Shown here in pieces: positions 1 through 64,000 of a DNA stretch of 64,000 nt; positions within the stretch are counted from its first letter, which is position 1; each line of letters opens with the position of its first letter. The notes under the pieces are model-generated. The model was not told the origin of the DNA and searched no databases. It worked only from the letters and a program-made list of their open reading frames with translations. Both the position numbers and the translations under genes were made by a program. The DNA is from Cocleimonas flava (lineage in GTDB: Bacteria; Pseudomonadota; Gammaproteobacteria; Thiotrichales; Thiotrichaceae): assembly GCF_004339015.1 (NCBI RefSeq), contig NZ_SMFQ01000004.1, positions 124,001 to 188,000 of the forward strand. Reading direction: 5' to 3'.

Positions 1-85
1 TTCTAAACATAATTTTCCGCTATGATTAATATTGAACGACTTTTTAGAGCATAACTAACCGTTAATACGTTCAGGGAGAGAACAT

Positions 86-1360
86 ATGCATCATGCATAT
101 CAAAAAATATTTCATTTATTCTTTGCTTTTTTATTGTTATTAACAAGCCCTCAGGTTTTTGCCGGGACTACAGGAACAGTTAGCTATGCCCCTTTTGCTG
201 CTGCTAATATTCCTACACTTAGTGGAATGATGTTAATCATTTTGAGTTTGTTACTAATGCTAGTGGCATTTCGCAGTGCTAAAAATAAAAATTCAGGTGT
301 CAACAAATTATTCATAAGCTTACTGGGTGTTTCTATTTTGGCACTGGGTTCTGGTAGCGTTCAACTGGCAAACACTCTGGTTGCTGCCCCTGCTCCAGAA
401 TTATCAAATCCTAATGGCGGCGATGCAGACATCTTCGAGAATCGACTGAATACCTATGTAAATACTAGTGGATTAACCCAACAAATTACAGGAGTAGACG
501 TGTCGGGTATCCAATGTGATAACTATGTGGGAGATGGTTCTAACTCTGGTGAATGCGCCACCGGTTTGGTGGTGAATTCAGGCGTATCTTGTACTGTTGA
601 TTGTACTGCACCAGAAGCTGATTTATCAATTACCAAGATAGATAGTGCTGATCCAATACAAACTGGTGATTCAGTCACCTATACCCTCACCGTAAATAAT
701 ATAGGGCCCGGTATTGCAGAAAACGTTGTTGTAACAGATGAACTACGCTTCACTTTAGCGTCCACGAATGGTGTGGGTAATTCCGTTTTCGTAAATAACT
801 GCACAATAGTCCCAGTTTCGGGTGGTGAAGACATCAGTTGCGATCTTGGTAACCTAACAGAAGGCCAAGAAGTTATCATTGAAATGCAAGTCATCTCTGG
901 TAACGCTGGTACTATTACAAACACAGTTGAAGTGAGCTCAGACACTGTTGATCCGGACCAAAGCAATAACACAGCTACACAAACCACTGTAGTTAATGCG
1001 CCCGCTCCGACAACTAGCACAGTTACAGTTATTAAGAACGTAATTGGTGACGATGCTGACCCTAACCTCGCCTTTAATTTCGTCACGAACAGCACAAGTA
1101 GTGCAGCATTACCCGTTGAATTTTATACAATGTCTGCAAATGACTCTCCAAGAGTCTACACCGGACTTCCGGAAGGCTTAGGCGTGAGGCTTAGAGAGCA
1201 GAATGTACCAGAGAATTATGCGTTAACAGATATTAATTGTGTTAGCAGTTTTCCAGATTCTACGCTGACGCCTGATCTTGCACAGGGCGAAATTACATTT
1301 TTTCTTGTAGCTGGTGAGAATATCACCTGCACCTTTACCAATACGTACACTGCCCCATGA
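86..1360 (+). CDS. Midcut-by-XrtH protein with DUF11-like domain
   Basis: Secreted surface or periplasmic protein of 424 aa. Residues 1-27 are a signal peptide. IPTL at 42-45 is followed by a hydrophobic stretch (47-62) and basic residues (RSAKNK, 63-68), the layout of an exosortase H (IPTL-CTERM) sorting signal, but placed near the N-terminus; another hydrophobic segment follows at 74-92. Residues 178-303 resemble a DUF11 conserved-repeat domain, and 310-421 form a second beta-rich domain ending in CTFTNTY. The ATG is supported by GGGAG seven bases upstream. Known of the family: midcut proteins are thought to be cleaved internally by XrtH; no exosortase gene is in this window. The stop at 1358-1360 is followed by a domain remnant in another frame, so the protein may be truncated. 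Confidence 0.85.
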   Translation: MHHAYQKIFHLFFAFLLLLTSPQVFAGTTGTVSYAPFAAANIPTLSGMMLIILSLLLMLVAFRSAKNKNSGVNKLFISLLGVSILALGSGSVQLANTLVAAPAPELSNPNGGDADIFENRLNTYVNTSGLTQQITGVDVSGIQCDNYVGDGSNSGECATGLVVNSGVSCTVDCTAPEADLSITKIDSADPIQTGDSVTYTLTVNNIGPGIAENVVVTDELRFTLASTNGVGNSVFVNNCTIVPVSGGEDISCDLGNLTEGQEVIIEMQVISGNAGTITNTVEVSSDTVDPDQSNNTATQTTVVNAPAPTTSTVTVIKNVIGDDADPNLAFNFVTNSTSSAALPVEFYTMSANDSPRVYTGLPEGLGVRLREQNVPENYALTDINCVSSFPDSTLTPDLAQGEITFFLVAGENITCTFTNTYTAP

Positions 1361-1370
1361 TTTAATTTAA

Positions 1371-1718
1371 GGCAGCAAACTGAGAGACGACAAAGTTGGT
1401 CCTGTCAGTTTTGCGAATGACGATCGACGTTCAGGTTGGGAGTTTACGCTTTATGATTCTTCAAACGCTCAAATTGCTCAGGGTGCAAATGGCGAGGCTG
1501 ATTTAGGAAGCCACCCAGCAGGTACATACACATGGTGTGAGACCCCTCAATCTGGTTGGGAAAATACGTTACCAACTAATAACTTAGTCGCTGACCCTAC
1601 TGGATCAGGAAGACCTTGTGCTACAAGTAATGTTCCAGACACCGTCACTATTTTTTCTAAAAATTTCTGGAATTATGAACTCAGTGACCCAAATAATTGC
1701 GGTAAGTATTCCATATAG
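1371..1718 (+). pseudogene. Detached C-terminal domain of the midcut protein (frameshifted)
   Basis: An open frame of about 115 codons with no start codon begins just after the stop of the preceding gene and is shifted by one base relative to it. Its translation is protein-like: it contains DDRRSGWEFTLYDSSN, then HPAGTYTWCETPQSGWENTL, and ends at TAG 1716-1718. The GWEFTLYD and AGTYTWCE segments are typical of repeated extracellular beta-domains of the type found in DUF11 proteins. I infer that the gene once continued through this domain and was split by an indel plus stop near 1358-1370. A sequencing error cannot be excluded. Confidence 0.65.
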
Positions 1719-1760
1719 TTCATGTTAGACAAATTAATCCTGAAAATCCAAGGCACAAAA

Positions 1761-1784
1761 AAGCCTCATACAATGATGAGGCTT
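1761..1784 (-). terminator. Rho-independent terminator of the isomerase gene
   Basis: A perfect 9-bp stem (1761-1769 with 1776-1784) and 6-base loop is followed on the minus strand by TTTTGTG. It lies 20 bases past the stop of the minus-strand isomerase gene. Confidence 0.8.
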
Positions 1785-1805
1785 CCTAAAACTAAACGTA
1801 AACCT

Positions 1806-2405
1806 TTAACCAATGGCACGCTCTAAGAAATCTAATCTATCTTGACCCCAATACAATTCATCATCTAATTGGTAAGTAGGTGATCCTACAACGCCACCTT
1901 CTAAGGCTTCTTTTGTGGTGTTTGCATAGGCATTTGCCCATTGCTCGTCTCTCGCACTCTCTAACAAGTTCGAACCATCAAGCCCTACACTATCTGCGAT
2001 AGCAATTAAGGTTGCTTCATCTGAAATATTCTTCTCTTGTTCCCACACTGCTTTAAGCAACGCATCAGATAATTTACCCGCATCTGGGTTTGCAGAAGCA
2101 CCACCTGCTGCCAATACCATTTGAGCCGCTAATGTTTGATCAACAGGAAAATGTGCTGGTGTAAAATTCATCGGCAAATCTAATAAACCAGACCAGCGTT
2201 TTAATTCATCCATACGCATTTTTTGTAGTGAAGGATGACGTTTACCCGGTGGCAACACCTCTAACTCGGAAAATACATCCATAACAGATATAGGTAAGTA
2301 ATTAACAGTAAGATCATGCTTGGCAGCAAGCGCATTAAAACGCTCAATTGCCAAATAGCTGAAAGGTGAAATTAAAAAGTGGTAATAATTAATAGTTTTG
2401 CTCAT
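1806..2405 (-). CDS. 2-hydroxychromene-2-carboxylate isomerase family (DsbA/kappa-GST fold)
   Basis: A 199-aa cytoplasmic thioredoxin-fold protein. The N-terminal SPFSYLA segment with its active-site serine, and the C-terminal GVVGSPTY ... YWGQDRLDFLERA block, are hallmarks of the HCCA isomerase/kappa glutathione S-transferase branch of the DsbA family. Members isomerise 2-hydroxychromene-2-carboxylate in naphthalene breakdown, using glutathione, but most genomic copies have no known aromatic pathway, and none is visible here. So the fold is confident and the substrate is not. It stands alone with its own terminator, between the two midcut genes. Confidence 0.85.
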   Translation of the reverse strand: MSKTINYYHFLISPFSYLAIERFNALAAKHDLTVNYLPISVMDVFSELEVLPPGKRHPSLQKMRMDELKRWSGLLDLPMNFTPAHFPVDQTLAAQMVLAAGGASANPDAGKLSDALLKAVWEQEKNISDEATLIAIADSVGLDGSNLLESARDEQWANAYANTTKEALEGGVVGSPTYQLDDELYWGQDRLDFLERAIG

Positions 2406-2462
2406 GTAAAAGTCTCGTTTGGATGGATCGATTAAAATATTTTAAAAAAGGTATATGGGGTG

Positions 2463-3533
2463 TTATTCAGGCGCTTCAATTAAAGGAGGATACGCTGGAC
2501 CTTCTGAAGGACTTGAATCAATAAGGCAATGTAAAACTGAAAATGTCCCTGTCGGACCTCCTGAGCAATCTAACTTCATGGCGCAGCCCATTTTTTTAGC
2601 TTTGGTCTGTACTAATGCTTTATAAGTTAATGTATCACGGGCGACTGCTTCACCCGTAACTGGGTCATATTCTATACTATCAAACTGCCATTTTCTTGTA
2701 GCAGATGTTGCCAATTGAAATGCGCTAATTTGACCCGGAAAAAGAAATACCGTTTGAAATGAATCAGGCGGTATTTCAGATGAATATAATAATGGGCAAG
2801 TGTCAACATACGCCTGACTTATGGCTGACAAATTTTCATCAAAACTCAGCGGTGGAAGTAAGCCATTAGAGGTTTCATTGCATGAACCACCTCCCTCTAC
2901 TACCACACTTGGGTCACACGGCGGCTCGACATTTCGCCTTATCAATCTATTAACCGCTTCCACCCCTATTTGATTATTATCCAGCAAATTTAATTCATCA
3001 AAACATTCGATTCTCATATAGAAACCAGCAGGCAAAATACCCGAATGATTTGTATTAAAAGAAGAAAGAGCGTCACTTCCTAAAGCAAAAGCACAGACTG
3101 ATTCAGCATCTGCTGTAATGGTAAAATTAAGAGCTGGACTCCCATTAGCATTATTTTCATAATTAATAGGGGTTCCTTCATCTATGGGATACGTAATAGA
3201 ATTTGATTGTTGATCAACAACAATAGTTAAGCCACCGCCTGCATTCACATTCGATACTAAGTTAATACCACTGCCTGCTGTTACTAAAACTCCCGCCCCC
3301 AAAAGTGTTATAAACAACTTATTAGTATTTTTTTGCTTAGTCGTCCTTACAGCTACAACAAATAACAACAAACTTAATAGTAGTAGCATGGTGCCTGAAA
3401 GCGTGGGCACCTGAGTTGGACTAGCTATACTAAAGGTGACTGTACCACCTGCGGCAAAAACCGATTTAGTGCTAACAAAAAATAAACAAGTAATGATGTT
3501 TAGTTTTAATGCGACCTTTAAGCTAGATTTCAT
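2463..3533 (-). CDS. Midcut-by-XrtH protein
   Basis: A 356-aa exported protein. The signal peptide is residues 1-27. VPTL at 42-45 is followed by a hydrophobic stretch (about 47-62), basic RTTKQK, and a third hydrophobic segment (73-95). This architecture matches, residue for residue in spacing, the protein encoded at 86-1360, with IPTL/VPTL at the same position. The remainder (about 100-356) has no domain I recognise and contains several cysteines (for example a PPCDP ... GSCNE region). GGGAGA precedes the ATG, as in the other midcut gene. The family placement rests on the N-terminal module; the function of the mature part is unknown. Confidence 0.8.
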   Translation of the reverse strand: MKSSLKVALKLNIITCLFFVSTKSVFAAGGTVTFSIASPTQVPTLSGTMLLLLSLLLFVVAVRTTKQKNTNKLFITLLGAGVLVTAGSGINLVSNVNAGGGLTIVVDQQSNSITYPIDEGTPINYENNANGSPALNFTITADAESVCAFALGSDALSSFNTNHSGILPAGFYMRIECFDELNLLDNNQIGVEAVNRLIRRNVEPPCDPSVVVEGGGSCNETSNGLLPPLSFDENLSAISQAYVDTCPLLYSSEIPPDSFQTVFLFPGQISAFQLATSATRKWQFDSIEYDPVTGEAVARDTLTYKALVQTKAKKMGCAMKLDCSGGPTGTFSVLHCLIDSSPSEGPAYPPLIEAPE

Positions 3534-4036
3534 ATGTATTCTCCCAAATAAATACGTTAGCAGTTAGATTCATGTATTAGTTTAGTGAAACAACAAACGT
3601 ATTTTCAGGCTAATACATGCTTAGTCTAGTACATGTGTCGCTGTAATTCATTTTCGTCGCGAATGTTGTTATCTCAGTACCTGTATTGCCAATATTCGTC
3701 TGTCATTACACGTAGAAAAATTATTAAAACACCCATAGTTTTTATCATCTCTAATAGCGTACCTAATTCGAACCACGTTTATATATACTGTCTAAGCGTT
3801 AAGATAAGTATTTGCTAAACGAAAAATTCAATTACCTATATCGTTATTGGCAGAAGTAATTTAATAAACTTACAACAATTGAATAAATCCATACTTAAAA
3901 ATCAACTGCTATAATAAAAACAGAGAAATTTCTTTTACACGTTAGTTTTATACGCGAGTTTTACACGCGAGCAATTACACAGCTTTATTCAGTGATTCCT
4001 TACCTATTCGAAAATGAACAATGAGGTAGCATTATT
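3534..4036. other. Intergenic region, about 500 bp
   Basis: AT-rich spacer between two divergent genes. A 61-codon open frame at 3633-3818 has no ribosome binding site and no recognisable composition, so I do not call it. The stretch must hold the promoters of the midcut gene (minus) and of the DUF6152 gene (plus), but I could not pick convincing boxes. Confidence 0.5.
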
Positions 4037-4396
4037 ATGAACAGATGGTTACTAACACTCTCGATATTTCTACTCAGCTTCACAACTGCATTGGCACATC
4101 ATGGTTGGCGCTGGACATCAGACACCAATGTTGAAGTCATAGGCGTAATCGAATCTGCAACACTTGGCAACCCGCATGGAGTCCTCATATTAGATGTTGA
4201 GGGACAAAAATGGACAGCTGAAGTCGGTCAGCCTTGGCGAAATCAACGTGCAGGTCTTAAAGACGAAATGATGTCAAAAGGCACCGAAATCACTATTGAC
4301 GGACAACGCTCTGCCGACCCGAAAGAATTACGAGTAAAAGCAGAACGTATCGTCATAGATGGCAAACGCTATGTTCTATATCCCGAACGCAACTAA
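4037..4396 (+). CDS. DUF6152 family periplasmic protein
   Basis: A 119-aa protein with a cleavable signal peptide (about 1-20, ending LALA/HH). The mature part starts AHHGWRW and continues with a small beta-rich domain including NPHG and a C-terminal ERIVIDGKRY, matching the DUF6152 family. Function is unknown in the family. A GAGG ribosome binding site lies ten bases before the ATG. The next gene, a membrane protein, starts 11 bases after the stop; DUF6152 and DUF6644 genes commonly travel together, so the pair may form one envelope function, possibly metal- or electron-related (inference). Confidence 0.75.
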   Translation: MNRWLLTLSIFLLSFTTALAHHGWRWTSDTNVEVIGVIESATLGNPHGVLILDVEGQKWTAEVGQPWRNQRAGLKDEMMSKGTEITIDGQRSADPKELRVKAERIVIDGKRYVLYPERN

Positions 4397-4407
4397 CGCA
4401 ACTAGCA

Positions 4408-4884
4408 TTGATACTAGAAACAGCCGAGTTGATCCAGCAAAGTGGACTCGCACAACTATTACGCAACTCACTATGGCTCTATCCATTAGTCAATACCGGA
4501 CATATATTAGGGATCATATTATTAGTCGGTTCAACCCTGGCAATCGACTGCCGCCTATTAGGCTTATGGGCTAGAGTCAAATTACAATCGGTGGCAACCG
4601 TATTTCAAACACTCGCCATAACAGGGCTAATCCTGACAGCACTATTTGGCCTATTACTTTTTATAGCCCGCCCAGTCGATTACTTAGGCTCTGACGTATT
4701 CTTAACTAAACTGGCACTAATTGTAGTCGCTTTAACAAACGCATTTATATTAAGAAATTCAAACATCTGGAAAACCGCATTAAGCGACAATAATTGGGGG
4801 TTTCAAGTTAAAGCGCAAGCGTTAATATCGTTAATGCTATGGCTTACAATATTATTTTTAGGACGGTTGATTGCGTATCGATAG
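4408..4884 (+). CDS. DUF6644-like integral membrane protein
   Basis: A 158-aa membrane protein with four hydrophobic helices, roughly at 22-45, 60-85, 95-115 and 135-155. The WLYPLVNTGHILGI segment in the first helix resembles DUF6644 proteins; the embedded histidine could be a heme or metal ligand, but that is speculation. No in-frame ATG exists upstream; the likely start is TTG 4408 (ATT 4407 is out of frame), only 11 bases after the preceding stop and without a clear ribosome binding site, so translation is probably coupled to the upstream gene. Confidence 0.7.
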   Translation: MILETAELIQQSGLAQLLRNSLWLYPLVNTGHILGIILLVGSTLAIDCRLLGLWARVKLQSVATVFQTLAITGLILTALFGLLLFIARPVDYLGSDVFLTKLALIVVALTNAFILRNSNIWKTALSDNNWGFQVKAQALISLMLWLTILFLGRLIAYR

Positions 4885-4908
4885 GGTTTTTAAATTGTCG
4901 TCTAAATG

Positions 4909-4937
4909 TCACCCCCCTACTTATGAGCACTTTTTTA
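4909..4937 (+). repeat. Short C6-TACTT dispersed element
   Basis: CACCCCCCTACTT, then ATGA, then GCAC and a T-run. It lies 25 bases after the DUF6644 stop. Same family as the other copies listed in this annotation. Confidence 0.85.
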
Positions 4938-5261
4938 AATTTGTAATTGTTTGTTTCGCTGCTTTATTAAATGCAAACTCTCCTCTGATATTTGTTCACA
5001 GCACCGAGTAACTTTCTTTTCAGAAAAGCAAAAAGAAAGTAACCAGCCGAGTGGAACGAGACAACAGCTTTAGCTGGCCCGAAGGGAGAGACGTAGTCGA
5101 ATCAAAAATGCTTTATCCTTTAAACCGTTGCCAAGTTTAATTCATCGATGGTCATAACGGGGATACAAGGGAACTCGCTACTTCTTTTGCAAAGAATCCG
5201 CTCAAACAACCTTGATCCTTATCCGTTATTCCTTGAAAGAATCGTTTAAACTATTATAAAA

Positions 5262-5387
5262 GCCCCCCCTACTTACCATGAGCTTGCCATTTCGTTTGTT
5301 GAAATGGACAACTCATGTATGCGAAAGCTTAAAGCTAGCTCGCCGATAGGCGATACTAGGTTTTAGCGTGTATTAGGGCACTTTTTT
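5262..5387 (+). repeat. Long form of the dispersed element (about 126 bp)
   Basis: Begins with CCCCCCCTACTT and ends with GGGCACTTTTTT, the same two ends as the short form, with about 100 bp between. The interior carries hairpins (for example CCATTTC/GAAATGG around 5288-5308, and CTCGCC GATA GGCGAT around 5339-5353). It is nearly identical to the reverse complement of 18572-18774, from which it differs mainly by one internal deletion. Confidence 0.85.
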
Positions 5388-5495
5388 AAGAATATATGTC
5401 AGTTAATTAACTAGATAATTTTGGGTGTCCTATTTAATAAATTTCCACGTATAATCCGCAACCTATTACTTCCACCAAAGAATTAAGGTTACTGC

Positions 5496-5879
5496 ATGTC
5501 TAAATCCTATGAAGCTCAAGGTACTGTTCACTCTATTGGTCAAACGACTGAATATGGGAACAATGGCTTTACTAAACGCGAATTCGTTATCCAGCTAACT
5601 GGACCAGATGAAAACAGCCAATACCCAAACTATGTGGCGCTAGAGTTGATCAAAGATAAGTGTGAGCTTATGGACAAACACAACATTGGCGATGAGATAC
5701 AGGTAACGTTTAATTTGTCAGGGCGATTATGGTCAAGCGGCGATAAACCAGAGAAGTGCTTTACCAGTTTACAGGCCTGGAAAGTTTCCGCTGTTTCAGG
5801 AGCTGATAACCAGGAAGCACCACCAGAAAGCTGGGCTGATAATGGCGCACCTCCGTTTGATGATGAGTGTCCGTTTTAG
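5496..5879 (+). CDS. DUF3127 OB-fold protein with SSB-like acidic tail
   Basis: A 127-aa protein. Residues 1-100 match DUF3127, a family found in phages and bacteria and predicted to have an OB fold. The C-terminal 16 residues form a Pro/Asp-rich tail ending FDDECPF, which strongly resembles the acidic DDxxPF tip with which single-stranded DNA-binding protein recruits partners. Inference: an accessory ssDNA-binding protein. It is a single gene; the ATG follows TAAGG. Known families: DUF3127; the ssDNA role is not established for this protein. Confidence 0.75.
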   Translation: MSKSYEAQGTVHSIGQTTEYGNNGFTKREFVIQLTGPDENSQYPNYVALELIKDKCELMDKHNIGDEIQVTFNLSGRLWSSGDKPEKCFTSLQAWKVSAVSGADNQEAPPESWADNGAPPFDDECPF

Positions 5880-5928
5880 CATTTAATATAAATAAATAAG
5901 ACACACCCCAAATTTTTAGCTGTTGTTC

Positions 5929-6045
5929 TTTTTTTGTTTAGCAAAAATGAGCATAAGAATCTCAGGTATAAAAAAGCCTCATTCTGGGATGACGCTTTTT
6001 TACGAAAGATTGAATGTCCTATGTATTTAATAGGTTTGAGAGTTG
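5929..6045 (+). repeat. Intergenic repeat with terminator hairpin, copy 1
   Basis: Shares order and sequence blocks with 11269-11360: AAAAATGAGCAT, a hairpin of the AAAAAAGCCTCAT type (here 5970-5977 with 5994-6001), then ACGAAAGATTG, and ATGTCCTAT. The two copies flank the accessory region. The last block alone (GGRTGTCCTAT) also occurs at about 5423 and 12034. Confidence 0.7.
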
Positions 6046-6108
6046 TTAGGATTCCTAACTTCATCCAAAGATACCGAGTTTTTTATAATCTATGATCAAA
6101 GTCTTAAT

Positions 6109-7293
6109 TTATTCGGTTAATATTTTATATCTTGCTAAGTCTTTTTTATAATCATAATTAATATCAATAATTTTTTTATCAGTATCCCCTATCGCCTCTA
6201 TATATTGTTTTATAGTCTTGTTTATATTAAAAATTTTCTTAGAATTTTTCATATAGGATGCCTCATCTGTAATACTTTTAGACTTACTTTCTAAGCTTAA
6301 AATTTTCGTTTTAAGTACTGTCACTTGTTTATTAAGTATTTTTTTATTGCCTTTAAGCTCCTTTATTTTACTTTCGAAAAAACTGACCAGCTCATCTTCG
6401 TTTTCATAAGTTGATAGCAAGGTATCGTCTCTTTCTGATGTTTCTAGTGTCTTTATATAATCTAATTTCTTCTGTTTCGATTCTAAATTTACTTGTGTGC
6501 TTATATTGTTAGTTTCACTTGAAAATTTTTCAGTAAAAAGAGTCATATAATATTTGTCTTTCTTTTCGAGTGGAAAATCTAGAACTGTGATTTCACCTTT
6601 AGGAGAAACATATTTCTTTTCTATAATGGTCAGTTCAGAATCATCAATAGCAGCATCTTTACGTGGTACTGGCTCACCAGTTTCAACATAACCTAGATCA
6701 ATCAATGCTTTATTTATTTCTTCAAAACTGAACAGTTCGATGTCATTGGGTGTGTGAATCATTACATCAATAGTACAGCCATCATCTACAGGGGATACAG
6801 CATAACTTATTTCATGTTTCTTAAATTCATAAACCCCTTTAAAGTCTTTTGCTAGTGATAATTCGGGTGAATTTTTTAAGAATTCATTTAGCGCTTCTTT
6901 ATTATCAAACTCTTTTCTACAGTAATTATTATGTATTGATAAAAAATTATTCAGATAATCATTTGTATCATTTCGCTGTCTCAATTCTCCTGATGTTTGA
7001 CTACTACTCGAACTCCCTACAGCACCACCGTTATGTTGGTGTTGCACACCTTGAACAGGTAAAGGGTGTGAATGAGATCGTCCAGAATGAGAATGATGGG
7101 TATCACCTGTTTGTTTATTAAGTTGTTTATTAAGTCCTTTCTTTAATAAAATTGCTGATGCTGGTATTTTGTCCGAAAAATGTACCTTCCCATTATCATC
7201 GACCCAACGGTATAAGCCAGCTAGTGCTTGAAATGAAATTGTAATTAAAAACACGATAGATGATAAATACAGACACAATTTTCTTATACGCAT
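6109..7293 (-). CDS. Secreted DUF4124 protein with six-histidine motif and coiled coil
   Basis: A 394-aa exported protein. Signal peptide 1-25; DUF4124 domain at 26-45 (GLYRWVDDNGKVHFSD), a small periplasmic fold; then a histidine motif with H67, H69, H74, H76, H85 and H87 around GRSHSHPLP. The C-terminal half is Lys/Glu-rich and probably coiled coil (about 270-390). The first nine residues and the leader match those of the gene at 7463-8689, so the two are at least partly duplicated. The histidine pairs suggest binding of Zn, Cu, Ni or Co in the periplasm (inference); function is otherwise unknown. AGGAG lies eight bases before the ATG. Confidence 0.75.
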   Translation of the reverse strand: MRIRKLCLYLSSIVFLITISFQALAGLYRWVDDNGKVHFSDKIPASAILLKKGLNKQLNKQTGDTHHSHSGRSHSHPLPVQGVQHQHNGGAVGSSSSSQTSGELRQRNDTNDYLNNFLSIHNNYCRKEFDNKEALNEFLKNSPELSLAKDFKGVYEFKKHEISYAVSPVDDGCTIDVMIHTPNDIELFSFEEINKALIDLGYVETGEPVPRKDAAIDDSELTIIEKKYVSPKGEITVLDFPLEKKDKYYMTLFTEKFSSETNNISTQVNLESKQKKLDYIKTLETSERDDTLLSTYENEDELVSFFESKIKELKGNKKILNKQVTVLKTKILSLESKSKSITDEASYMKNSKKIFNINKTIKQYIEAIGDTDKKIIDINYDYKKDLARYKILTE

Positions 7294-7362
7294 TTTTTCT
7301 CTCCTTGATTGTTTACCTTATTTAAATAAGGATAAACTGAAACCAACCTTTAGCACGCAGCT
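7294..7362 (-). promoter_or_regulatory. Shared leader of the six-His genes, copy 1
   Basis: Read on the minus strand, this leader contains CAGTTTATCC, a GGTAAACAA block and CAAGGAGAGA just before the ATG. The same blocks in the same order precede the gene at 8690-8757. In this copy CCTTATTTAAATAAGG forms a perfect palindrome between the blocks. Common regulation of the two genes is likely. Confidence 0.5.
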
Positions 7363-7462
7363 ATTATTTTTGATGTTCTATATAATTTGCTTTATTTTTT
7401 CTTTAACTCTATTGTTCTTTCAATATATCCTAATTACTCTTTGACTCGTTTTAAATATTCTT

Positions 7463-8689
7463 TCACTCTAGCATCATATCTTTACTATCTCTAAGTTCTT
7501 TTGATTTGTGTTCTTGCAGCTCAAACTGTTCTTCATGAACTATATCTCCCTCACTTATATAACCAAGTGTTTGAATAATCTTGGAGTATCTTTTCTGAAT
7601 TTTTTTATCTGACTCGTTTTCATTAAGAAGGTAATACTTGTAATGTGAACTTGCTTTCAAAAGATATTTTCGATAGGTTCTTACCTTAGAGCCAGCCATA
7701 GACGACAACTTTATAGGGAAAAGGCCACGTAAAGGCATCTCACTTAGATAATAGTAGTAATCGCCGATTATTTGATTTGAAACATATCCAAGTGAACGCG
7801 CTTTATCTAGATAATTTTTAACCTTTTTGAACTCTTCACGACCACAAAATGAAAATTCTCCATTACAATCTTCGATTAAAATGCTGGCCATCCTCGCAAA
7901 CGCTATTGCTACCTTGTACTCAGTAGCTTTTAAAATATACCTCCTTTCAGAAGTTTCACTCTTTCTAACTCCTTCACCATATAAATAGTGAAGCCCAAGT
8001 GCATGGTAAGCATAAGGATAGAATAAATCAGCGGCATCCTTCGTATAACGGTAAGATTTATCGTAATCTTTTAATTTATTGTAAGCGCGCCCAAGGTTCA
8101 ATAGATAACGTGCATTGCTAGGTTCTTTCACAAGTGCGCTTTTACAAGCCATAACGGCCTTACTGCCATTAATTTTATCAAATAATATTCCTTCCCCCAC
8201 TTTGTGTGGATCATTTGGGTTACCTGCTAGTTCATCGCATAAATTTGCTAAGTTTGAATTACTCAGTCTCAAATTACTTGAGTTAACTATTTCAGGTTCG
8301 CCAAAAAACATCTTACCTCTTTTTAAGGAAGTATTGCCGCCACCATTTGGCTTACCGTTTAAAAACCATTTTTGGTCTCCGTCTCCTTCGGCATATCCTT
8401 TGATACACTTACCTGTCCATGTAAGTGATTCATTTGGCATTGGGTTCTCATTAAAATGAAAGCACCCTTTTTTATCAGCAATGTAATTAGCTGGTGCACT
8501 AGTAGTAACTCTATTACTAGCTGATTCACCAATAGCACTATTACCGTGCCTATGGCCAATACCTTGAGTAGGTAAAGCATGCGTATGAGAACGGCCACCA
8601 TGAGAATGTGGTTGAGCATAGCTTTGTGACATTGATATGAACAACAGTAAAACTATTGGTGAATAAAGACACAACTTACTTATACGCAT
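7463..8689 (-). CDS. Secreted six-histidine protein with MORN-like segment and Sel1/TPR repeats
   Basis: A 408-aa exported protein. Signal peptide 1-25; histidine motif immediately after it (H28, H30, H35, H37, H46, H48). Residues about 75-115 contain a MORN-like segment (TGKCIKGYAEGDG), and 140-330 contain TPR/Sel1-type helices (for example NLGRAYNKLKDYDKSY and HALGLHYLYGEGV). The arrangement suggests a periplasmic scaffold with a metal-binding N-terminus. The N-terminus MRISKLCLY is nearly the same as that of the neighbouring gene downstream, which has its own leader 169 bases away. Molecular role unknown. Confidence 0.75.
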   Translation of the reverse strand: MRISKLCLYSPIVLLLFISMSQSYAQPHSHGGRSHTHALPTQGIGHRHGNSAIGESASNRVTTSAPANYIADKKGCFHFNENPMPNESLTWTGKCIKGYAEGDGDQKWFLNGKPNGGGNTSLKRGKMFFGEPEIVNSSNLRLSNSNLANLCDELAGNPNDPHKVGEGILFDKINGSKAVMACKSALVKEPSNARYLLNLGRAYNKLKDYDKSYRYTKDAADLFYPYAYHALGLHYLYGEGVRKSETSERRYILKATEYKVAIAFARMASILIEDCNGEFSFCGREEFKKVKNYLDKARSLGYVSNQIIGDYYYYLSEMPLRGLFPIKLSSMAGSKVRTYRKYLLKASSHYKYYLLNENESDKKIQKRYSKIIQTLGYISEGDIVHEEQFELQEHKSKELRDSKDMMLE

Positions 8690-8757
8690 TTTTCTCTCCT
8701 TGTTTGTTTACCTCAGTTGAAGAACGGATAAACTGTAACCTATATTTAGCTCGCAAC
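8690..8757 (-). promoter_or_regulatory. Shared leader of the six-His genes, copy 2
   Basis: Same ordered blocks (CAGTTTATCC, GGTAAACAA, CAAGGAGAGA) as at 7294-7362, again ending at the ATG. The central palindrome seen in copy 1 is not perfect here. Confidence 0.5.
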
Positions 8758-8944
8758 TAAAATCATAATAACACTCTCTTTAATAGGCTATTAATAAGAT
8801 AACTGAAGATAGTGAATGCCCAAAGATCAAATTGTGGGTGTCATAAATATTGCTGAAACATCAAAAAGAAAGACTAAATGCTGGTATCGAATCACTCTAA
8901 TAGTCGCACCAAAGGTGAGAGCAATATTTAACAAGTCATTGAAT

Positions 8945-8986
8945 AGGCAAAGGGATTATGCGTAAAGCTTAATCCCTTTGCCTTTT
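8945..8986. terminator. Hairpin terminator
   Basis: A perfect 14-bp stem (8945-8958 with 8970-8983) followed on the plus strand by TTTTATT. It touches the stop codon of the minus-strand gene at 8985, so it probably terminates that gene although its T-run is better on the plus strand. Confidence 0.7.
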
Positions 8987-9677
8987 ATTGATTCTCCTTA
9001 ATAAGTTTAGAGTTACTTGGTATTTTAAAAGCCAGTGGTTTTGAAAGTTTTTGTTCAAACCACATAGAATCATCTTCACCATTTTCACTACTATATAAAA
9101 TTTTATCCCCCTTTTTTTCTATAGCGTAATACTTGAATTCATCAGTATCAAATATAAAGCCTTTACTTATTGAGTATTCACTATCAGATAAAAACTGCGA
9201 ATGTGTATTGTTAGAGTGATTTACAATTATTCTTTTAAATTTTACTTGATTTCCAGTGTATTGAACTTCAACTTGAGTATCGGAATCATCTTTTTTATAT
9301 GGTACAGTTTCCCATATACCTTCCAATTTTGTTTGAGTCAGGTATGGTACTTTTCTGATAACAAATGATTCACTATCATTAACCAATTTAATGCTTTGCA
9401 GATCATTACTCAAAGTCCCAGTACTTCCATCTTCAGGAAACTCGGGAGCTATTATTTTAAAAGAATTTTCAGAAAGAATAGAATACTTTATCTTATCTCG
9501 TACTGTGTGATCAGAAATTCTATAAGAAATCATATGATTTTTATCAAACGTAATATATGACTCCATGTATGGACCTAACCAGTAGCTATCTTTTAAGTTG
9601 TTATACAAACCACTTTTATCAGCAATAGCAGTAACATTAAATAAGAGTAATACACAAAAAATAGTAGGAAATTTCAT
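8985..9677 (-). CDS. Secreted beta-rich protein of unknown function
   Basis: A 230-aa protein with a signal peptide (about 1-19, ending TAIA/DK). The mature part alternates hydrophobic and polar residues and looks like two similar beta-sheet halves (about 30-110 and 115-205), each starting with a W-containing segment (SYWLGPY, GIWETVPY), which is reminiscent of lipocalin-like domains. No catalytic motif or known family was recognised. GGAAAA precedes the ATG. Confidence 0.6.
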   Translation of the reverse strand: MKFPTIFCVLLLFNVTAIADKSGLYNNLKDSYWLGPYMESYITFDKNHMISYRISDHTVRDKIKYSILSENSFKIIAPEFPEDGSTGTLSNDLQSIKLVNDSESFVIRKVPYLTQTKLEGIWETVPYKKDDSDTQVEVQYTGNQVKFKRIIVNHSNNTHSQFLSDSEYSISKGFIFDTDEFKYYAIEKKGDKILYSSENGEDDSMWFEQKLSKPLAFKIPSNSKLIKENQ

Positions 9678-9833
9678 GTTTTCCTTTTTCGTTTAATTAG
9701 TAAATCCGTCTCCGTGTTCAGTGAGTCGTTGATAGGTACAATTAAATTTTCGAACATTCTACTGGCCGAGTTATTAATAATAAGTCTCACAAATAGCAAG
9801 ACATTGACACCATAATATATTAATAATGACCTT

Positions 9834-10193
9834 GTGAAAAAATATCTAAATACACAATATGCTGTTGTTGGCGAGAGTCATACGTCAATTATCGAGTATA
9901 TCGAAGCTCTAATTGATAAGAAACTTGAAACAAGTGACGATCTAAATAAAGGATTAATTTGGCGTCTAAATCTAGAAAATCCAGAGTTGCACGTTGAACT
10001 TAGTTCAAATATAGACCCAAGTATTAACCTTAAGGATGCGCCAGAAGAATACTACTACGTTGATTATAAATATAGAGACTGTAAGCTTCTACTCAATATA
10101 AGTGGACACTTTAAAACAGTCGAAATGCTTAATACTAATTTAGATAAAAAACCTAATTTTAGAATCGTTTCTCAGGAAAATTATTCCAAGTAA
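9834..10193 (+). CDS. Hypothetical protein, 119 aa
   Basis: Probable cytoplasmic protein starting at GTG; no signal peptide or membrane segment. Composition (acidic, Asn/Tyr-rich, VVGESHTSIIEYIEALIDKK near the start) is that of a real small alpha/beta protein, and codon use matches neighbouring genes. No family recognised. The ribosome binding site is poor, so the start is uncertain. Confidence 0.5.
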   Translation: MKKYLNTQYAVVGESHTSIIEYIEALIDKKLETSDDLNKGLIWRLNLENPELHVELSSNIDPSINLKDAPEEYYYVDYKYRDCKLLLNISGHFKTVEMLNTNLDKKPNFRIVSQENYSK

Positions 10194-10266
10194 AATATAA
10201 CTAGGTGGTTAAATATACGTGTACTTACCCTGCAAAGGTGAATATAAATATTGGAGTTTGTAACAT

Positions 10267-11100
10267 ATGCAGCAGTTAATACTAATATTTATGGCGTTCT
10301 TCTTAAGTTTCTCTATTCAAGCTGAAAGCAATAAATCAGAAACTAGTAATGAATTCTCATTTCTAGAGATGCAGAGATCACAAAAAGCACTACACAAGCT
10401 AAGGGTATTGGTTTGTAATGCCGCTTATAATAATGATTTTAAAACATTCATTCGGCATATAAATAAAATAGGTATTGAACTATCTAATGCAAATATTTAT
10501 AAAGTTGCAACATGTAGAAAAGGTAACTTAATTCTACATAATACACTTCAGAACAAATCAGCCCTATTCGTAAGAGACTTTGTCCTGACCTTCTATAAAA
10601 AATTTGGTAAAGAAGAATTAATTAAAATCATCAATATGCCTGGTGGAGCTAATGGCTTAAATGTTCTCGAAGAAGCAATCCAGCGTAACAGCTGCAGAAA
10701 TATACCTGACTCCGATCTAAGTAGAATTATTAAATACCTTCAAATAGCTGGTGGCAAAACAAGATCTAATTTTACTATTGCAAAACTCGATTGTGAATCT
10801 TATGGCAGGACTGTTAACGAGATGGTTGATGAGATACCTTGTGAAAACCCTGTTGATATATTCAATTCTGAAAAAAGGGAGATTGCTAAGGGCTATCTCA
10901 TTAGTTTTACAAAAAATACAGATGTTGATCTTCTGTCACAGGAGTATCTAAAGAAGTATCAAGACCTGAAAATTCATACAATAATAAACTCAGATTTAAA
11001 AATAATTCGTGCTGAGTCTGGTGATATCACACTTCAAAAAATACAGTGTGAATCAAAGGTTACTTCAATTGAAAATAACCTTCCACTTACGATTAATTAG
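10267..11100 (+). CDS. Secreted protein of unknown function, possibly ankyrin-like
   Basis: A 277-aa protein with a signal peptide (1-19, SIQA/ES). Residues 45-165 are helical, with segments such as NLILHNTLQNKSALFVRDFV and GLNVLEEAIQRNSC that resemble the second helix of ankyrin repeats, but no full repeat is convincing. The C-terminal part (about 195-270) is beta-rich. Five cysteines are spread through the chain, compatible with periplasmic disulphides. GGAG occurs twelve bases before the ATG. Confidence 0.6.
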   Translation: MQQLILIFMAFFLSFSIQAESNKSETSNEFSFLEMQRSQKALHKLRVLVCNAAYNNDFKTFIRHINKIGIELSNANIYKVATCRKGNLILHNTLQNKSALFVRDFVLTFYKKFGKEELIKIINMPGGANGLNVLEEAIQRNSCRNIPDSDLSRIIKYLQIAGGKTRSNFTIAKLDCESYGRTVNEMVDEIPCENPVDIFNSEKREIAKGYLISFTKNTDVDLLSQEYLKKYQDLKIHTIINSDLKIIRAESGDITLQKIQCESKVTSIENNLPLTIN

Positions 11101-11509
11101 TAGATAACAAGTAATTACTTAGACTAATGATATTGGGTTAAATAATAAATTAGGACATTTAACTTTTAATTCTACAAATACAGCCGATAACTCATTTCTG
11201 TATTATTGATCATTAAAGTATAATTTTTTAATTATTTTGACACCCCACTTTTTGATGGTCGTAAATTTCTTTTAGTTAAAAATGAGCATGAGGGTCTCAA
11301 ACATAAAAAAGCCTCATTATATTACGAGGCTTTTTAGTACGAAAGATTGGATGTCCTATTTATTGTGGGTCTTAATAATAGTAATGAATCAAATTAGAAA
11401 GGTTTCCTTATTTTTGATACCCATTATACAAAAGTTAAACTCTGTGTTAATTTAGCCATGAACTAAAAAAAGACTCTATATCGTCTCACACTTACAACTG
11501 GAGGCTCTA
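11101..11509. other. Intergenic region with repeat copy 2
   Basis: 409 bp without a gene. Apart from the repeat with terminator hairpin at 11269-11360, I see only AT-rich spacer, presumably carrying the promoter of the gene at 11510. Confidence 0.5.
11269..11360 (+). repeat. Intergenic repeat with terminator hairpin, copy 2
   Basis: Partner of 5929-6045. The hairpin is perfect here (AAAAAGCCTC 11306-11315 with GAGGCTTTTT 11326-11335) and is followed by ACGAAAGATTGGATGTCCTAT. Confidence 0.7.
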
Positions 11510-12001
11510 ATGAAATACATCTTCTTACTTACTTTCATCCTAATGAACGCTCCAGCTTTTGCTAATTACACTCCAGAGTTTAAAAAAGCTTGTGAAGGCG
11601 TTGACCATTCGTCCAAGAAAGAAGGCTTTGCTGATGCTATCAGAACTTCATTTCTTGAGATTTCATGGAATGACGATCTCTTAAACAAAATCACATGCAT
11701 TGAGTTTGGTGTTGTCGAAAACATTTCTGATCAAGATTTGAAAACTTTAGAGATTCAAATTAAAGAATCTTACTTAAAAGATCTTCAAAAAGTTAAAAAG
11801 GAGGAAAGTGAGTGGCAATCATTCCTTGATTCGGCTACTTATAAGCTAGACACTCTAAAGCTTAAATCTAACGTCGACAAAACGTCTGAGGAGTATGAAC
11901 TTGCTGAAATGGACGTTCAATACCATAAAGATAAAGTCAGCCGCATGGCTGACGAATATGAGCATATAGAAAATGTATATAGCATTCTTGATTATTTTTA
12001 A
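11510..12001 (+). CDS. Small secreted coiled-coil protein
   Basis: A 163-aa protein with a signal peptide (1-18, PAFA/NY). Two cysteines (about residues 27 and 63) could pair. From about residue 85 to 160 it is a charged helix rich in Lys, Glu and Asp with regular hydrophobic spacing, probably coiled coil. GGAGG seven bases before the ATG gives a strong start. No family recognised. Confidence 0.65.
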   Translation: MKYIFLLTFILMNAPAFANYTPEFKKACEGVDHSSKKEGFADAIRTSFLEISWNDDLLNKITCIEFGVVENISDQDLKTLEIQIKESYLKDLQKVKKEESEWQSFLDSATYKLDTLKLKSNVDKTSEEYELAEMDVQYHKDKVSRMADEYEHIENVYSILDYF

Positions 12002-12148
12002 TTCATACAGCAACTTTAAGTTAGACTTAATTTTGGATGTCCTATCTATTGTTTTATTGTTACAGGTAAAGAACAACAAACCCTCTTCATATCTGTTAGT
12101 AGGTTTTTAAACAAAGACCTAACCAGTAATAATTATTCGAAAGAATAG

Positions 12149-12439
12149 TTTAATAAAGCAGGATTAAACAATATTGATCTAAGTAATGCTCCAGTGATTG
12201 TTAATCCAAATGTTTGTATACAATCTGCGATTGACGGTCATGACCTGTTACTCGCAAATCCATTGTTACAAGATGAATGTGAACGTGGTGATTTAGTTGA
12301 ATTATTTAGTGATATTCAATTAGATGATTTAGGGTTCTATCTAATTTATAAAGAACTGAATTATCAAAGCTATATTTTACCTATATTTAATAAGCAAAAC
12401 TGCCTAAAAGTGGGGGGGTGTCTTTTAAAACTCAATTAA
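12149..12439 (+). pseudogene. Remnant of a LysR-family regulator (substrate-binding C-terminus)
   Basis: The frame running from 12149 reads like the end of a GcvA-type LysR effector domain: FNKAGLNNIDLS, then IQSAIDGHDLLLANPLL, then RGDLVELFSDIQ and LGFYLIYKE, corresponding to the usual aiqaAldGqGvaLar, aGrLv.pF and YyLvy blocks. There is a stop directly upstream, no helix-turn-helix half, and no start signal. The 3' end runs into a copy of the dispersed repeat (12396-12422). I infer a decayed regulator gene. Confidence 0.65.
12396..12422 (-). repeat. Short C6-TACTT dispersed element (reverse)
   Basis: On the minus strand: GACACCCCCCCACTTTTAGGCAGTTTT. It overlaps the end of the LysR remnant, so it may have been inserted there or may mark the break-point. 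Confidence 0.75.
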
Positions 12440-12508
12440 ACTCACCTTTCCAATCCTCACCTAACTAATCACCCAACTTTCCCCTTTTTACCCCACCTCA
12501 TTTCAAGC

Positions 12509-12514
12509 TATAAT
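12509..12514 (+). promoter_or_regulatory. Probable -10 box of valS
   Basis: TATAAT lies 45 bases before the valS ATG, with a T-rich hexamer (TTTTTA, 12485-12490) 18 bases upstream as a weak -35. Confidence 0.5.
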
Positions 12515-12558
12515 CCCGCCCCACGAACATAAACACAAAACGCGGATAGCTACACATA

Positions 12559-15351
12559 ATGGATAAGACCTACACACCTTCAGACATCGAACAAGATTGG
12601 TATCAACATTGGGAATCTAATGGCTATTTTAAGCCTTCGGAAGATCCTGATGCTGAGCCTTATTGCATTATGATTCCGCCGCCGAATGTCACGGGCACCT
12701 TGCACATGGGTCATGCTTTCCAGGATACGATTATGGATGCGCTGATTCGTTATCACCGTATGTTGGGTCATAATACCTTATGGCAACCGGGTACTGACCA
12801 TGCGGGTATTGCGACGCAGATGGTGGTTGAGCGTCAGCTTAATGCAGAAGGCAAAGACCGTCATGATTTAGGTCGTGAAAAATTCCTTGAGCGCGTTTGG
12901 GAATGGAAGGAAGAGTCTGGCGGACAGATTACGCAACAGTTACGTCGTTTAGGCGCTTCACCTGATTGGACTAAAGAACGCTTCACCATGGATGAAGGCA
13001 TGTCGGATGCGGTGACCGAAGTATTCGAGCAGTTGTTTGATGAGGACTTAATTTACCGTGGTAAACGCCTGGTAAACTGGGACCCTGTTTTCCATACAGC
13101 ACTTTCTGATTTGGAAGTATTGAACGAGGAAGAGCAAGGCCACATGTGGCACTTCCGTTATCCTGTCGCGGATGACAATGGCAACGCGACGGATGATTAT
13201 TTAGTTGTTGCAACGACTCGACCTGAAACCATGTTAGGTGACTCGGGTGTTGCGGTACACCCTATGGATGAGCGTTTCTCGCATTTAGTGGGCAAGAATA
13301 TTTTATTGCCATTGGTTGATCGTTTAATTCCGATTGTGACTGATGAACATGCCGACCCTGAAAAAGGCACAGGTTGTGTAAAGATTACGCCAGCGCATGA
13401 CTTTAATGACTATGAAGTTGGCCAGCGTAATAACTTAGAGATGATCAATATCTTCACCATTGATGCGGCTATCAACAATAACGCCCCTGAAAAATATCGT
13501 GGTATGGATCGTTATGATGCGCGTAAAGCTATCGTTGCTGATCTTGATGCTTTGGGTTTACTCGATGAAGTTAAAGACCATACCTTACAGGTACCACGCG
13601 GAGATCGTTCGGGCGCGGTGGTTGAGCCTTACCTGACAGATCAGTGGTATGTGGCGATTGAAGAGTTAGCTAAGCCTGCGATTGAAGCAGTCGATGATGG
13701 ACGCATCAAGTTTGTGCCGGATAACTACAAGAATATGTATTACAGCTGGATGAACGACATCAACGATTGGTGTATTTCACGTCAGTTATGGTGGGGTCAC
13801 AGAATTCCTGCCTGGTATGACGAGAACGATAAGATTTACGTGGGTAAATCAGAAGCGGCGGTTCGCGAGAAATACAGCCTTGCTGATGATATTGCGCTGC
13901 GTCAGGATGAAGATGTTTTAGATACGTGGTTCTCATCGGGCCTGTGGCCTTTCTCTACTATCGGCTGGCCTGAAAAAACACAAGACCTTGAGACTTTCTA
14001 CCCTGGAAATGTGTTGGTAACCGGTTTCGATATCATCTTCTTCTGGGTTGCTCGAATGATTATGTTCGGCATGAAGTTTATGGACGGCGAAGTGCCGTTT
14101 AAAGAAGTGTATATCCACGGTTTGGTACGTGATGGCGAAGGCCAGAAAATGTCGAAATCAAAAGGAAATGTGATTGATCCTCTGGACGTTATCGACGGTA
14201 TCTCTCTGGAAGATTTACTGGAGAAACGTACTGGCAATATGATGCAGCCACACCTTGCAGAAAAGATTAGCAAGGCGACTAAAAAGCAATTCCCAGACGG
14301 GATTCCGGCATACGGAACGGATGCTTTGAGATTTACCTTTGCCACACAGGCGTCTACAGGTCGCGATGTGCGTTTCGATTTACAACGTATTGAAGGCAAT
14401 CGTAATTTCTGTAATAAGATTTGGAATGCGGCGCGTTATGTGTTGATGCAGACTGAAGATAAAGATGTTGGCCTCAATGCTGATGACGCTATTGAATTAT
14501 CATTGGCTGATCGCTGGATTCTTTCTCAATTACAGAAGACTACCGCAGAAGTCTCCGAACATTTTGAAAAATACCGTTTCGATTTAGCATCAAAAGCGCT
14601 CTATGAATTCACCTGGGGTGAATATTGTGATTGGTATTTAGAGCTTTCTAAACCGGTTTTGTTTAACGACGATGGCAGTGAAGCATCTAAGCGTGGAACA
14701 CGTCGTACCTTGGTTCGTGTATTCGATACTTTATTGAAGTTGCTACACCCAATCATGCCGTTTATTACCGAAGAGATCTGGCAGACGATTAAGCCGCTTG
14801 TGGGTAATAGCAACGATACAATCATGCTAGAACCTTATCCGGTTGTAGATGAAAGCCAGATTGATCAAACTGCCAGCGATGACTTAGAGTGGGTGAAAAC
14901 ATTCATTATCGGTATTCGTAAAATCCGTTCTGAAATGGATATTCCACCGAGCAAGCCTCTACCTATTTTGTTACAAAACTGGACTGAGACCGATAAAACG
15001 CGTTTCGAGACCAATTCAATTTTCATTAACTCATTAGCAAAAATAGAGTCTGCGCAATGGTTAACAGACGGTGATGATGCACCTGAATCTGCCACAGCTT
15101 TATGTGGCGATATGCAGATTCTGATTCCATTGGCTGGTCTGATTGATAAAGATGCGGAAATTGCGCGCTTAACGAAGGAAATCGAAAAGGTACAAAAGAA
15201 TCTTGCCGGTGTTGAAGGGCGTTTGAAGAACCCAAGCTTTACCGATAAAGCCCCTGAAGCCGTGGTTAATCAAGTGCGTCAACAAGCTGAAGAGCAAAGT
15301 GCTGCGTTAACGCAGTTGCAACAGCAATTAGAAAAGATCAAAGCTATGTAA
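12559..15351 (+). CDS. valS: Valine--tRNA ligase
   Basis: A 930-aa class I aminoacyl-tRNA synthetase that charges tRNA-Val in the cytoplasm. The HIGH motif appears as HMGH at residues 49-52 (GTLHMGHAF) and KMSKS at 530-534. Between them lies the editing (CP1) domain with [10 protein letters not shown]; the C-terminal part has the anticodon-binding domain and a final valyl-type coiled-coil arm (about 865-930, [15 protein letters not shown]). Length is close to the E. coli enzyme (951 aa). It is transcribed alone, with a strong hairpin after the stop. Confidence 0.98.
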
Positions 15352-15361
15352 TAGCTGGTTT

Positions 15362-15399
15362 GGTGCCATTATGATTAACGTGTTAATCATAATGGCACC
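15362..15399 (+). terminator. valS terminator hairpin fused to a dispersed element
   Basis: A perfect 17-bp stem (15362-15378 with 15383-15399) with loop CGTG, ten bases after the valS stop. The right arm runs directly into a short repeat copy, whose T-run at 15417-15423 would then serve as the tail. Confidence 0.85.
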
Positions 15400-15423
15400 C
15401 CCCTACTTTAAGCGTGTTTTTTT
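15395..15423 (+). repeat. Short C6-TACTT dispersed element
   Basis: GCACCCCCCTACTTTAAGCG followed by seven or more T. Its first five bases are part of the valS terminator stem. Confidence 0.85.
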
Positions 15424-15513
15424 GTTTAGCTTTCTGTTCCGCTCTCTATTTAGCTACTTGTGAATAGCATTCACTAACGAAAGTGAATACATACATAAAC
15501 AAATAGGTCCCGT

Positions 15514-16155
15514 ATGAACATTAACGATTACTTATTCATTGTTCCGATTATTCTCGCTAATTTGCTGGGCGTTATGAGCCCTGGTCCCAGCTTTATATTC
15601 ATCGCACAACGGACTTTAACCACCTCTCGTAAGCATGGTCTTATTAGCGCTTTAGGACTTGGAACCGGTGCAGCTATATTTGCGATACTTTCTTGCTTAG
15701 GTTTATTTGTGATACTAGAAGCGGCTCCTTTTTTATATGGTGCGCTTAAAGTTTTAGGTGGTTTGTATTTATTGTTTTTGGCTTATCGAATCTGGAATTC
15801 TTCGAAGGGTGATGACAGCGGTGAAAGTGGCTTAATTGACAATGGTAGGGATAAAGATATATCCATTAGTGCCTCTTATTTTCTTGGTTTAATGACTCAG
15901 CTGAGCAATCCGAAAACAGCGATTGTGATTGGTAGTATCATCATGGCTTTTTTACCTACTGAAACACCACCCTACACTTTTATCATCATTACCGTTCTGA
16001 TGTTTCTTAGTGACTGGGCCTGGTACAGTATTGTAGTGGTGGCGCTTTCAACAAAAAGTGCTCAGAAGGCCTATAACCGCTTCAAAAAATCCATCAATAG
16101 AGTCGCTAGTGGCTTATTGGCTTTTATGGGAGCCAAATTAGCGTTTAATTTATAG
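15514..16155 (+). CDS. LysE/RhtB family amino-acid exporter
   Basis: A 213-aa inner-membrane protein with about six hydrophobic helices. The N-terminal GVMSPGPSFIFIAQRTL segment is the signature of the LysE/RhtB superfamily, and the LGLMTQLSNPKTAI block in the middle is also typical. Members export amino acids such as threonine, homoserine, leucine or lysine; the substrate here cannot be told. Single gene, not linked to a LysR regulator, although a decayed LysR gene lies just upstream of valS. Confidence 0.9.
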   Translation: MNINDYLFIVPIILANLLGVMSPGPSFIFIAQRTLTTSRKHGLISALGLGTGAAIFAILSCLGLFVILEAAPFLYGALKVLGGLYLLFLAYRIWNSSKGDDSGESGLIDNGRDKDISISASYFLGLMTQLSNPKTAIVIGSIIMAFLPTETPPYTFIIITVLMFLSDWAWYSIVVVALSTKSAQKAYNRFKKSINRVASGLLAFMGAKLAFNL

Positions 16156-16236
16156 AATACTCATTAGTCATTTAATAAACCGCTTTTTCATAGTAGATAT
16201 TGACGATGGTTTTTCAGATAGGCAGAATAGAATCAT

Positions 16237-16278
16237 GGGGTTGCGAACACCCCGTGAGGCGACAGCCCAAGTTTCGCA
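16237..16278 (+). promoter_or_regulatory. Possible pseudoknot leader upstream of the chromate genes
   Basis: GGGGT (16237-16241) pairs with ACCCC (16249-16253). The loop bases TGCGAA (16242-16247) can pair with TTCGCA (16273-16278), which would make an H-type pseudoknot with a 19-base third loop. It sits 75 bases before the rhodanese-ChrB start, in the expected place for a cis-regulatory RNA. Published structured RNAs called chrB motifs exist upstream of such genes, but I cannot say that this is one of them. Confidence 0.35.
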
Positions 16279-16353
16279 TCCAAAAATCTAACTAAACTTA
16301 ACTAAGCGATGTTCCCTCTAAGAGAAACAGCTTAACTAGAAAAAGGATGTGTA

Positions 16354-17190
16354 ATGCCCTCACCGACAGAAATTACTGTAGCTCAACTTTCACGCATAAT
16401 CGGTACACCCGATTCCCCGACAATCATTGATGTACGCATTGATGAAGACTTTGATGCAGACCCACAATTACTACCCACGGCTAAACGTTGGCCCTTTGAT
16501 GATATCGCTTCTCTTGCCGAATCACTTAAAGGCAAACGCGTTGTGGTCTATTGCCAAAAAGGCAAGAAAATCAGCCAGGGTGTAAAAGCCATTTTGCGCG
16601 AAATGGGCATCTCAGCCGAAAGCCTTGAAGGCGGTCATTTTGCATGGAGAGACGCAGGAAAACCTTTAATCCCCTTTAACAAAATACCTCTGCATAATTC
16701 TCATGGGCGTTCTGTTTGGGTCACTAAACAACGACCTAAAATTGACCGTATTGCCTGCCCCTGGTTGATTCGCCGATTCATTGATCCTGAGGCGCAATTC
16801 CTATTCGTTGCACCCTCGGAAGTATTAGCCGTCGCAGAAAAATTCAACGCAGAACCGTTTGATGTTGAAGATGTTTTCTGGACTCATCGTGGCGATCTTT
16901 GTACCTTCGATATCATGGTAGAAGAATTCGATTTAAAAACCAAAGCGCTCGATCATTTAGCCACAATCGTCCGTGGCGCAGACACCAATCAACACCAGCT
17001 TGCACCAGAATCAGCCGGTTTACTTGCGACATCTTTGGGATTATCGAGAATGTATCGCGATGATAACGCACAACTTGATGCGGGCATGTTGATTTACGAT
17101 GCATTTTATCGCTGGGCGCGTGATGCAACGAATGAAAATCATGACTGGCCACAAGCAACTACTGGCCAGAAACCTGCAAAGGGGAAATAG
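16354..17190 (+). CDS. chrB: Rhodanese-ChrB fusion, chromate resistance protein
   Basis: A 278-aa protein. Residues 8-108 form a rhodanese domain with cysteine C67 in the active-site loop (VVVYCQKGKK), although the loop lacks the canonical CR pattern. Residues about 118-262 are the ChrB domain (IDRIACPWLIRRFID, FDIMVEEF, DAGMLIYDAFYRWARD). ChrB proteins act in chromate resistance, as regulator or accessory reductase depending on the lineage. AAAAGG precedes the ATG, and chrA begins two bases after the stop, so the two are one operon. Confidence 0.9.
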   Translation: MPSPTEITVAQLSRIIGTPDSPTIIDVRIDEDFDADPQLLPTAKRWPFDDIASLAESLKGKRVVVYCQKGKKISQGVKAILREMGISAESLEGGHFAWRDAGKPLIPFNKIPLHNSHGRSVWVTKQRPKIDRIACPWLIRRFIDPEAQFLFVAPSEVLAVAEKFNAEPFDVEDVFWTHRGDLCTFDIMVEEFDLKTKALDHLATIVRGADTNQHQLAPESAGLLATSLGLSRMYRDDNAQLDAGMLIYDAFYRWARDATNENHDWPQATTGQKPAKGK

Positions 17191-17192
17191 TC

Positions 17193-18569
17193 ATGACAGA
17201 AACGACGCTTAATAAAAATACCATCGATGATTCATCCGCACCGGAATCAGTCAGCCTTATGGAATCATTCTTTTACTGGTTAAAACTGGGATTTATCAGT
17301 TTTGGTGGACCTGCAGGTCAAATCAGCATGATGCATCAGGAGCTGGTTGAAAAACGCCGCTGGATTTCCAATCAACGTTTTCTCCATGCGCTTAACTACA
17401 CCATGGTTTTACCCGGACCCGAAGCACAACAACTCGCGACCTATATCGGCTGGCTAATGCATGGGGTTCGTGGCGGAATCATGGCAGGCGTGCTGTTTGT
17501 ATTACCCTCTTTATTCATCCTGATTGGTCTTACCTGGGTGTATTTAGCCTATGGCAACGTACCAGCCATTGAAGGTATTTTGTACGGCATAAAGCCTGCT
17601 GTGACCGCAATCGTGTTATTCGCGGCTTACCGCATCGGCTCCAAAGCATTGCCCAACACAATATTAAAGGCAATCGCTGTACTCGCGTTTATTGCTATTT
17701 TCGTTCTGAATATTCCTTTTCCTTACATTGTTTTGTGCGCTGGAATCATCGGATACTTTGGCTCAAGAGTTTTGCCAGAGGCATTCCAGGCAGGCGGACA
17801 TCACGGTGATGCGAATGCTAAATACGGCGCTGCACTGATTGATGACAACACGCCAGCACCTGAACATGCGCGCTTTAAATGGAGTCGTGTGATTTCGTTT
17901 CTAGTGATCGGCTTTATGATCTGGGCAGGCGCTATGCTGGCGTTAACCATGGCGTATGGCTGGGATGGAACCTTAACCAAGATGGGTTGGTTTTTCACCA
18001 AAGCGGCATTGGTGACGTTTGGTGGTGCTTATGCGGTTTTACCTTATGTTTACCAGGGAGGCGTTGAGCAATTCTCATGGTTGACAGGTACCCAGATGAT
18101 TGACGGTTTAGCACTGGGTGAAACAACCCCGGGTCCATTGATTATGGTGGTGTCGTTTGTGGGATTTGTTGGCGCATGGACTAAAGAGGTATTTGGCCCA
18201 GAAATGTTACCGTGGGCAGGTGCTGTAGGTGCAGCCATCGCAGCGCTGTTTACCTTCTTGCCCTCATTTTTGTTTATACTTGTTGGTGGTCCAGCGGTTG
18301 AAGCAACACGTGATGATTTGAAATTTACTGCGCCTTTAACGGCGATTACAGCAGCGGTGGTGGGTGTTATTTTAAACCTTGCCGTTTTCTTCGCGCTGCA
18401 TGTGTTATGGCCGCAAAGTCAAAATCTGGATTTTTCTGGTCAATTTGAATGGGTCGCTGCCTTAATCGGCACTGCTGCATTTATCGCTTTGGTGAAATTC
18501 AAACAAGGTGTAATGACGGTGATCATTGCTTGTGCGCTTCTTGGACTCGGCTATCAATTTATGCAGTAG
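17193..18569 (+). CDS. chrA: Chromate efflux transporter ChrA
   Basis: A 458-aa inner-membrane protein of the CHR family, which expels chromate. The long-chain two-domain form is seen: the N-terminal half has FFYWLKLGFISFGGPAGQIS and the GPEAQQLATYIGW block, and the C-terminal half repeats the pattern with FFTKAALVTFGGAYAVLP and ALGETTPGPL. About ten hydrophobic segments. It follows chrB by two bases. Expression is presumably controlled together with chrB. Confidence 0.95.
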   Translation: MTETTLNKNTIDDSSAPESVSLMESFFYWLKLGFISFGGPAGQISMMHQELVEKRRWISNQRFLHALNYTMVLPGPEAQQLATYIGWLMHGVRGGIMAGVLFVLPSLFILIGLTWVYLAYGNVPAIEGILYGIKPAVTAIVLFAAYRIGSKALPNTILKAIAVLAFIAIFVLNIPFPYIVLCAGIIGYFGSRVLPEAFQAGGHHGDANAKYGAALIDDNTPAPEHARFKWSRVISFLVIGFMIWAGAMLALTMAYGWDGTLTKMGWFFTKAALVTFGGAYAVLPYVYQGGVEQFSWLTGTQMIDGLALGETTPGPLIMVVSFVGFVGAWTKEVFGPEMLPWAGAVGAAIAALFTFLPSFLFILVGGPAVEATRDDLKFTAPLTAITAAVVGVILNLAVFFALHVLWPQSQNLDFSGQFEWVAALIGTAAFIALVKFKQGVMTVIIACALLGLGYQFMQ

Positions 18570-18571
18570 CG

Positions 18572-18774
18572 AAAAAAGTGCCCTTAATACACGCTAAAAC
18601 CTAGTATCGCTTATCAGCGAGCTAGCTTTAAGCTTTCGCATAAATATTCGGCTGAAGCCTCACCCTACGGGTCGTCGTCACTGTGTTCCTACGTTGTCTC
18701 GGCAATGCCTCGGTTGAGTTGTCCATTTCAACAAACGAAATGGCAAGCTCATGGTAAGTAAGGGGGTGGCTTTT
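18572..18774 (-). repeat. Long form of the dispersed element (about 203 bp)
   Basis: In reverse orientation it starts CCACCCCCTTACTTACC and ends GGGCACTTTTTT. It matches 5262-5387 along both outer parts and contains about 75 bp more in the middle, itself rich in inverted pairs. It lies directly after chrA. The remaining bases to 18981 show no gene. Confidence 0.85.
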
Positions 18775-18999
18775 AGATAATCCAATACTTTGTTTAGAAT
18801 CGGATTTAGATCTGAATTTAGAACTGGGAAAAACGAACACTCGTTCCCCATCAATAGAACGAGTGCTCTATCACTTCCCCAAGTGATTAAAGTTCTGCAG
18901 ACACAATAAAACTGCAGCCCTCCGAACCGACTATACTCATAACATATAATCAAAAACGGTAATAAGTCACATTTTGTCACCTTGACTTCGAACTTCTCT

Positions 19000-19326
19000 A
19001 TGACTCAACAAATGGATCAACTACAGGCACTAAAAAGAAACGATATTGTAATCGCTACGGTGATTGATTCTTTAGGCGACCCGATAATCTCTAAGATTCA
19101 GGGATATAAAGAGTACACCGCCAGTATTCGTCAGCCAGAAGTTCTTAGGGGTATGGATAGTGCTGAATTACGCGTACTAGAAGTCGATGAAGAGAATAAG
19201 AAGATAAAAGTTTGTTTTCACGCGATGGATAAATTTAATCCAAATGTTTCAACGGGAAGAATTATTAATGTTACCTATCAGTCAATGCAAAACACGGTGT
19301 CTCAGATTTTTAGAAATCTATTTTAA
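19000..19326 (+). CDS. Hypothetical protein, about 108 aa
   Basis: Small cytoplasmic protein without membrane segments. ATG at 19000 is chosen; TTG at 18982 would add six residues. The text (RNDIVIATVIDSLGDPI, a central acidic segment, and a C-terminal VTYQSMQNTVSQIFRNLF) suggests a small beta-barrel-type domain. No family recognised. It stands alone between the long repeat and the convergent DUF4105 gene. Confidence 0.55.
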   Translation: MTQQMDQLQALKRNDIVIATVIDSLGDPIISKIQGYKEYTASIRQPEVLRGMDSAELRVLEVDEENKKIKVCFHAMDKFNPNVSTGRIINVTYQSMQNTVSQIFRNLF

Positions 19327-19397
19327 ACAGTGCATTTAGATGTTTGAAATAACTAAACAATATACAAGTAACAATGAAGCTTTGAGTAGTTAAACCG

Positions 19398-20222
19398 TTA
19401 CGGTTTATATAAGGTGAGCTTTTGCAACTCTTCAAAACTATCAGCTTTTACATCGATCATATCAAGCTCATAAAGCGTTTTACCCGCATCACCCGGCGCT
19501 AAATGCTGCACAAACCATGGGTATTTTTGATCGGATAGCTGATTCACAAGGCTCACGATTTCAGTGGTACAGTTCTTGAAAAATAAATGATATAACTCAG
19601 GGTTTTTATCGAGCTGATTGGTTCGCGCTGCCGCTACTTTAAATAATGATTGCACCTCTGCCGGCTTTGCCTTAATCGGATAAATATACACATCTTCATA
19701 GCGCTGTTGGCGCAGGCCGACCAAGTCATTATGGCTACCCAATAAATAGATCACTTCAAATTTAGCGGTTAAACCACCGATTAACGTATAGTCTTCGCCC
19801 TGCTCTTTGCGTGCTTCAACAGAAAGACCGATAACCGTCTTATCTTTTAATTCAAAAAGGATAAATAAATGCGCAATTTCACTGATTGCCGAGAAGTGTG
19901 ACACTGCTACTTTAAGTGTTTGAATATCAGATAAAGGAAAATTCAGTGTGCGATAGCCATCTTGCTCTATCTGTTTTCTCGTTTGAATAGAATCAGTCGG
20001 TGTTTTATCGAGTTTGACCCAATCGATATCACGGAAGTTTAGTATCTCAACCTGATCTCCGCTGATGGTTACCGATGGGCTATGAGCATTACCTACAGAC
20101 CAGCTATTGCTCATTGAAGGGGCCTTAACGAAATAAATCATCATGCTAACAGCGATTAAAATCACCATTAGCACAACGATATATTTAATGAATTTAAGGC
20201 TAAATGCTAAAGTTTGTTTCAA
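19398..20222 (-). CDS. DUF4105 family membrane-anchored protein
   Basis: A 274-aa protein with one N-terminal membrane segment (about 13-31). The domain at about 110-235 matches DUF4105, with FKNCTTEIVSLVNQL containing the conserved N-C-T that, in this family, hints at a papain-like (NlpC/P60-related) catalytic cysteine. Upstream is a DUF4105-type stretch RYEDVYIYPIKAKP. The gene starts 27 bases after minE on the same strand and could be cotranscribed with minCDE, though a link to division is not known. Confidence 0.75.
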   Translation of the reverse strand: MKQTLAFSLKFIKYIVVLMVILIAVSMMIYFVKAPSMSNSWSVGNAHSPSVTISGDQVEILNFRDIDWVKLDKTPTDSIQTRKQIEQDGYRTLNFPLSDIQTLKVAVSHFSAISEIAHLFILFELKDKTVIGLSVEARKEQGEDYTLIGGLTAKFEVIYLLGSHNDLVGLRQQRYEDVYIYPIKAKPAEVQSLFKVAAARTNQLDKNPELYHLFFKNCTTEIVSLVNQLSDQKYPWFVQHLAPGDAGKTLYELDMIDVKADSFEELQKLTLYKP

Positions 20223-20249
20223 TTGAAATAGTTACTTAGCATTTTTGGC

Positions 20250-20516
20250 TTACTTGGCGCTCTCTGGCAGGGTAATATTTAATTCCAACACATCGAAATC
20301 ATCACCCTTTTCCACATTCACATTTACGTCATCGTCTGCAACGTGCACGTATTTACGGATCACCTGTACAATTTCATCACGTAACTTTGGTAAGTAGTCA
20401 GGTGATTTTTTAGATTTGTCAGCATGTTCATGCGCAATTAAAATTTGCAAACGCTCTTTAGCGAGGTTTGCCGTGTTTTTCTTTTTCTCTTTCTTAAAGA
20501 GATCAAAAAGTCCCAT
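20250..20516 (-). CDS. minE: Cell division topological specificity factor MinE
   Basis: An 88-aa protein. The N-terminal amphipathic helix (GLFDLFKKEKKK) binds membrane, the AKERLQILIAHEHA segment contacts MinD, and the C-terminal beta-part forms the dimer. MinE drives MinD off the membrane and so sets up the pole-to-pole oscillation. Last of the minCDE trio, 24 bases after minD, with an AGGGAG site. Confidence 0.97.
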   Translation of the reverse strand: MGLFDLFKKEKKKNTANLAKERLQILIAHEHADKSKKSPDYLPKLRDEIVQVIRKYVHVADDDVNVNVEKGDDFDVLELNITLPESAK

Positions 20517-20540
20517 TGTTCTATCTCCCTAATCTAGTGG

Positions 20541-21347
20541 TTAACCAAACAGCTTCTGGAAGAAGCCTTTCTTTGGTTCAACATCAATAAAACGCAAAGG
20601 AACCTCTTCTCCGAGGAAACGCGCAACGACATCTTGATAAGCTTGACCAGCTTCACTGTCCTTATCCATGATTACAGGGTTACCACTGTTTGACGCTTGT
20701 AATACAGAACCAGATTCAGGGATAACGCCAATTAAAGGAACCGATAGAATTTCTACGATATCGTCCATACCCAACATATCACCGCCTTCAACACGGTCTG
20801 GAGAGTAACGAGTGATTAACAGATGTTCTTTAACTGTTTTTCCATCTTCGGCTGCTTTAGAACGACTTTGCAAAATACCAAGAATACGATCAGAGTCACG
20901 TACAGATGATACTTCTGGATTGGTTACAATGATTGCTTCATCGGCAAAATAAAGCGCCATGAATGCGCCTTTTTCGATACCGGCTGGCGAATCACAGACA
21001 ATGAAATCAAATTCTTTCTTTAATTCATTGATAACGCTTTCTACGCCTTCTTTACTCAAGGCATCTTTATCACGTGTTTGTGATGCAGGCAGAATATAGA
21101 GATTATCTACACGCTTATCTTTGATTAGTGCTTGCTTTAATGTCGCTTCACCGTTGATTACATTAACAAAATCATAAACCACGCGGCGTTCAACACCCAT
21201 GATTAAATCAAGATTACGTAACCCCACATCAAAATCGATAACTGCCGTTTTATGGCCTTTTGCTGCCAAGCCAGCGGCAAACGCTGCGCTTGAGGTGGTT
21301 TTTCCAACACCACCTTTACCAGATGTAACAACAATTACTTTACTCAA
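20541..21347 (-). CDS. minD: Septum site-determining ATPase MinD
   Basis: A 268-aa ParA/MinD-type ATPase. The deviant Walker A motif GKGGVGKTT is at residues 10-18, and a FDVGLRNLDL switch block follows. The C-terminal amphipathic helix (KGFFQKLFG) targets the membrane. MinD recruits MinC to the membrane, and MinE releases it. It lies between minC and minE. Confidence 0.98.
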   Translation of the reverse strand: MSKVIVVTSGKGGVGKTTSSAAFAAGLAAKGHKTAVIDFDVGLRNLDLIMGVERRVVYDFVNVINGEATLKQALIKDKRVDNLYILPASQTRDKDALSKEGVESVINELKKEFDFIVCDSPAGIEKGAFMALYFADEAIIVTNPEVSSVRDSDRILGILQSRSKAAEDGKTVKEHLLITRYSPDRVEGGDMLGMDDIVEILSVPLIGVIPESGSVLQASNSGNPVIMDKDSEAGQAYQDVVARFLGEEVPLRFIDVEPKKGFFQKLFG

Positions 21348-21405
21348 TTTCTAATCTCCCTTTTATCGATTAAGATCTTTTATTTCAATTCATTTGTTTG
21401 GCGAG

Positions 21406-22149
21406 TTAATGCGCCAAAGGTTCAATAATTAATTTTTCACCATCCAATCTAATCATGGCTGGTTTTCCTTTTAATTCTGTATCACTTTCATCCAGTAGTT
21501 GATAACGACCAGCAATTGCAATCAGTTCTGCTTGTAGTGATTGACAGAAAATACGTGCTTGTTCGTTACCTCTGGCGCCTGCCAGCACCCTACCGCGTAA
21601 TGGCCCATAAACATGGATACTGCCATCAGCCATAATCTCTGAGCCCGCACTGGTTTGAGCGAGTACTGTCATGTCTGCATCTGCTGCGTAAACCTGTTGT
21701 CCAGAACGTACTGGACGATCGATGGTCAATGATTTAATTCCAACTGGTGCTACCTGTGGTGCAGCTTGCGGTTCATCCTGTTGCGCCACTTCTGCTTGTT
21801 GATTTGTTTCTGCGCTTACATCACCAGACACTTCAGTCGAAGCTGTTGAGGGTCTGCTTTCGCGCATAATTGCCCAGCCTGCATCCACTAAACGGGCATT
21901 CATTTCTACAGGATTATTGCGAATTCCAACCGGAATAAAACCAAGTTCTAACAGTTTTTGTCGAAGTAATGAAAAATCTAATTGCTCAGCGGCATCACCC
22001 AAATCTGCACAATCTACAATGATTGGACTTTTCATAAAAAACTGGGGTGCTTCGTCTCTTTTTTGCTCTAGTTCAGCACAAAGTTTTTCTAAATCAAGCT
22101 CTTGCACATGCAAGACATTGAGCATTGACATCTCACCCTTTAGCTTCAT
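21406..22149 (-). CDS. minC: Septum site-determining protein MinC
   Basis: A 247-aa inhibitor of FtsZ ring assembly. Residues 1-105 are the N-terminal FtsZ-interacting domain; a Gln/Ala-rich linker (about 106-135) leads to the C-terminal beta-helix domain (PVRSGQQVYAADADMTVL ... GSIHVYGPLRGRVLAGA) that binds MinD. First gene of minCDE, divergent from mfd with 149 bases between the two starts, which must hold both promoters. Confidence 0.96.
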   Translation of the reverse strand: MKLKGEMSMLNVLHVQELDLEKLCAELEQKRDEAPQFFMKSPIIVDCADLGDAAEQLDFSLLRQKLLELGFIPVGIRNNPVEMNARLVDAGWAIMRESRPSTASTEVSGDVSAETNQQAEVAQQDEPQAAPQVAPVGIKSLTIDRPVRSGQQVYAADADMTVLAQTSAGSEIMADGSIHVYGPLRGRVLAGARGNEQARIFCQSLQAELIAIAGRYQLLDESDTELKGKPAMIRLDGEKLIIEPLAH

Positions 22150-22298
22150 ATTTTCGACTCATTAGACTGGTTTAAATTACGGCGTTGATCTCGTGCATCA
22201 TATACGAGACAGAATTTTTTATCATCGCTAATCTTACTTTTTAACGTTACAATTACGCGTTTTTTTTACTCCCTATTCAGCAACTATCACCTTATAAA

Positions 22299-25200
22299 AT
22301 GCCTGTAAGTACACTACATCCGCACTACCCCGATAAAGCTTCTAATAAAACCAGTTGGAGTCAGCTTCATGGTTGCTCTCAAGACTTATTAATAGCCAAT
22401 GCAGCCAAAGAATATAAGGGACTGATCGTTGTAATCACACCAGATAGTCACAGTGGATATAGTCTTGAAGCGAATATTAATTTCTTTCTTGGAAACCATA
22501 CGGGTGATAAAAACAAAACGGATAACCATATTCCGGTCCACATCTTCCCCGATTGGGAAACACTGCCTTACGATGTGTTTTCTCCGCATGAAGATTTAAT
22601 CTCAGATCGACTCAAAACTTTAAGCCAACTCAGTAGTATCGAACACGGTGTCTTAATTGTACCGGTATCGACTATGATGCAACGCCTTGCACCCGTCGAT
22701 TATATTCGCGCCAATTCTTTAGCGTTTAAAGTCGGCGATAAACTGAATATCGAAGTGTTTCGCAGACAACTTGATGAATCGGGTTATCGCAATGTGACTC
22801 AGGTTATGGAGCATGGCGAATACAGTACCCGCGGCTCGTTGATTGATTTATTTCCAATGGGTAACGACAAACCCTACAGAATCGATTTATTCGACGAAGA
22901 TATTGAAACGATTCGCAGCTTCAACCCGGAAGATCAACGCACTATTGAACAGATCCAAAAGATAGAATTATTACCTGCGCATGAGTTTCCATTAAACCCT
23001 GAAGGCATTTCTAAATTCCGCGAAAATTACAGCCTAAAGGTGGGGGGTGACCTCGCACGCAGCCAGATTTACGACAATATTAGTAACGGTAATGCGCCAT
23101 CTGGTATCGAGTATTATCTACCGCTGTTTTTTGATGAAACCGCAACCCTTTTTGATTACCTGCCAGAAAAAACCTTACTGATTAATACAGACAGTACGGT
23201 AGCGGCAGCAGAAGCGTTTAATAAGTCAATCAATGACAGATACGAACAACGTCGTCACGATATTGAAAGGCCATTATTACCACCGCAGGATTTATTCCTC
23301 GATACGGAAACGCTGTTCGATAAGATTTCAGATTACCGTCGGATTGAAACACATCATTACGAACAGGCAAAAACCGCGAATAACGAAGCAACTAACTACA
23401 ATTACCCTGTAAGTACGCTTCCTTCTCTTTTGATTCAAGGTCGTTCTGAAACGCCACTGATTTTACTCAACCAATTTCTGGTGCAGTTTAATAGCGAATC
23501 CAAAGGACGCGTATTATTTACCGCGGATTCCGCAGGTCGACGTGAAAACTTACTTGGCTTACTAAGAGACAACCGTTTTGATGTTTCCTCGTTTAAAAGC
23601 TGGGAAGCGTTCATCGAATCAGATGCTGAAATGGGATTAGTCGTAGCACCGATGGAAAATGGTGTCTGGATTAGAAGCAACGAAAATTCTGGTCCGCTAG
23701 CCATTATTCCTGAAGCGATGTTGTTCGGACAACAGGTTCAACAAAAACGACGTCGCCAAAAACCAACGCGTGATGCTGATACCATCATTCGAAATCTAAC
23801 CGATTTAACCGAAGGCGATCCGGTCGTCCATGAAGAGCATGGTGTGGGACGTTATCAGGGCATGCAAACGCTCACCACTAGCGGTATCGAACAGGAATTT
23901 ATCCTGCTCACTTACGCCAAAGGCGACAAGCTTTACGTTCCTGTCTCTTCATTACACCTGATCAGTCGTTATACCGGCGTGAGTGCAGAACACGCGCCAT
24001 TGCATACACTAGGCACCGAACACTGGGATAAAGTACGCAAAAAAGCAGCGCAAAAAGCACACGATATCGCCGCCGAATTATTAGAAATTCATGCACGCCG
24101 TGCGGCGCAAAAAGGCCATGCGTTTCCGTTTAATGAGCTGGAATACCTGGCATTCGCAGATACCTTCCCGTTTGAAGAAACACCGGATCAAGCGCTTGCG
24201 ATTGGTACTGTAATCAAAGATATGACATCAGCACAGCCGATGGATCGTGTTACCTGTGGCGATGTGGGCTTTGGTAAAACAGAAGTTGCGATGCGCGCTG
24301 CCTTTGTCGCCGCCAACTCGGGCAAACAGGTGGCACTGATTGCACCCACCACATTATTGGTACAACAACACGCGAAAAACTTCCGTGATCGTTTTGCTGA
24401 CTGGCCGTTTAAAATTGGTTCTTTATCGCGCTTTAAAACAGCGAAAGAAACCAAAGCAACCATCGAACAAATGAAATCAGGCAATATTGATATTGTCATC
24501 GGTACGCATAAGTTATTACAAAAAGACATCGACTTTAAAGACCTTGGATTGGTCATCGTCGATGAAGAACACCGCTTCGGTGTGCGCCATAAAGAACAGC
24601 TAAAAAAGCTACGTGCAAACGTCGATATGCTGACCTTAACCGCCACACCTATTCCGCGCACACTAAATATGTCGTTATCTGGTTTACGCGATTTATCCAT
24701 TATTGCGACCCCACCAACGCAACGTCATTCGATAAAAACCTTCGTTCACGAATGGGACAAGTCAATGATACAGGAAGCCTGTGCGCGTGAATTGGCACGT
24801 GGTGGTCAGGTGTATTTCTTACATAACGAAGTGAAAACCATCCAGAAAATGACGGATGATTTATCCGCTATTTTGCCTGACACTAAAATTCGTTTTGCCC
24901 ACGGCCAGATGCCAGAACGCGAACTCGAAAGCATCATGAGTGATTTCTATCATCAACGCTTTCAGGTACTAGTCGCAACCACCATTATCGAAAGTGGTAT
25001 TGATGTCCCTACTGCTAATACCATCTTGATCAATCGTGCCGATAAATTAGGCTTGGCACAGTTGCATCAGATTCGTGGTCGTGTCGGTCGCTCGCATCAT
25101 AAAGCCTATGCGTATTTGATTATTCCCGGCAAAAAACTGATTTCAGCCGATGCTAAAAAACGTCTGGAAGCCATCGAATCACTGGAAGATCTGGGTGTTG

Positions 25201-25817
25201 GCTTTACTCTGGCCTCACATGATTTAGAAATTCGTGGTGCGGGTGAATTACTGGGTGATGACCAAAGTGGTCAAATTCAGGAAATCGGCTTTAATATGTA
25301 TAACGATTTATTAGAGCGTGCCGTCAAAGCACTCAAATCTGGCAAATTGCCTGATCTTGACGGTCGTGAAACTCGCACTACCGTTGACCTTGGCTTACCT
25401 GCGTTAATTCCTAACGATTACCTACCTGATGTTCACAATCGCTTGATTATGTATAAACGCATTGCCAGCGCCAAAGATGCCGATGCCTTGCGTGAATTAC
25501 GTGTTGAAATGATCGACCGCTTTGGACTAGTACCCGACGAAGTTAAGAACCTGTTTGAAGCAACCAGACTTAAACAAATCGCTCAAGAATTAGGCATCTT
25601 AAAACTAGATGTCGGCGAAGAAGGCGGACGTGTACTCTTTAATGAAAAACCCAATATCGACCCAATAAAAATCATGCAACTGGTTCAGAAACGCCCTTGG
25701 GAGTTCACCATTAAAGGACAGGATAAACTGTACTTTGAATACGAACCAATGATGGAGTTAGACCAGCGCGTACAATGGGTTAAAAGATTGTTTAATGATA
25801 TTAAGAATGGGGAATAA
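22299..25817 (+). CDS. mfd: Transcription-repair coupling factor Mfd
   Basis: An 1172-aa DNA translocase that removes stalled RNA polymerase and recruits UvrA. In order: UvrB-like N-terminal domains (1-about 350), a RNA-polymerase-interacting CarD-type domain (about 505-575, EGDPVVHEEHGVGRY), and RecG-like motor domains with Walker A GDVGFGKTEVA and Walker B DEEHRFG; the C-terminal TRCF domain follows. Length fits the family (E. coli 1148). No RBS is obvious before the ATG. A stretch at 23023-23051 resembles the dispersed element on the minus strand, although the protein alignment shows no insertion there. Confidence 0.97.
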   Translation: MPVSTLHPHYPDKASNKTSWSQLHGCSQDLLIANAAKEYKGLIVVITPDSHSGYSLEANINFFLGNHTGDKNKTDNHIPVHIFPDWETLPYDVFSPHEDLISDRLKTLSQLSSIEHGVLIVPVSTMMQRLAPVDYIRANSLAFKVGDKLNIEVFRRQLDESGYRNVTQVMEHGEYSTRGSLIDLFPMGNDKPYRIDLFDEDIETIRSFNPEDQRTIEQIQKIELLPAHEFPLNPEGISKFRENYSLKVGGDLARSQIYDNISNGNAPSGIEYYLPLFFDETATLFDYLPEKTLLINTDSTVAAAEAFNKSINDRYEQRRHDIERPLLPPQDLFLDTETLFDKISDYRRIETHHYEQAKTANNEATNYNYPVSTLPSLLIQGRSETPLILLNQFLVQFNSESKGRVLFTADSAGRRENLLGLLRDNRFDVSSFKSWEAFIESDAEMGLVVAPMENGVWIRSNENSGPLAIIPEAMLFGQQVQQKRRRQKPTRDADTIIRNLTDLTEGDPVVHEEHGVGRYQGMQTLTTSGIEQEFILLTYAKGDKLYVPVSSLHLISRYTGVSAEHAPLHTLGTEHWDKVRKKAAQKAHDIAAELLEIHARRAAQKGHAFPFNELEYLAFADTFPFEETPDQALAIGTVIKDMTSAQPMDRVTCGDVGFGKTEVAMRAAFVAANSGKQVALIAPTTLLVQQHAKNFRDRFADWPFKIGSLSRFKTAKETKATIEQMKSGNIDIVIGTHKLLQKDIDFKDLGLVIVDEEHRFGVRHKEQLKKLRANVDMLTLTATPIPRTLNMSLSGLRDLSIIATPPTQRHSIKTFVHEWDKSMIQEACARELARGGQVYFLHNEVKTIQKMTDDLSAILPDTKIRFAHGQMPERELESIMSDFYHQRFQVLVATTIIESGIDVPTANTILINRADKLGLAQLHQIRGRVGRSHHKAYAYLIIPGKKLISADAKKRLEAIESLEDLGVGFTLASHDLEIRGAGELLGDDQSGQIQEIGFNMYNDLLERAVKALKSGKLPDLDGRETRTTVDLGLPALIPNDYLPDVHNRLIMYKRIASAKDADALRELRVEMIDRFGLVPDEVKNLFEATRLKQIAQELGILKLDVGEEGGRVLFNEKPNIDPIKIMQLVQKRPWEFTIKGQDKLYFEYEPMMELDQRVQWVKRLFNDIKNGE

Positions 25818-25919
25818 TTAACATAAAGTCCCTCTCTACTCATGTATGTCAAAACTCGGGATTAATTCGTCTGCAAGACGACTGTGTATAAGAGACCTTG
25901 GCGCTTATAAGGCTGTCTT

Positions 25920-26567
25920 TTAGACAAACATATCTTCAAGCTTTTGTTTGTCGATATAAAACCCCTGATAGTAAATAACTTTATTCAAATTATACTTTGA
26001 GTAAAAACACTGATCTCCAACACGGGCAAAAACCTGTTTATCGCGCTTGTCTTGTTTAATCTTGTCTAATAAAGCGCCCTCACTGTGTAGAACTCTGGTT
26101 AAAGAAAACTGATCAATAATATACTGTTGTCCCTTTGATAAAAACGAATCTCCCGCTTTAAGCAGCCAAACATTTGGCTTGGGTAAGTGATAGGTTTTTC
26201 TCAAGAAACAACATACCCCATCTTTAATGATGAGTAAGGCATAACCATAGTTGGGAGCGTACAGCTGATATTCCACCCAATCTTCTTCCTTGCCTTGTAG
26301 GGTTTCATAAACCACCAGAGCGCTAATCGTAAAAGCAATTCCTTCGATATTGGCCTGCATGCCAATACGCAAGTGACTAGCGGGCTTCTGAACCTCTGTA
26401 TAAGCGTAAAGCGCGCGCAGATCATTTTTGTAATCCATGACTGTACCGCAATAGCCACAAACCAATAACTGACAACGCTTTGGGTTACCGATAATTTCAA
26501 AAGGAGCATGACAATTTGTACATTGAACCGGTTGAGCTTTTTTTATTGTATTCATTAGCTGTTTCAT
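25920..26567 (-). CDS. Zinc-ribbon DUF4178 protein (second of two)
   Basis: A 215-aa protein starting at the ATG that overlaps the previous gene's TGA (ATGA), preferred to a start 35 codons further up. C16 and C19 with C37 and C40 make an N-terminal zinc ribbon. The rest is a DUF4178-type beta-barrel domain with GMQANIEGIAFTISALV and EEDWVEYQLY. DUF4178 function is unknown; the domain often occurs in stress or membrane-associated operons. It forms a tightly coupled three-gene unit with the upstream DUF4178 gene and a large helicase. Confidence 0.75.
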   Translation of the reverse strand: MKQLMNTIKKAQPVQCTNCHAPFEIIGNPKRCQLLVCGYCGTVMDYKNDLRALYAYTEVQKPASHLRIGMQANIEGIAFTISALVVYETLQGKEEDWVEYQLYAPNYGYALLIIKDGVCCFLRKTYHLPKPNVWLLKAGDSFLSKGQQYIIDQFSLTRVLHSEGALLDKIKQDKRDKQVFARVGDQCFYSKYNLNKVIYYQGFYIDKQKLEDMFV

Positions 26568-27187
26568 GGTTGCACAAGATCCATTGGGTCTAACCACCAA
26601 CCTTGATAGGCTGTATATGGGTAGTGTGCACTTCCACTTTTTGGCTGGCCAGTAGATACCAATACCAGACATTCGCCTTCGGTATTACTCAAATAACTGC
26701 ATTGGATTTGACTATTTTGTAACGGTAAATTTTGTAATTCGCCATAAAAAGCGACGAAACTGACTTCCCTTTTCTCTACGACCAACCAATCTGAAGTTTC
26801 AATTATCAACTGAGTATTAGGCTGCATTGAACTCCATGCGGGTAATGAGGCTTCTATCTTGGGAATCTGTTTCACAAAGAAAAGGTTCTCTTCTTCCTGA
26901 TTTAAAATGTACGTGTTCTGATCATTATCCATTAATTCCCATTCGACTCTAAACCCATCTTCATACTCATAGAGGCTATAACCTTTGGGTATGTAGGACG
27001 CATTTTTTATCTGGACTGAATGGCCAATGTCGAACAAATATTTATCTGTGTTTTTCACCACATTGATATCGGAAAGACTCGTCGTATTGTTCTGAATATA
27101 GATGCTCGAATTACAAGACGGGCAACTCAATAGTTTTGTTGCACCAGTATCGAGTAAATAGCCACATTGAGGGCATGAATGCGTCAT
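26564..27187 (-). CDS. Zinc-ribbon DUF4178 protein (first of two)
   Basis: A 207-aa protein. N-terminal zinc ribbon (C5, C8, C22, C25), then a DUF4178-like domain with GHSVQIKNASYIPKGYSLYE and EDGFRVEWELMD. It is diverged from its downstream neighbour yet shares the architecture, so the two look like an old tandem duplication whose products may pair. It starts four bases after the helicase stop. Confidence 0.75.
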   Translation of the reverse strand: MTHSCPQCGYLLDTGATKLLSCPSCNSSIYIQNNTTSLSDINVVKNTDKYLFDIGHSVQIKNASYIPKGYSLYEYEDGFRVEWELMDNDQNTYILNQEEENLFFVKQIPKIEASLPAWSSMQPNTQLIIETSDWLVVEKREVSFVAFYGELQNLPLQNSQIQCSYLSNTEGECLVLVSTGQPKSGSAHYPYTAYQGWWLDPMDLVQP

Positions 27188-27191
27188 TGGC

Positions 27192-30014
27192 TTACTCCCA
27201 TCTTTCTATCATTTGAAGCGGAGTTTCTACATTGCGTCTTTTCAAGACCCTTTCTACGCTGGCTTTTAACAACAGTTTTTCACCCACTACACTGTTAGCC
27301 GTGATTAGATTGGCTTTTTTGAATTCGGGAAAGACTCGTCTCCATTCTGCGAGAAAATCATTCGCATCGCTTTTATTATTACCGATCAATTTAGGGATAC
27401 TAAATAAATCCTGTATGGTGGGTTTTGCATATAATGCCAATAAATAACGACTGCTTCCCAATGGTTGTAAAAACTCATTCAATACTTCGAGGAAGTTCTC
27501 ATTTTCCTGACGCGTATAGTCATTCAATGAAAACCTTAAAATACCATTATCTACAAAGCGGATATTTATCGCGTCGTTAATCTTATCTTTTTGTAGCGCC
27601 GTTTTCATGACCCCTTTGTTATGCAAACTTAGCAAAATTACTTTAGCTATTTTTTGCCCAATATCGATTGAATGACGTTTGTCATTCAGTCCTTTGGCTT
27701 TGATTAAAGCAAACGATACTGCGCCACCTGCTGACCCACCAAATGCATAAGCATAACTACTGAAACCACTATTGAATAATGTATAAGCGGCAGCGGAACC
27801 CAGGCCCATCAACCCTAAAGCGGCTAATTTGTATTTTTTACCATGATTTCGTCTACGTTCATTCACTACTGTTAGCAAACGTTCCAGACTATACAGCTCA
27901 GCGTGATCATCTACTTGATGGTGTAAACCCACCTGAAAAACCTGATGCTTTGCTTTGGCTAATGCGTTCTGCCAACGTGCCTGCAGATTAAAGAGATCAT
28001 CCGTTAAACGTGTTTGCATGATTTGATTGTTCGTCTGGATAACATCTTGTTTGGATTCGGGTGATTTCTCTTTCCTTAGCTCCGGTTCTACAGCGTTTGT
28101 TCCTTCTATCTCATCAATGGTTCGCAGGGATAATCGTTCAGTGCCCGACTCAATCTTCAAATCATAAGCATGCAATCCGGCAAAGGTTCGAAAACGTTTT
28201 TGCAGGTTTTCAAAAATCAGTCCATTCAAACGTTGCTCAGGCGCGGTGGCTACAATGTGCCAGATGCTGGCAGTTTTAAAGTCATCCTGTGGATCAACAC
28301 GCATCACTCTGCCACGTAATTGATTAGTCGCAACATAAGCCCTTGTCTGGGTTGCCATCACCAAAGCATTTAAAAATGGTGCATCCCAACCCTCTCCCAA
28401 TAATGCTCGGGTTCCTACAATTATCTGCAAATCACCTGCTTCAAGTAAACGCGTATAAGCCGCAGAAAGATAACTCGTTGCACCGCCGCACAACACAAAA
28501 TCTTTATGCTCGCTAAAAGCCTTTATCGTGGGTTGAGCATGAGATGGTATGTGACTAAATAATGTATCAACCAAGTGAGATGGAAGAATACAAAGTCGCC
28601 CCGTTAACAAAGCAATTTTTGATATTACCTTGCCATTGATGCCACCGCGGTTATCGCTGTCATTGAGGCCATCAAACTTGTGAATAAAATGATGAAAAAT
28701 CGGATATGCGCCCGTTGTCACTCCCGTTGAACCGGCACTGGTATCGAGCGATAAAGCCAGCTCTTCATCCCTTATATAATCTGCCAGAACCACCATTCTC
28801 AATAATGACTTTCGGTTAGCTATTTCTATTTTTGCAATTTCGAAACAGGCGGAAATACGTTCTTCTGTTTTATTAAAGGCATCTAGTTTGCTTTGGGTAT
28901 TATCGAACTGAACCTGATTATATTTGAGGTAACGCTTTCTTTTTAACAAGGCGGTCAACGTGTTTCTAAATGATTCTACCGGCTCTGACTTGGGGTAATA
29001 ATCACCCTGCAAAAAAGACTCAATCAGGGTTTGCCAATTATTTACCGCAAGAGGTGGAATATCATCAGCGCTAATATCCAACGCTTGTAATAAATGCGGA
29101 GGCAATGATTTTTGCCAATGTTTCAGTAACTGCAATAAAGCGATGACTGTTTCAATATTGAGTAACAACTCCCGTTCGCTGATGGTAGTTGATCCCTCCG
29201 TTTCAACTAAGAACTCATGTAACAGAAGCTGATAATTCAATTCATCATTTGTCGTTAGCTCTGCTAAAAACGTTTTAAGATTATCTTCGTAACGTTCTAA
29301 TGACTGGATGTTTTTCTCATCGGTTTTCACCAGCCAGATATAGTCTTGATGCGGACAAAGAGATCGTGATTTAACCAGTTCCGGAATGCTGATTTCTTCA
29401 TCTACTGGACCACATAACTTTTTATAACGTGACCATTCCGTGGTGTTCGAGTCATAAGGGGGTGTTGCTGTAAGGCTTACGACGATTAAATCATCATTAT
29501 CTTTAACCAGATCGTAAAGCACTGCCCACCAACTCGCTTTTAAATGATGCGCTTCATCTAAAATGATCAGACCAAATTTTTGGGAGCGAAACCACTGTTT
29601 TAAATCGTGCAGTTGATTAGCTGGAGATTCTATTTGTTTTTTCTTTAACTGCTTATCGAAACTGTACAAGGCCTGATAAGTCGTTGAAGTGAAATATTCT
29701 GGTTCATCTAAAACCGAGCTTACCCAGTCAGGCAATACACTATTATTTTGATCAAGGACACTTTCATCACTATCGATAAATAAAGATAGTCGTTCGATCC
29801 ATTGATCTTTGACTAGAACAGTAGGCGACAGGGTTAGGGTTTTAACGTTTAGCCGATTGAATATTTCTAAACCTAAAACCGTTTTGCCCGCTCCAGGCGC
29901 GGCAACGATATGGACACGCTTGTCTACCATATAATCATTTAAACGACTCAACACTTTTAATTGCTCAGGTCGCCATGGATGAATAAAACTTAAATCAGCA
30001 GTGCTAGCGTTCAA
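27192..30014 (-). CDS. SF2 DEAH-type helicase with hydrophobic hairpin
   Basis: A 940-aa superfamily II helicase of the type III restriction/UvrB-like class. Walker A APGAGKT (39-45), DEAH at 153-156, TAT at 182-184, GEGWDAP (540-546) and QLRGRVMR (565-572). The region 365-480 is an insert between the two RecA lobes. Beyond the motor, residues 729-748 and 754-772 are Gly/Ala-rich and hydrophobic, like a membrane hairpin, and 780-940 is a helical C-terminal domain of no known family. No nuclease or methylase motif is visible. It leads an operon with two zinc-ribbon DUF4178 proteins. Confidence 0.85.
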   Translation of the reverse strand: MNASTADLSFIHPWRPEQLKVLSRLNDYMVDKRVHIVAAPGAGKTVLGLEIFNRLNVKTLTLSPTVLVKDQWIERLSLFIDSDESVLDQNNSVLPDWVSSVLDEPEYFTSTTYQALYSFDKQLKKKQIESPANQLHDLKQWFRSQKFGLIILDEAHHLKASWWAVLYDLVKDNDDLIVVSLTATPPYDSNTTEWSRYKKLCGPVDEEISIPELVKSRSLCPHQDYIWLVKTDEKNIQSLERYEDNLKTFLAELTTNDELNYQLLLHEFLVETEGSTTISERELLLNIETVIALLQLLKHWQKSLPPHLLQALDISADDIPPLAVNNWQTLIESFLQGDYYPKSEPVESFRNTLTALLKRKRYLKYNQVQFDNTQSKLDAFNKTEERISACFEIAKIEIANRKSLLRMVVLADYIRDEELALSLDTSAGSTGVTTGAYPIFHHFIHKFDGLNDSDNRGGINGKVISKIALLTGRLCILPSHLVDTLFSHIPSHAQPTIKAFSEHKDFVLCGGATSYLSAAYTRLLEAGDLQIIVGTRALLGEGWDAPFLNALVMATQTRAYVATNQLRGRVMRVDPQDDFKTASIWHIVATAPEQRLNGLIFENLQKRFRTFAGLHAYDLKIESGTERLSLRTIDEIEGTNAVEPELRKEKSPESKQDVIQTNNQIMQTRLTDDLFNLQARWQNALAKAKHQVFQVGLHHQVDDHAELYSLERLLTVVNERRRNHGKKYKLAALGLMGLGSAAAYTLFNSGFSSYAYAFGGSAGGAVSFALIKAKGLNDKRHSIDIGQKIAKVILLSLHNKGVMKTALQKDKINDAINIRFVDNGILRFSLNDYTRQENENFLEVLNEFLQPLGSSRYLLALYAKPTIQDLFSIPKLIGNNKSDANDFLAEWRRVFPEFKKANLITANSVVGEKLLLKASVERVLKRRNVETPLQMIERWE

Positions 30015-30112
30015 ATTATTAGAATTTCCTGAGATATTTGTTCATCATTAACTTAATTATACATACGATAATTGATAGTAAAACGACACCATCATAGCGA
30101 AAATAAACGAAA

Positions 30113-30140
30113 GTCACCCCCCTACTTTGAGGCTGTTTTT
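30113..30140 (+). repeat. Short C6-TACTT dispersed element
   Basis: CACCCCCCTACTTTGAGGCTG then T-run. Lies upstream of the helicase operon, antisense to it, and 140 bases before the lipoprotein gene. Confidence 0.85.
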
Positions 30141-30278
30141 CTAGAACTGTTTTTTTATAGTGCTGTTTTTTTATAAAGACTGTTTATATAAATAATGTAT
30201 TTAAAACGAACAGCTTTAAGCGTTATGGAGCTTTTATATTATAATTAAGCAATATTAATTAATTCACAGAGTAATACC

Positions 30279-30479
30279 ATGAAACTTTTCACATTCCTGT
30301 TTTTATTATGCGGATTATTTTTAACGCAAGGGTGTGATAGTCAATCACCACCAAAAAGCAAAATTGAAAATCCACTAGAAGGACATTCAAAAGCATTAGA
30401 AAAAGCGAAAGATCTACAGCGACAATTAGATGAAGCGGCGGAGAATCAACGCAAAGCGATTGAAAGCATGTCTCAATAA
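30279..30479 (+). CDS. Small lipoprotein
   Basis: A 66-aa protein with a lipoprotein signal peptide; the lipobox LTQGC puts the acylated cysteine at residue 19. The mature part is about 47 residues, mostly one charged helix (HSKALEKAKDLQRQLDEAAE). No family recognised. A repeat copy follows 38 bases after the stop. Confidence 0.7.
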   Translation: MKLFTFLFLLCGLFLTQGCDSQSPPKSKIENPLEGHSKALEKAKDLQRQLDEAAENQRKAIESMSQ

Positions 30480-30517
30480 TCTCTTCTTAAAAACGCCATT
30501 TACTTAAAAAGCAATTG

Positions 30518-30545
30518 TCACCCCCCTACTTAGGAGGCTTTTTTT
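30518..30545 (+). repeat. Short C6-TACTT dispersed element
   Basis: CACCCCCCTACTTAGGAGGC followed by seven T; directly downstream of the small lipoprotein gene. Confidence 0.85.
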
Positions 30546-30600
30546 AAGCGCCTTGTTATATAGCTTTAAACAACAAGTGATATTAACGACAAGCACAAAA

Positions 30601-30624
30601 AAGGCCAGAGCAAGCTCCGGCCTT
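30601..30624 (-). terminator. Terminator of the OmpA-family gene
   Basis: AAGGCCAGAGC pairs with GCTCCGGCCTT (one mismatch, two-base loop) and is followed by TTTTGTG on the minus strand. It lies 43 bases past the stop. Confidence 0.8.
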
Positions 30625-30666
30625 AAAAATGTAACTATTACGGTAGTTATTTAACTACCTAAAGAC

Positions 30667-31374
30667 TTAACGTCTAATAGTTACCTTGCGCTGACCCGAT
30701 ACCGAGATATCTACTCGACGGTTTTCAGCGCGCCCCGATTTAGTTTTATTACTGGCTACAGGATTCATTTCACCCTGACCCGACACCTTCATTACACCAC
30801 GATCGATGCCCTGCGCTGCAAGAAAGTTAGCCACTGAATTAGCGCGCCTTTCTGACAGTTTCTGGTTATACGTTTTTGCACCGATGCTGTCTGTGTGACC
30901 CACTACAGTAACGTTATTCGGTGTTACGTTTGAAGATTTAACCGTCTGGGCAAAGCTAGTAAGTTCCCCACGTGCTTTATCACTTAGCTTATCGCTATCA
31001 AACGCAAAGTTAGAACCGCCAGCCTCATTGAGTCTTAACACTTTTACAATAGGCTTTGGTGGTGGTACATACACTGGCTTTGGCTTAGGTGGCGCAACGT
31101 ATACAGGTTTTGGCGGAACAACTGCCACTGGAACCGGGTCAGCCTTAATCGGTGCAGCTATTGAGAGCTCACCACAACCAGAAACCTTACTTCCTAAAGA
31201 AGCTGTAACACAATCGCCAGAACCATCTGTTACACCATGATTGGAACCATCGGTTACATATCCACCGATATTTGCTGATGCTGTAGAAGTCATGGTTAAA
31301 GTCACCATTACTGCACTACTCGCAATCACTAAATGTTTATAAGCTTTGTTACAAGTCAACTTCCTGATATTCAT
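30667..31374 (-). CDS. OmpA-family peptidoglycan-associated protein
   Basis: A 235-aa exported protein. Signal peptide about 1-34 (STASA/NI), a short Gly/Asn-rich part with two cysteines, a Pro/Lys/Val linker (about 75-110), and an OmpA C-terminal domain (about 115-225) with [22 protein letters not shown], the peptidoglycan-binding motif. It probably tethers the outer envelope to peptidoglycan. The protein lacks an N-terminal beta-barrel. Single gene with its own terminator. Confidence 0.88.
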
Positions 31375-31990
31375 TTTGGTACTCCATACTTCATAATAAA
31401 ATTTTTTTAAAAGTGATCTCTCACTTGCACTTGCATGTTATCTGTATCAAAAATAATACAATGTATCTTTTTTGCCACACAGTAGATAAGAACACGCTGT
31501 ATCAGGAAAAGTTCCGAATATTAATTTCTTAAAAAGTGATTTAAATTTCGAATTCAACCCAATCACGCTGTTCAAAATGATTATGAAAATGATCGGATAG
31601 TGCTTATAAGTGATTGAAACTATTATTCTAAAAATTCATAAAAATGCTTATTTTTATCGTTAAAAAGACTCAGCAAATTGATTAAAAAATGAGCAATTTA
31701 TTTTCATTAAAATTAATTAATATTCTGTAAAAGAGGGATAAAAACTTTAAAAGGGTCAAGAACAGACCAGAAAACTACTTAGAAATAACACATAAAAATG
31801 ACGTTAAAAACGAATTAAAACTCAATCGGAAGCTCACATAAAAATAAATGAATTAGATTAAACGCTGCTAAAGGAAAATAATCCCAAATAAACGTGAATA
31901 AAATCTGATTAAGCCTTTTAAAAAAGTGCCAGCAAACTTATCATACACCCTTACCCCCTTTCTTACTTTTTAGAAGATAATTTATTCGCT
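31375..31990. other. Intergenic region, about 615 bp
   Basis: Strongly AT-rich spacer between the divergent OmpA-family gene and purL, with many A-runs and no open frame of note. I looked for a riboswitch-like fold before purL and found none. Confidence 0.5.
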
Positions 31991-34900
31991 ATGTTAATAC
32001 TCCCCGGTAGTCGTGCGTTTTCTGATTTCAACAAAACTAAACTCCTAAAATCATTACAAAATTCCATTCCAGAATTAACGGATATTCATGCCCGTTACTG
32101 GCACTTTGTTAAAGTTGCAGAAACTTTAACGGATGAAGAAAATGACACCCTCACCGAATTATTGCACTACGGCGAGCAGGAAGGAGAGAAAGAGTCCGAT
32201 GAAAAACCCCTAGGAGAATTATTCCTGGTCACTCCACGTCCCGGAACTATCTCTCCGTGGTCGAGTAAAGCGACAGACATTCTACATAACTGTGGCATGA
32301 GCAAAGTCGTTAGAGCAGAACGTGGCATCGCTTACTTTGTCGAGTATAAAGACGATTTTACGAATCTATCTGAAGACCAGCGCGTATTTATTACTAACCG
32401 CATCCACGACCGTATGATCGAAGTAGTGATGGAAGACGAACAAGATGCCGTTATCCTGTTCAATGACGCTGAACCTGCACCACTTAAAACCATTCCTTTG
32501 GGTGAAAATGCGCAAGCTGCATTAAGCCGTGCGAATATCGATTTAGGTCTAGCATTATCAGAAGACGAGATTCAATATCTTGCAGACAACTACGCCGATT
32601 TAAACCGTGATCCTACCGATGTAGAGTTAATGATGTTTGCACAGGCAAACTCTGAACATTGTCGACATAAAATATTCAATGCTGACTGGGTTATCGACGG
32701 TAAAAAACAAGATCAAACCCTGTTCGGCATGATCAAAAATACCTACAAACAATCGCCTGAAGGTGTGTTATCTGCGTATCACGATAACGCTTCTGTGGTT
32801 GAAGGCTCACAAGCGACTAAGTTCTTCCCGAACAGTGCCAATCAGGAATACGGCTATTCAGAAGAAGCTGTGCACATGCTGATGAAGGTGGAAACACATA
32901 ACCACCCTACGGCAATCTCTCCGTTCCCGGGCGCAGCTACTGGCTCTGGTGGTGAGATACGTGACGAAGGTGCAACAGGCAACGGTTCTAAACCCAAAGC
33001 AGGTTTGTGTGGGTTCTCAGTATCTAACTTAAAAATTCCAGAATACCCAATGCCTTGGGAAATCGATCATGGCAAACCATCTCGTATCGATAGCGCGCTT
33101 GACATCATGCTTGAAGGTCCTATAGGTGCAGCTGCATTTAATAATGAATTTGGCCGTCCAAACATCACTGGTTATTTCCGCACTTATGAAGCGGAAGTAC
33201 CTGGCGCAAGTTCAGAAAAAGAACTACGCGGTTACCACAAACCAATTATGCTTGCGGGTGGTTTAGGCAATATCCGCCCGAATAACATCGAGATGAAAGA
33301 CATCCCGGTAGAAACACCGATTATTGTATTGGGTGGACCTTCAATGCTGATTGGTTTGGGTGGTGGCGCGGCTTCGTCTATGGCGAGCGGAACCAGTACT
33401 GAAAGCCTCGATTTTGCTTCGGTACAACGTGGCAATCCTGAAATGGAACGCCGTGCACAAGAAGTTATCGACCGCTGTGTTGCAATGGGTGATGACAACC
33501 CTATTCTGTGGATTCACGATGTTGGTGCTGGTGGCGTTTCTAATGCTATCCCTGAAATTGTAAATGATGCAGGACGCGGCGGAAAATTCGAAATTCGTAT
33601 GCTTCCTAATGACGAACCAAGCATGTCACCGATGGAAATCTGGTGTAATGAAGCTCAGGAACGTTATGTATTGGCAATTGACGCTGATCGTTTAGATGCT
33701 TTTAAAGCTTTATGTGAACGTGAACGCGCTATATATGCGGTAGTTGGCACTGCGACTGAAGAAAGACATTTACTCGTTGGTGATGCACTGTTTGAAAATA
33801 ACCCCGTAGATATGTCGATGGACATGCTACTCGGTAAACCACCCAAAATGCTACGTGATGTACATCACAAAACCTTCCACAAGCCAGAATTAGAGTTAGA
33901 TGGAATCGAACTGGACGATGCCATTGAGCGTGTTTTACGTTTACCAACAGTAGCCTCAAAATCGTTTTTGATTACCATTGGTGACCGTACGATTACGGGT
34001 ATGGTTAATCGTGATCAGATGGTTGGCCCTTGGCAAGTTCCGGTGGCTGACGTTGCGGTAACCTGTGCCGATTATATCGGTTATAACGGTGAGGCAATGG
34101 CATTGGGCGAAAGAACTCCTATTGCATTGGTTAACCCACCTGCATCGGGTCGTATGGCAATTGGTGAATCGATCACTAATATTGCTGCGGCAAGAATTGG
34201 CAGTATTTCTGATATTTTCCTTTCTGCAAACTGGATGGCAGCTGCGGGTTACGAAGGTGAAGACGCCGCATTATTCGACACGGTTAAAGCCGTAGGTGAA
34301 GAACTTTGTCCGCAACTCGGTATCGCGATACCTGTGGGTAAAGATTCGTTATCGATGAAAACCGTTTGGGATCAGCAAAGCGATGACGGCGTCATCGAAC
34401 GCGAAATGGCGGCTCCTTTGTCATTAATCACCACTGCATTTGCGATAGTTGATGATGTGCGCAAAACACTTACCCCTCAAATTAGAACGGACAAAGGTGA
34501 TTCTGACCTTATCCTGATCGATCTGGGCAAAGGCAAAAATCGCCTTGCTGCCTCTGCTCTGTCACAGGTTTATTCACAAATGGGCGCGCATACCCCTGAC
34601 GTGAATGACCCACAGGCGTTGATTAATTTCTTCAAAGTGATTCAGGAGCTCAATCAGGAAGGCAAATTAATGGCCTACCATGACCGCTCTGACGGTGGCT
34701 TGCTGGCTACATTATGTGAAATGGCGTTTGCTGGTAAAACAGGGATTACTATTCGCCTGGATGATATTGGCAAAACGCCACTTGAAGCATTGTTCACAGA
34801 AGAATTGGGCGCGGTGATTCAAGTTCATCACACCGATACCGAAGAAGTACTTTCTGCATTACGCGAAGCTGACTTAGGCAATTGCTCTCACGTCATTGGT

Positions 34901-35944
34901 AAACCTGATACTAAGGAAGCGGATTCAAACCAAGCTGATCAAATCACGTTTACCTGGGCACATGAAACCATTTACGAAGAATCTCGTGCAACCTTACACA
35001 AGGTTTGGACAGAAACCAGTTATCGCATGCAAGCCTTACGTGATAACGATCAATGCGCTAAGGAAGAATTCGAGAAACTAGACGAAGACTACAATGACAC
35101 TGGTTTAATCGCTGAACCAAGTTTTGATATTACTGAGAATATTGCTGCCCCTTACATCAAATCAGGTGTGAGACCTTCGGTTGCGATTCTTCGCGAACAA
35201 GGCGTCAATGGCCAACAAGAAATGGGCATGGCATTTGACCGCGCTGGTTTCCGTGCAGTTGATGTGCACATGACCGATATAATATCTGGTCGCACTTCAT
35301 TAGATGACTTCAACGGCATGGTTGCTTGTGGTGGTTTCTCTTACGGTGATGTACTTGGCGCAGGCGGCGGATGGGCGAAGACTATCCTCAACAATGCTCG
35401 TGCTAAAGACGAATTCAATGCCTTCTTTGAACGTAAAGATGTCTTTGGCTTAGGTGTCTGTAATGGCTGTCAAATGCTGTCGCAGTTACGCGATTTAATC
35501 CCCGGCGCAAGTCACTGGCCAGAATTCTATCGCAATCAGTCAGAGCAATTTGAAGGGCGTTTTGCGATGGTAGAAGTCATGGACTCACCGTCTATCTTGC
35601 TCAAAGATATGCAAGGCTCAAAAATGCCAATCGCGGTGGCACACGGTGAAGGACGTGCAGTTTTCACTGGAGTGAATACTGCAGAAAACGCACTAAGCAA
35701 TAGCTTTGTCAGCATGCGTTATATCGACCATAACAGTCAGCCAACGCAACACTATCCAGAAAATCCAAATGGATCTGAACAAGCTATTACCGGTCTAAGT
35801 AGCACTGATGGTCGTTATACAATCATGATGCCACATCCAGAACGTGTAGTGAGAACAGTGAGTAATTCATGGCACCCAGACAACTGGGGAGAAGATAGCC
35901 CATGGATGAGAATGTTCAGAAATGCTCGTGTCTGGGTTGATTAA
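31991..35944 (+). CDS. purL: Phosphoribosylformylglycinamidine synthase
   Basis: A 1317-aa single-chain FGAR amidotransferase of the gammaproteobacterial type, fourth step of purine synthesis. N-terminal domain to about 150 ([21 protein letters not shown] at about 75), tandem AIR-synthase-like ATP domains with [23 protein letters not shown] in the middle, and a glutamine amidotransferase domain at the C-terminus (GVCNGCQML with the nucleophilic Cys; PHPERV). Length equals the large PurL class (E. coli 1295). Monocistronic. Confidence 0.98.
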
Positions 35945-36284
35945 ATAGAAATAAAGTCGTTCTTGAGGGACTTATTTCAAGTCATCACAACTTTTCATTA
36001 CACTCGTCACCACGGCTTGAAACAAGAATCGTTTCAAGCAGTGGTTTCGTTCTGCTATTGAATTAGTCTAGAGAACATGTCTAGAGATAATAGTTAGATA
36101 TTGAATGACTTCAGCTTTTGCTCAAGCTCGACATAAAGAGCATGCAGAAAAGCTATTCTAAAACGGCACGGTTGTTTTATTAAGCAAGCAACAATTCTAG
36201 AAGGTCACCCCCCCTACTTACAGCCGTTTTTTAAATGTCTCTATCGAAGACCTTTAAAAACTGATGCTATTAAAACAAACTCAT
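35945..36284. other. Intergenic region with a hairpin and a repeat copy
   Basis: 340 bp without a gene. A hairpin CTTGAAAC/GTTTCAAG (36016-36023 with 36031-36038), extended by CCAC/GTGG outside, lies 70 bases past purL and may end its transcript. A repeat copy sits at 36205-36232. Confidence 0.55.
36205..36232 (+). repeat. Short C6-TACTT dispersed element
   Basis: CACCCCCCCTACTTACAGCCG followed by six T, between the convergent purL and His-rich lipoprotein genes. Confidence 0.8.
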
Positions 36285-36674
36285 TCAACGATGAGAATGC
36301 TCATTAGCGCCATTTGGATGCACATGTCGCATCTCAGGATATCCATCTTTTGCAGGATGAATATGCGCATTGGCATTTACCTTCGTGCTTTCACATGAAA
36401 TTGAATGCTCATGCTGTTTATCACCGCCAACATGCGAATGGGTTCTTGCGCCAAGACAGGCATTTTCAGGATGAATATGTGGTTTTAAGTTTTTACCCGA
36501 CTTTGCTGCCGCAGAACCAGGCTTCCCTGAGTTATCACCAGAGCCAGAACACGCTACTAACACCACACTTAAGACACAACAAAACATCGCGACAAAATAC
36601 CCAGATGGATTGTGCGTAGAGTGTTTTTTAGAATTGCTGTTTAAGGGGTTTGTAATTGGGCGCATAACTATCAT
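36285..36674 (-). CDS. His/Cys-repeat lipoprotein (short paralog)
   Basis: A 129-aa lipoprotein. Residues 1-41 include a hydrophobic segment and the lipobox LVAC (acylated Cys at about 42). After a Gly/Ser linker come two units of the pattern HxHP ... HxH ... HxH: the first (HIHPENACLGARTHSH, then QHEHSISC) keeps both cysteines, the second (HIHPAKDG, RHVHPNG, EHSHR) has lost them. It is a shorter paralog of the 36801-37661 protein. Role inferred: binding Zn, Ni, Cu or Co at the outer membrane or in the periplasm. Confidence 0.7.
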   Translation of the reverse strand: MIVMRPITNPLNSNSKKHSTHNPSGYFVAMFCCVLSVVLVACSGSGDNSGKPGSAAAKSGKNLKPHIHPENACLGARTHSHVGGDKQHEHSISCESTKVNANAHIHPAKDGYPEMRHVHPNGANEHSHR

Positions 36675-36733
36675 CAGTTGAGTAAAGTAAGTAACCGAGT
36701 ATATGACAACTTTATAAAATCTTCACTACCATA

Positions 36734-36768
36734 AAAAAAGCCTCGACTGAATACAGCGAGGCTTTTTT
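36734..36768 (-). terminator. Terminator of the His/Cys-repeat lipoprotein gene
   Basis: A perfect 12-bp stem (36734-36745 with 36757-36768) rich in A and T at the base, with T-runs on both strands; 32 bases past the stop. Confidence 0.85.
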
Positions 36769-36800
36769 GAATCTACCCTGAAAATTACTTTCAGATAGTC

Positions 36801-37661
36801 TTATTTTCCATAGTTATGTGTGTGTGGACGTCTTCCCGCTCTATGCGTATGCGTAACAGAATTGGTCAGGCTATTAGCTGGATGCGTATGTGTGTAACCA
36901 ACGCCTCTACCATTACCCATACCCTTTTTATGACCCATGCCTTTACCCTGACAGCTATAACGATGCGCGTGTTTGCCTTTGCCATTTGGGTGCGCATGAG
37001 AAACCGAGCGTGTGCATTTGTTTGCAGGGTGCTTATGCTGATTTGCACTCATTTTTGCGTTACCTTGGCAACTATAACGATGTGCATGTTTGCCTTTGCC
37101 ATTTGGATGCGCGTGTGAGATCGAACGTGTGCATTTATTCGCTGGGTGCTTATGCTTATTCGCGCTCATTTTAGCGTTGCCCTGACAACTGTAACGATGC
37201 ACGTGCTCACGTTTACCATTTGGATGCGCATGCGAGATTGTGCGTGTACATTTATTCGCAGGATGCGTGTGCATATTCGCACTCTTTCTCATATTACCTT
37301 TACAGTTATAACTGTGTGAATGGGTACTCCCACCATTTGGGTGAGAATGAGAAACCGAACGTGTACATTTTTGTGCAGGGTGTGTATGTGCAACAGAAGG
37401 CTTTTTAGTAATCACTCTGCTGTTTGGCTTACAATCGTAACGATGTTTATGGGCATTGCCGCCATTGGGATGTGTATGTGTGATTGAATTCGTACATTTA
37501 TTAGCAGGGTGTGTATGTGCGATTCCTGTAGGAGCTATAGAGGTAACTTCATCTTGTGGTGATTGCTGACCAGTGAGAGTACCTGAGGTTTGAGAACATG
37601 CGCTAAGCATTAATCCCGAAAACAAGATAGTGCTTGTCGTGGATAATCGTTTTAAATTCAT
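36801..37661 (-). CDS. His/Cys-repeat lipoprotein (six tandem units)
   Basis: A 286-aa lipoprotein starting at the ATG with GGAAGAAG before it, rather than 11 codons further upstream. Lipobox LSAC, Cys at 22. Six units of 38-42 residues follow, consensus HxHPAxKCTxSxxHxHPNGxxxHxHxYxC: H49-C77, H92-C120, H131-C159, H170-C198, H209-C237, and a last unit (258-282) that has lost both cysteines. Each intact unit offers three HxH pairs and two cysteines, so the protein could hold several metal ions. The central units are nearly identical at DNA level, pointing to recent expansion. Neighbours DUF4198 and HupE suggest nickel or cobalt, but Zn or Cu cannot be excluded. Confidence 0.8.
   Translation of the reverse strand: MNLKRLSTTSTILFSGLMLSACSQTSGTLTGQQSPQDEVTSIAPTGIAHTHPANKCTNSITHTHPNGGNAHKHRYDCKPNSRVITKKPSVAHTHPAQKCTRSVSHSHPNGGSTHSHSYNCKGNMRKSANMHTHPANKCTRTISHAHPNGKREHVHRYSCQGNAKMSANKHKHPANKCTRSISHAHPNGKGKHAHRYSCQGNAKMSANQHKHPANKCTRSVSHAHPNGKGKHAHRYSCQGKGMGHKKGMGNGRGVGYTHTHPANSLTNSVTHTHRAGRRPHTHNYGK
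36871..37270. repeat. Tandem coding repeat, about 117-bp units
   Basis: Near-identical consecutive units inside the His/Cys-repeat lipoprotein gene; each encodes 39 residues. Reading frame is kept throughout. Confidence 0.8.
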
Positions 37662-37837
37662 ATCTTCTTCCTTGAATAATAATTTTTTTAACAAAAATAT
37701 TGTGATTTTATTTGTTTATTATTTTCTTTTAGATTTTTTATAGGCTCACAACCCCAGAACAATAAACCAAATACCCTTACAAATAAAGGTATTATGCTGG
37801 GCACTTATTGCGCAGCTGTTTTTGTATTATTCCGTTT

Positions 37838-38779
37838 CTACTTTATTGCCTGAAAAGTCATCGAAGCCCATAAACTTTCCCATACTGCATTATATTTGTG
37901 GCTTGTCTCAGTGTCTGGTTCAATCATTTTTACAGCATTGATCAAATACTCACTGTTCTCTTTCAAGGGTAAATTAAGAATACCTTTCTCATCCGTGAAA
38001 TAGGAAGTGTGCACAACGTCATCAATTTTTTTGTTTTCTGTTGTTTTGCCTTTTGTTGTTTTGCTTTTTGTTGTTTTGTTTTTTGTTTCTTTGGATGTAG
38101 CTTCACTAGATGAAGGTTCCTTTGTAAACTTATTGAAAACATTCACTTTAATACCTGCGTAAGGTTTACCTTCCGATAATAACTGCAGCTTGATACTACC
38201 TTTAATTTCATAAGGATTAGTAAGAGCTACCCATTCAAGAGGCATCCCTAAAGGCTTATCCTGACCTAAGCCATTACCCACTTTGACCAGCGATTTAGGA
38301 AAACGACGATAGACTTCAGAAAAACCTGACTCAGGCAGGTTGCGATCCTTATGCGCTTGAAATACCCACTCAAGCCCTTCTGCGTTCAGGAACTTCTCGA
38401 ATATTTCTCGATCCTTATACGTCAATTTTGATCTAGTCGTCATTGCAGATAAAATCAATAGTCCCTCTTCCTGAATATTCGTTTGAATAGCGGGCAAAGA
38501 ACCTAAACGTGGCGATAAAAGATGCGTTTTACCATTAATGGTGTAATTCAATCGTTGGTAACTGGAGTGTAAATAGGCGTAGTTATTCCCCTTGAAATCC
38601 TGCCCGACCTTTTCATAAGCAAGCAATTTATCACCAGCAGCAATTTCATAGTTGAGCGGTTCCAGCCACATTTCATGCGCCAAAACATTATTAAAGCACA
38701 TATATATAACAAATAATATCAGACACTTAGAAGCAGCATCTCCACCTCTGAATTGTCTCTTTCTTTTAATCAAAAACAC
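37838..38779 (-). CDS. DUF4198 family periplasmic protein
   Basis: A protein of about 313 aa, if started at GTG 38779, which leaves a normal signal peptide (basic KRKR, then KCLILFVIYMCF, ending VLA/HE). An ATG at 38833 would overlap the start codon of the divergent HupE gene. The mature part begins HEMWLEP, the usual DUF4198 start, and continues with WVALTNP and a C-terminal carboxypeptidase-regulatory-like fold. DUF4198 proteins are linked to nickel and cobalt transport (NikM-like). A Lys/Thr-rich insert is encoded by a 15-bp tandem repeat. Confidence 0.75.
   Translation of the reverse strand: MFLIKRKRQFRGGDAASKCLILFVIYMCFNNVLAHEMWLEPLNYEIAAGDKLLAYEKVGQDFKGNNYAYLHSSYQRLNYTINGKTHLLSPRLGSLPAIQTNIQEEGLLILSAMTTRSKLTYKDREIFEKFLNAEGLEWVFQAHKDRNLPESGFSEVYRRFPKSLVKVGNGLGQDKPLGMPLEWVALTNPYEIKGSIKLQLLSEGKPYAGIKVNVFNKFTKEPSSSEATSKETKNKTTKSKTTKGKTTENKKIDDVVHTSYFTDEKGILNLPLKENSEYLINAVKMIEPDTETSHKYNAVWESLWASMTFQAIK
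38040..38084. repeat. 15-bp tandem repeat inside the DUF4198 gene
   Basis: Three copies of GTTGTTTTGCCTTTT-type units (38040, 38055, 38070) encode a Lys/Thr-rich low-complexity loop. In-frame, so the number of copies could vary without breaking the protein. Confidence 0.8.
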
Positions 38780-38827
38780 GGTATGATTCGATCCTTTAGT
38801 TTTTAATGAGTAGCCAAGATACGCATT

Positions 38828-40027
38828 ATGCATTTACTCCATCGCCCACAGCAAGACACTATATTCAATAGCATAATTAAGTTTAGCTTACTGTTTTTAT
38901 TATTCTTTTCTTCTGTAGCAAGCGCACATGAAATACGCCCGGCGATTGTAGATTTCACTTTTAATAAGGCCGGCTATTACCAACTAATCATTCAACAAAA
39001 CATTGAAGCACTGTTAGCACAGGTAGGCGATCAACACGATGATACCGAGCAATCTGAAAATGCAGCGAAATACGATCGATTAAGGCAGCTTCCAGCGGAA
39101 GAACTTACTCAGGAATTTGAAAAATTTAGCGAAACTTTCTTGAGCAAAATGACACTTAAATTCGACGGCAAAGAAGAGCCCGTTCGTATTCTGGATATCG
39201 AAGTTCCAGAAGTTGGCGACCTCGATTTAGCGCGTGATTCGGTCATCAATATTGCTGGATTAATTCCTGAAGGGGTCAAAAGCCTCAGTTGGCAATGGGA
39301 CAAAAGCTTTGGTAATGCGGTTTTCAGAGTAAGTTCGGAGGACAATCCAGATTTATATTCATCCTATCTTACTGAAGGTAAAGGCAGTGATCCGGTGGTT
39401 ATTGGTCTTGATTGCTCAATTGCGGAAAACCAGTCTCAGGCAGGCTGCGCATCACAAACGGGATGGTGGCAAACACTCGTCAATTACATCGCTGTTGGCT
39501 TCGATCATATCGTTCCGAAGGGTTTAGATCATATTCTTTTTGTTGTTGGTTTATTTCTGTTAAGCACTCGATTAAAACCACTGTTAATCCAGGTCACGAG
39601 TTTCACACTGGCTCACAGTGTCACGCTTGCCTTAGGTATTTTCGGTGTAATTTCGATCTCTCCTGCGATCGTAGAACCACTGATAGCCGCCTCCATTGTG
39701 TATGTCTGTGTGGAAAATATATTCCATGAAAGACTCAGTCGGCTACGCCCCGTTCTGGTATTCCTATTTGGTTTATTACATGGGCTCGGCTTTGCTAGCG
39801 TTCTGACAGAATTTGGCTTAACGCAGGGTAATTTCGTCAGCGGACTCATCGGATTCAATATTGGTGTCGAACTAGGACAACTCAGCGTGATTGCCGCGTG
39901 TTTCCTTCTGTTCGGTTACTGGTTCGGTAAAAAGAGCTGGTATCACGCCAGAATTACCATTCCGGCGTCTATTGTGATTGCACTTATCGCTGCTTACTGG
40001 TTTATAGAGCGCGTTGGGTGGATTTAG
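38828..40027 (+). CDS. HupE/UreJ_2-type membrane protein
   Basis: A 399-aa protein with a signal peptide (about 1-34, ASAHE), a periplasmic N-terminal domain (35-200) and a C-terminal HupE/UreJ_2 membrane domain (about 215-395) of six or seven helices. Intramembrane motifs FDHIVPKGLDHILF, SFTLAHSVTLALG and LLHGLGFASVL carry the histidines and aspartates expected for Ni/Co (or another metal) passage. Divergent from the DUF4198 gene; the two ATGs meet in the palindrome ATGCAT. Likely partner of the neighbouring periplasmic proteins. Confidence 0.85.
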   Translation: MHLLHRPQQDTIFNSIIKFSLLFLLFFSSVASAHEIRPAIVDFTFNKAGYYQLIIQQNIEALLAQVGDQHDDTEQSENAAKYDRLRQLPAEELTQEFEKFSETFLSKMTLKFDGKEEPVRILDIEVPEVGDLDLARDSVINIAGLIPEGVKSLSWQWDKSFGNAVFRVSSEDNPDLYSSYLTEGKGSDPVVIGLDCSIAENQSQAGCASQTGWWQTLVNYIAVGFDHIVPKGLDHILFVVGLFLLSTRLKPLLIQVTSFTLAHSVTLALGIFGVISISPAIVEPLIAASIVYVCVENIFHERLSRLRPVLVFLFGLLHGLGFASVLTEFGLTQGNFVSGLIGFNIGVELGQLSVIAACFLLFGYWFGKKSWYHARITIPASIVIALIAAYWFIERVGWI

Positions 40028-40038
40028 CAAAGAGCAAA

Positions 40039-40087
40039 GGCACCTCCCCACTTTGAGGCACTTTTTTTAAGTGGGAAGGTGCCTTAA
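40039..40087. terminator. Folded-back dispersed element acting as bidirectional terminator
   Basis: AAGGCACCTCCCCACTT (40038-40054) pairs with 40069-40085 at 16 of 17 positions, with a loop that contains the GAGGCAC and T-run of the repeat. It lies between convergent genes. The first half is a copy of the dispersed element (variant CACCTCCCCACTT). Confidence 0.75.
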
Positions 40088-40100
40088 CATAAAACGTTAA

Positions 40101-41144
40101 TTAAACCAGTTTAATACTGTCTTTCTCGATAAGGATTAAACGTCGCTTGTAAAGAGCACCTAAAGCCTTCTTATAGGCTTTCTTGCTCACTCTAAACTGT
40201 GCGTAAATATCATCGGGAGAACTTTTATCTGTCAGTGATGACGAGCCGCCCTGTTCTTTAATATGATCCAATATTTGATTCGCCAAATCTGATCGTGTTT
40301 TTTCAGAAGGTAAATTTAAGCTCAAATCCAGTTTATTATCCGCGCGTACTGTTTTGATATAACCTTTGAATTTATCACCAATATTTAATGGTTGTGGTAA
40401 CTCACTCTTATACAACAAACCGACATAGGTTGTACCAACAACGGCCTTATAACCTAACTCTGTTTCGGCGTAGACCATGAGATCAACCGCTTGTTCTGCT
40501 TGATGCGAATGTGATTCTTCCAGCAGGAATTTATCCAGCTTTGAAGACGCCATGATACGTCCGCTATGCTCATCGAGATACACTCGAACCACATAGGACT
40601 TACCCTTTTCCATCTTCACGTCTTGCTCGGCGTAAGGCACGAACAAATCCTTCATCAAGCCGATATCCATGAAGGCGCCGACTTTATTCACATCTACCAC
40701 TTTTAAAAAGGCACATTCATCCACCTGGGCCAATGGAATTTCGGTAGTTGCTATGATGCGATCTTCTGAATCGTAATAGATGAAAACTTTGAGTAGATCA
40801 TCGACCTTACAATTTTCTGGCTCGTAGCGCTTTGGTAATAAGATTTCATCGCTTTGCGAACTGGCAGAAAGGTATGCGCCAAATGGCAAACGCTTTACTA
40901 CACTCAAAACATTGGTTCTGCCTATTCTGACGCGTTTGAAAAGATGTAAATTATCATCTTCTATTACCGTTTCTTCGCTATCAGCTTGTTTGTAGTCGGC
41001 CTGTTTGTAGTCGGCCTTTTTATAGTCGTCTTGTTCATGGCTGATCGTTTCGTGATCGCTAGCTTCGTGATCATTCTGTTTATCCGCCGAAGAAGTGTCA
41101 GATGGTTTTTTGCCTTTAATTCCGCCGTAATGACTCTTACTCAT
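40101..41144 (-). CDS. CvfB-like S1-type RNA-binding protein
   Basis: A protein of about 347 aa, start at the ATG 41144 that overlaps the end of the upstream helicase gene by 8 bases and has AAAGGTGA before it. Residues about 75-345 match the CvfB/YitL family: three S1-like domains (VLSVVKRLPFGAYLSA, LKVVDVNKVGAFMDIGL, YVGLLYKSEL) and a winged helix at the end (YAQFRVSKKAYKKALGALYKRRLI). The first 70 residues are a charged tail with a DYKQA repeat encoded by 15-bp units. Probably translated with the DEAD-box helicase gene. Confidence 0.88.
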   Translation of the reverse strand: MSKSHYGGIKGKKPSDTSSADKQNDHEASDHETISHEQDDYKKADYKQADYKQADSEETVIEDDNLHLFKRVRIGRTNVLSVVKRLPFGAYLSASSQSDEILLPKRYEPENCKVDDLLKVFIYYDSEDRIIATTEIPLAQVDECAFLKVVDVNKVGAFMDIGLMKDLFVPYAEQDVKMEKGKSYVVRVYLDEHSGRIMASSKLDKFLLEESHSHQAEQAVDLMVYAETELGYKAVVGTTYVGLLYKSELPQPLNIGDKFKGYIKTVRADNKLDLSLNLPSEKTRSDLANQILDHIKEQGGSSSLTDKSSPDDIYAQFRVSKKAYKKALGALYKRRLILIEKDSIKLV

Positions 41145-42732
41145 CAGAATCACCTTTGTTATTTTTGGGTAGAACCCTTGTGTATAAAGAGCTTCCGTCT
41201 ACTTTTTCTGGCTTAGCCGTTTCTTTCTCTGTTTTTGGCTTTGCCGCTGGTTTCTTAGCAGCAGAAGCAGGTTTATCAACACTTTTAGCCTTGGTATCTG
41301 CAACATCCGTATTTTTTGTTTTGCCATACAGGGATGGTTTTTCTGCCTGTTTATTGTCAGAGGACATAGACTTGGATTCAGACTTAGCTGTATCTGTCTT
41401 GTTACCAGACGTTTTTAATCGGGCTTTTTTAGAGAGTTTATTTTTCTTATTCTTTGGTTTTTTCTTTTTCTTAACACTCACAGGTATTTGAGGAGCCGTT
41501 GCATCTGCTTCAAACCCTTCGATTTGTTCGCGTTCTAATCGAATCCCATTGCGCTTTTCGATAACACTAAAATGCTGATATTCATCGTGAGAAATCAATG
41601 AGATTGCCATTCCATCTTCACCCGCTCGGCCTGTTCTGCCAATGCGGTGCGTATAATCATTCGGTGATCGTGGTAATTCGTAGTTGATGACACAGGGTAA
41701 TTCTTCGATATCAATACCGCGGCCTGCGACATCAGTCGCAATCAAAACTCTTGACGTACCCGCTTTAAAATCACGAAGTGCGCCAGCGCGTGCATATTGG
41801 TGTTGATTGCCATGCATGGCGCTTGCATCTACGCCGAGTTTTTCTAACTTCATCACCAGATTGTCGCAACTGCGTTTCGCGCTACAAAATACCAACACCT
41901 GTTTCCAGTCATTGGTTTTTAATAAATGCGCCAATAATTCGGGCTTTCGCGAATGATTAACGGTGATAACGCGTTGCTCGGTATTCACGTCATCGTATAA
42001 ATCATCGACGTTTATGATTTCTGGCTCATTCATGATTCTACGTACCAGTTTACGAATACTTGGCGGGAAGGTTGCCGTGAACATGAGATTCTGTCTGCCA
42101 GCTGGAAGCTTAGCCATAATTTGATCAATTTCTTCCGCAAAATCACCTTTCATCAAACGATCTACTTCATCGATAACCAGTGTTTTCGCCTGATGCAATA
42201 GAATCGCATTATTCTTTTCTAAATCCAGTAAACGCCCAGGAGTTGAAACCAAAACATCAGCGCCACCGCGTAAAGCTATCATCTGCGGGTTAATTTTAAC
42301 CCCGCCAAACACACTCAAGCACTTGACCTTAGGTTCGATATTAATCGCGAAACGTTCGAACTCTTCGCGTATCTGAATCGCTAATTCGCGGGTTGGTACA
42401 AGGATCAGAACACCCACTACATTGGATTTATCCAAACGTTGCTTCTTAGCAATTTTAGCGGCTTTCTGACGCAGAATTTTTTCCAGCAATGGCAATACAA
42501 ACGCAGCAGTTTTACCCGAACCAGTTTCGGCACGCGCCAGTACATCTTTGCCATTTAAAATCGCAGGAATTGAATCATTCTGAACATCGGTAGGTTCTTT
42601 GAAACCTGCCTCCTGTATTGCAGAATAAATCGAGGGAGATAGAGTAAACGACTTAAAGTCAGCTTTAGCGGGTGTATTTTTCATGGGTGCTCGTGGTATC
42701 AGGGGAGATTTAGGAGAAGGGAGAATAGTCAC
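41137..42732 (-). CDS. DEAD-box RNA helicase
   Basis: A 531-aa helicase of the RhlE/DbpA kind. Q motif near residues 28-53, AETGSGKT, PTRELAIQ, motif II as DEVD (IDEVDRLM) in place of DEAD, FTATFP (SAT variant), and HRIGRTGRAGE. The tail from about 400 is Lys/Ala-rich low complexity, probably for RNA contact. GTG 42732 follows AGGTAGAA; ATG at 42684 is an alternative. Coupled to the CvfB-like gene, which suggests a role in RNA handling or ribosome assembly. Confidence 0.92.
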   Translation of the reverse strand: MTILPSPKSPLIPRAPMKNTPAKADFKSFTLSPSIYSAIQEAGFKEPTDVQNDSIPAILNGKDVLARAETGSGKTAAFVLPLLEKILRQKAAKIAKKQRLDKSNVVGVLILVPTRELAIQIREEFERFAINIEPKVKCLSVFGGVKINPQMIALRGGADVLVSTPGRLLDLEKNNAILLHQAKTLVIDEVDRLMKGDFAEEIDQIMAKLPAGRQNLMFTATFPPSIRKLVRRIMNEPEIINVDDLYDDVNTEQRVITVNHSRKPELLAHLLKTNDWKQVLVFCSAKRSCDNLVMKLEKLGVDASAMHGNQHQYARAGALRDFKAGTSRVLIATDVAGRGIDIEELPCVINYELPRSPNDYTHRIGRTGRAGEDGMAISLISHDEYQHFSVIEKRNGIRLEREQIEGFEADATAPQIPVSVKKKKKPKNKKNKLSKKARLKTSGNKTDTAKSESKSMSSDNKQAEKPSLYGKTKNTDVADTKAKSVDKPASAAKKPAAKPKTEKETAKPEKVDGSSLYTRVLPKNNKGDSDE

Positions 42733-42845
42733 TTCTACCTAAAACAAAATAAGAGCGCTATTCTAACGTAAAACCAAGATAACTATTACTAAAACCTCGT
42801 TAAAGACCTATAAATCCTAATATTATTTAATCCTCATTAAATTAG

Positions 42846-42873
42846 GTCACCCCCCTTCTTATAGGCCATATTT
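42846..42873 (+). repeat. Short C6-TACTT dispersed element (variant)
   Basis: CACCCCCCTTCTTATAGGCC, with the terminal T-run degenerated to ATATTTAT; lies between divergent genes. Confidence 0.7.
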
Positions 42874-42981
42874 ATCAGTCACTTAGAATTACTTGTTAAT
42901 TACAGAAACAATCAAACAACTGAAAATACGTCTAATTTCTACTAAGCTTTCAACAATTACTACAAGCATAAGAGGCGAGAG

Positions 42982-43383
42982 ATGAAATCTGAAGCATTTG
43001 TAGAAAGTACCAACAAACGTTATACACAAACAATAACAACGGGAAATCATACCCTGATTGCCGATGAACCCACGGAGCTGGGTGGGGATGACAAAGGACC
43101 TGCGCCTTTCGATTATTTATTGTCTGCGCTGGGCAGTTGTACTTCTATCACGTTAAGTATGTATGCCGAACGCAAAAATATTCAACTCGATGTAATCACC
43201 GTTCGTTTAACCTATATTCCGCCTAATGAAATAGACGGCAGTAGCTCACGCATTATTCGTAAGATTCATTTAGAAGGTGATTTTACCGATGAGCAAGAAC
43301 ACCGCATGCTGGAAATTGCGGACCGTTGCCCGATTCATAAAACATTGCGATCGAATGTCGATATCATGAGTAGTTTTGAGTGA
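42982..43383 (+). CDS. OsmC/Ohr family protein
   Basis: A 133-aa protein of the OsmC superfamily, which removes organic hydroperoxides with two reactive cysteines. C53 (LGSCTSITL) and C116 (ADRCPIHKTL) are both present, and the surrounding segments match the YhfA/OsmC-like branch. GAGGCGAG precedes the ATG. The next gene starts 42 bases downstream and may be cotranscribed. Confidence 0.92.
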   Translation: MKSEAFVESTNKRYTQTITTGNHTLIADEPTELGGDDKGPAPFDYLLSALGSCTSITLSMYAERKNIQLDVITVRLTYIPPNEIDGSSSRIIRKIHLEGDFTDEQEHRMLEIADRCPIHKTLRSNVDIMSSFE

Positions 43384-43425
43384 TTCATGATCTAATACGA
43401 TTATACATACATTCGAGAATTTTCA

Positions 43426-43893
43426 ATGAAAGCAGGCTATTTAGTGATAGAAGCTCCACCAAAAGGTACGGACGATTCGGGGTTGGTAAAGTTATTAAGT
43501 TGGGATCAGTTACCTGATGCCGCTGATCCAAATCAGGACGATACGAATCAGGCAAACTACCCTGAAAATGTCCATTATGTGGCACGATTCAACGATATTC
43601 TGGCGGCTGGCATGCACTTCCATAACGGCTTGCGTCGCCAACTGGTTGATATCAATGAAAAAACTTATCGAGCTGAATTAACTCACGCCATAGCGGTGAT
43701 AGAGGCTGAAAGTGATTTACGCCATGAGCGTATCTGGATGGATCCGGCAATTGATCAGAATGACTTAGAAGCGATCAATCAAGACGCTGACAAGATTCGC
43801 TCAAAGAAAAAGAAAATCAATTTAGCGATTAAAATTCTGGGAATCTTTGCGGTTGCTTTATTGATCTTTAACGCAGTAACATCAGTCATATAA
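43426..43893 (+). CDS. Hypothetical protein with C-terminal membrane anchor
   Basis: A 155-aa protein: cytoplasmic domain (1-125) with HYVARFNDILAAGMHFHNGLRRQ, then basic RSKKKK and one membrane segment at about 133-150. It looks like a tail-anchored protein. No family recognised. Possibly in an operon with the OsmC gene; a strong terminator follows. Confidence 0.7.
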   Translation: MKAGYLVIEAPPKGTDDSGLVKLLSWDQLPDAADPNQDDTNQANYPENVHYVARFNDILAAGMHFHNGLRRQLVDINEKTYRAELTHAIAVIEAESDLRHERIWMDPAIDQNDLEAINQDADKIRSKKKKINLAIKILGIFAVALLIFNAVTSVI

Positions 43894-43921
43894 AATGACT
43901 CCATTTGTAGTCCTAATAAAT

Positions 43922-43959
43922 AATCAAAAAATGCCACAAATTTGTGGCGTTTTTTGATT
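43922..43959. terminator. Bidirectional terminator
   Basis: GCCACAAATTTGTGGC (43933-43948) is a perfect hairpin, extended outward by A/T-rich arms (AATCAAAAAA and TTTTTTGATT). It separates two convergent genes. Confidence 0.88.
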
Positions 43960-43973
43960 AATGATCTAATTAA

Positions 43974-44585
43974 TTATCTAGTTCTAGCATTATGCTTTTT
44001 GCGATATATATTTTTTGATGCGCGATTCTGATGTTTATGAATTCTTATACGCTCACGCTTGGTAAAAGTACCATCTGCTTTTAAACGGCGCTTCTGATGG
44101 TTAATTCGTTTTTGCTGATGACCTAGTCTAAACGCTTCGCCTCTTGTTAACTCACCCGAACGTATGCCCTGACCAATCCGTCTTGTCTGATTGTATTGTC
44201 GATGGTTTATTCCGGGGTTTCTAATGCCTGGCCTATTTGCACCCTGCACTTGTCGATCATGCTTTTGCACATAAATGCTTTTAGATGACTTGAGTAAATC
44301 TCGGTGAATTACGGCTCGTTCACGACGTGTAAATTGATCATCCGATTTAAAACGTTGCTCTTTATGGTAAATTTTTCCTTGTTGTTTACCCAGACGCCAT
44401 GCTTCTTTACCGGTAAGTTCGCCAGAATCTACACCTTGTAAAATGCGGTCTTTCTGGTTCTGTTGTTTTGTATCTATGCCTGGGCTATTGGTATTTGCAA
44501 CTGCCACTTGGGTAAAAAATGCGGAAGTAAGTAATAAGCTAAATGCGCTTAATGCTACAATTTTGTTTTTGTTAAATAATTTCAT
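43974..44585 (-). CDS. Secreted basic protein with duplicated helical domain
   Basis: A 203-aa exported protein. Signal peptide about 1-30 (VAVA/NT). Two similar helical units follow (about 38-105 and 125-200), each with GELTxxEAxRLGxQQ, then KADGTFTKRER-type and IHRDL/IHKHQ segments, ending SKxIYxxKH. Very rich in Lys, Arg and His. Similar small periplasmic proteins occur in many proteobacteria without known function. It is divergent from the sigma-factor operon, with 209 bases between. Confidence 0.7.
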   Translation of the reverse strand: MKLFNKNKIVALSAFSLLLTSAFFTQVAVANTNSPGIDTKQQNQKDRILQGVDSGELTGKEAWRLGKQQGKIYHKEQRFKSDDQFTRRERAVIHRDLLKSSKSIYVQKHDRQVQGANRPGIRNPGINHRQYNQTRRIGQGIRSGELTRGEAFRLGHQQKRINHQKRRLKADGTFTKRERIRIHKHQNRASKNIYRKKHNARTR

Positions 44586-44794
44586 AATAGTATCCTCGTT
44601 GTTAATTGGAAGCGTGGTTAATAGGAAGCTTGTTTAACACTTTAAGTAATTTATATAGAGTGGAATTATCCGCCTATGCCCTTTACAACGAGTTACCTTG
44701 AATTCGGTTGACAATTTTTTTTAAAAGAATTTTTTATCTTTGTTTGTCAACCAAAACTGAGATCGTGCGTTATCTAGATAAACAGGAATAATTT

Positions 44795-45364
44795 TTGAAT
44801 ACTGATAACGACAATACCTTTGAGAATCTCGAGCAATTCTTAATCCATAGTGAAAAGCGAGCTTTCATTATGGCGCGAGTTGCAACCAGAGATGAGGACG
44901 TTGCCTTAGATATCGTTCAAGATGCGATGATCAAACTGGTGAGTAAGTATTCAAATAAAAACAGCCATGAATGGCCACCTTTGTTTTACCGAATTGTGCA
45001 AAGTAGAATTAATGACTGGCACCGCCGGCAAAAAGTAAGAAACCGTTGGCGCAGTTGGTTAGGAAACGACAAATTGTCCTCTCAAGGTGAAGGTTTTAGA
45101 GATTCACCATTAGAAAACAAAAGCAATGAAAATGACCAATTACCCGAGGACAATACAAGTAGTTTTGAGTTTAGCGAAAAAGTTGAGGTGGCAGTCAGCG
45201 CATTACCCCTCAGGCAGCAACAGGCATTTATGCTTCGGGCCTGGGAAGAAATGAGCACAAAAGAAACTGCTAATGCCATGAAATGTTCTGAAGGTAGCGT
45301 TAAAACACACTATTCAAGAGCACTTTCTAGCTTAAGAGCGAGTTTAGAGGAATTTTCTTTATGA
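44795..45364 (+). CDS. ECF-type RNA polymerase sigma factor
   Basis: A 189-aa sigma-70 family factor. Region 2 lies at about 25-80 (DIVQDAMIKLVSKY, PLFYRIVQSRINDWHR) and region 4 at about 130-185 (ALPLRQQQAFMLRAWEEMSTKETANAMKCSEGSVKTH). The TTG start is supported by AGGA seven bases upstream. Its stop overlaps the start of the DUF3619 gene (ATGA), as does every junction in this four-gene operon. Confidence 0.9.
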   Translation: MNTDNDNTFENLEQFLIHSEKRAFIMARVATRDEDVALDIVQDAMIKLVSKYSNKNSHEWPPLFYRIVQSRINDWHRRQKVRNRWRSWLGNDKLSSQGEGFRDSPLENKSNENDQLPEDNTSSFEFSEKVEVAVSALPLRQQQAFMLRAWEEMSTKETANAMKCSEGSVKTHYSRALSSLRASLEEFSL

Positions 45365-45708
45365 CAAACAAAGATAATCAATCAAATATTAGTCAACATG
45401 CAAAGCAGGCATTTGACCAACAAGTCGAATCACTCAATAGTGATACTGCGCAGCGCTTGCGTGAAGCACGCAATATAGCCTTATCTCAAACAGAAAAAAG
45501 TGTTTGGCTTTCTAAAAAATGGCTGACTGGTGCAGGTGCAGGATTGGCAATCGCCAGCGTCCTGGCTTTTATGATTGTACCTCAGTTAACTGCTAGCAAG
45601 CTCTCACCACTTGAAGATCTTGATATGCTTAGTGCTGATGTAGATATGGATTTATACACGCAACTCGATTTTTATCAATGGTTGGATGAGTCACTGGATG
45701 AAAGCTAA
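45361..45708 (+). CDS. DUF3619 family membrane protein, likely anti-sigma partner
   Basis: A 115-aa protein with a cytoplasmic N-terminal helix domain (1-50), one membrane segment (about 56-75) and a short acidic periplasmic tail. This matches DUF3619, which sits next to ECF sigma genes. By position and shape it probably acts as the anti-sigma factor or its regulator (inference). Confidence 0.8.
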   Translation: MTNKDNQSNISQHAKQAFDQQVESLNSDTAQRLREARNIALSQTEKSVWLSKKWLTGAGAGLAIASVLAFMIVPQLTASKLSPLEDLDMLSADVDMDLYTQLDFYQWLDESLDES

Positions 45709-45940
45709 ATCTGCCATTTTACTCTTCATGGTAATGACAATGTTATCAGCCAAGGCGAATGCAAACAGCAATGAAGGTCAGAATCAAAGTCATGAACAGG
45801 TGAGTTCTGACTTCCTTGAGTTTCTCGCAGATATGACAGAAGTCACTGGAGATGGCTTTGAAAACTGGCTTGAGGCAGAAGCCGAATATAACAATGGTAG
45901 TGATTTTGATAAACGCAGTACGGAAGACCCATTACAATGA
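45698..45940 (+). CDS. Small exported acidic protein of the sigma operon
   Basis: An 80-aa protein starting at ATG 45698, overlapping the DUF3619 stop by 11 bases (a start four codons earlier is possible). Signal peptide about 1-22 (AKANA/NS); the mature part is acidic, with FLEFLADMTEVTGDGFENWLEAE. No family recognised; its place between DUF3619 and DUF3106 suggests a role in the same envelope signal. Confidence 0.65.
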   Translation: MKAKSAILLFMVMTMLSAKANANSNEGQNQSHEQVSSDFLEFLADMTEVTGDGFENWLEAEAEYNNGSDFDKRSTEDPLQ

Positions 45941-46434
45941 TTAACCATACACAACTAATAAGAACGTTGATACTCAGTGTATTTCTAGTGCTGAGTACAC
46001 AAGTGAGCGCGCTAGATTGGCAGTCTCTTACGCGAGAACAACAGCAAACACTTAAACCATTTGTGAACCAGTGGAACGGCTTTAGTGAGCAACGCCAACA
46101 AAAACTGAGCAAAGCGGCATTACGCTGGAAGACACTTACACCAGCACAAAAGAAACGCCTAAAGAAACGCTTTAAAAACTGGAAGAAGCTAAATAATGAA
46201 GAAAGAAAGCTAGCTCGAGAGCGTTATAAACAATTTCGTAAGCTTACTCCCAGACAGAAAAAAAGAATCATCAGACAAAGGCTGTGGTTTAATAATCTAC
46301 CCAATAAGCAAAGACGTGCGTTAAGAAATAAATTTCGCTCTATGAGCCCATCAGAACGTCAATCACTGCGCCAAGAATTGCGTCAGATGGATCGGCAACA
46401 ACGACGTCAATTTCTTAGGGATTTCGCCAATTAA
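45937..46434 (+). CDS. DUF3106 family exported protein
   Basis: A 165-aa protein with a signal peptide (about 1-24, QVSA/LD). The rest is a chain of short helices with the recurring pattern W..L...QR..L, including WKTLTPAQKKRLKKRFKNW and FRKLTPRQKKRI, typical of DUF3106. Strongly basic. Last gene of the operon, coupled to the previous gene by ATGA. Confidence 0.85.
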   Translation: MINHTQLIRTLILSVFLVLSTQVSALDWQSLTREQQQTLKPFVNQWNGFSEQRQQKLSKAALRWKTLTPAQKKRLKKRFKNWKKLNNEERKLARERYKQFRKLTPRQKKRIIRQRLWFNNLPNKQRRALRNKFRSMSPSERQSLRQELRQMDRQQRRQFLRDFAN

Positions 46435-46461
46435 CTAAAGAATTATTAATCTAGGAAGCAA

Positions 46462-46986
46462 CTAATGCTTGCTAATAGTTACCGTATAAGAATGGTCTTC
46501 ATCGCTTAAAAGCAGCTCACCATCCTCAATATTGCATTGCAAACTCATATTGCGTTTAACCATGTTTTCTACGCCTTCTGCTTCGATATGTATTACGCTT
46601 AAGTTTTTATATCGAGCAAGCTTTGCATTGATCTGATTCCACCAGATATCAGATTTCTGACTGTTATAGGTATACACAATCACCTGATCTGATCTGCCAC
46701 AGGCTTTACGAATTCGCTTCTCATCCAGCTGGCCGAAATCAATCCAGAGCTCGATATCACCCGTCAGTGACTTCTGCCAAATCTCAGGCTCATCATCGAC
46801 ACACAAGCCTTTGGTAAACGTCAGTTCTTCATTCGCGTTTAACGCATAGGCAATAATTCGCACCATAAAGCGGAAATCTGTTTCTGAGGGGTGTTGCGCG
46901 GCAGTAAGCTCGTGACTTTGATAATAATGCCGATCCATATCTGCAATATTGAGTAATACTTTATTGATGGTGGCGCTGATTGCCAT
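46462..46986 (-). CDS. yaeQ: YaeQ family protein
   Basis: A 174-aa protein of the YaeQ family, a PD-(D/E)XK-like fold whose cellular role is not settled. MAISATINKVLLNIADMDRHYY and ETDFRFMVRIIAYAL are characteristic. The start at ATG 46986 has AGGA upstream; an in-frame start 23 codons earlier lies inside a dispersed repeat and would give a non-conserved N-terminus, so I reject it. Confidence 0.92.
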   Translation of the reverse strand: MAISATINKVLLNIADMDRHYYQSHELTAAQHPSETDFRFMVRIIAYALNANEELTFTKGLCVDDEPEIWQKSLTGDIELWIDFGQLDEKRIRKACGRSDQVIVYTYNSQKSDIWWNQINAKLARYKNLSVIHIEAEGVENMVKRNMSLQCNIEDGELLLSDEDHSYTVTISKH

Positions 46987-47033
46987 ACAGGTGTCCTGAG
47001 CGATTGCGAATAATGAGAAATCGAGATTAAAAC

Positions 47034-47062
47034 ACACCCCCCTACTTTCAGGCACTTTTTTC
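47034..47062 (+). repeat. Short C6-TACTT dispersed element
   Basis: CACCCCCCTACTTTCAGGCAC and a T-run, lying antisense between the marR-type gene and yaeQ. Confidence 0.85.
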
Positions 47063-47102
47063 TGGGTTCTATTTATCGAAGCTCTAGTTATCGGAGTTCT
47101 AG

Positions 47103-47531
47103 TTATCTGGCTTCAAGATTTTTCGACATTAATGAGCTAATACGCTGAAACTCTGAGAGTTCTTCTTCGGAGAGGTTCTTCGTCATCATCTGCATTGTAT
47201 TAGCATCGATTTTTGCAATTTCGTCGACTAACCTAGTCCCCGATTCTGTCACACATAGATAGTGACTACGTTTGTCGTTAGGGTTGGGTTCTTTGCTTAT
47301 CAGATCCTTTTCGATCAGTGTATTCACCAAGCGCGTTACCTGTGCTTTATCGCGCCTTAGAAAACTGGCGATATCTATCGCCGTACACGGTTTCTTGCGA
47401 TCGATAATTTTCATCACCCGAATATGCATCGGAGTGAGATTTACATTGAGTTGTTCTGCTTGTTCAAATAGTTGCCGTTTTAAGGCATGAACCAGGTGAA
47501 AAAGACTTTCTAATGATTTTCGATCAGACAT
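47103..47531 (-). CDS. MarR family transcriptional regulator
   Basis: A 142-aa winged-helix regulator. The recognition segment DIASFLRRDKAQVTRLVNTLIEKDLI and wing SKEPNPNDKRSHYLCVTESG are typical. It is divergent from a DUF2798/flavin reductase/NAD(P)-binding cluster, and two operator-like inverted repeats lie in the 104-base gap. MarR family members usually repress such clusters until an oxidant or phenolic compound is bound (known of the family). Confidence 0.9.
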   Translation of the reverse strand: MSDRKSLESLFHLVHALKRQLFEQAEQLNVNLTPMHIRVMKIIDRKKPCTAIDIASFLRRDKAQVTRLVNTLIEKDLISKEPNPNDKRSHYLCVTESGTRLVDEIAKIDANTMQMMTKNLSEEELSEFQRISSLMSKNLEAR

Positions 47532-47552
47532 TCATTCACTTCCAAAAAGAAT

Positions 47553-47605
47553 TATAGTTGACATTATCAATTACATTGCTATATAGTTGTTATTATCAAC
47601 TATAT
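47553..47605. promoter_or_regulatory. Two tandem operators for the MarR-type regulator
   Basis: Site B is a perfect inverted repeat, ATATAGTTG/CAACTATAT, with a 7-base centre (47581-47605). Site A, ATAGTTG ... CAATTAC (47554-47574), is a slightly imperfect copy with the same spacer length. Their centres are about 29 bp apart. Both lie between the MarR gene and the DUF2798 gene it probably controls. Confidence 0.8.
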
Positions 47606-47635
47606 TTAGAATTATTACAATATTGGAAAACAAAC

Positions 47636-48160
47636 ATGAATTCACAAGTAAAAGTTATTAGTCTTGAAGAAGGCGATGTAGAAGACAGTGTAGAAGGCAA
47701 TGAAACATACAATGAAAAAACCAAATTGATTTACAAGGTACTACTCGTTTTAGGAATGATGAGCATCATAGGTGGCTTATTAACCGGAGTGATGACTTAT
47801 ATGAATGTTGGATATTCCGATACGTTTATGACGAATTGGCGAAATGCCTTGTTTACAGCTTATGCAGTGATGCCAATAGGCTTCGTATTGATGGGATTGT
47901 TCACCAAGCTTATTAATCAACTCCTGCCCAACACTGGCGTGCACACACGTAACCTAATTGTAGGTGGACTCATGGCTTTAATTATGGAGTCATTATTAGC
48001 GTTCAGCACAGCCGTCAACGTTATTGGCTTTACAAATCACAGTGATCTGTTTACGGGTTGGTTAGAAGGTTTCTTGGCTGCTTTACCTTTAGGTCTCACG
48101 CTAATGATTATTACATCAATGACAATAAAACCAAAAATTGAGCGTTTCCTTAAAAGCTAA
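47636..48160 (+). CDS. DUF2798 membrane protein
   Basis: A 174-aa inner-membrane protein with four hydrophobic segments (about 32-53, 70-90, 106-130, 142-162), matching tandem DUF2798 units (NWRNALFTAYAVMPIGFVLMGLF). The start at ATG 47636 (GGA eight bases before) is preferred to one 26 codons upstream, which would lie across the operators. First gene of the MarR-controlled cluster. Confidence 0.82.
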   Translation: MNSQVKVISLEEGDVEDSVEGNETYNEKTKLIYKVLLVLGMMSIIGGLLTGVMTYMNVGYSDTFMTNWRNALFTAYAVMPIGFVLMGLFTKLINQLLPNTGVHTRNLIVGGLMALIMESLLAFSTAVNVIGFTNHSDLFTGWLEGFLAALPLGLTLMIITSMTIKPKIERFLKS

Positions 48161-48194
48161 AATTAATGAATCCAGTAAACATACAGGACAAAAC

Positions 48195-48995
48195 ATGAAC
48201 ATTATCGATAGAGTTAAAAATGCTAAAAACCGTCGTGTACCCAGAACACTACAGGTAAAGTCAGCCAATAATCTGACACCCAATATGCGCCGGGTAACAT
48301 TACATGGCGATGCGCTGGCTAGTTTTCCCAAAGATTCGGAAGGTGCTTATATCAAGCTTCTTTTTAATCAAACAGGTAAAGAAAAACCAGTCATGAGAAC
48401 CTACACAGTTGCAGAACAACGATCTGATCAGAATGAAATCGATGTGGATTTTATGCTGCACAGTAGCCTCGACAACAATTCAAATCACGGTATTGCTGCG
48501 CCTTGGTCGCTAGACACTGCCGTTGGCGATGAAATTTCAATCGCAGGCCCGGGGCCGGCTAAATTCATCAATACGGATGCAGAGTACTTTTTACTGGCGG
48601 GCGATATGACAGCACTTCCTGCACTTACAACGAATCTAAAACGATTACCGGAAAATGCCAAAGGTCAGGTGTTTATTGAAGTGTTATCGGAGTCGGACAT
48701 ACAGGACTTAATTAAACCCGAAGGTATTAAGCTGCAGTGGGTAATCAATGACAGCCCCGGCTCAGATGCCTCACCGTTGTTTCATGCCATTGAGAAAGAC
48801 CTGAGGCAAACGCAAGGTCTATCCACATGGGTTGCCTGCGAATTTAAAACGATGAAAAAAATCAGACAATACCTGAGAGAAGAATGCGCTATTGAAAGAT
48901 CACATCTGTATGTTTCCAGTTACTGGAAAAAAGGCAATACCGAAGAGGAGCACAAAAAGGCAAAACAAACTGATGCCGATCAAGCAAACGCTTAG
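48195..48995 (+). CDS. Siderophore-interacting / FAD-binding reductase
   Basis: A 266-aa protein of the SIP family (ViuB-like, NADPH-dependent ferric reductase). The FAD-binding barrel contains R68TYT, the flavin motif, followed by EIDVDFMLHS and HGIAAPW; the C-terminal NAD(P)H domain has YFLLAGDMTALPAL. ATG 48195 with AGGA is the likely start. Second gene of the MarR-controlled cluster, so perhaps a response to iron or oxidant (inference). Confidence 0.9.
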   Translation: MNIIDRVKNAKNRRVPRTLQVKSANNLTPNMRRVTLHGDALASFPKDSEGAYIKLLFNQTGKEKPVMRTYTVAEQRSDQNEIDVDFMLHSSLDNNSNHGIAAPWSLDTAVGDEISIAGPGPAKFINTDAEYFLLAGDMTALPALTTNLKRLPENAKGQVFIEVLSESDIQDLIKPEGIKLQWVINDSPGSDASPLFHAIEKDLRQTQGLSTWVACEFKTMKKIRQYLREECAIERSHLYVSSYWKKGNTEEEHKKAKQTDADQANA

Positions 48996-49127
48996 TTTTA
49001 AAACCTCAGGTGTTTGTGGCGAGTATTATTTGTCACAGTCATTATTTACTACATACATAACAAACGTTAGTAACACTTTTTAATAGCATTAAGCTTACAA
49101 ATTAACCTATAGCAATAGGAAGAAAAT

Positions 49128-49982
49128 ATGAAAATCGCAGTAACCGCAGCAAGCGGACATTTAGGAAAAGAAATTGTTAAGGCATTACTCGCTGTAGTCC
49201 CCAAAGATGATGTCATCGGTTTGGCTCGCACACCTGATAAAGCGAAGGACTTGGGTATTGAAGTGCGACCTGGCGACTACAATGACCCTGACGCCTTGGA
49301 AACATCGCTAGAATCGGTAGATACTTTATTATTAGTCTCTGGCATGGATGATCCGGATAAACGTATCCAGCAGCATCGAAATGTGATTAATGCCGCCAAG
49401 AAAAGTGGCGTGAAGAAGATTGTCTATACCAGCGTTCAAGGCGCTGAAGAAGGCACGGCTTTTTCTCCGGTGATTCAAAGTAATCGACAGACCGAGCAGG
49501 ATATCATCGACAGCGGTCTGGATTGGGTCATAGGCCGTAATGGCATATACATAGAGCCTGATATTGAATATATCGAAGCGTATAAAAAAGCGGGAGTGAT
49601 TGCCAATTGTGCGGCTGATGGCAAATGTGGTTACACCACACGCCCAGAACTCGCATACGCCTATGCAAAAATGCTCACCGAAGATAAGCACAATGCGCAG
49701 ATCTATAACTTACATGGTGAAGCTATTACACAAAGCCAACTTGCGGAATACCTGAACGCAGCATTTGGCACGGATTTGCGTTATGAAGCGATGTCAGTCG
49801 AAGCATTCCGTGAAGATCGGGTGGCTGAGTTGGGCGAATTTTTAGGTACTGTTATCGCTGGGATTTATCAAGGGATTCGCGAAGGTAAGTCGGATAATCC
49901 GAGTCAATATCATGAAGCAGCAGGTAGAGACCACCAGAGTTGGGCGGCTTATTTCGCCGCGCTTAAATCCAAGGCGCATTGA
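49128..49982 (+). CDS. NmrA-like NAD(P)-binding oxidoreductase (QOR2-type)
   Basis: A 284-aa Rossmann protein. The dinucleotide-binding loop is TAASGHLGKEI (7-17), and the order of elements, including KKIVYTSVQGAEEGTAF and GRNGIYIEP, matches NmrA-type quinone reductases such as YtfG. GGAAG precedes the ATG. It ends the MarR-linked cluster, 132 bases after the flavin reductase, so it may share the transcript. Confidence 0.88.
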   Translation: MKIAVTAASGHLGKEIVKALLAVVPKDDVIGLARTPDKAKDLGIEVRPGDYNDPDALETSLESVDTLLLVSGMDDPDKRIQQHRNVINAAKKSGVKKIVYTSVQGAEEGTAFSPVIQSNRQTEQDIIDSGLDWVIGRNGIYIEPDIEYIEAYKKAGVIANCAADGKCGYTTRPELAYAYAKMLTEDKHNAQIYNLHGEAITQSQLAEYLNAAFGTDLRYEAMSVEAFREDRVAELGEFLGTVIAGIYQGIREGKSDNPSQYHEAAGRDHQSWAAYFAALKSKAH

Positions 49983-50081
49983 TACTAAGCACTATAATAC
50001 TAAGCACTTCAATAAAAGACGCTTTAATACATGGAAACAGACAAGTTTAAAGCGATTAGGAGCCTGACTAAAATAGCATAG

Positions 50082-50130
50082 TCACCCCCCCTACTTTGAG
50101 GCTGTTTTTTCTGTTGATGAAAAAACAGCC
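50082..50130 (+). repeat. Short C6-TACTT element extended into a hairpin
   Basis: CACCCCCCCTACTTTGAGGCTG with T-run, whose last 11 bases GGCTGTTTTTT (50100-50110) pair perfectly with 50120-50130. This copy sits between convergent genes. Confidence 0.85.
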
Positions 50131-50189
50131 TTCCAGAAAAACACGAAATTTATTATTGAGTTACAGTCATTATTTAACTTTAAAACGAC

Positions 50190-50801
50190 TTATTGCACCT
50201 GCCATTCAACGTCTACAAGTAAGTCATCATTCTCAAAGATCTTACCCACAAACACATCACCCTTATTCACCACACCCACGCCTTTAGGCGTACCGGTCAT
50301 GATAATGTCGTTATCGGCAATCGTCATGAATTTGGACACTTCTTCCAGTATTTCGCTGGGCTTATAAAGCATAAGCGGGGTACCGCCATATTGAATTAAT
50401 TCACCATTGATGAACAATTCAAGACGCAACGCGTGTATGTCGCCATCGAACGGTTTGAAATCACTGAGCACCGCTGAATTATCAAAGGCTTTGGCTCGCT
50501 CCCACGGCAATCCTTTACCTTTTAGATTTGACTGGACTTCTCTTTTGGTTAAATCCAGGCCGAAACCTACCGCAGTCAGTTGCTTATCATGCACTAAAAA
50601 ACTGATCTCAGCTTCGTAATGGATAGCATCTGTCTCATGAGTAACGATTTCATGTGAAATTGCTGAGTTCGGTTTAAGAAAAATTACTGGCTCATCAGGC
50701 ATTGCATTATCCAACTCCTGAATATGCTCCACATAATTTCTACCAATACAGATTATCTTAGACGGAGTTATGTCTTTACCATCGCAACTAATTGTTTTCA
50801 T
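50190..50801 (-). CDS. Fumarylacetoacetate hydrolase family protein
   Basis: A 203-aa enzyme of the FAH family. ICIGRNYVEHIQEL at the start, HYEAEISFLV (metal-binding Glu pair), GLDLTKRE and the C-terminal GTPKGVGVV block are typical of the short acylpyruvase/oxaloacetate decarboxylase-like branch (YcgM). The substrate is not determined. Single gene on the minus strand, its start followed by a terminator that belongs to the next gene. Confidence 0.9.
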   Translation of the reverse strand: MKTISCDGKDITPSKIICIGRNYVEHIQELDNAMPDEPVIFLKPNSAISHEIVTHETDAIHYEAEISFLVHDKQLTAVGFGLDLTKREVQSNLKGKGLPWERAKAFDNSAVLSDFKPFDGDIHALRLELFINGELIQYGGTPLMLYKPSEILEEVSKFMTIADNDIIMTGTPKGVGVVNKGDVFVGKIFENDDLLVDVEWQVQ

Positions 50802-50935
50802 TTATTTAATCCCCGCATTTACTGATGCTGCGCTATATTTGCGCTTTATTAACGTATGATTATCCGATGATTTGTAACGCACTTTCAAGTCTCTCGGACG
50901 GTCATGAGTATAGACAAAAAATTAATTTAAGCGTT

Positions 50936-50977
50936 AAAAAAGCTCTGAAGAATTAATATTCATTCAGAGCTTTTTTG
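50936..50977. terminator. Terminator downstream of the two-module six-His gene
   Basis: AGCTCTGAA (50941-50949) pairs with TTCAGAGCT (50963-50971), flanked by A5 and T6 so that it works in both directions; 85 bases past the gene's stop. Confidence 0.85.
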
Positions 50978-51061
50978 TACTGATGATATGTACTACTGAT
51001 TTGTACTAATGATTTCTAGTACCATCAATTGGCGTAAGTGAAAATGCCTGTAGCAATACTT

Positions 51062-52729
51062 CTAAAAGACAGTGCCTGTTCTATAGTAAAACTTATCTTT
51101 ATTTCGGCTAGAACGGCCTAACACGTTAAACGTTGAACCATCTGGGTCTTTTGCGTATCCATGACAGCTGAACTCCATACGCTTTTGTGGCGTAACTCCA
51201 ACGGTTGCAGCAGCTCTGACATTACAAATTTTCATGTCCTGGCGCATGGTGAAGGCATTAATTGCGGTTAATCCAAGTGCTCTATCTTTTTGCACTAATT
51301 TCGATAATTTCCAGTAACCATTACCCGTAATAGCAGAAATTCCCTTCTCATCACCGGTTGTATGTACCGCATAAATATCACCTGTTCCACATTCGGTGAT
51401 CAGTGACAGGTTTTCTGAATAGGCTAAACCTCTCGGCCATTGAGAAGGTTTCTGGGTGGATGATTGATTGATGAGTTTTAATGAAGAAGGACGACCGTTC
51501 GACGTTTCTAGAATATAAAACTGATTATAGCGTGGTCTATTATCTTGTCCGCCAGGGCCAGTAGTTACAACTAGATGACGATCATTGGCCAGTTTTACAA
51601 TACCCAGACCACCACCAAAATTCGCCTTTTCAATCGGCAAACTAAATTCAAGGTCTTGATTCTGGCTATTGATATCCATGAAATAAAGGCGTTTGCCTAA
51701 ACCATACACCAGGTATTTACCGATAATATGCACACCACTCGGATGTCTACCCTTGGTACGGTGCAACGTCGACAAATATTTTGTGCCATTACCCGATTGT
51801 TTTACAACAAAGATGCCGCCGCGTTTTTTATGACTATGGCTTCCGGCATAAGGGTAAAGTGATGAATTAGTGCGCACAAAACCTTGAACGTGCGTATCAG
51901 GAATACCTAAAGCATGCGCAGGATCACCGTCAAAAATATCCAGCGGTCTTAAGTTTTGCGGTGGGTATTTTTGTGGCCAGGTAAATGACCATGGCTTGGT
52001 TTGCCATCTGATTTGATTCGCTGCGGCGCGCTTGAATTGCTGTTGTACGTTGGCTGCACACATATTACAGTTAGGTTGTCCAACTCTACAGTTGGTGTCG
52101 CCTTTGCTTAAGCTCCTTCTTCTATCGCGTCGATTGTCGCGATCTTTGTATTTATTAAAATAGCCGTTATTGCTGGTGGTTTTTTGTACTTGCGTATTAC
52201 GCGCCGAATCGCTCGGACCGAATACTAAACCATCATTATCAGATCGGGTTGAACGTTGTGTGTTGCCGTAAATAACCGTATTGGTATGTCTGGTGGTATT
52301 ACTATTTATTCGGGTACCTAAAGAACCCGCACCATGTCGGTGTGCGTACCCCTGAGCAGGTAATGGATGAGTATGCTGTCTGCCATCATGAAAGTGCGAT
52401 GCACTAGAACCAGAGCTAATCACCGTTGCTGACTGATTACCACTACTTGAAAAGTCATAGTAATCGGGCTTAGGTGGTTTAGCCGTTGATTGAGAAGGCT
52501 GAGTACTTCCGTAAACAATTGTGCCAGTGCGCCTTACAACATTTGAGGTCGCCTGCCCGGTTGCGCCTCCATGTCTGTGTGCCAAGCCTTCTGCGGGTAA
52601 AACGTGACTGTGTTGTCTGCCGTCGTGCGTATGACTGACTGCAGCTGGTCCGGCAAAGCTTGCTGTTGCCGTTGTTGCAGCTGCTAGCATGGCTATCGCT
52701 TTAATTGAGTTTAAAAAAAACACTCTCAT
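51062..52729 (-). CDS. Secreted protein with two six-His modules and beta-propeller-like domain
   Basis: A 555-aa exported protein. Signal peptide 1-26 (SFA/GP). Two copies of a 79-residue unit follow: H33, H35, H40, H42, H51, H53 and H112, H114, H119, H121, H130, H132 in the motif HxHxGRxHxHxLPxxGxxHxHG. Each is followed by an IVYGSTQ/VIYGNTQ segment. A basic linker (about 195-215) leads to a CxxC-containing stretch (CNMC) and a large beta-rich domain (about 260-555) resembling a propeller. Role unknown; metal binding is inferred from the histidine pairs. Confidence 0.75.
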   Translation of the reverse strand: MRVFFLNSIKAIAMLAAATTATASFAGPAAVSHTHDGRQHSHVLPAEGLAHRHGGATGQATSNVVRRTGTIVYGSTQPSQSTAKPPKPDYYDFSSSGNQSATVISSGSSASHFHDGRQHTHPLPAQGYAHRHGAGSLGTRINSNTTRHTNTVIYGNTQRSTRSDNDGLVFGPSDSARNTQVQKTTSNNGYFNKYKDRDNRRDRRRSLSKGDTNCRVGQPNCNMCAANVQQQFKRAAANQIRWQTKPWSFTWPQKYPPQNLRPLDIFDGDPAHALGIPDTHVQGFVRTNSSLYPYAGSHSHKKRGGIFVVKQSGNGTKYLSTLHRTKGRHPSGVHIIGKYLVYGLGKRLYFMDINSQNQDLEFSLPIEKANFGGGLGIVKLANDRHLVVTTGPGGQDNRPRYNQFYILETSNGRPSSLKLINQSSTQKPSQWPRGLAYSENLSLITECGTGDIYAVHTTGDEKGISAITGNGYWKLSKLVQKDRALGLTAINAFTMRQDMKICNVRAAATVGVTPQKRMEFSCHGYAKDPDGSTFNVLGRSSRNKDKFYYRTGTVF

Positions 52730-53211
52730 GGTGACTCCCCTGTTTTCAATAATATTTTAAATAATGTCTTAAATAATCGTTGATTGTATAGATTGATTTT
52801 CTGAAACACAGACACTTTACATGCAACGGCTATTCACTGAATATTCAATGCCTTGTGTCTATTTTCTGATAATTAATTTAGTGTGCCATCATACCCAAAC
52901 CGTTTCGCTGAATAACCCACTATTCGATATGAAAGAAATTTAGTACAATTTCACTCACATCATTTACGAATATAAATTCACTGATAAAGTCAGATTAACG
53001 TAAATTATAAAATCATGCTTGTTAAACTATCTGTCTGATAAAAAGCGTAAATAGTTCACTGTTTCATTGACAACAATGCCTTAAGATACGCATACATTAA
53101 TTTTATAGTCGTTTTAAATTAGAAATAGATTATGGTTTATTTGAGTAAAACGTAAACCCTAAACATTGATCTCTTTCACCACATTTACCCATTAGTTACG
53201 AGGAACTCCTT
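52730..53211. other. Intergenic region, about 480 bp
   Basis: AT-rich spacer between divergent genes. No open frame, repeat or hairpin stood out; GAGG before the ATG at 53212 is the ribosome binding site of the next gene. Confidence 0.5.
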
Positions 53212-53757
53212 ATGAATAATAATGCCAATAACCCCTATACGCCGCCAGAGTCTGACGTTAATAACAATTTAGTCGCGCGCAGCTCAATACCTAAAGTCAT
53301 TGGAATTATTTCAATCATATTAGGCGCATTAGGTTTAATTTTTGGTTTGTTTGGGCTGGCTTCTTTGATGTTTGCTTCGGGGGCTTTAGATGCACTTTCT
53401 CAAGGTGGAGGAATGATGGGCATGAGTAAAACCTATCTTCTGGGCACGACAGCGTTATCTGTTTTAACCTCCATCTGGGCCATCTGGATTGGCTTTAAAC
53501 TTCTCAAGTATTTTGATATTGGTCGCCAACACTTTAATTATTATACTATTTTCACCATCATCGTGAGCATCTTCACTTTCTTTTATACCAAAAGCATGAT
53601 GGATGAAATGTTTGCAGAAATGAGTCCAGAAATGGCAAACGCCGCTGGTGGCATGTCTGCAATCTCTTCACTGGGAGCATTTATTGCTCCGATAATTCTG
53701 ATCATTGTGGCGTTGTTACTGAATCAGCAGAATGTAAAAGATTGCTTGAGTAAATAA
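53212..53757 (+). CDS. Membrane protein with NPYTPP N-terminus
   Basis: A 181-aa protein. The N-terminal NPYTPPESDV motif is common in small proteobacterial membrane proteins of unknown function. Four hydrophobic segments follow at about 27-55, 76-98, 109-126 and 152-171, with Met/Gly-rich loops. AGGA before the ATG. Single gene, ended by the perfect palindrome at 53825. Confidence 0.75.
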   Translation: MNNNANNPYTPPESDVNNNLVARSSIPKVIGIISIILGALGLIFGLFGLASLMFASGALDALSQGGGMMGMSKTYLLGTTALSVLTSIWAIWIGFKLLKYFDIGRQHFNYYTIFTIIVSIFTFFYTKSMMDEMFAEMSPEMANAAGGMSAISSLGAFIAPIILIIVALLLNQQNVKDCLSK

Positions 53758-53824
53758 CTCATAGACTAATCAAGAAAACAATCAGGTTCATCACTCACTC
53801 AACCAACAAGCAGATACAAATGAT

Positions 53825-53883
53825 AGCCACCCCCCTACTTATAGGCACTTTTTTAAAAAGTGCCTATAAGTAGGGGGGTGGCT
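53825..53883. terminator. Perfect 29-bp fold-back of the dispersed element
   Basis: The left arm (53825-53853) is a complete short element, CACCCCCCTACTTATAGGCAC plus T-run; the right arm (53855-53883) is its exact reverse complement, with only one unpaired base between. It lies between convergent genes and would terminate transcription in both directions. Confidence 0.9.
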
Positions 53884-53913
53884 TTATTATTTAATCTAAT
53901 CTGGATTAGCAAA

Positions 53914-55248
53914 CTAGAAATCGGGAGATGCAGAAGCCAGGCTTTCAGTTGCCGAATACAAGTCAAACCAATGAGATTCCAGTTTTGCACCCGTTTCCTC
54001 AACGTTAATAGCGCTATATCGATTCCCATTTTGTACGACCAACTCATCTTTTTTTAATTTGGACAATGCATCAGTGACTTCAAAGTTAATCGAAATAGTG
54101 AAGTGTTCCCGTAAAAACGCTTCAGACAATGTTTTAATCTGCGCCATATCCAGATCTGTTTCCGTTGCATTCAATAAAATGTAATACGCGAGAATCGCCT
54201 CTTTCACATCTTCATCCAGGGCCTGATCGAGCAAAGTCGCAATCACCCCGACATTGATATCCAGACTATGCGTATACAAACTGCGCGAAAGCACCATTTT
54301 ATAATGATTCTGCTGGTTGAGTATGCTACTCACCTGACGCCCTAATACGCCACCAAAACCCACTACTGCGATCAGAATGGTCAATGGCTTAACCGCTAAC
54401 GCCAGTTTAGACAAGAACGCCATTACGCCGCCGACAGTGCCAGCACCACCGGCTGCCGTCAGTTTAATTTTATCTAATAGTGTAAAACGCAAGGTGGAAT
54501 TGGGAAACAACATCTCAAGATCGGAGCACGGTATATCCCGAAACTGACGCATAAAGATGTAATCATCGGAGCTTTTATTTTGCATCAAGCGTTTGTGTCG
54601 GCGCAGATACAGCCATTGGTTAAAACGGTTTTTACCCTTATCGATTAAGAGCTGTTTTAATTCTTTCTCACCGCGGAAACGAAATACCATCGTCAAGCGA
54701 CTGTAGATTGGGATATCTACATCTATTTCTTTTAGAAACAGGGTTCGCCAATGCCTTTGTTTGACTCTCACTAGTGACTTTCCGCGTGTATAAATTAATA
54801 CCTGTTGATAATCGTCGAGCTCTACGCCTATCGATAAGCCACGTGACATTTCTATGTTAAGTGCTTCATTTATATCAACTTCGTCTAACTCATCATAATT
54901 CGCTTTTTGTAATAAGGCGGATACTTCTCTGAACAGTTTTTTCTGTAAACAACGCTTCTCGCTATCGGTCCATGAATGATTTGAGACCACATCCCTATCT
55001 GGGTTAAAGGGACGATAAGCATTTTTTAGCGAGAGATAGTGACGGTGATAACGCGCATGATAAATCGTTTGTAATACTTCGGTGAAGGTATGTAAGTGAC
55101 GCACAGAGTGCTTACTTAAATTATCACTTTCTCGTGCGCTACTAATGATTTTTTTGAGTAACTCTCGTCGGGAAACCGGGATAAAGGTTTTGTCAGCAGA
55201 ATCTGTATCGTTTAATAAATTATCATGGAGTAAATTATTGCTGAGCAT
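53914..55248 (-). CDS. DUF3754 (TMEM143-like) protein
   Basis: A 444-aa protein matching DUF3754, the bacterial counterpart of TMEM143. Helical N-terminal half with FIPVSRRELLKKI, a central domain, then two Gly/Val-rich hydrophobic segments (about 268-285 and 295-313) that probably form a membrane hairpin, and a C-terminal winged-helix-like part (LSKLKKDELVVQNG). Function unknown in the family. It lies 44 bases downstream of rarA on the same strand, so the two may be one transcript. Confidence 0.85.
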   Translation of the reverse strand: MLSNNLLHDNLLNDTDSADKTFIPVSRRELLKKIISSARESDNLSKHSVRHLHTFTEVLQTIYHARYHRHYLSLKNAYRPFNPDRDVVSNHSWTDSEKRCLQKKLFREVSALLQKANYDELDEVDINEALNIEMSRGLSIGVELDDYQQVLIYTRGKSLVRVKQRHWRTLFLKEIDVDIPIYSRLTMVFRFRGEKELKQLLIDKGKNRFNQWLYLRRHKRLMQNKSSDDYIFMRQFRDIPCSDLEMLFPNSTLRFTLLDKIKLTAAGGAGTVGGVMAFLSKLALAVKPLTILIAVVGFGGVLGRQVSSILNQQNHYKMVLSRSLYTHSLDINVGVIATLLDQALDEDVKEAILAYYILLNATETDLDMAQIKTLSEAFLREHFTISINFEVTDALSKLKKDELVVQNGNRYSAINVEETGAKLESHWFDLYSATESLASASPDF

Positions 55249-55292
55249 AGAGGTCGTTTTAGTCTTCGCTTATCTGGGGTGATGAATCGGTA

Positions 55293-56636
55293 TTATTTTT
55301 TATTAGCGTTTTTTGCACGTGCAAGTCGATCCTGTTCGCGTAAGTGATTGAGCTTTTCACCAATTTTAATTTCCAGACCTCTGGGCACAGGTTCATAGTA
55401 TATCTGCTCTCCCATTTCTTCAGGAAAGTAGTATTCACCGGCAGCATACGCGCCCTCTTCGGTGTGCGCATAGCGATAGTCTTTACCGAAATCCAGATCT
55501 TTCATTAAAGTGGTTGGTGCATTGCGCAGATGCATTGGTACATCCAGCGACCCGGATTCACGCGCCGCTTTCATCGCCGTATTATAAGCATTATAAACGG
55601 CGTTACTTTTAGGCGCAGAAGCCAAATAAACCAGCGCATGGGCAATTGCTAATTCACCTTCAGGACTTCCCAGTCTTTCGTAGGTTTTCCAGGCATTTAA
55701 TGCCAATTCTAAACCCCGAGGATCAGCATTACCGATATCTTCACTGGCCATACGTACTACGCGTCTGGCGATGTACAGTGGATCACAACCGCCATCGATC
55801 ATCCGACAAAACCAGTACAGAGTGGCATCCGGATTACTGCCGCGCATTGATTTGTGTAAGGCAGAAATTTGTTCGTAAAAAAGATCGCCACCTTTGTCAA
55901 AACGACGCACGCCTTCACTGGCAATTTCTTCGATCGTGGCTTGAGTGATCCTTCCGTTATCCGCCAAATCCGTGGCAATCTCCAGCCAATTTAAACCACG
56001 ACGAGCATCACCATCGGCAGCCTTAGCGAGAAAGTCTAAAGCTTCTGGATCGATTTTCAGTTTTTTCTCGCCTAGTCCTCTTTCAGAATCATCAATCGCT
56101 GATTGTAATATGGCTTTGATGTCAATTTCGCTAAGCGAACGCAACACATAGGTACGCACACGTGATAACAAAGCGTTGTTTAATTCAAACGAGGGGTTTT
56201 CGGTGGTTGCGCCAATAAAACTAAAGGTGCCATCTTCAACATGCGGTAAAAACGCATCTTGTTGCGACTTGTTAAAGCGATGTACCTCATCGACAAATAA
56301 CACGGTCGCGCGCCCGTCCAGTTCATGGCTTTGTTTTGCCAATTTAACCGCTTCGCGAATATCCTTAACACCGGAAAGTACCGCGGACATGGTAATGAAT
56401 TCAGCACCACTGTAGCGGGCAATCAAACGGGCAAGCGTTGTTTTGCCTGTTCCGGGAGGCCCCCAGAATAGCATCGAATGCAATCGATCCTGTTCTATCG
56501 CTGCACGTAATTGTTTACCTTCACCCAGAATATGTTGCTGCCCAGTATATTCTTCGAGCGTTCTTGGGCGCATACGCTCGGCTAACGGTTTATGCTCGGC
56601 GTGGTTATTTATTTGATTTTGATTTGGCTTATTCAC
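55293..56636 (-). CDS. rarA: Replication-associated recombination protein RarA (MgsA)
   Basis: A 447-aa AAA+ ATPase that acts at stalled replication forks, homologous to human WRNIP1. [20 protein letters not shown], Walker [10 protein letters not shown], Walker [15 protein letters not shown], sensor GATTENPSF, and the C-terminal MgsA tetramerisation domain ([24 protein letters not shown]). Length as in E. coli (447). A reverse copy of the dispersed repeat lies 81 bases upstream of its start. Confidence 0.97.
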
Positions 56637-57003
56637 AGTCGAATTGTATCACTCAAACAAATACGCGTATAACGATAACATCTATGCAGTGAACTGATTT
56701 GGCAGTGAAAACTACTAAAAAACTGCCTATAAGTGGGGGGGTGTGAATTCAGCTATTTTATCGCGTATAATCGCTTAAAATACAAGAAGGTAGAGCAGTT
56801 TTGTAAGTTGACACTTGTAATTGAAAAGCAGCTTACTTGGATTTTAGGGCTAATCTTACAATGTTATGGGCAAATACCTGCGTCATTAACTACGCAAAAA
56901 CTTGTAAGTTATTGTAAATAGATGAACTTGTCTGGGCGCAAGTTGACCTATCTATCATGTGTAATCAATATTAATTAAGAAGTATAAAAATCAGGGGAAT
57001 AAT
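56637..57003. other. Intergenic region with one repeat copy
   Basis: 367 bp between divergent genes. Apart from the repeat at 56715-56743 I see a short unsupported open frame (56733-56921) that starts inside the repeat; it has no ribosome binding site. Confidence 0.5.
56715..56743 (-). repeat. Short C6-TACTT dispersed element (reverse)
   Basis: On the minus strand: CACCCCCCCACTTATAGGCAG followed by six T. It lies upstream of rarA in the sense direction of rarA. Confidence 0.8.
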
Positions 57004-59442
57004 GTGGGTACATTAAAATCAGTTTTAATCTTAGCGGTATTTAGCGCATTGACCGCTTGCGGTGGCGGTGGAAGTAAAAGTAATAACACTTCTGACAATA
57101 ATACCGATACGCCGCTTTCACCTGAACAACTCAGCACAGCGGAATTAGGCGTTTCTGCCAGCGGCGTGATTACGATTACAGGTCAGGCATCTCCTAATTC
57201 TGTGGTAAATATTACCTTTCCCGATGGTTCCAAAGAAACACTTACGACTGACTCCGACGGTAACTACTCTGCGACCAGTACACACTCACAACCTTCTGGC
57301 GACACTACAATTATCAGCATTTCGAGCAATGGCCCTGAGACTATGATTATCTCCCCTACCGACGCACCTGCGGTGACTAATCTCAAAGCAAATTCTGATG
57401 GCTCTCTTGTTATTAGCGGTAAAGCAGCTGCGGACTCTTCAATAACAGCGGTTTTTCCTGATGGCAACACAGAAGTAGTGAGTGCCAACAGTAGTGGTAA
57501 CTACAGCGTGTCTAGCGATGCATCTCAACCTATGGGTGAAGTATTCATTACCAGTGCCAAAAACGATGTAACTTCTGCACCTACCATTATTGAAAGTAAA
57601 TCAATTGAAAAAGCACTCTATCTGGCTACAGGTATATTACCTAAACTATCGTTCACACCTTCTGTGGGTGTCAATACAGAAGCACCTCAAGGTGGAGCAG
57701 ATACGGCAGGAATGCCAATGCCATTTGCAGATATTTTCAGAACCGCGCGTCCTTTTGCCGAGCTTTCTGCCGAAGGTACACTTTTAGATGAGAATGGCTG
57801 GGTGCTTGAATTTGCCGATGAGTCTGAGTTCGCTAATGGCACCCGTTTCGCGCGCACCAAACTATTGCAAGGCGCGTTGGACGATTCAATTCCAGAAGGT
57901 CAATACACTGTTATTTATGAAGGCGAAGGCATTCTGGAATTCGGGTCTTCCGGTGCTGTTTCTAATGTCAAAAAAGTAACTGGTGAAAATAAATACACCT
58001 TCGATTTGAATCTTCGAAGTTTTGATCTCGAAGACGAAGTCGCTGCTTCTGACACCAATGCCTTTAATATGAACGTTAAAGACATCAACACCAGCAACCC
58101 GATAAAGAATATCAGAATCGCAATGCCGGGCGGAACATGCGCAGGCAATCCTTTTACCAGAGTTGATTCACAGGATGATTGTCCAGACGGAGACATTTAC
58201 GAATCGTTTGCAGAGCGTTTAGAAGCGGACCGCAATGCAATTATCTTCAACCCTGATTACCTGGCATTTTTGCGTAATTTCAAAGTTATAAGAATGATGA
58301 ATCTGATGGAAGCGAGCCTTAAGAAGCTATGTTTTACTGCGGATGATTGCCCTGAAGGTGTGGGCACCTGGGATCACCGAGCGAAACTTGAAGATGCTGT
58401 TTGGGGCGGCAATGACGGTCGTACACCCGATGAAGATCATAAAGGCGTACCGATTGAAGTGATGGTTGCATTAGCGAATACCTTGCAACGTGATATCTGG
58501 GTAAACATGCCGCATGTGGCAACCAACGATTATGTTAAAACCTATGCGAAATACGTTTACGATAACCTCGATACGAATCTAAAAGCCTATGTGGAATACT
58601 CTAACGAGGTATGGAATCCGGGCTTTTCTGCACACAGTTACGCCGTATCAAAAGGTATCGAACTGGGATACGACACTGTTCCTGAGATATTTGAAGGCAG
58701 CAATAGAGATGCCGATTATTTTGCGCGTTTACGTTTTTACAGCAAGCGTGCCGAGGAAATATTCATTCTCTGGAAAGCCCAGTTTGATACAGAAAGTGAT
58801 ACCCGTTTGGTGCGCGTTTTAGGCTCATTTATTGGAGATAAAGTGCTCACCGAGCAGATGATTAAAGACAGTATCGTCAATATAAACAATATCGATGCAG
58901 TAGCGATTGCACCCTATTTCTTTGGGTGTCCTTATGAAGCGATCTGTATCGATGCTCCCAATAACCTTTTAGATGCAACCAGCGTTGATGATGTATTTGC
59001 TGCGATTGATCAGTCGAGTGATATCGATGTTAAATCTCTGGATGGCACTATCGAAGCGGTTAAAAGTCAGCTGACAATTACCAGTGCTTACAATCTTGAT
59101 TTAGTCGCTTATGAAGGCGGACAACATTTAGTAACGGGTGTGCTGGGCAGCAATGATGTCAGTGAAGACGATAAAGCACGACTTCGCGCTCTGTTTAATG
59201 AGGCCAACCGAGATCCTCGGATGAAGCAGCGTTACATTACGTTCCTCAATGCATGGAAAGACCTGTCAGATGAAGGAACTGCACTGTTTACGCTGTATAC
59301 ATTACCGCAATCTTATTACCGTTTTGGTAACTTTGGGATGAAAGAGCATTTGAATATGTCGCGTAACGATTCACCCAAATTTGATGGTGTGATGACCTTT
59401 CAGGAAGCTGTTGAAACGTGTTGGTGGGATAACTGCGAATAG
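57004..59442 (+). CDS. Glycoside-hydrolase-like lipoprotein
   Basis: An 812-aa exported lipoprotein; lipobox LTAC with Cys at 19, then a Gly/Ser/Asn linker. Two Ig-like units lie at about 48-120 and 124-198 (GVITITGQASPNSVVNITFPDG and SLVISGKAAADSSITAVFPDG). The catalytic-looking part runs from about 215; AYVEYSNEVWNPG with E535 resembles the acid/base Glu of clan GH-A enzymes and of cellulose-binding proteins with that motif. The substrate is not known, and a degenerate carbohydrate-binding role is possible. The start is GTG, set by AGGGGAA eight bases before. Confidence 0.7.
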   Translation: MGTLKSVLILAVFSALTACGGGGSKSNNTSDNNTDTPLSPEQLSTAELGVSASGVITITGQASPNSVVNITFPDGSKETLTTDSDGNYSATSTHSQPSGDTTIISISSNGPETMIISPTDAPAVTNLKANSDGSLVISGKAAADSSITAVFPDGNTEVVSANSSGNYSVSSDASQPMGEVFITSAKNDVTSAPTIIESKSIEKALYLATGILPKLSFTPSVGVNTEAPQGGADTAGMPMPFADIFRTARPFAELSAEGTLLDENGWVLEFADESEFANGTRFARTKLLQGALDDSIPEGQYTVIYEGEGILEFGSSGAVSNVKKVTGENKYTFDLNLRSFDLEDEVAASDTNAFNMNVKDINTSNPIKNIRIAMPGGTCAGNPFTRVDSQDDCPDGDIYESFAERLEADRNAIIFNPDYLAFLRNFKVIRMMNLMEASLKKLCFTADDCPEGVGTWDHRAKLEDAVWGGNDGRTPDEDHKGVPIEVMVALANTLQRDIWVNMPHVATNDYVKTYAKYVYDNLDTNLKAYVEYSNEVWNPGFSAHSYAVSKGIELGYDTVPEIFEGSNRDADYFARLRFYSKRAEEIFILWKAQFDTESDTRLVRVLGSFIGDKVLTEQMIKDSIVNINNIDAVAIAPYFFGCPYEAICIDAPNNLLDATSVDDVFAAIDQSSDIDVKSLDGTIEAVKSQLTITSAYNLDLVAYEGGQHLVTGVLGSNDVSEDDKARLRALFNEANRDPRMKQRYITFLNAWKDLSDEGTALFTLYTLPQSYYRFGNFGMKEHLNMSRNDSPKFDGVMTFQEAVETCWWDNCE

Positions 59443-59514
59443 TCTTTTGCCGTCACTTGATACTCATTGATATATCTTGTTATGTCATGATATCTATCGG
59501 CAAGAATTAATATA

Positions 59515-59549
59515 GGCACCCCCCTACTTACAGGGGCTTTTTTTTTACC
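59515..59549 (+). repeat. Short C6-TACTT element forming a terminator
   Basis: CACCCCCCTACTTACAGGGGC with nine T. In this copy CCCCT/AGGGG forms a stem just before the T-run, between convergent genes. Confidence 0.85.
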
Positions 59550-59676
59550 ACGTATTAGCTTTTCTGTAGCTAATACGTGCCTGAAAAAATCTTTAGCTTT
59601 ATCCTGCTAACAGACACTGACTGGAAGCCTTTACAGCTATAAGTAAGACTCGATTTTAAAGTAAATATAGCGGTGT

Positions 59677-61095
59677 TTATGAACCAGATGTTTTATTTCT
59701 GGTTAAGCGCTTATTCAACGCCTGACGTGTCAAACCGAGTATTTTCGCCGCTTCACTTTGATTATTATTGGTTCGGCGTAATGCTTCTTTGATTAGATTA
59801 TCGTTAAACTCTTTGATGGTTGGTAAGGTCTTGGTCTCGGGTGATATTGTTAATTCAGGCGATAAGCCCTCGCTATCTTCAACAGGATTATGATGGCTAG
59901 CATTTAAGGTAATCTGTTGTTTTAAATGTTCCACATTCAAGACTGACCCGGTTGTTTGCGTGACCGAATCATAAATCAGCATTTCAAGTTCTCTGACATT
60001 CCCCGGGAAATCGTATTGAGATAAGAACTCGTACAAGGAATCGGGGATTTCTATTTTAGACAGTTGTAATTCATTACAGGCTTTAATCGAAAAGTATTCA
60101 CACAATAACGGAATATCTTCCTTTCGCTCTCTTAGCGGTGGAATTCTAATCGTGTGTATTTGTAAGCGATAGAATAAATCCTGCCTGAAATTCCCTTCGG
60201 TGATTAGCTTATTTAACTCGTGATGCGTGGCCGTAATAATACGTGCATTATTTTCTTCGAGGGTATCGGAACCCAGCGGATAATAATTATTTTCCTGAAT
60301 TAATCGGAGCAATTTGATTTGTGATTGATGATCCAGATCGCCAATTTCATCGAGGAAGATAGCGCCTTCACCAGCTTGCTTAATAAGTCCTTCACGAGAT
60401 GTTGATGCACCTGTAAATGCACCTTTTTTATGTCCGAACAAGGTATCGCTAAACGCCGTATCATCAAGCCCTGCAATATTAACCGATACCATTTTACCTT
60501 TTTTATTCGAAACATCATAAACCGCTTGAGCCATCAGCTCTTTGCCTGTTCCGGTTTCGCCTAATATCAGTACGGGTCGTTTCGATTGTGCGATCGCTTC
60601 GATATACACAAACAGCTTTTTCATCTCTTCATTAACGGTCAATATCGAGGAAAATGCTGGATTACTGGATTGCTTTACCGACATCAAAAAGTTTTGCACC
60701 GACATTAGCTCATCGCTGAGCGATTTGTTCTCCAGTGCATTCCTGATAACGTGTATTAGGCGTGATTGATCGACGGGTTTAACGAAATAGTCGTGAGCAC
60801 CTAATTTGGTACATTCAACGGCGATACTCACTTGATCATTAGCAGTCACCATGATCACGATAATTTCCGGATATTCGATTTTGATTAATTTGAGTAATTC
60901 ACTGCCTTCAATTACTGGCATGTGTATATCAAGCAAGATCACATCTGGCGTGTTGTTTTTGAGGTATGGCATTACCTCTTCTGAATTTGATATCGCCGTA
61001 ACATTGGTGAATTTTTCAGTACGAAATAATAAAGAAAGACTGCGCAATACATCCTGCTGATCATCTACCAGTAAAATCGAACTTGTGTTATTCAT
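59677..61095 (-). CDS. Sigma-54-dependent response regulator (NtrC family)
   Basis: A 472-aa regulator. Receiver domain 6-118 with D11, D12 and phosphoacceptor D56; sigma-54 activation AAA+ domain about 145-385 with Walker A GETGTGKE (179-186), GAFTGA (225-230) and FLDEIGDL; Fis-type helix-turn-helix at about 443-465 (QSEAAKILGLTRQALNKRL). It starts three bases after the sensor kinase stop and is surely its partner. Targets are not visible in the window. Confidence 0.95.
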   Translation of the reverse strand: MNNTSSILLVDDQQDVLRSLSLLFRTEKFTNVTAISNSEEVMPYLKNNTPDVILLDIHMPVIEGSELLKLIKIEYPEIIVIMVTANDQVSIAVECTKLGAHDYFVKPVDQSRLIHVIRNALENKSLSDELMSVQNFLMSVKQSSNPAFSSILTVNEEMKKLFVYIEAIAQSKRPVLILGETGTGKELMAQAVYDVSNKKGKMVSVNIAGLDDTAFSDTLFGHKKGAFTGASTSREGLIKQAGEGAIFLDEIGDLDHQSQIKLLRLIQENNYYPLGSDTLEENNARIITATHHELNKLITEGNFRQDLFYRLQIHTIRIPPLRERKEDIPLLCEYFSIKACNELQLSKIEIPDSLYEFLSQYDFPGNVRELEMLIYDSVTQTTGSVLNVEHLKQQITLNASHHNPVEDSEGLSPELTISPETKTLPTIKEFNDNLIKEALRRTNNNQSEAAKILGLTRQALNKRLTRNKTSGS

Positions 61096-61098
61096 TCC

Positions 61099-62991
61099 TC
61101 ATCCTAGAGATATTCCTTCCTTATTATCCTTTGACTCAGATTTACCCTGCTTGATTGGAAGCTTGACGGTAAATGTTGAACCAAAGCCTTCTTCACTTTC
61201 TACCCAAATCTCACCATGATGCAATTTGATTAAGGCATATACAATGGACAAACCGATACCTGTTCCACCTATCGTTGACTTTGATGACTGGAACAAATCG
61301 AATACTTTATTGATATCTTTTTCCTTAATACCAATACCATTGTCTTTGATAATGACATAAACGTAATCTTCTGTCACAGATGTCTCTATTTTTACCTCAC
61401 CCTGCTGATCATTTTGGAAATTCCTCGGATCACAAGCTTCCACAGCATTCAAAATCAGATTCACAAATACCTGATTGATCAACGATGAATTTGCTTCAAA
61501 TGCCGGCAGTTCTACACTGTTATCAAAAACAATGTGTACCCTTCTTTTTTTAATTTGGGGCTGAAGCATCTTGATGGTTTCTACGATGATTTTGGGCAGT
61601 TCACACTTACTCATCTCCAGTGTTTCTTCGCCCCTGATGAAGGTAGATAAACCCGATATAATTTTTTCGATGCGTTTACTCGCACTCGCTGTATCTTCCA
61701 TTGCAGCAGTCAGCAGCCCGCGCATTTCATCATAAGGAATATTCTGCAGTTCTTGATCAGGATGCTTGGCGTAATATTCATCCAGAATCGGTAACACTTC
61801 ATTCCAGCTATTCTGGATCACTTCCGCATTAATCTTGATTAAATTATTCGGATTATTAACCTCATGTGTAATACCAGTAACCATCACACCTAAGGTATTC
61901 ATTTTATCTTTTTGTATTAATTTTGCCTGTTGTTCTTTTAGGCGTTTCTTTAACTCTACCGCTTCAGTAATATCAACAAACATTAACAAAGTGCCAAATT
62001 TATTGTTCCAGATGGCAGCAGAGGTATAAAAAAGAAAATCCTGATTAGTGTCTTTCAAATGAATTTCATTTCTTACTTTTCGATATTCTTCATTCTTTTT
62101 GTTCAGCGTCTGGATATCGACGTTGTAGATTTCTTTACCGTAATTAATAAAATACGGAGAGAATTGTTCGTAATCGATATCTTGCAGTGACTTTATGTCA
62201 AACATTCTGAGAAACTGTTTATTGCAAAAATCTATCTTGCCATCGGTACTAATCAAAATCCCCTGACTGGAATGGTCAACCAGCTGGAAGAAATTATTTT
62301 CACTGATACGATAGCTTTCCCAGAGTTCTTTCAAGTTTTTCAATAGTTCATTGATGGAACTGACAACGACATCCAGTTCATTTCTTTTACTCCGATTCCC
62401 TTCCAGAACTATTTCATTATCGAGTAATTCGAAGGATTCAATTTTCTTCAAAGATTGGGTGATATTGACAAGGTGTTTGGTAATCAAGAAATCGACAACA
62501 AACAAAATAAAGCCCGCAACCAGGAAGGTACGAATGAAGTTGATAAACAGCACGACAAAAAACTGATTAATTAATGACTGTATGGCGTGATCTTTACTTA
62601 TATGGAAATCAAACTCACCGATATGAATAATTTCATTTCGCCTTTCGTACTTGAGGTTACGTTTGTGTTTTATGGTGTTTTTATTATTTTCATTACCGGA
62701 TTCTGATATTTTTTCACCCTGAAACAATACGCTCGCATAGGTTACTTCTGGGATTGCCACCAATCCATCAAGCAACACCTGAATTTGCAGCACATCCATA
62801 TTCCAGGCGGCTGTTGAAAGCCCTTTCACATGACTTTTTGATATTTGTGTAGAAAGCGTATCGAGATACTCAATATCTTTTTTGTAATCTAAATATAGTT
62901 GCAAACTGGTTGCCAACATTGTGACGAACGTACTAAATATGAATACGTAAAACAGCAGGGTTCTATTTAGTTTATGAGTAATGGTATGCAT
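61099..62991 (-). CDS. Membrane sensor histidine kinase with PAS domain
   Basis: A 630-aa sensor kinase. Membrane segments at about 11-33 and 144-169 enclose a periplasmic domain of about 110 residues. A linker helix and PAS domain (about 230-345, FQLVDHSSQGILISTDGKIDF) follow; then phosphoacceptor H376 in THEVNNPNN, N box (NLILNAVEA), DNGIGI and GGTGIGLSI. It lies in an operon with a periplasmic binding protein (12 bases upstream) and the NtrC-type regulator, so it probably senses the liganded binding protein, as LuxQ does with LuxP (inference). Confidence 0.95.
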   Translation of the reverse strand: MHTITHKLNRTLLFYVFIFSTFVTMLATSLQLYLDYKKDIEYLDTLSTQISKSHVKGLSTAAWNMDVLQIQVLLDGLVAIPEVTYASVLFQGEKISESGNENNKNTIKHKRNLKYERRNEIIHIGEFDFHISKDHAIQSLINQFFVVLFINFIRTFLVAGFILFVVDFLITKHLVNITQSLKKIESFELLDNEIVLEGNRSKRNELDVVVSSINELLKNLKELWESYRISENNFFQLVDHSSQGILISTDGKIDFCNKQFLRMFDIKSLQDIDYEQFSPYFINYGKEIYNVDIQTLNKKNEEYRKVRNEIHLKDTNQDFLFYTSAAIWNNKFGTLLMFVDITEAVELKKRLKEQQAKLIQKDKMNTLGVMVTGITHEVNNPNNLIKINAEVIQNSWNEVLPILDEYYAKHPDQELQNIPYDEMRGLLTAAMEDTASASKRIEKIISGLSTFIRGEETLEMSKCELPKIIVETIKMLQPQIKKRRVHIVFDNSVELPAFEANSSLINQVFVNLILNAVEACDPRNFQNDQQGEVKIETSVTEDYVYVIIKDNGIGIKEKDINKVFDLFQSSKSTIGGTGIGLSIVYALIKLHHGEIWVESEEGFGSTFTVKLPIKQGKSESKDNKEGISLG

Positions 62992-63003
62992 TGATACTTC
63001 TTG

Positions 63004-64000
63004 TTAGTTAACGTTATTAAAGACGTGACGTTCTTTGTTTAGCGTGTTACTAAACGTGCTTAGCTCATCAATCAATAGTTGTGATCCGAAATGACTGGTT
63101 GAAAAACTCTGGTTATAAGCCTTACTGAATTTTTTATAATCTATTTTCTTCCATAATTCCTGATCAAAAATACGCTCTATACCACTCAAATTTTCATTAT
63201 TGATTGAGCTGAAATGCGTTCTCTTCTGGATGAAATCAGGATAAAAGTGATTGAATTGATCATGCAATAGTACCATCAACCAGGCACCATCAAAAATATG
63301 ACCACCTATGGAGCAAGATAAACGCTGATCTTTGATTTCCTCAAATGTCGAAGGTAACCAATCAATACCGCAGGTGAGCGTGTCTTTACCTATGACTCTG
63401 TTCATATTCTCAGCACCTATTGCTGCGCCGCTTGCCATGTAATCTGAAGCAGACCAAATCAGATTAGTTTCGGGGAATAACTTCAGTAGGTTTTCAACGG
63501 TTTCTGTCGCTCTTCTCTTACTCCAATACGCATTCACGATGTGTAATAACTCCACATCATTATTCTCATCGACAAATACCTGCAAGCCCTTCTTTCTGCT
63601 AATAGATACCCGACTGCGATGGTCGCCGTTAATGCCAATAATATTTATTTTTCCATTTTTATCGGATAACTTTTTCTTTCTCGCTTCAGTGACTAATACT
63701 TTTGCTAACTGATAACCCGCCTGTTCGTCATCTGGCAATAAACTCCCTGACCATGTTTTCGATTGATACTGGTCATACTGACCTTCCTGGTAGTCGGCAT
63801 TGAATAAAAAGGTTTTTTGACCCAGCTGATTAGCCAATTTCATCAATTTAGCCGTGGCAACGACTTCGTTAACCATCACTAGATAATCTGGTCTTGTGGT
63901 TCTGTTTAATACACTCGTGCCTATTTTTATCGTAGTGGTAGGGTTATCATCAGCATATAAAATTTCTAATGAAATCCCCAAATCATCGGCAGCATCTCGC
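63004..64000 (-). CDS. Periplasmic sugar-binding-type protein, partial at right edge
   Basis: The open frame runs off the window end, so the N-terminus including any signal peptide is missing; the internal TTG at 63981 is not the real start. The sequence resembles the ABC-type periplasmic binding proteins of the ribose/LuxP kind: AADDLGISLEILYADDN at the start of the visible part, YLVMVNE, NIIGINGDHRS and LIWSASDYMASGAAIGA are typical positions of the ligand cleft. No transporter genes are next to it; the kinase and regulator genes downstream suggest a sensing role. Confidence 0.85.
   Translation of the reverse strand, partial: RDAADDLGISLEILYADDNPTTTIKIGTSVLNRTTRPDYLVMVNEVVATAKLMKLANQLGQKTFLFNADYQEGQYDQYQSKTWSGSLLPDDEQAGYQLAKVLVTEARKKKLSDKNGKINIIGINGDHRSRVSISRKKGLQVFVDENNDVELLHIVNAYWSKRRATETVENLLKLFPETNLIWSASDYMASGAAIGAENMNRVIGKDTLTCGIDWLPSTFEEIKDQRLSCSIGGHIFDGAWLMVLLHDQFNHFYPDFIQKRTHFSSINNENLSGIERIFDQELWKKIDYKKFSKAYNQSFSTSHFGSQLLIDELSTFSNTLNKERHVFNNVN

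Follow-up and report, generated by a model that had tools for sequence, protein, structure and literature searches.

Three genes encoded on the minus strand occupy positions 25920-30014 of the window (the whole 64,000-nucleotide stretch of Cocleimonas flava DNA that was analysed): an SF2 helicase gene followed by two overlapping zinc-ribbon genes, named here znA and znB (Table 1). Their tight packing through a 4-base gap and an ATGA overlap agrees with the original prediction. The znB ORF that begins at 26672 represents merely an upstream start of the same gene. The operon neighbours in the window are mfd, an OmpA-type gene and purL, and an empty-site comparison based on mfd/purL showed that the sequence after mfd differs in gene content in other Cocleimonas genomes. 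A promoter scan gave no excess above shuffled sequences.

Table 1. Genes and features of the helicase-znA-znB operon (window coordinates; residues are those of the helicase).
Feature	Position	Strand	Description
Helicase gene, SF2	27192..30014	-	940 aa, TTG start
RecA-like domain 1	29325..29993 (~residues 8-230)	-	Walker A, DEAH, SAT motif; ResIII match
Linker between RecA domains	28695..29324 (residues 231-440)	-	without Pfam match
RecA-like domain 2	28140..28694 (residues 441-625)	-	motif V GTRALLGEGWDAP, motif VI NQLRGRVMR
Hydrophobic Gly-rich hairpin	27699..27830 (residues 729-772)	-	hydropathy; equivalents in nearly all relatives
C-terminal alpha/beta domain	27201..27659 (residues 786-938)	-	kept across helicase family; no known fold matched
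Gap, helicase stop to znA start	27188..27191	-	4 bases
znA	26564..27187	-	207 aa; zinc ribbon and DUF4178-type domain (sub-threshold)
ATGA overlap, znA stop/znB start (ATG)	26564..26567	-	sequence
znB	25920..26567	-	215 aa; zinc ribbon and DUF4178-type domain

The SF2 motifs of the helicase are complete (AAPGAGKT, DEAH, SLTATPP, GTRALLGEGWDAP and NQLRGRVMR), its amino-terminal motor matches ResIII (PF04851; E=2.8e-16, residues 13-186), and the domain search identified neither a nuclease nor a methylase domain, bearing out what had been proposed for this protein. By profile, the RecA motor is similar to that of the XPB/Rad25 and RadD (YejH) SF2 helicases, but there is no full-length match to them and the window helicase differs by its long linker, its membrane hairpin and a C-terminal domain of its own; scores in the XPB/RadD equivalogue test were 33.7 bits for a cut-off of 610 and 15.5 bits for a cut-off of 720 (NCBIfam equivalog cut-offs). 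The motor domain match is shared with the Res subunits of Type III restriction systems, from which the helicase differs in having no nuclease domain and no Mod partner, and the combination of nuclease domain and methyltransferase partner that identifies Type I/III restriction is absent from the window locus. The operon proteins have no full-length match among the PADLOC 2023 models, only weak motor-domain matches. PbeA of PbeABCD matches weakly along the motor segments, but the match is partial only and no PbeBCD partners are found among the neighbours. Full-length identity with a known defence, R-M or repair helicase was rejected, no full-length match having been obtained in the model searches. 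The AlphaFold2 model of the helicase C-terminal part (pLDDT 77) has no significant match in the PDB, long helices dominating the second search.

The hairpin placed between motor and C-terminal domain, which had been singled out as unusual, is present, but hydropathy indicates a feature of the whole helicase family that is weak in the window protein. Most family members have two hydrophobic segments at this place, strong in most relatives, whereas the window helicase is only marginally hydrophobic there (best 19-residue Kyte-Doolittle mean of 1.33). Phaeodactylibacter and its kin (L024, L026, L027, L028) have about four segments instead of two and the Tritonibacter helicase has none. Membrane placement of the window helicase is thus something that we infer from a hairpin which is family-wide, marginal here and absent in Tritonibacter.

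The helicase belongs to an uncharacterised family of XPB/RadD/ResIII-like SF2 ATPases whose distribution is sporadic, with relatives in Gammaproteobacteria, other Pseudomonadota, Kiritimatiellota, Bacteroidota and Bacillota. Its members were found in 1/369 gammaproteobacterial genomes, 4/398 Pseudomonadota genomes (about 1%) and 3/385 genomes of the class of G685, each count including the genome on which its search was centred. The whole architecture is common to the family, whose invariant motifs include LCPHQDYIW, TATPPYD and LLGEGWDAP (small exceptions occur in later members). In the tree, the operon helicases form a single clade with 100/100 support and a long stem, and the Tritonibacter helicase is a separate branch, itself long, in the other half. 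A close relative of the latter on a Rhodovulum plasmid (L048:7974-10309) is split into two ORFs and its gene has probably decayed. A two-pattern scan of IMG/VR found no phage-borne family member; solo helicase relatives are carried by two short "Bacteriophage sp." records, which are labelled unverified and may be bacterial.

The search for the three-gene arrangement elsewhere, advocated with the original prediction, was successful. The order helicase-znA-znB recurs in Cocleimonas, in three Lysobacterales MAGs and in one Alcanivoracaceae MAG; one Cocleimonas genome has it divided between two contigs. The helicase of L007, from the same genus as the window, is 96% identical to the window's. Note that in the Lysobacterales MAGs a DUF1232-type gene immediately precedes the operon (L009:7329-7868, L012:7269-7808 and L013:2146-2751).

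The partners are absent from most helicases, as expected of a chance juxtaposition that forms no functional unit. The overlaps and the gene order are kept, however, across several genera and between lineages whose helicases share only 43-46% identity, and the three operon genes are constrained, with dN/dS values of 0.125, 0.173 and 0.128 between the window and L007 (0.13-0.17); chance is therefore largely refuted and has become a very improbable explanation. All three genes are clearly under purifying selection, weaker than that acting on mfd and purL.

Neither znA nor znB was found in the flanks read around helicases of other lineages (mostly about 8 kb per side, less at contig ends), and a DUF4178 gene is present in none of 16 other helicase-bearing genomes (E 0.001). 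The genome of the window has no second DUF4178 gene, so that no separate DUF4178/polyamine operon is seen there. Since all operon helicases fall together in the tree, znA and znB probably joined the helicase a single time, in one gammaproteobacterial clade. The original interpretation, against which helicases normally lacking DUF4178 partners were to count, is supported as regards a conserved unit in this clade. A self-contained system built around the helicase is not supported, because the solo helicases found elsewhere largely go against it for the family. The similarity of the motor to XPB and RadD, the ordinary genes beside solo members and a function possible without DUF4178 would suit a RadD/XPB-like helicase with a housekeeping-like role in DNA repair or RNA remodelling and the zinc-ribbon genes as incidental operon mates. 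The very sparse distribution of the family and the translational overlap of the three genes, conserved in several genera, argue against this reading, which we regard as unlikely.

The two partners carry zinc ribbons of the form CxxC-x13-CxxC (znA) and CxxC-x17-CxxC (znB) whose eight Cys are all invariant among the operon homologues. DUF4178, initially proposed for both, is sub-threshold in znA (21.2 bits, Pfam cut-off 25) and has no direct Pfam detection in znB, which is assigned to the DUF4178 type on the basis of the strong similarity (5.8e-39) of its homologue profile to proteins passing the DUF4178 cut-off. The znB model is beta-rich (pLDDT 65) and its fold search gave no significant match.

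The setting reported for DUF4178 is the PSP/polyamine envelope-stress operon (PMC11237479), whose overlapping ZnR-DUF4178 pair has the same order as znA-znB and corresponds to it gene for gene. In G078 and G335 a short ZnR-DUF4178 gene and a longer one, whose product features a TM and a beta extension, are adjacent or overlapping beside a 7TM-spermine synthase gene; the znA profile finds the first (1e-21) and the znB profile the second. In G103 (L036:7337-9313) the znA-like and znB-like halves are fused in a 658 aa protein encoded next to the 7TM-spermine synthase. It would thus seem that the two proteins already formed a unit before the helicase clade acquired them. The window operon differs from the PSP/polyamine operon by having the helicase instead of spermine synthase, DUF350 or PspA-linked genes: no aminopropyltransferase, DUF350, PspA or band-7 gene is found alongside and a PspA match is on another contig. 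Unlike its PSP-operon counterparts, znB has no TM and beta extension, which it looks to have lost or never had. The initial opinion that the operon fits no nameable system stands in that no system model matched in the libraries searched, but not for the zinc-ribbon pair, which has this precedent.

The Tritonibacter helicase gene adjoins a ZnR-DUF4178 operon of the PSP/polyamine type, in divergent and not operonic arrangement, which suggests a link to membrane stress; although this is a judgement from one species, the adjacency is unlikely to be coincidental. No zinc-ribbon pair was found near the related Rhodovulum helicase. In G956 (L081:5570-10684) the helicase-family gene lies beside, and divergently to, a LemA gene and two genes with TPM domains. 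Envelope-stress genes are not found next to most solo helicases.

Divergence along the window from its Cocleimonas relative is strongly uneven, dS ranging from 0 to over 2. The segment 5373-15317 is about 97% identical to contig C14 of G007, with dS near 0 at 5.5-12 kb, whereas other parts of the window have values above 1; the two Cocleimonas genomes thus compare as a recombination mosaic. The low dS of the operon is for this reason not special, and a recent transfer of the operon alone, considered on account of that low dS, was rejected because the mosaic spans the whole window. Predicted secreted proteins encoded at 6109-8689, 36285-37694 and 51062-52729 carry repeated His-rich motifs (e.g., HSHxLPxxGxxHRH) and may form a paralogous family of metal-binding proteins. 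Helicases of the operon clade show slightly more divergence in their C-terminal domain and hairpin than in the motor and have lost the Y and R of the C-terminal YTR motif found in solo members, which together give a modest hint that this end of the protein adapted to the partners.

Outside Cocleimonas, two or three of the 4 operon loci have defence genes beside them. A complete HaeIII-type R-M system (C5 methylase and HaeIII-type endonuclease) adjoins it in L009, a C5 methylase, an NgoFVII endonuclease and a Phd/ParE-like toxin-antitoxin-like pair in L012, and HipA genes in L010. These neighbours and the patchy, cross-phylum distribution of the helicase favour an anti-phage or anti-plasmid operon in which, at the membrane, the helicase would engage incoming DNA, with the zinc-ribbon proteins recognising or signalling invasion. 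The weak, motor-only matches in PADLOC, the negative IMG/VR scan, the ordinary or housekeeping genes around the L011 and window operons and the ordinary surroundings of solo helicases, not flanked in this way, speak against it; the scan of 95 neighbours of solo helicases for defence yielded for the most part matches of a generic ATPase type, plus a single HEC-05 candidate. The proximity to defence genes, a check advocated with the original prediction, is thus confined to operon loci outside Cocleimonas, and a defence operon, while possible, appears rather doubtful.

The best reading, with a probability of about 0.4, is that an SF2 translocase associated with the membrane has captured a ZnR-DUF4178 adaptor pair of the envelope-stress response. 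Family members would be SF2 ATPases usually bearing a membrane-inserting hairpin between the motor and the C-terminal alpha/beta domain, and one gammaproteobacterial clade would have captured, probably once, the overlapping pair of PSP/polyamine operons. The hairpin may hold the motor against the inner side of the membrane, and the two soluble zinc-ribbon proteins, presumably in a physical complex with it, may act as an adaptor linking or regulating ATP-driven movement on a putative nucleic-acid substrate to the state of the membrane or envelope. A module for nucleic-acid surveillance or defence at the membrane, in which a tethered SF2 translocase under an envelope-stress sensor pair would couple membrane damage (e.g., where a phage or plasmid enters) to an activity on nucleic acid, is improbable.

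The three-gene unit is not described in the literature searched and combines a motor of known kind with a pair familiar from stress operons. It defines a helicase family that is widespread yet unstudied and has a membrane hairpin, and it provides a handle on DUF4178, a function-unassigned domain of envelope-stress operons. That a helicase has captured the ZnR-DUF4178 proteins suggests that the two make up a portable module, which can be tested away from the polyamine setting.
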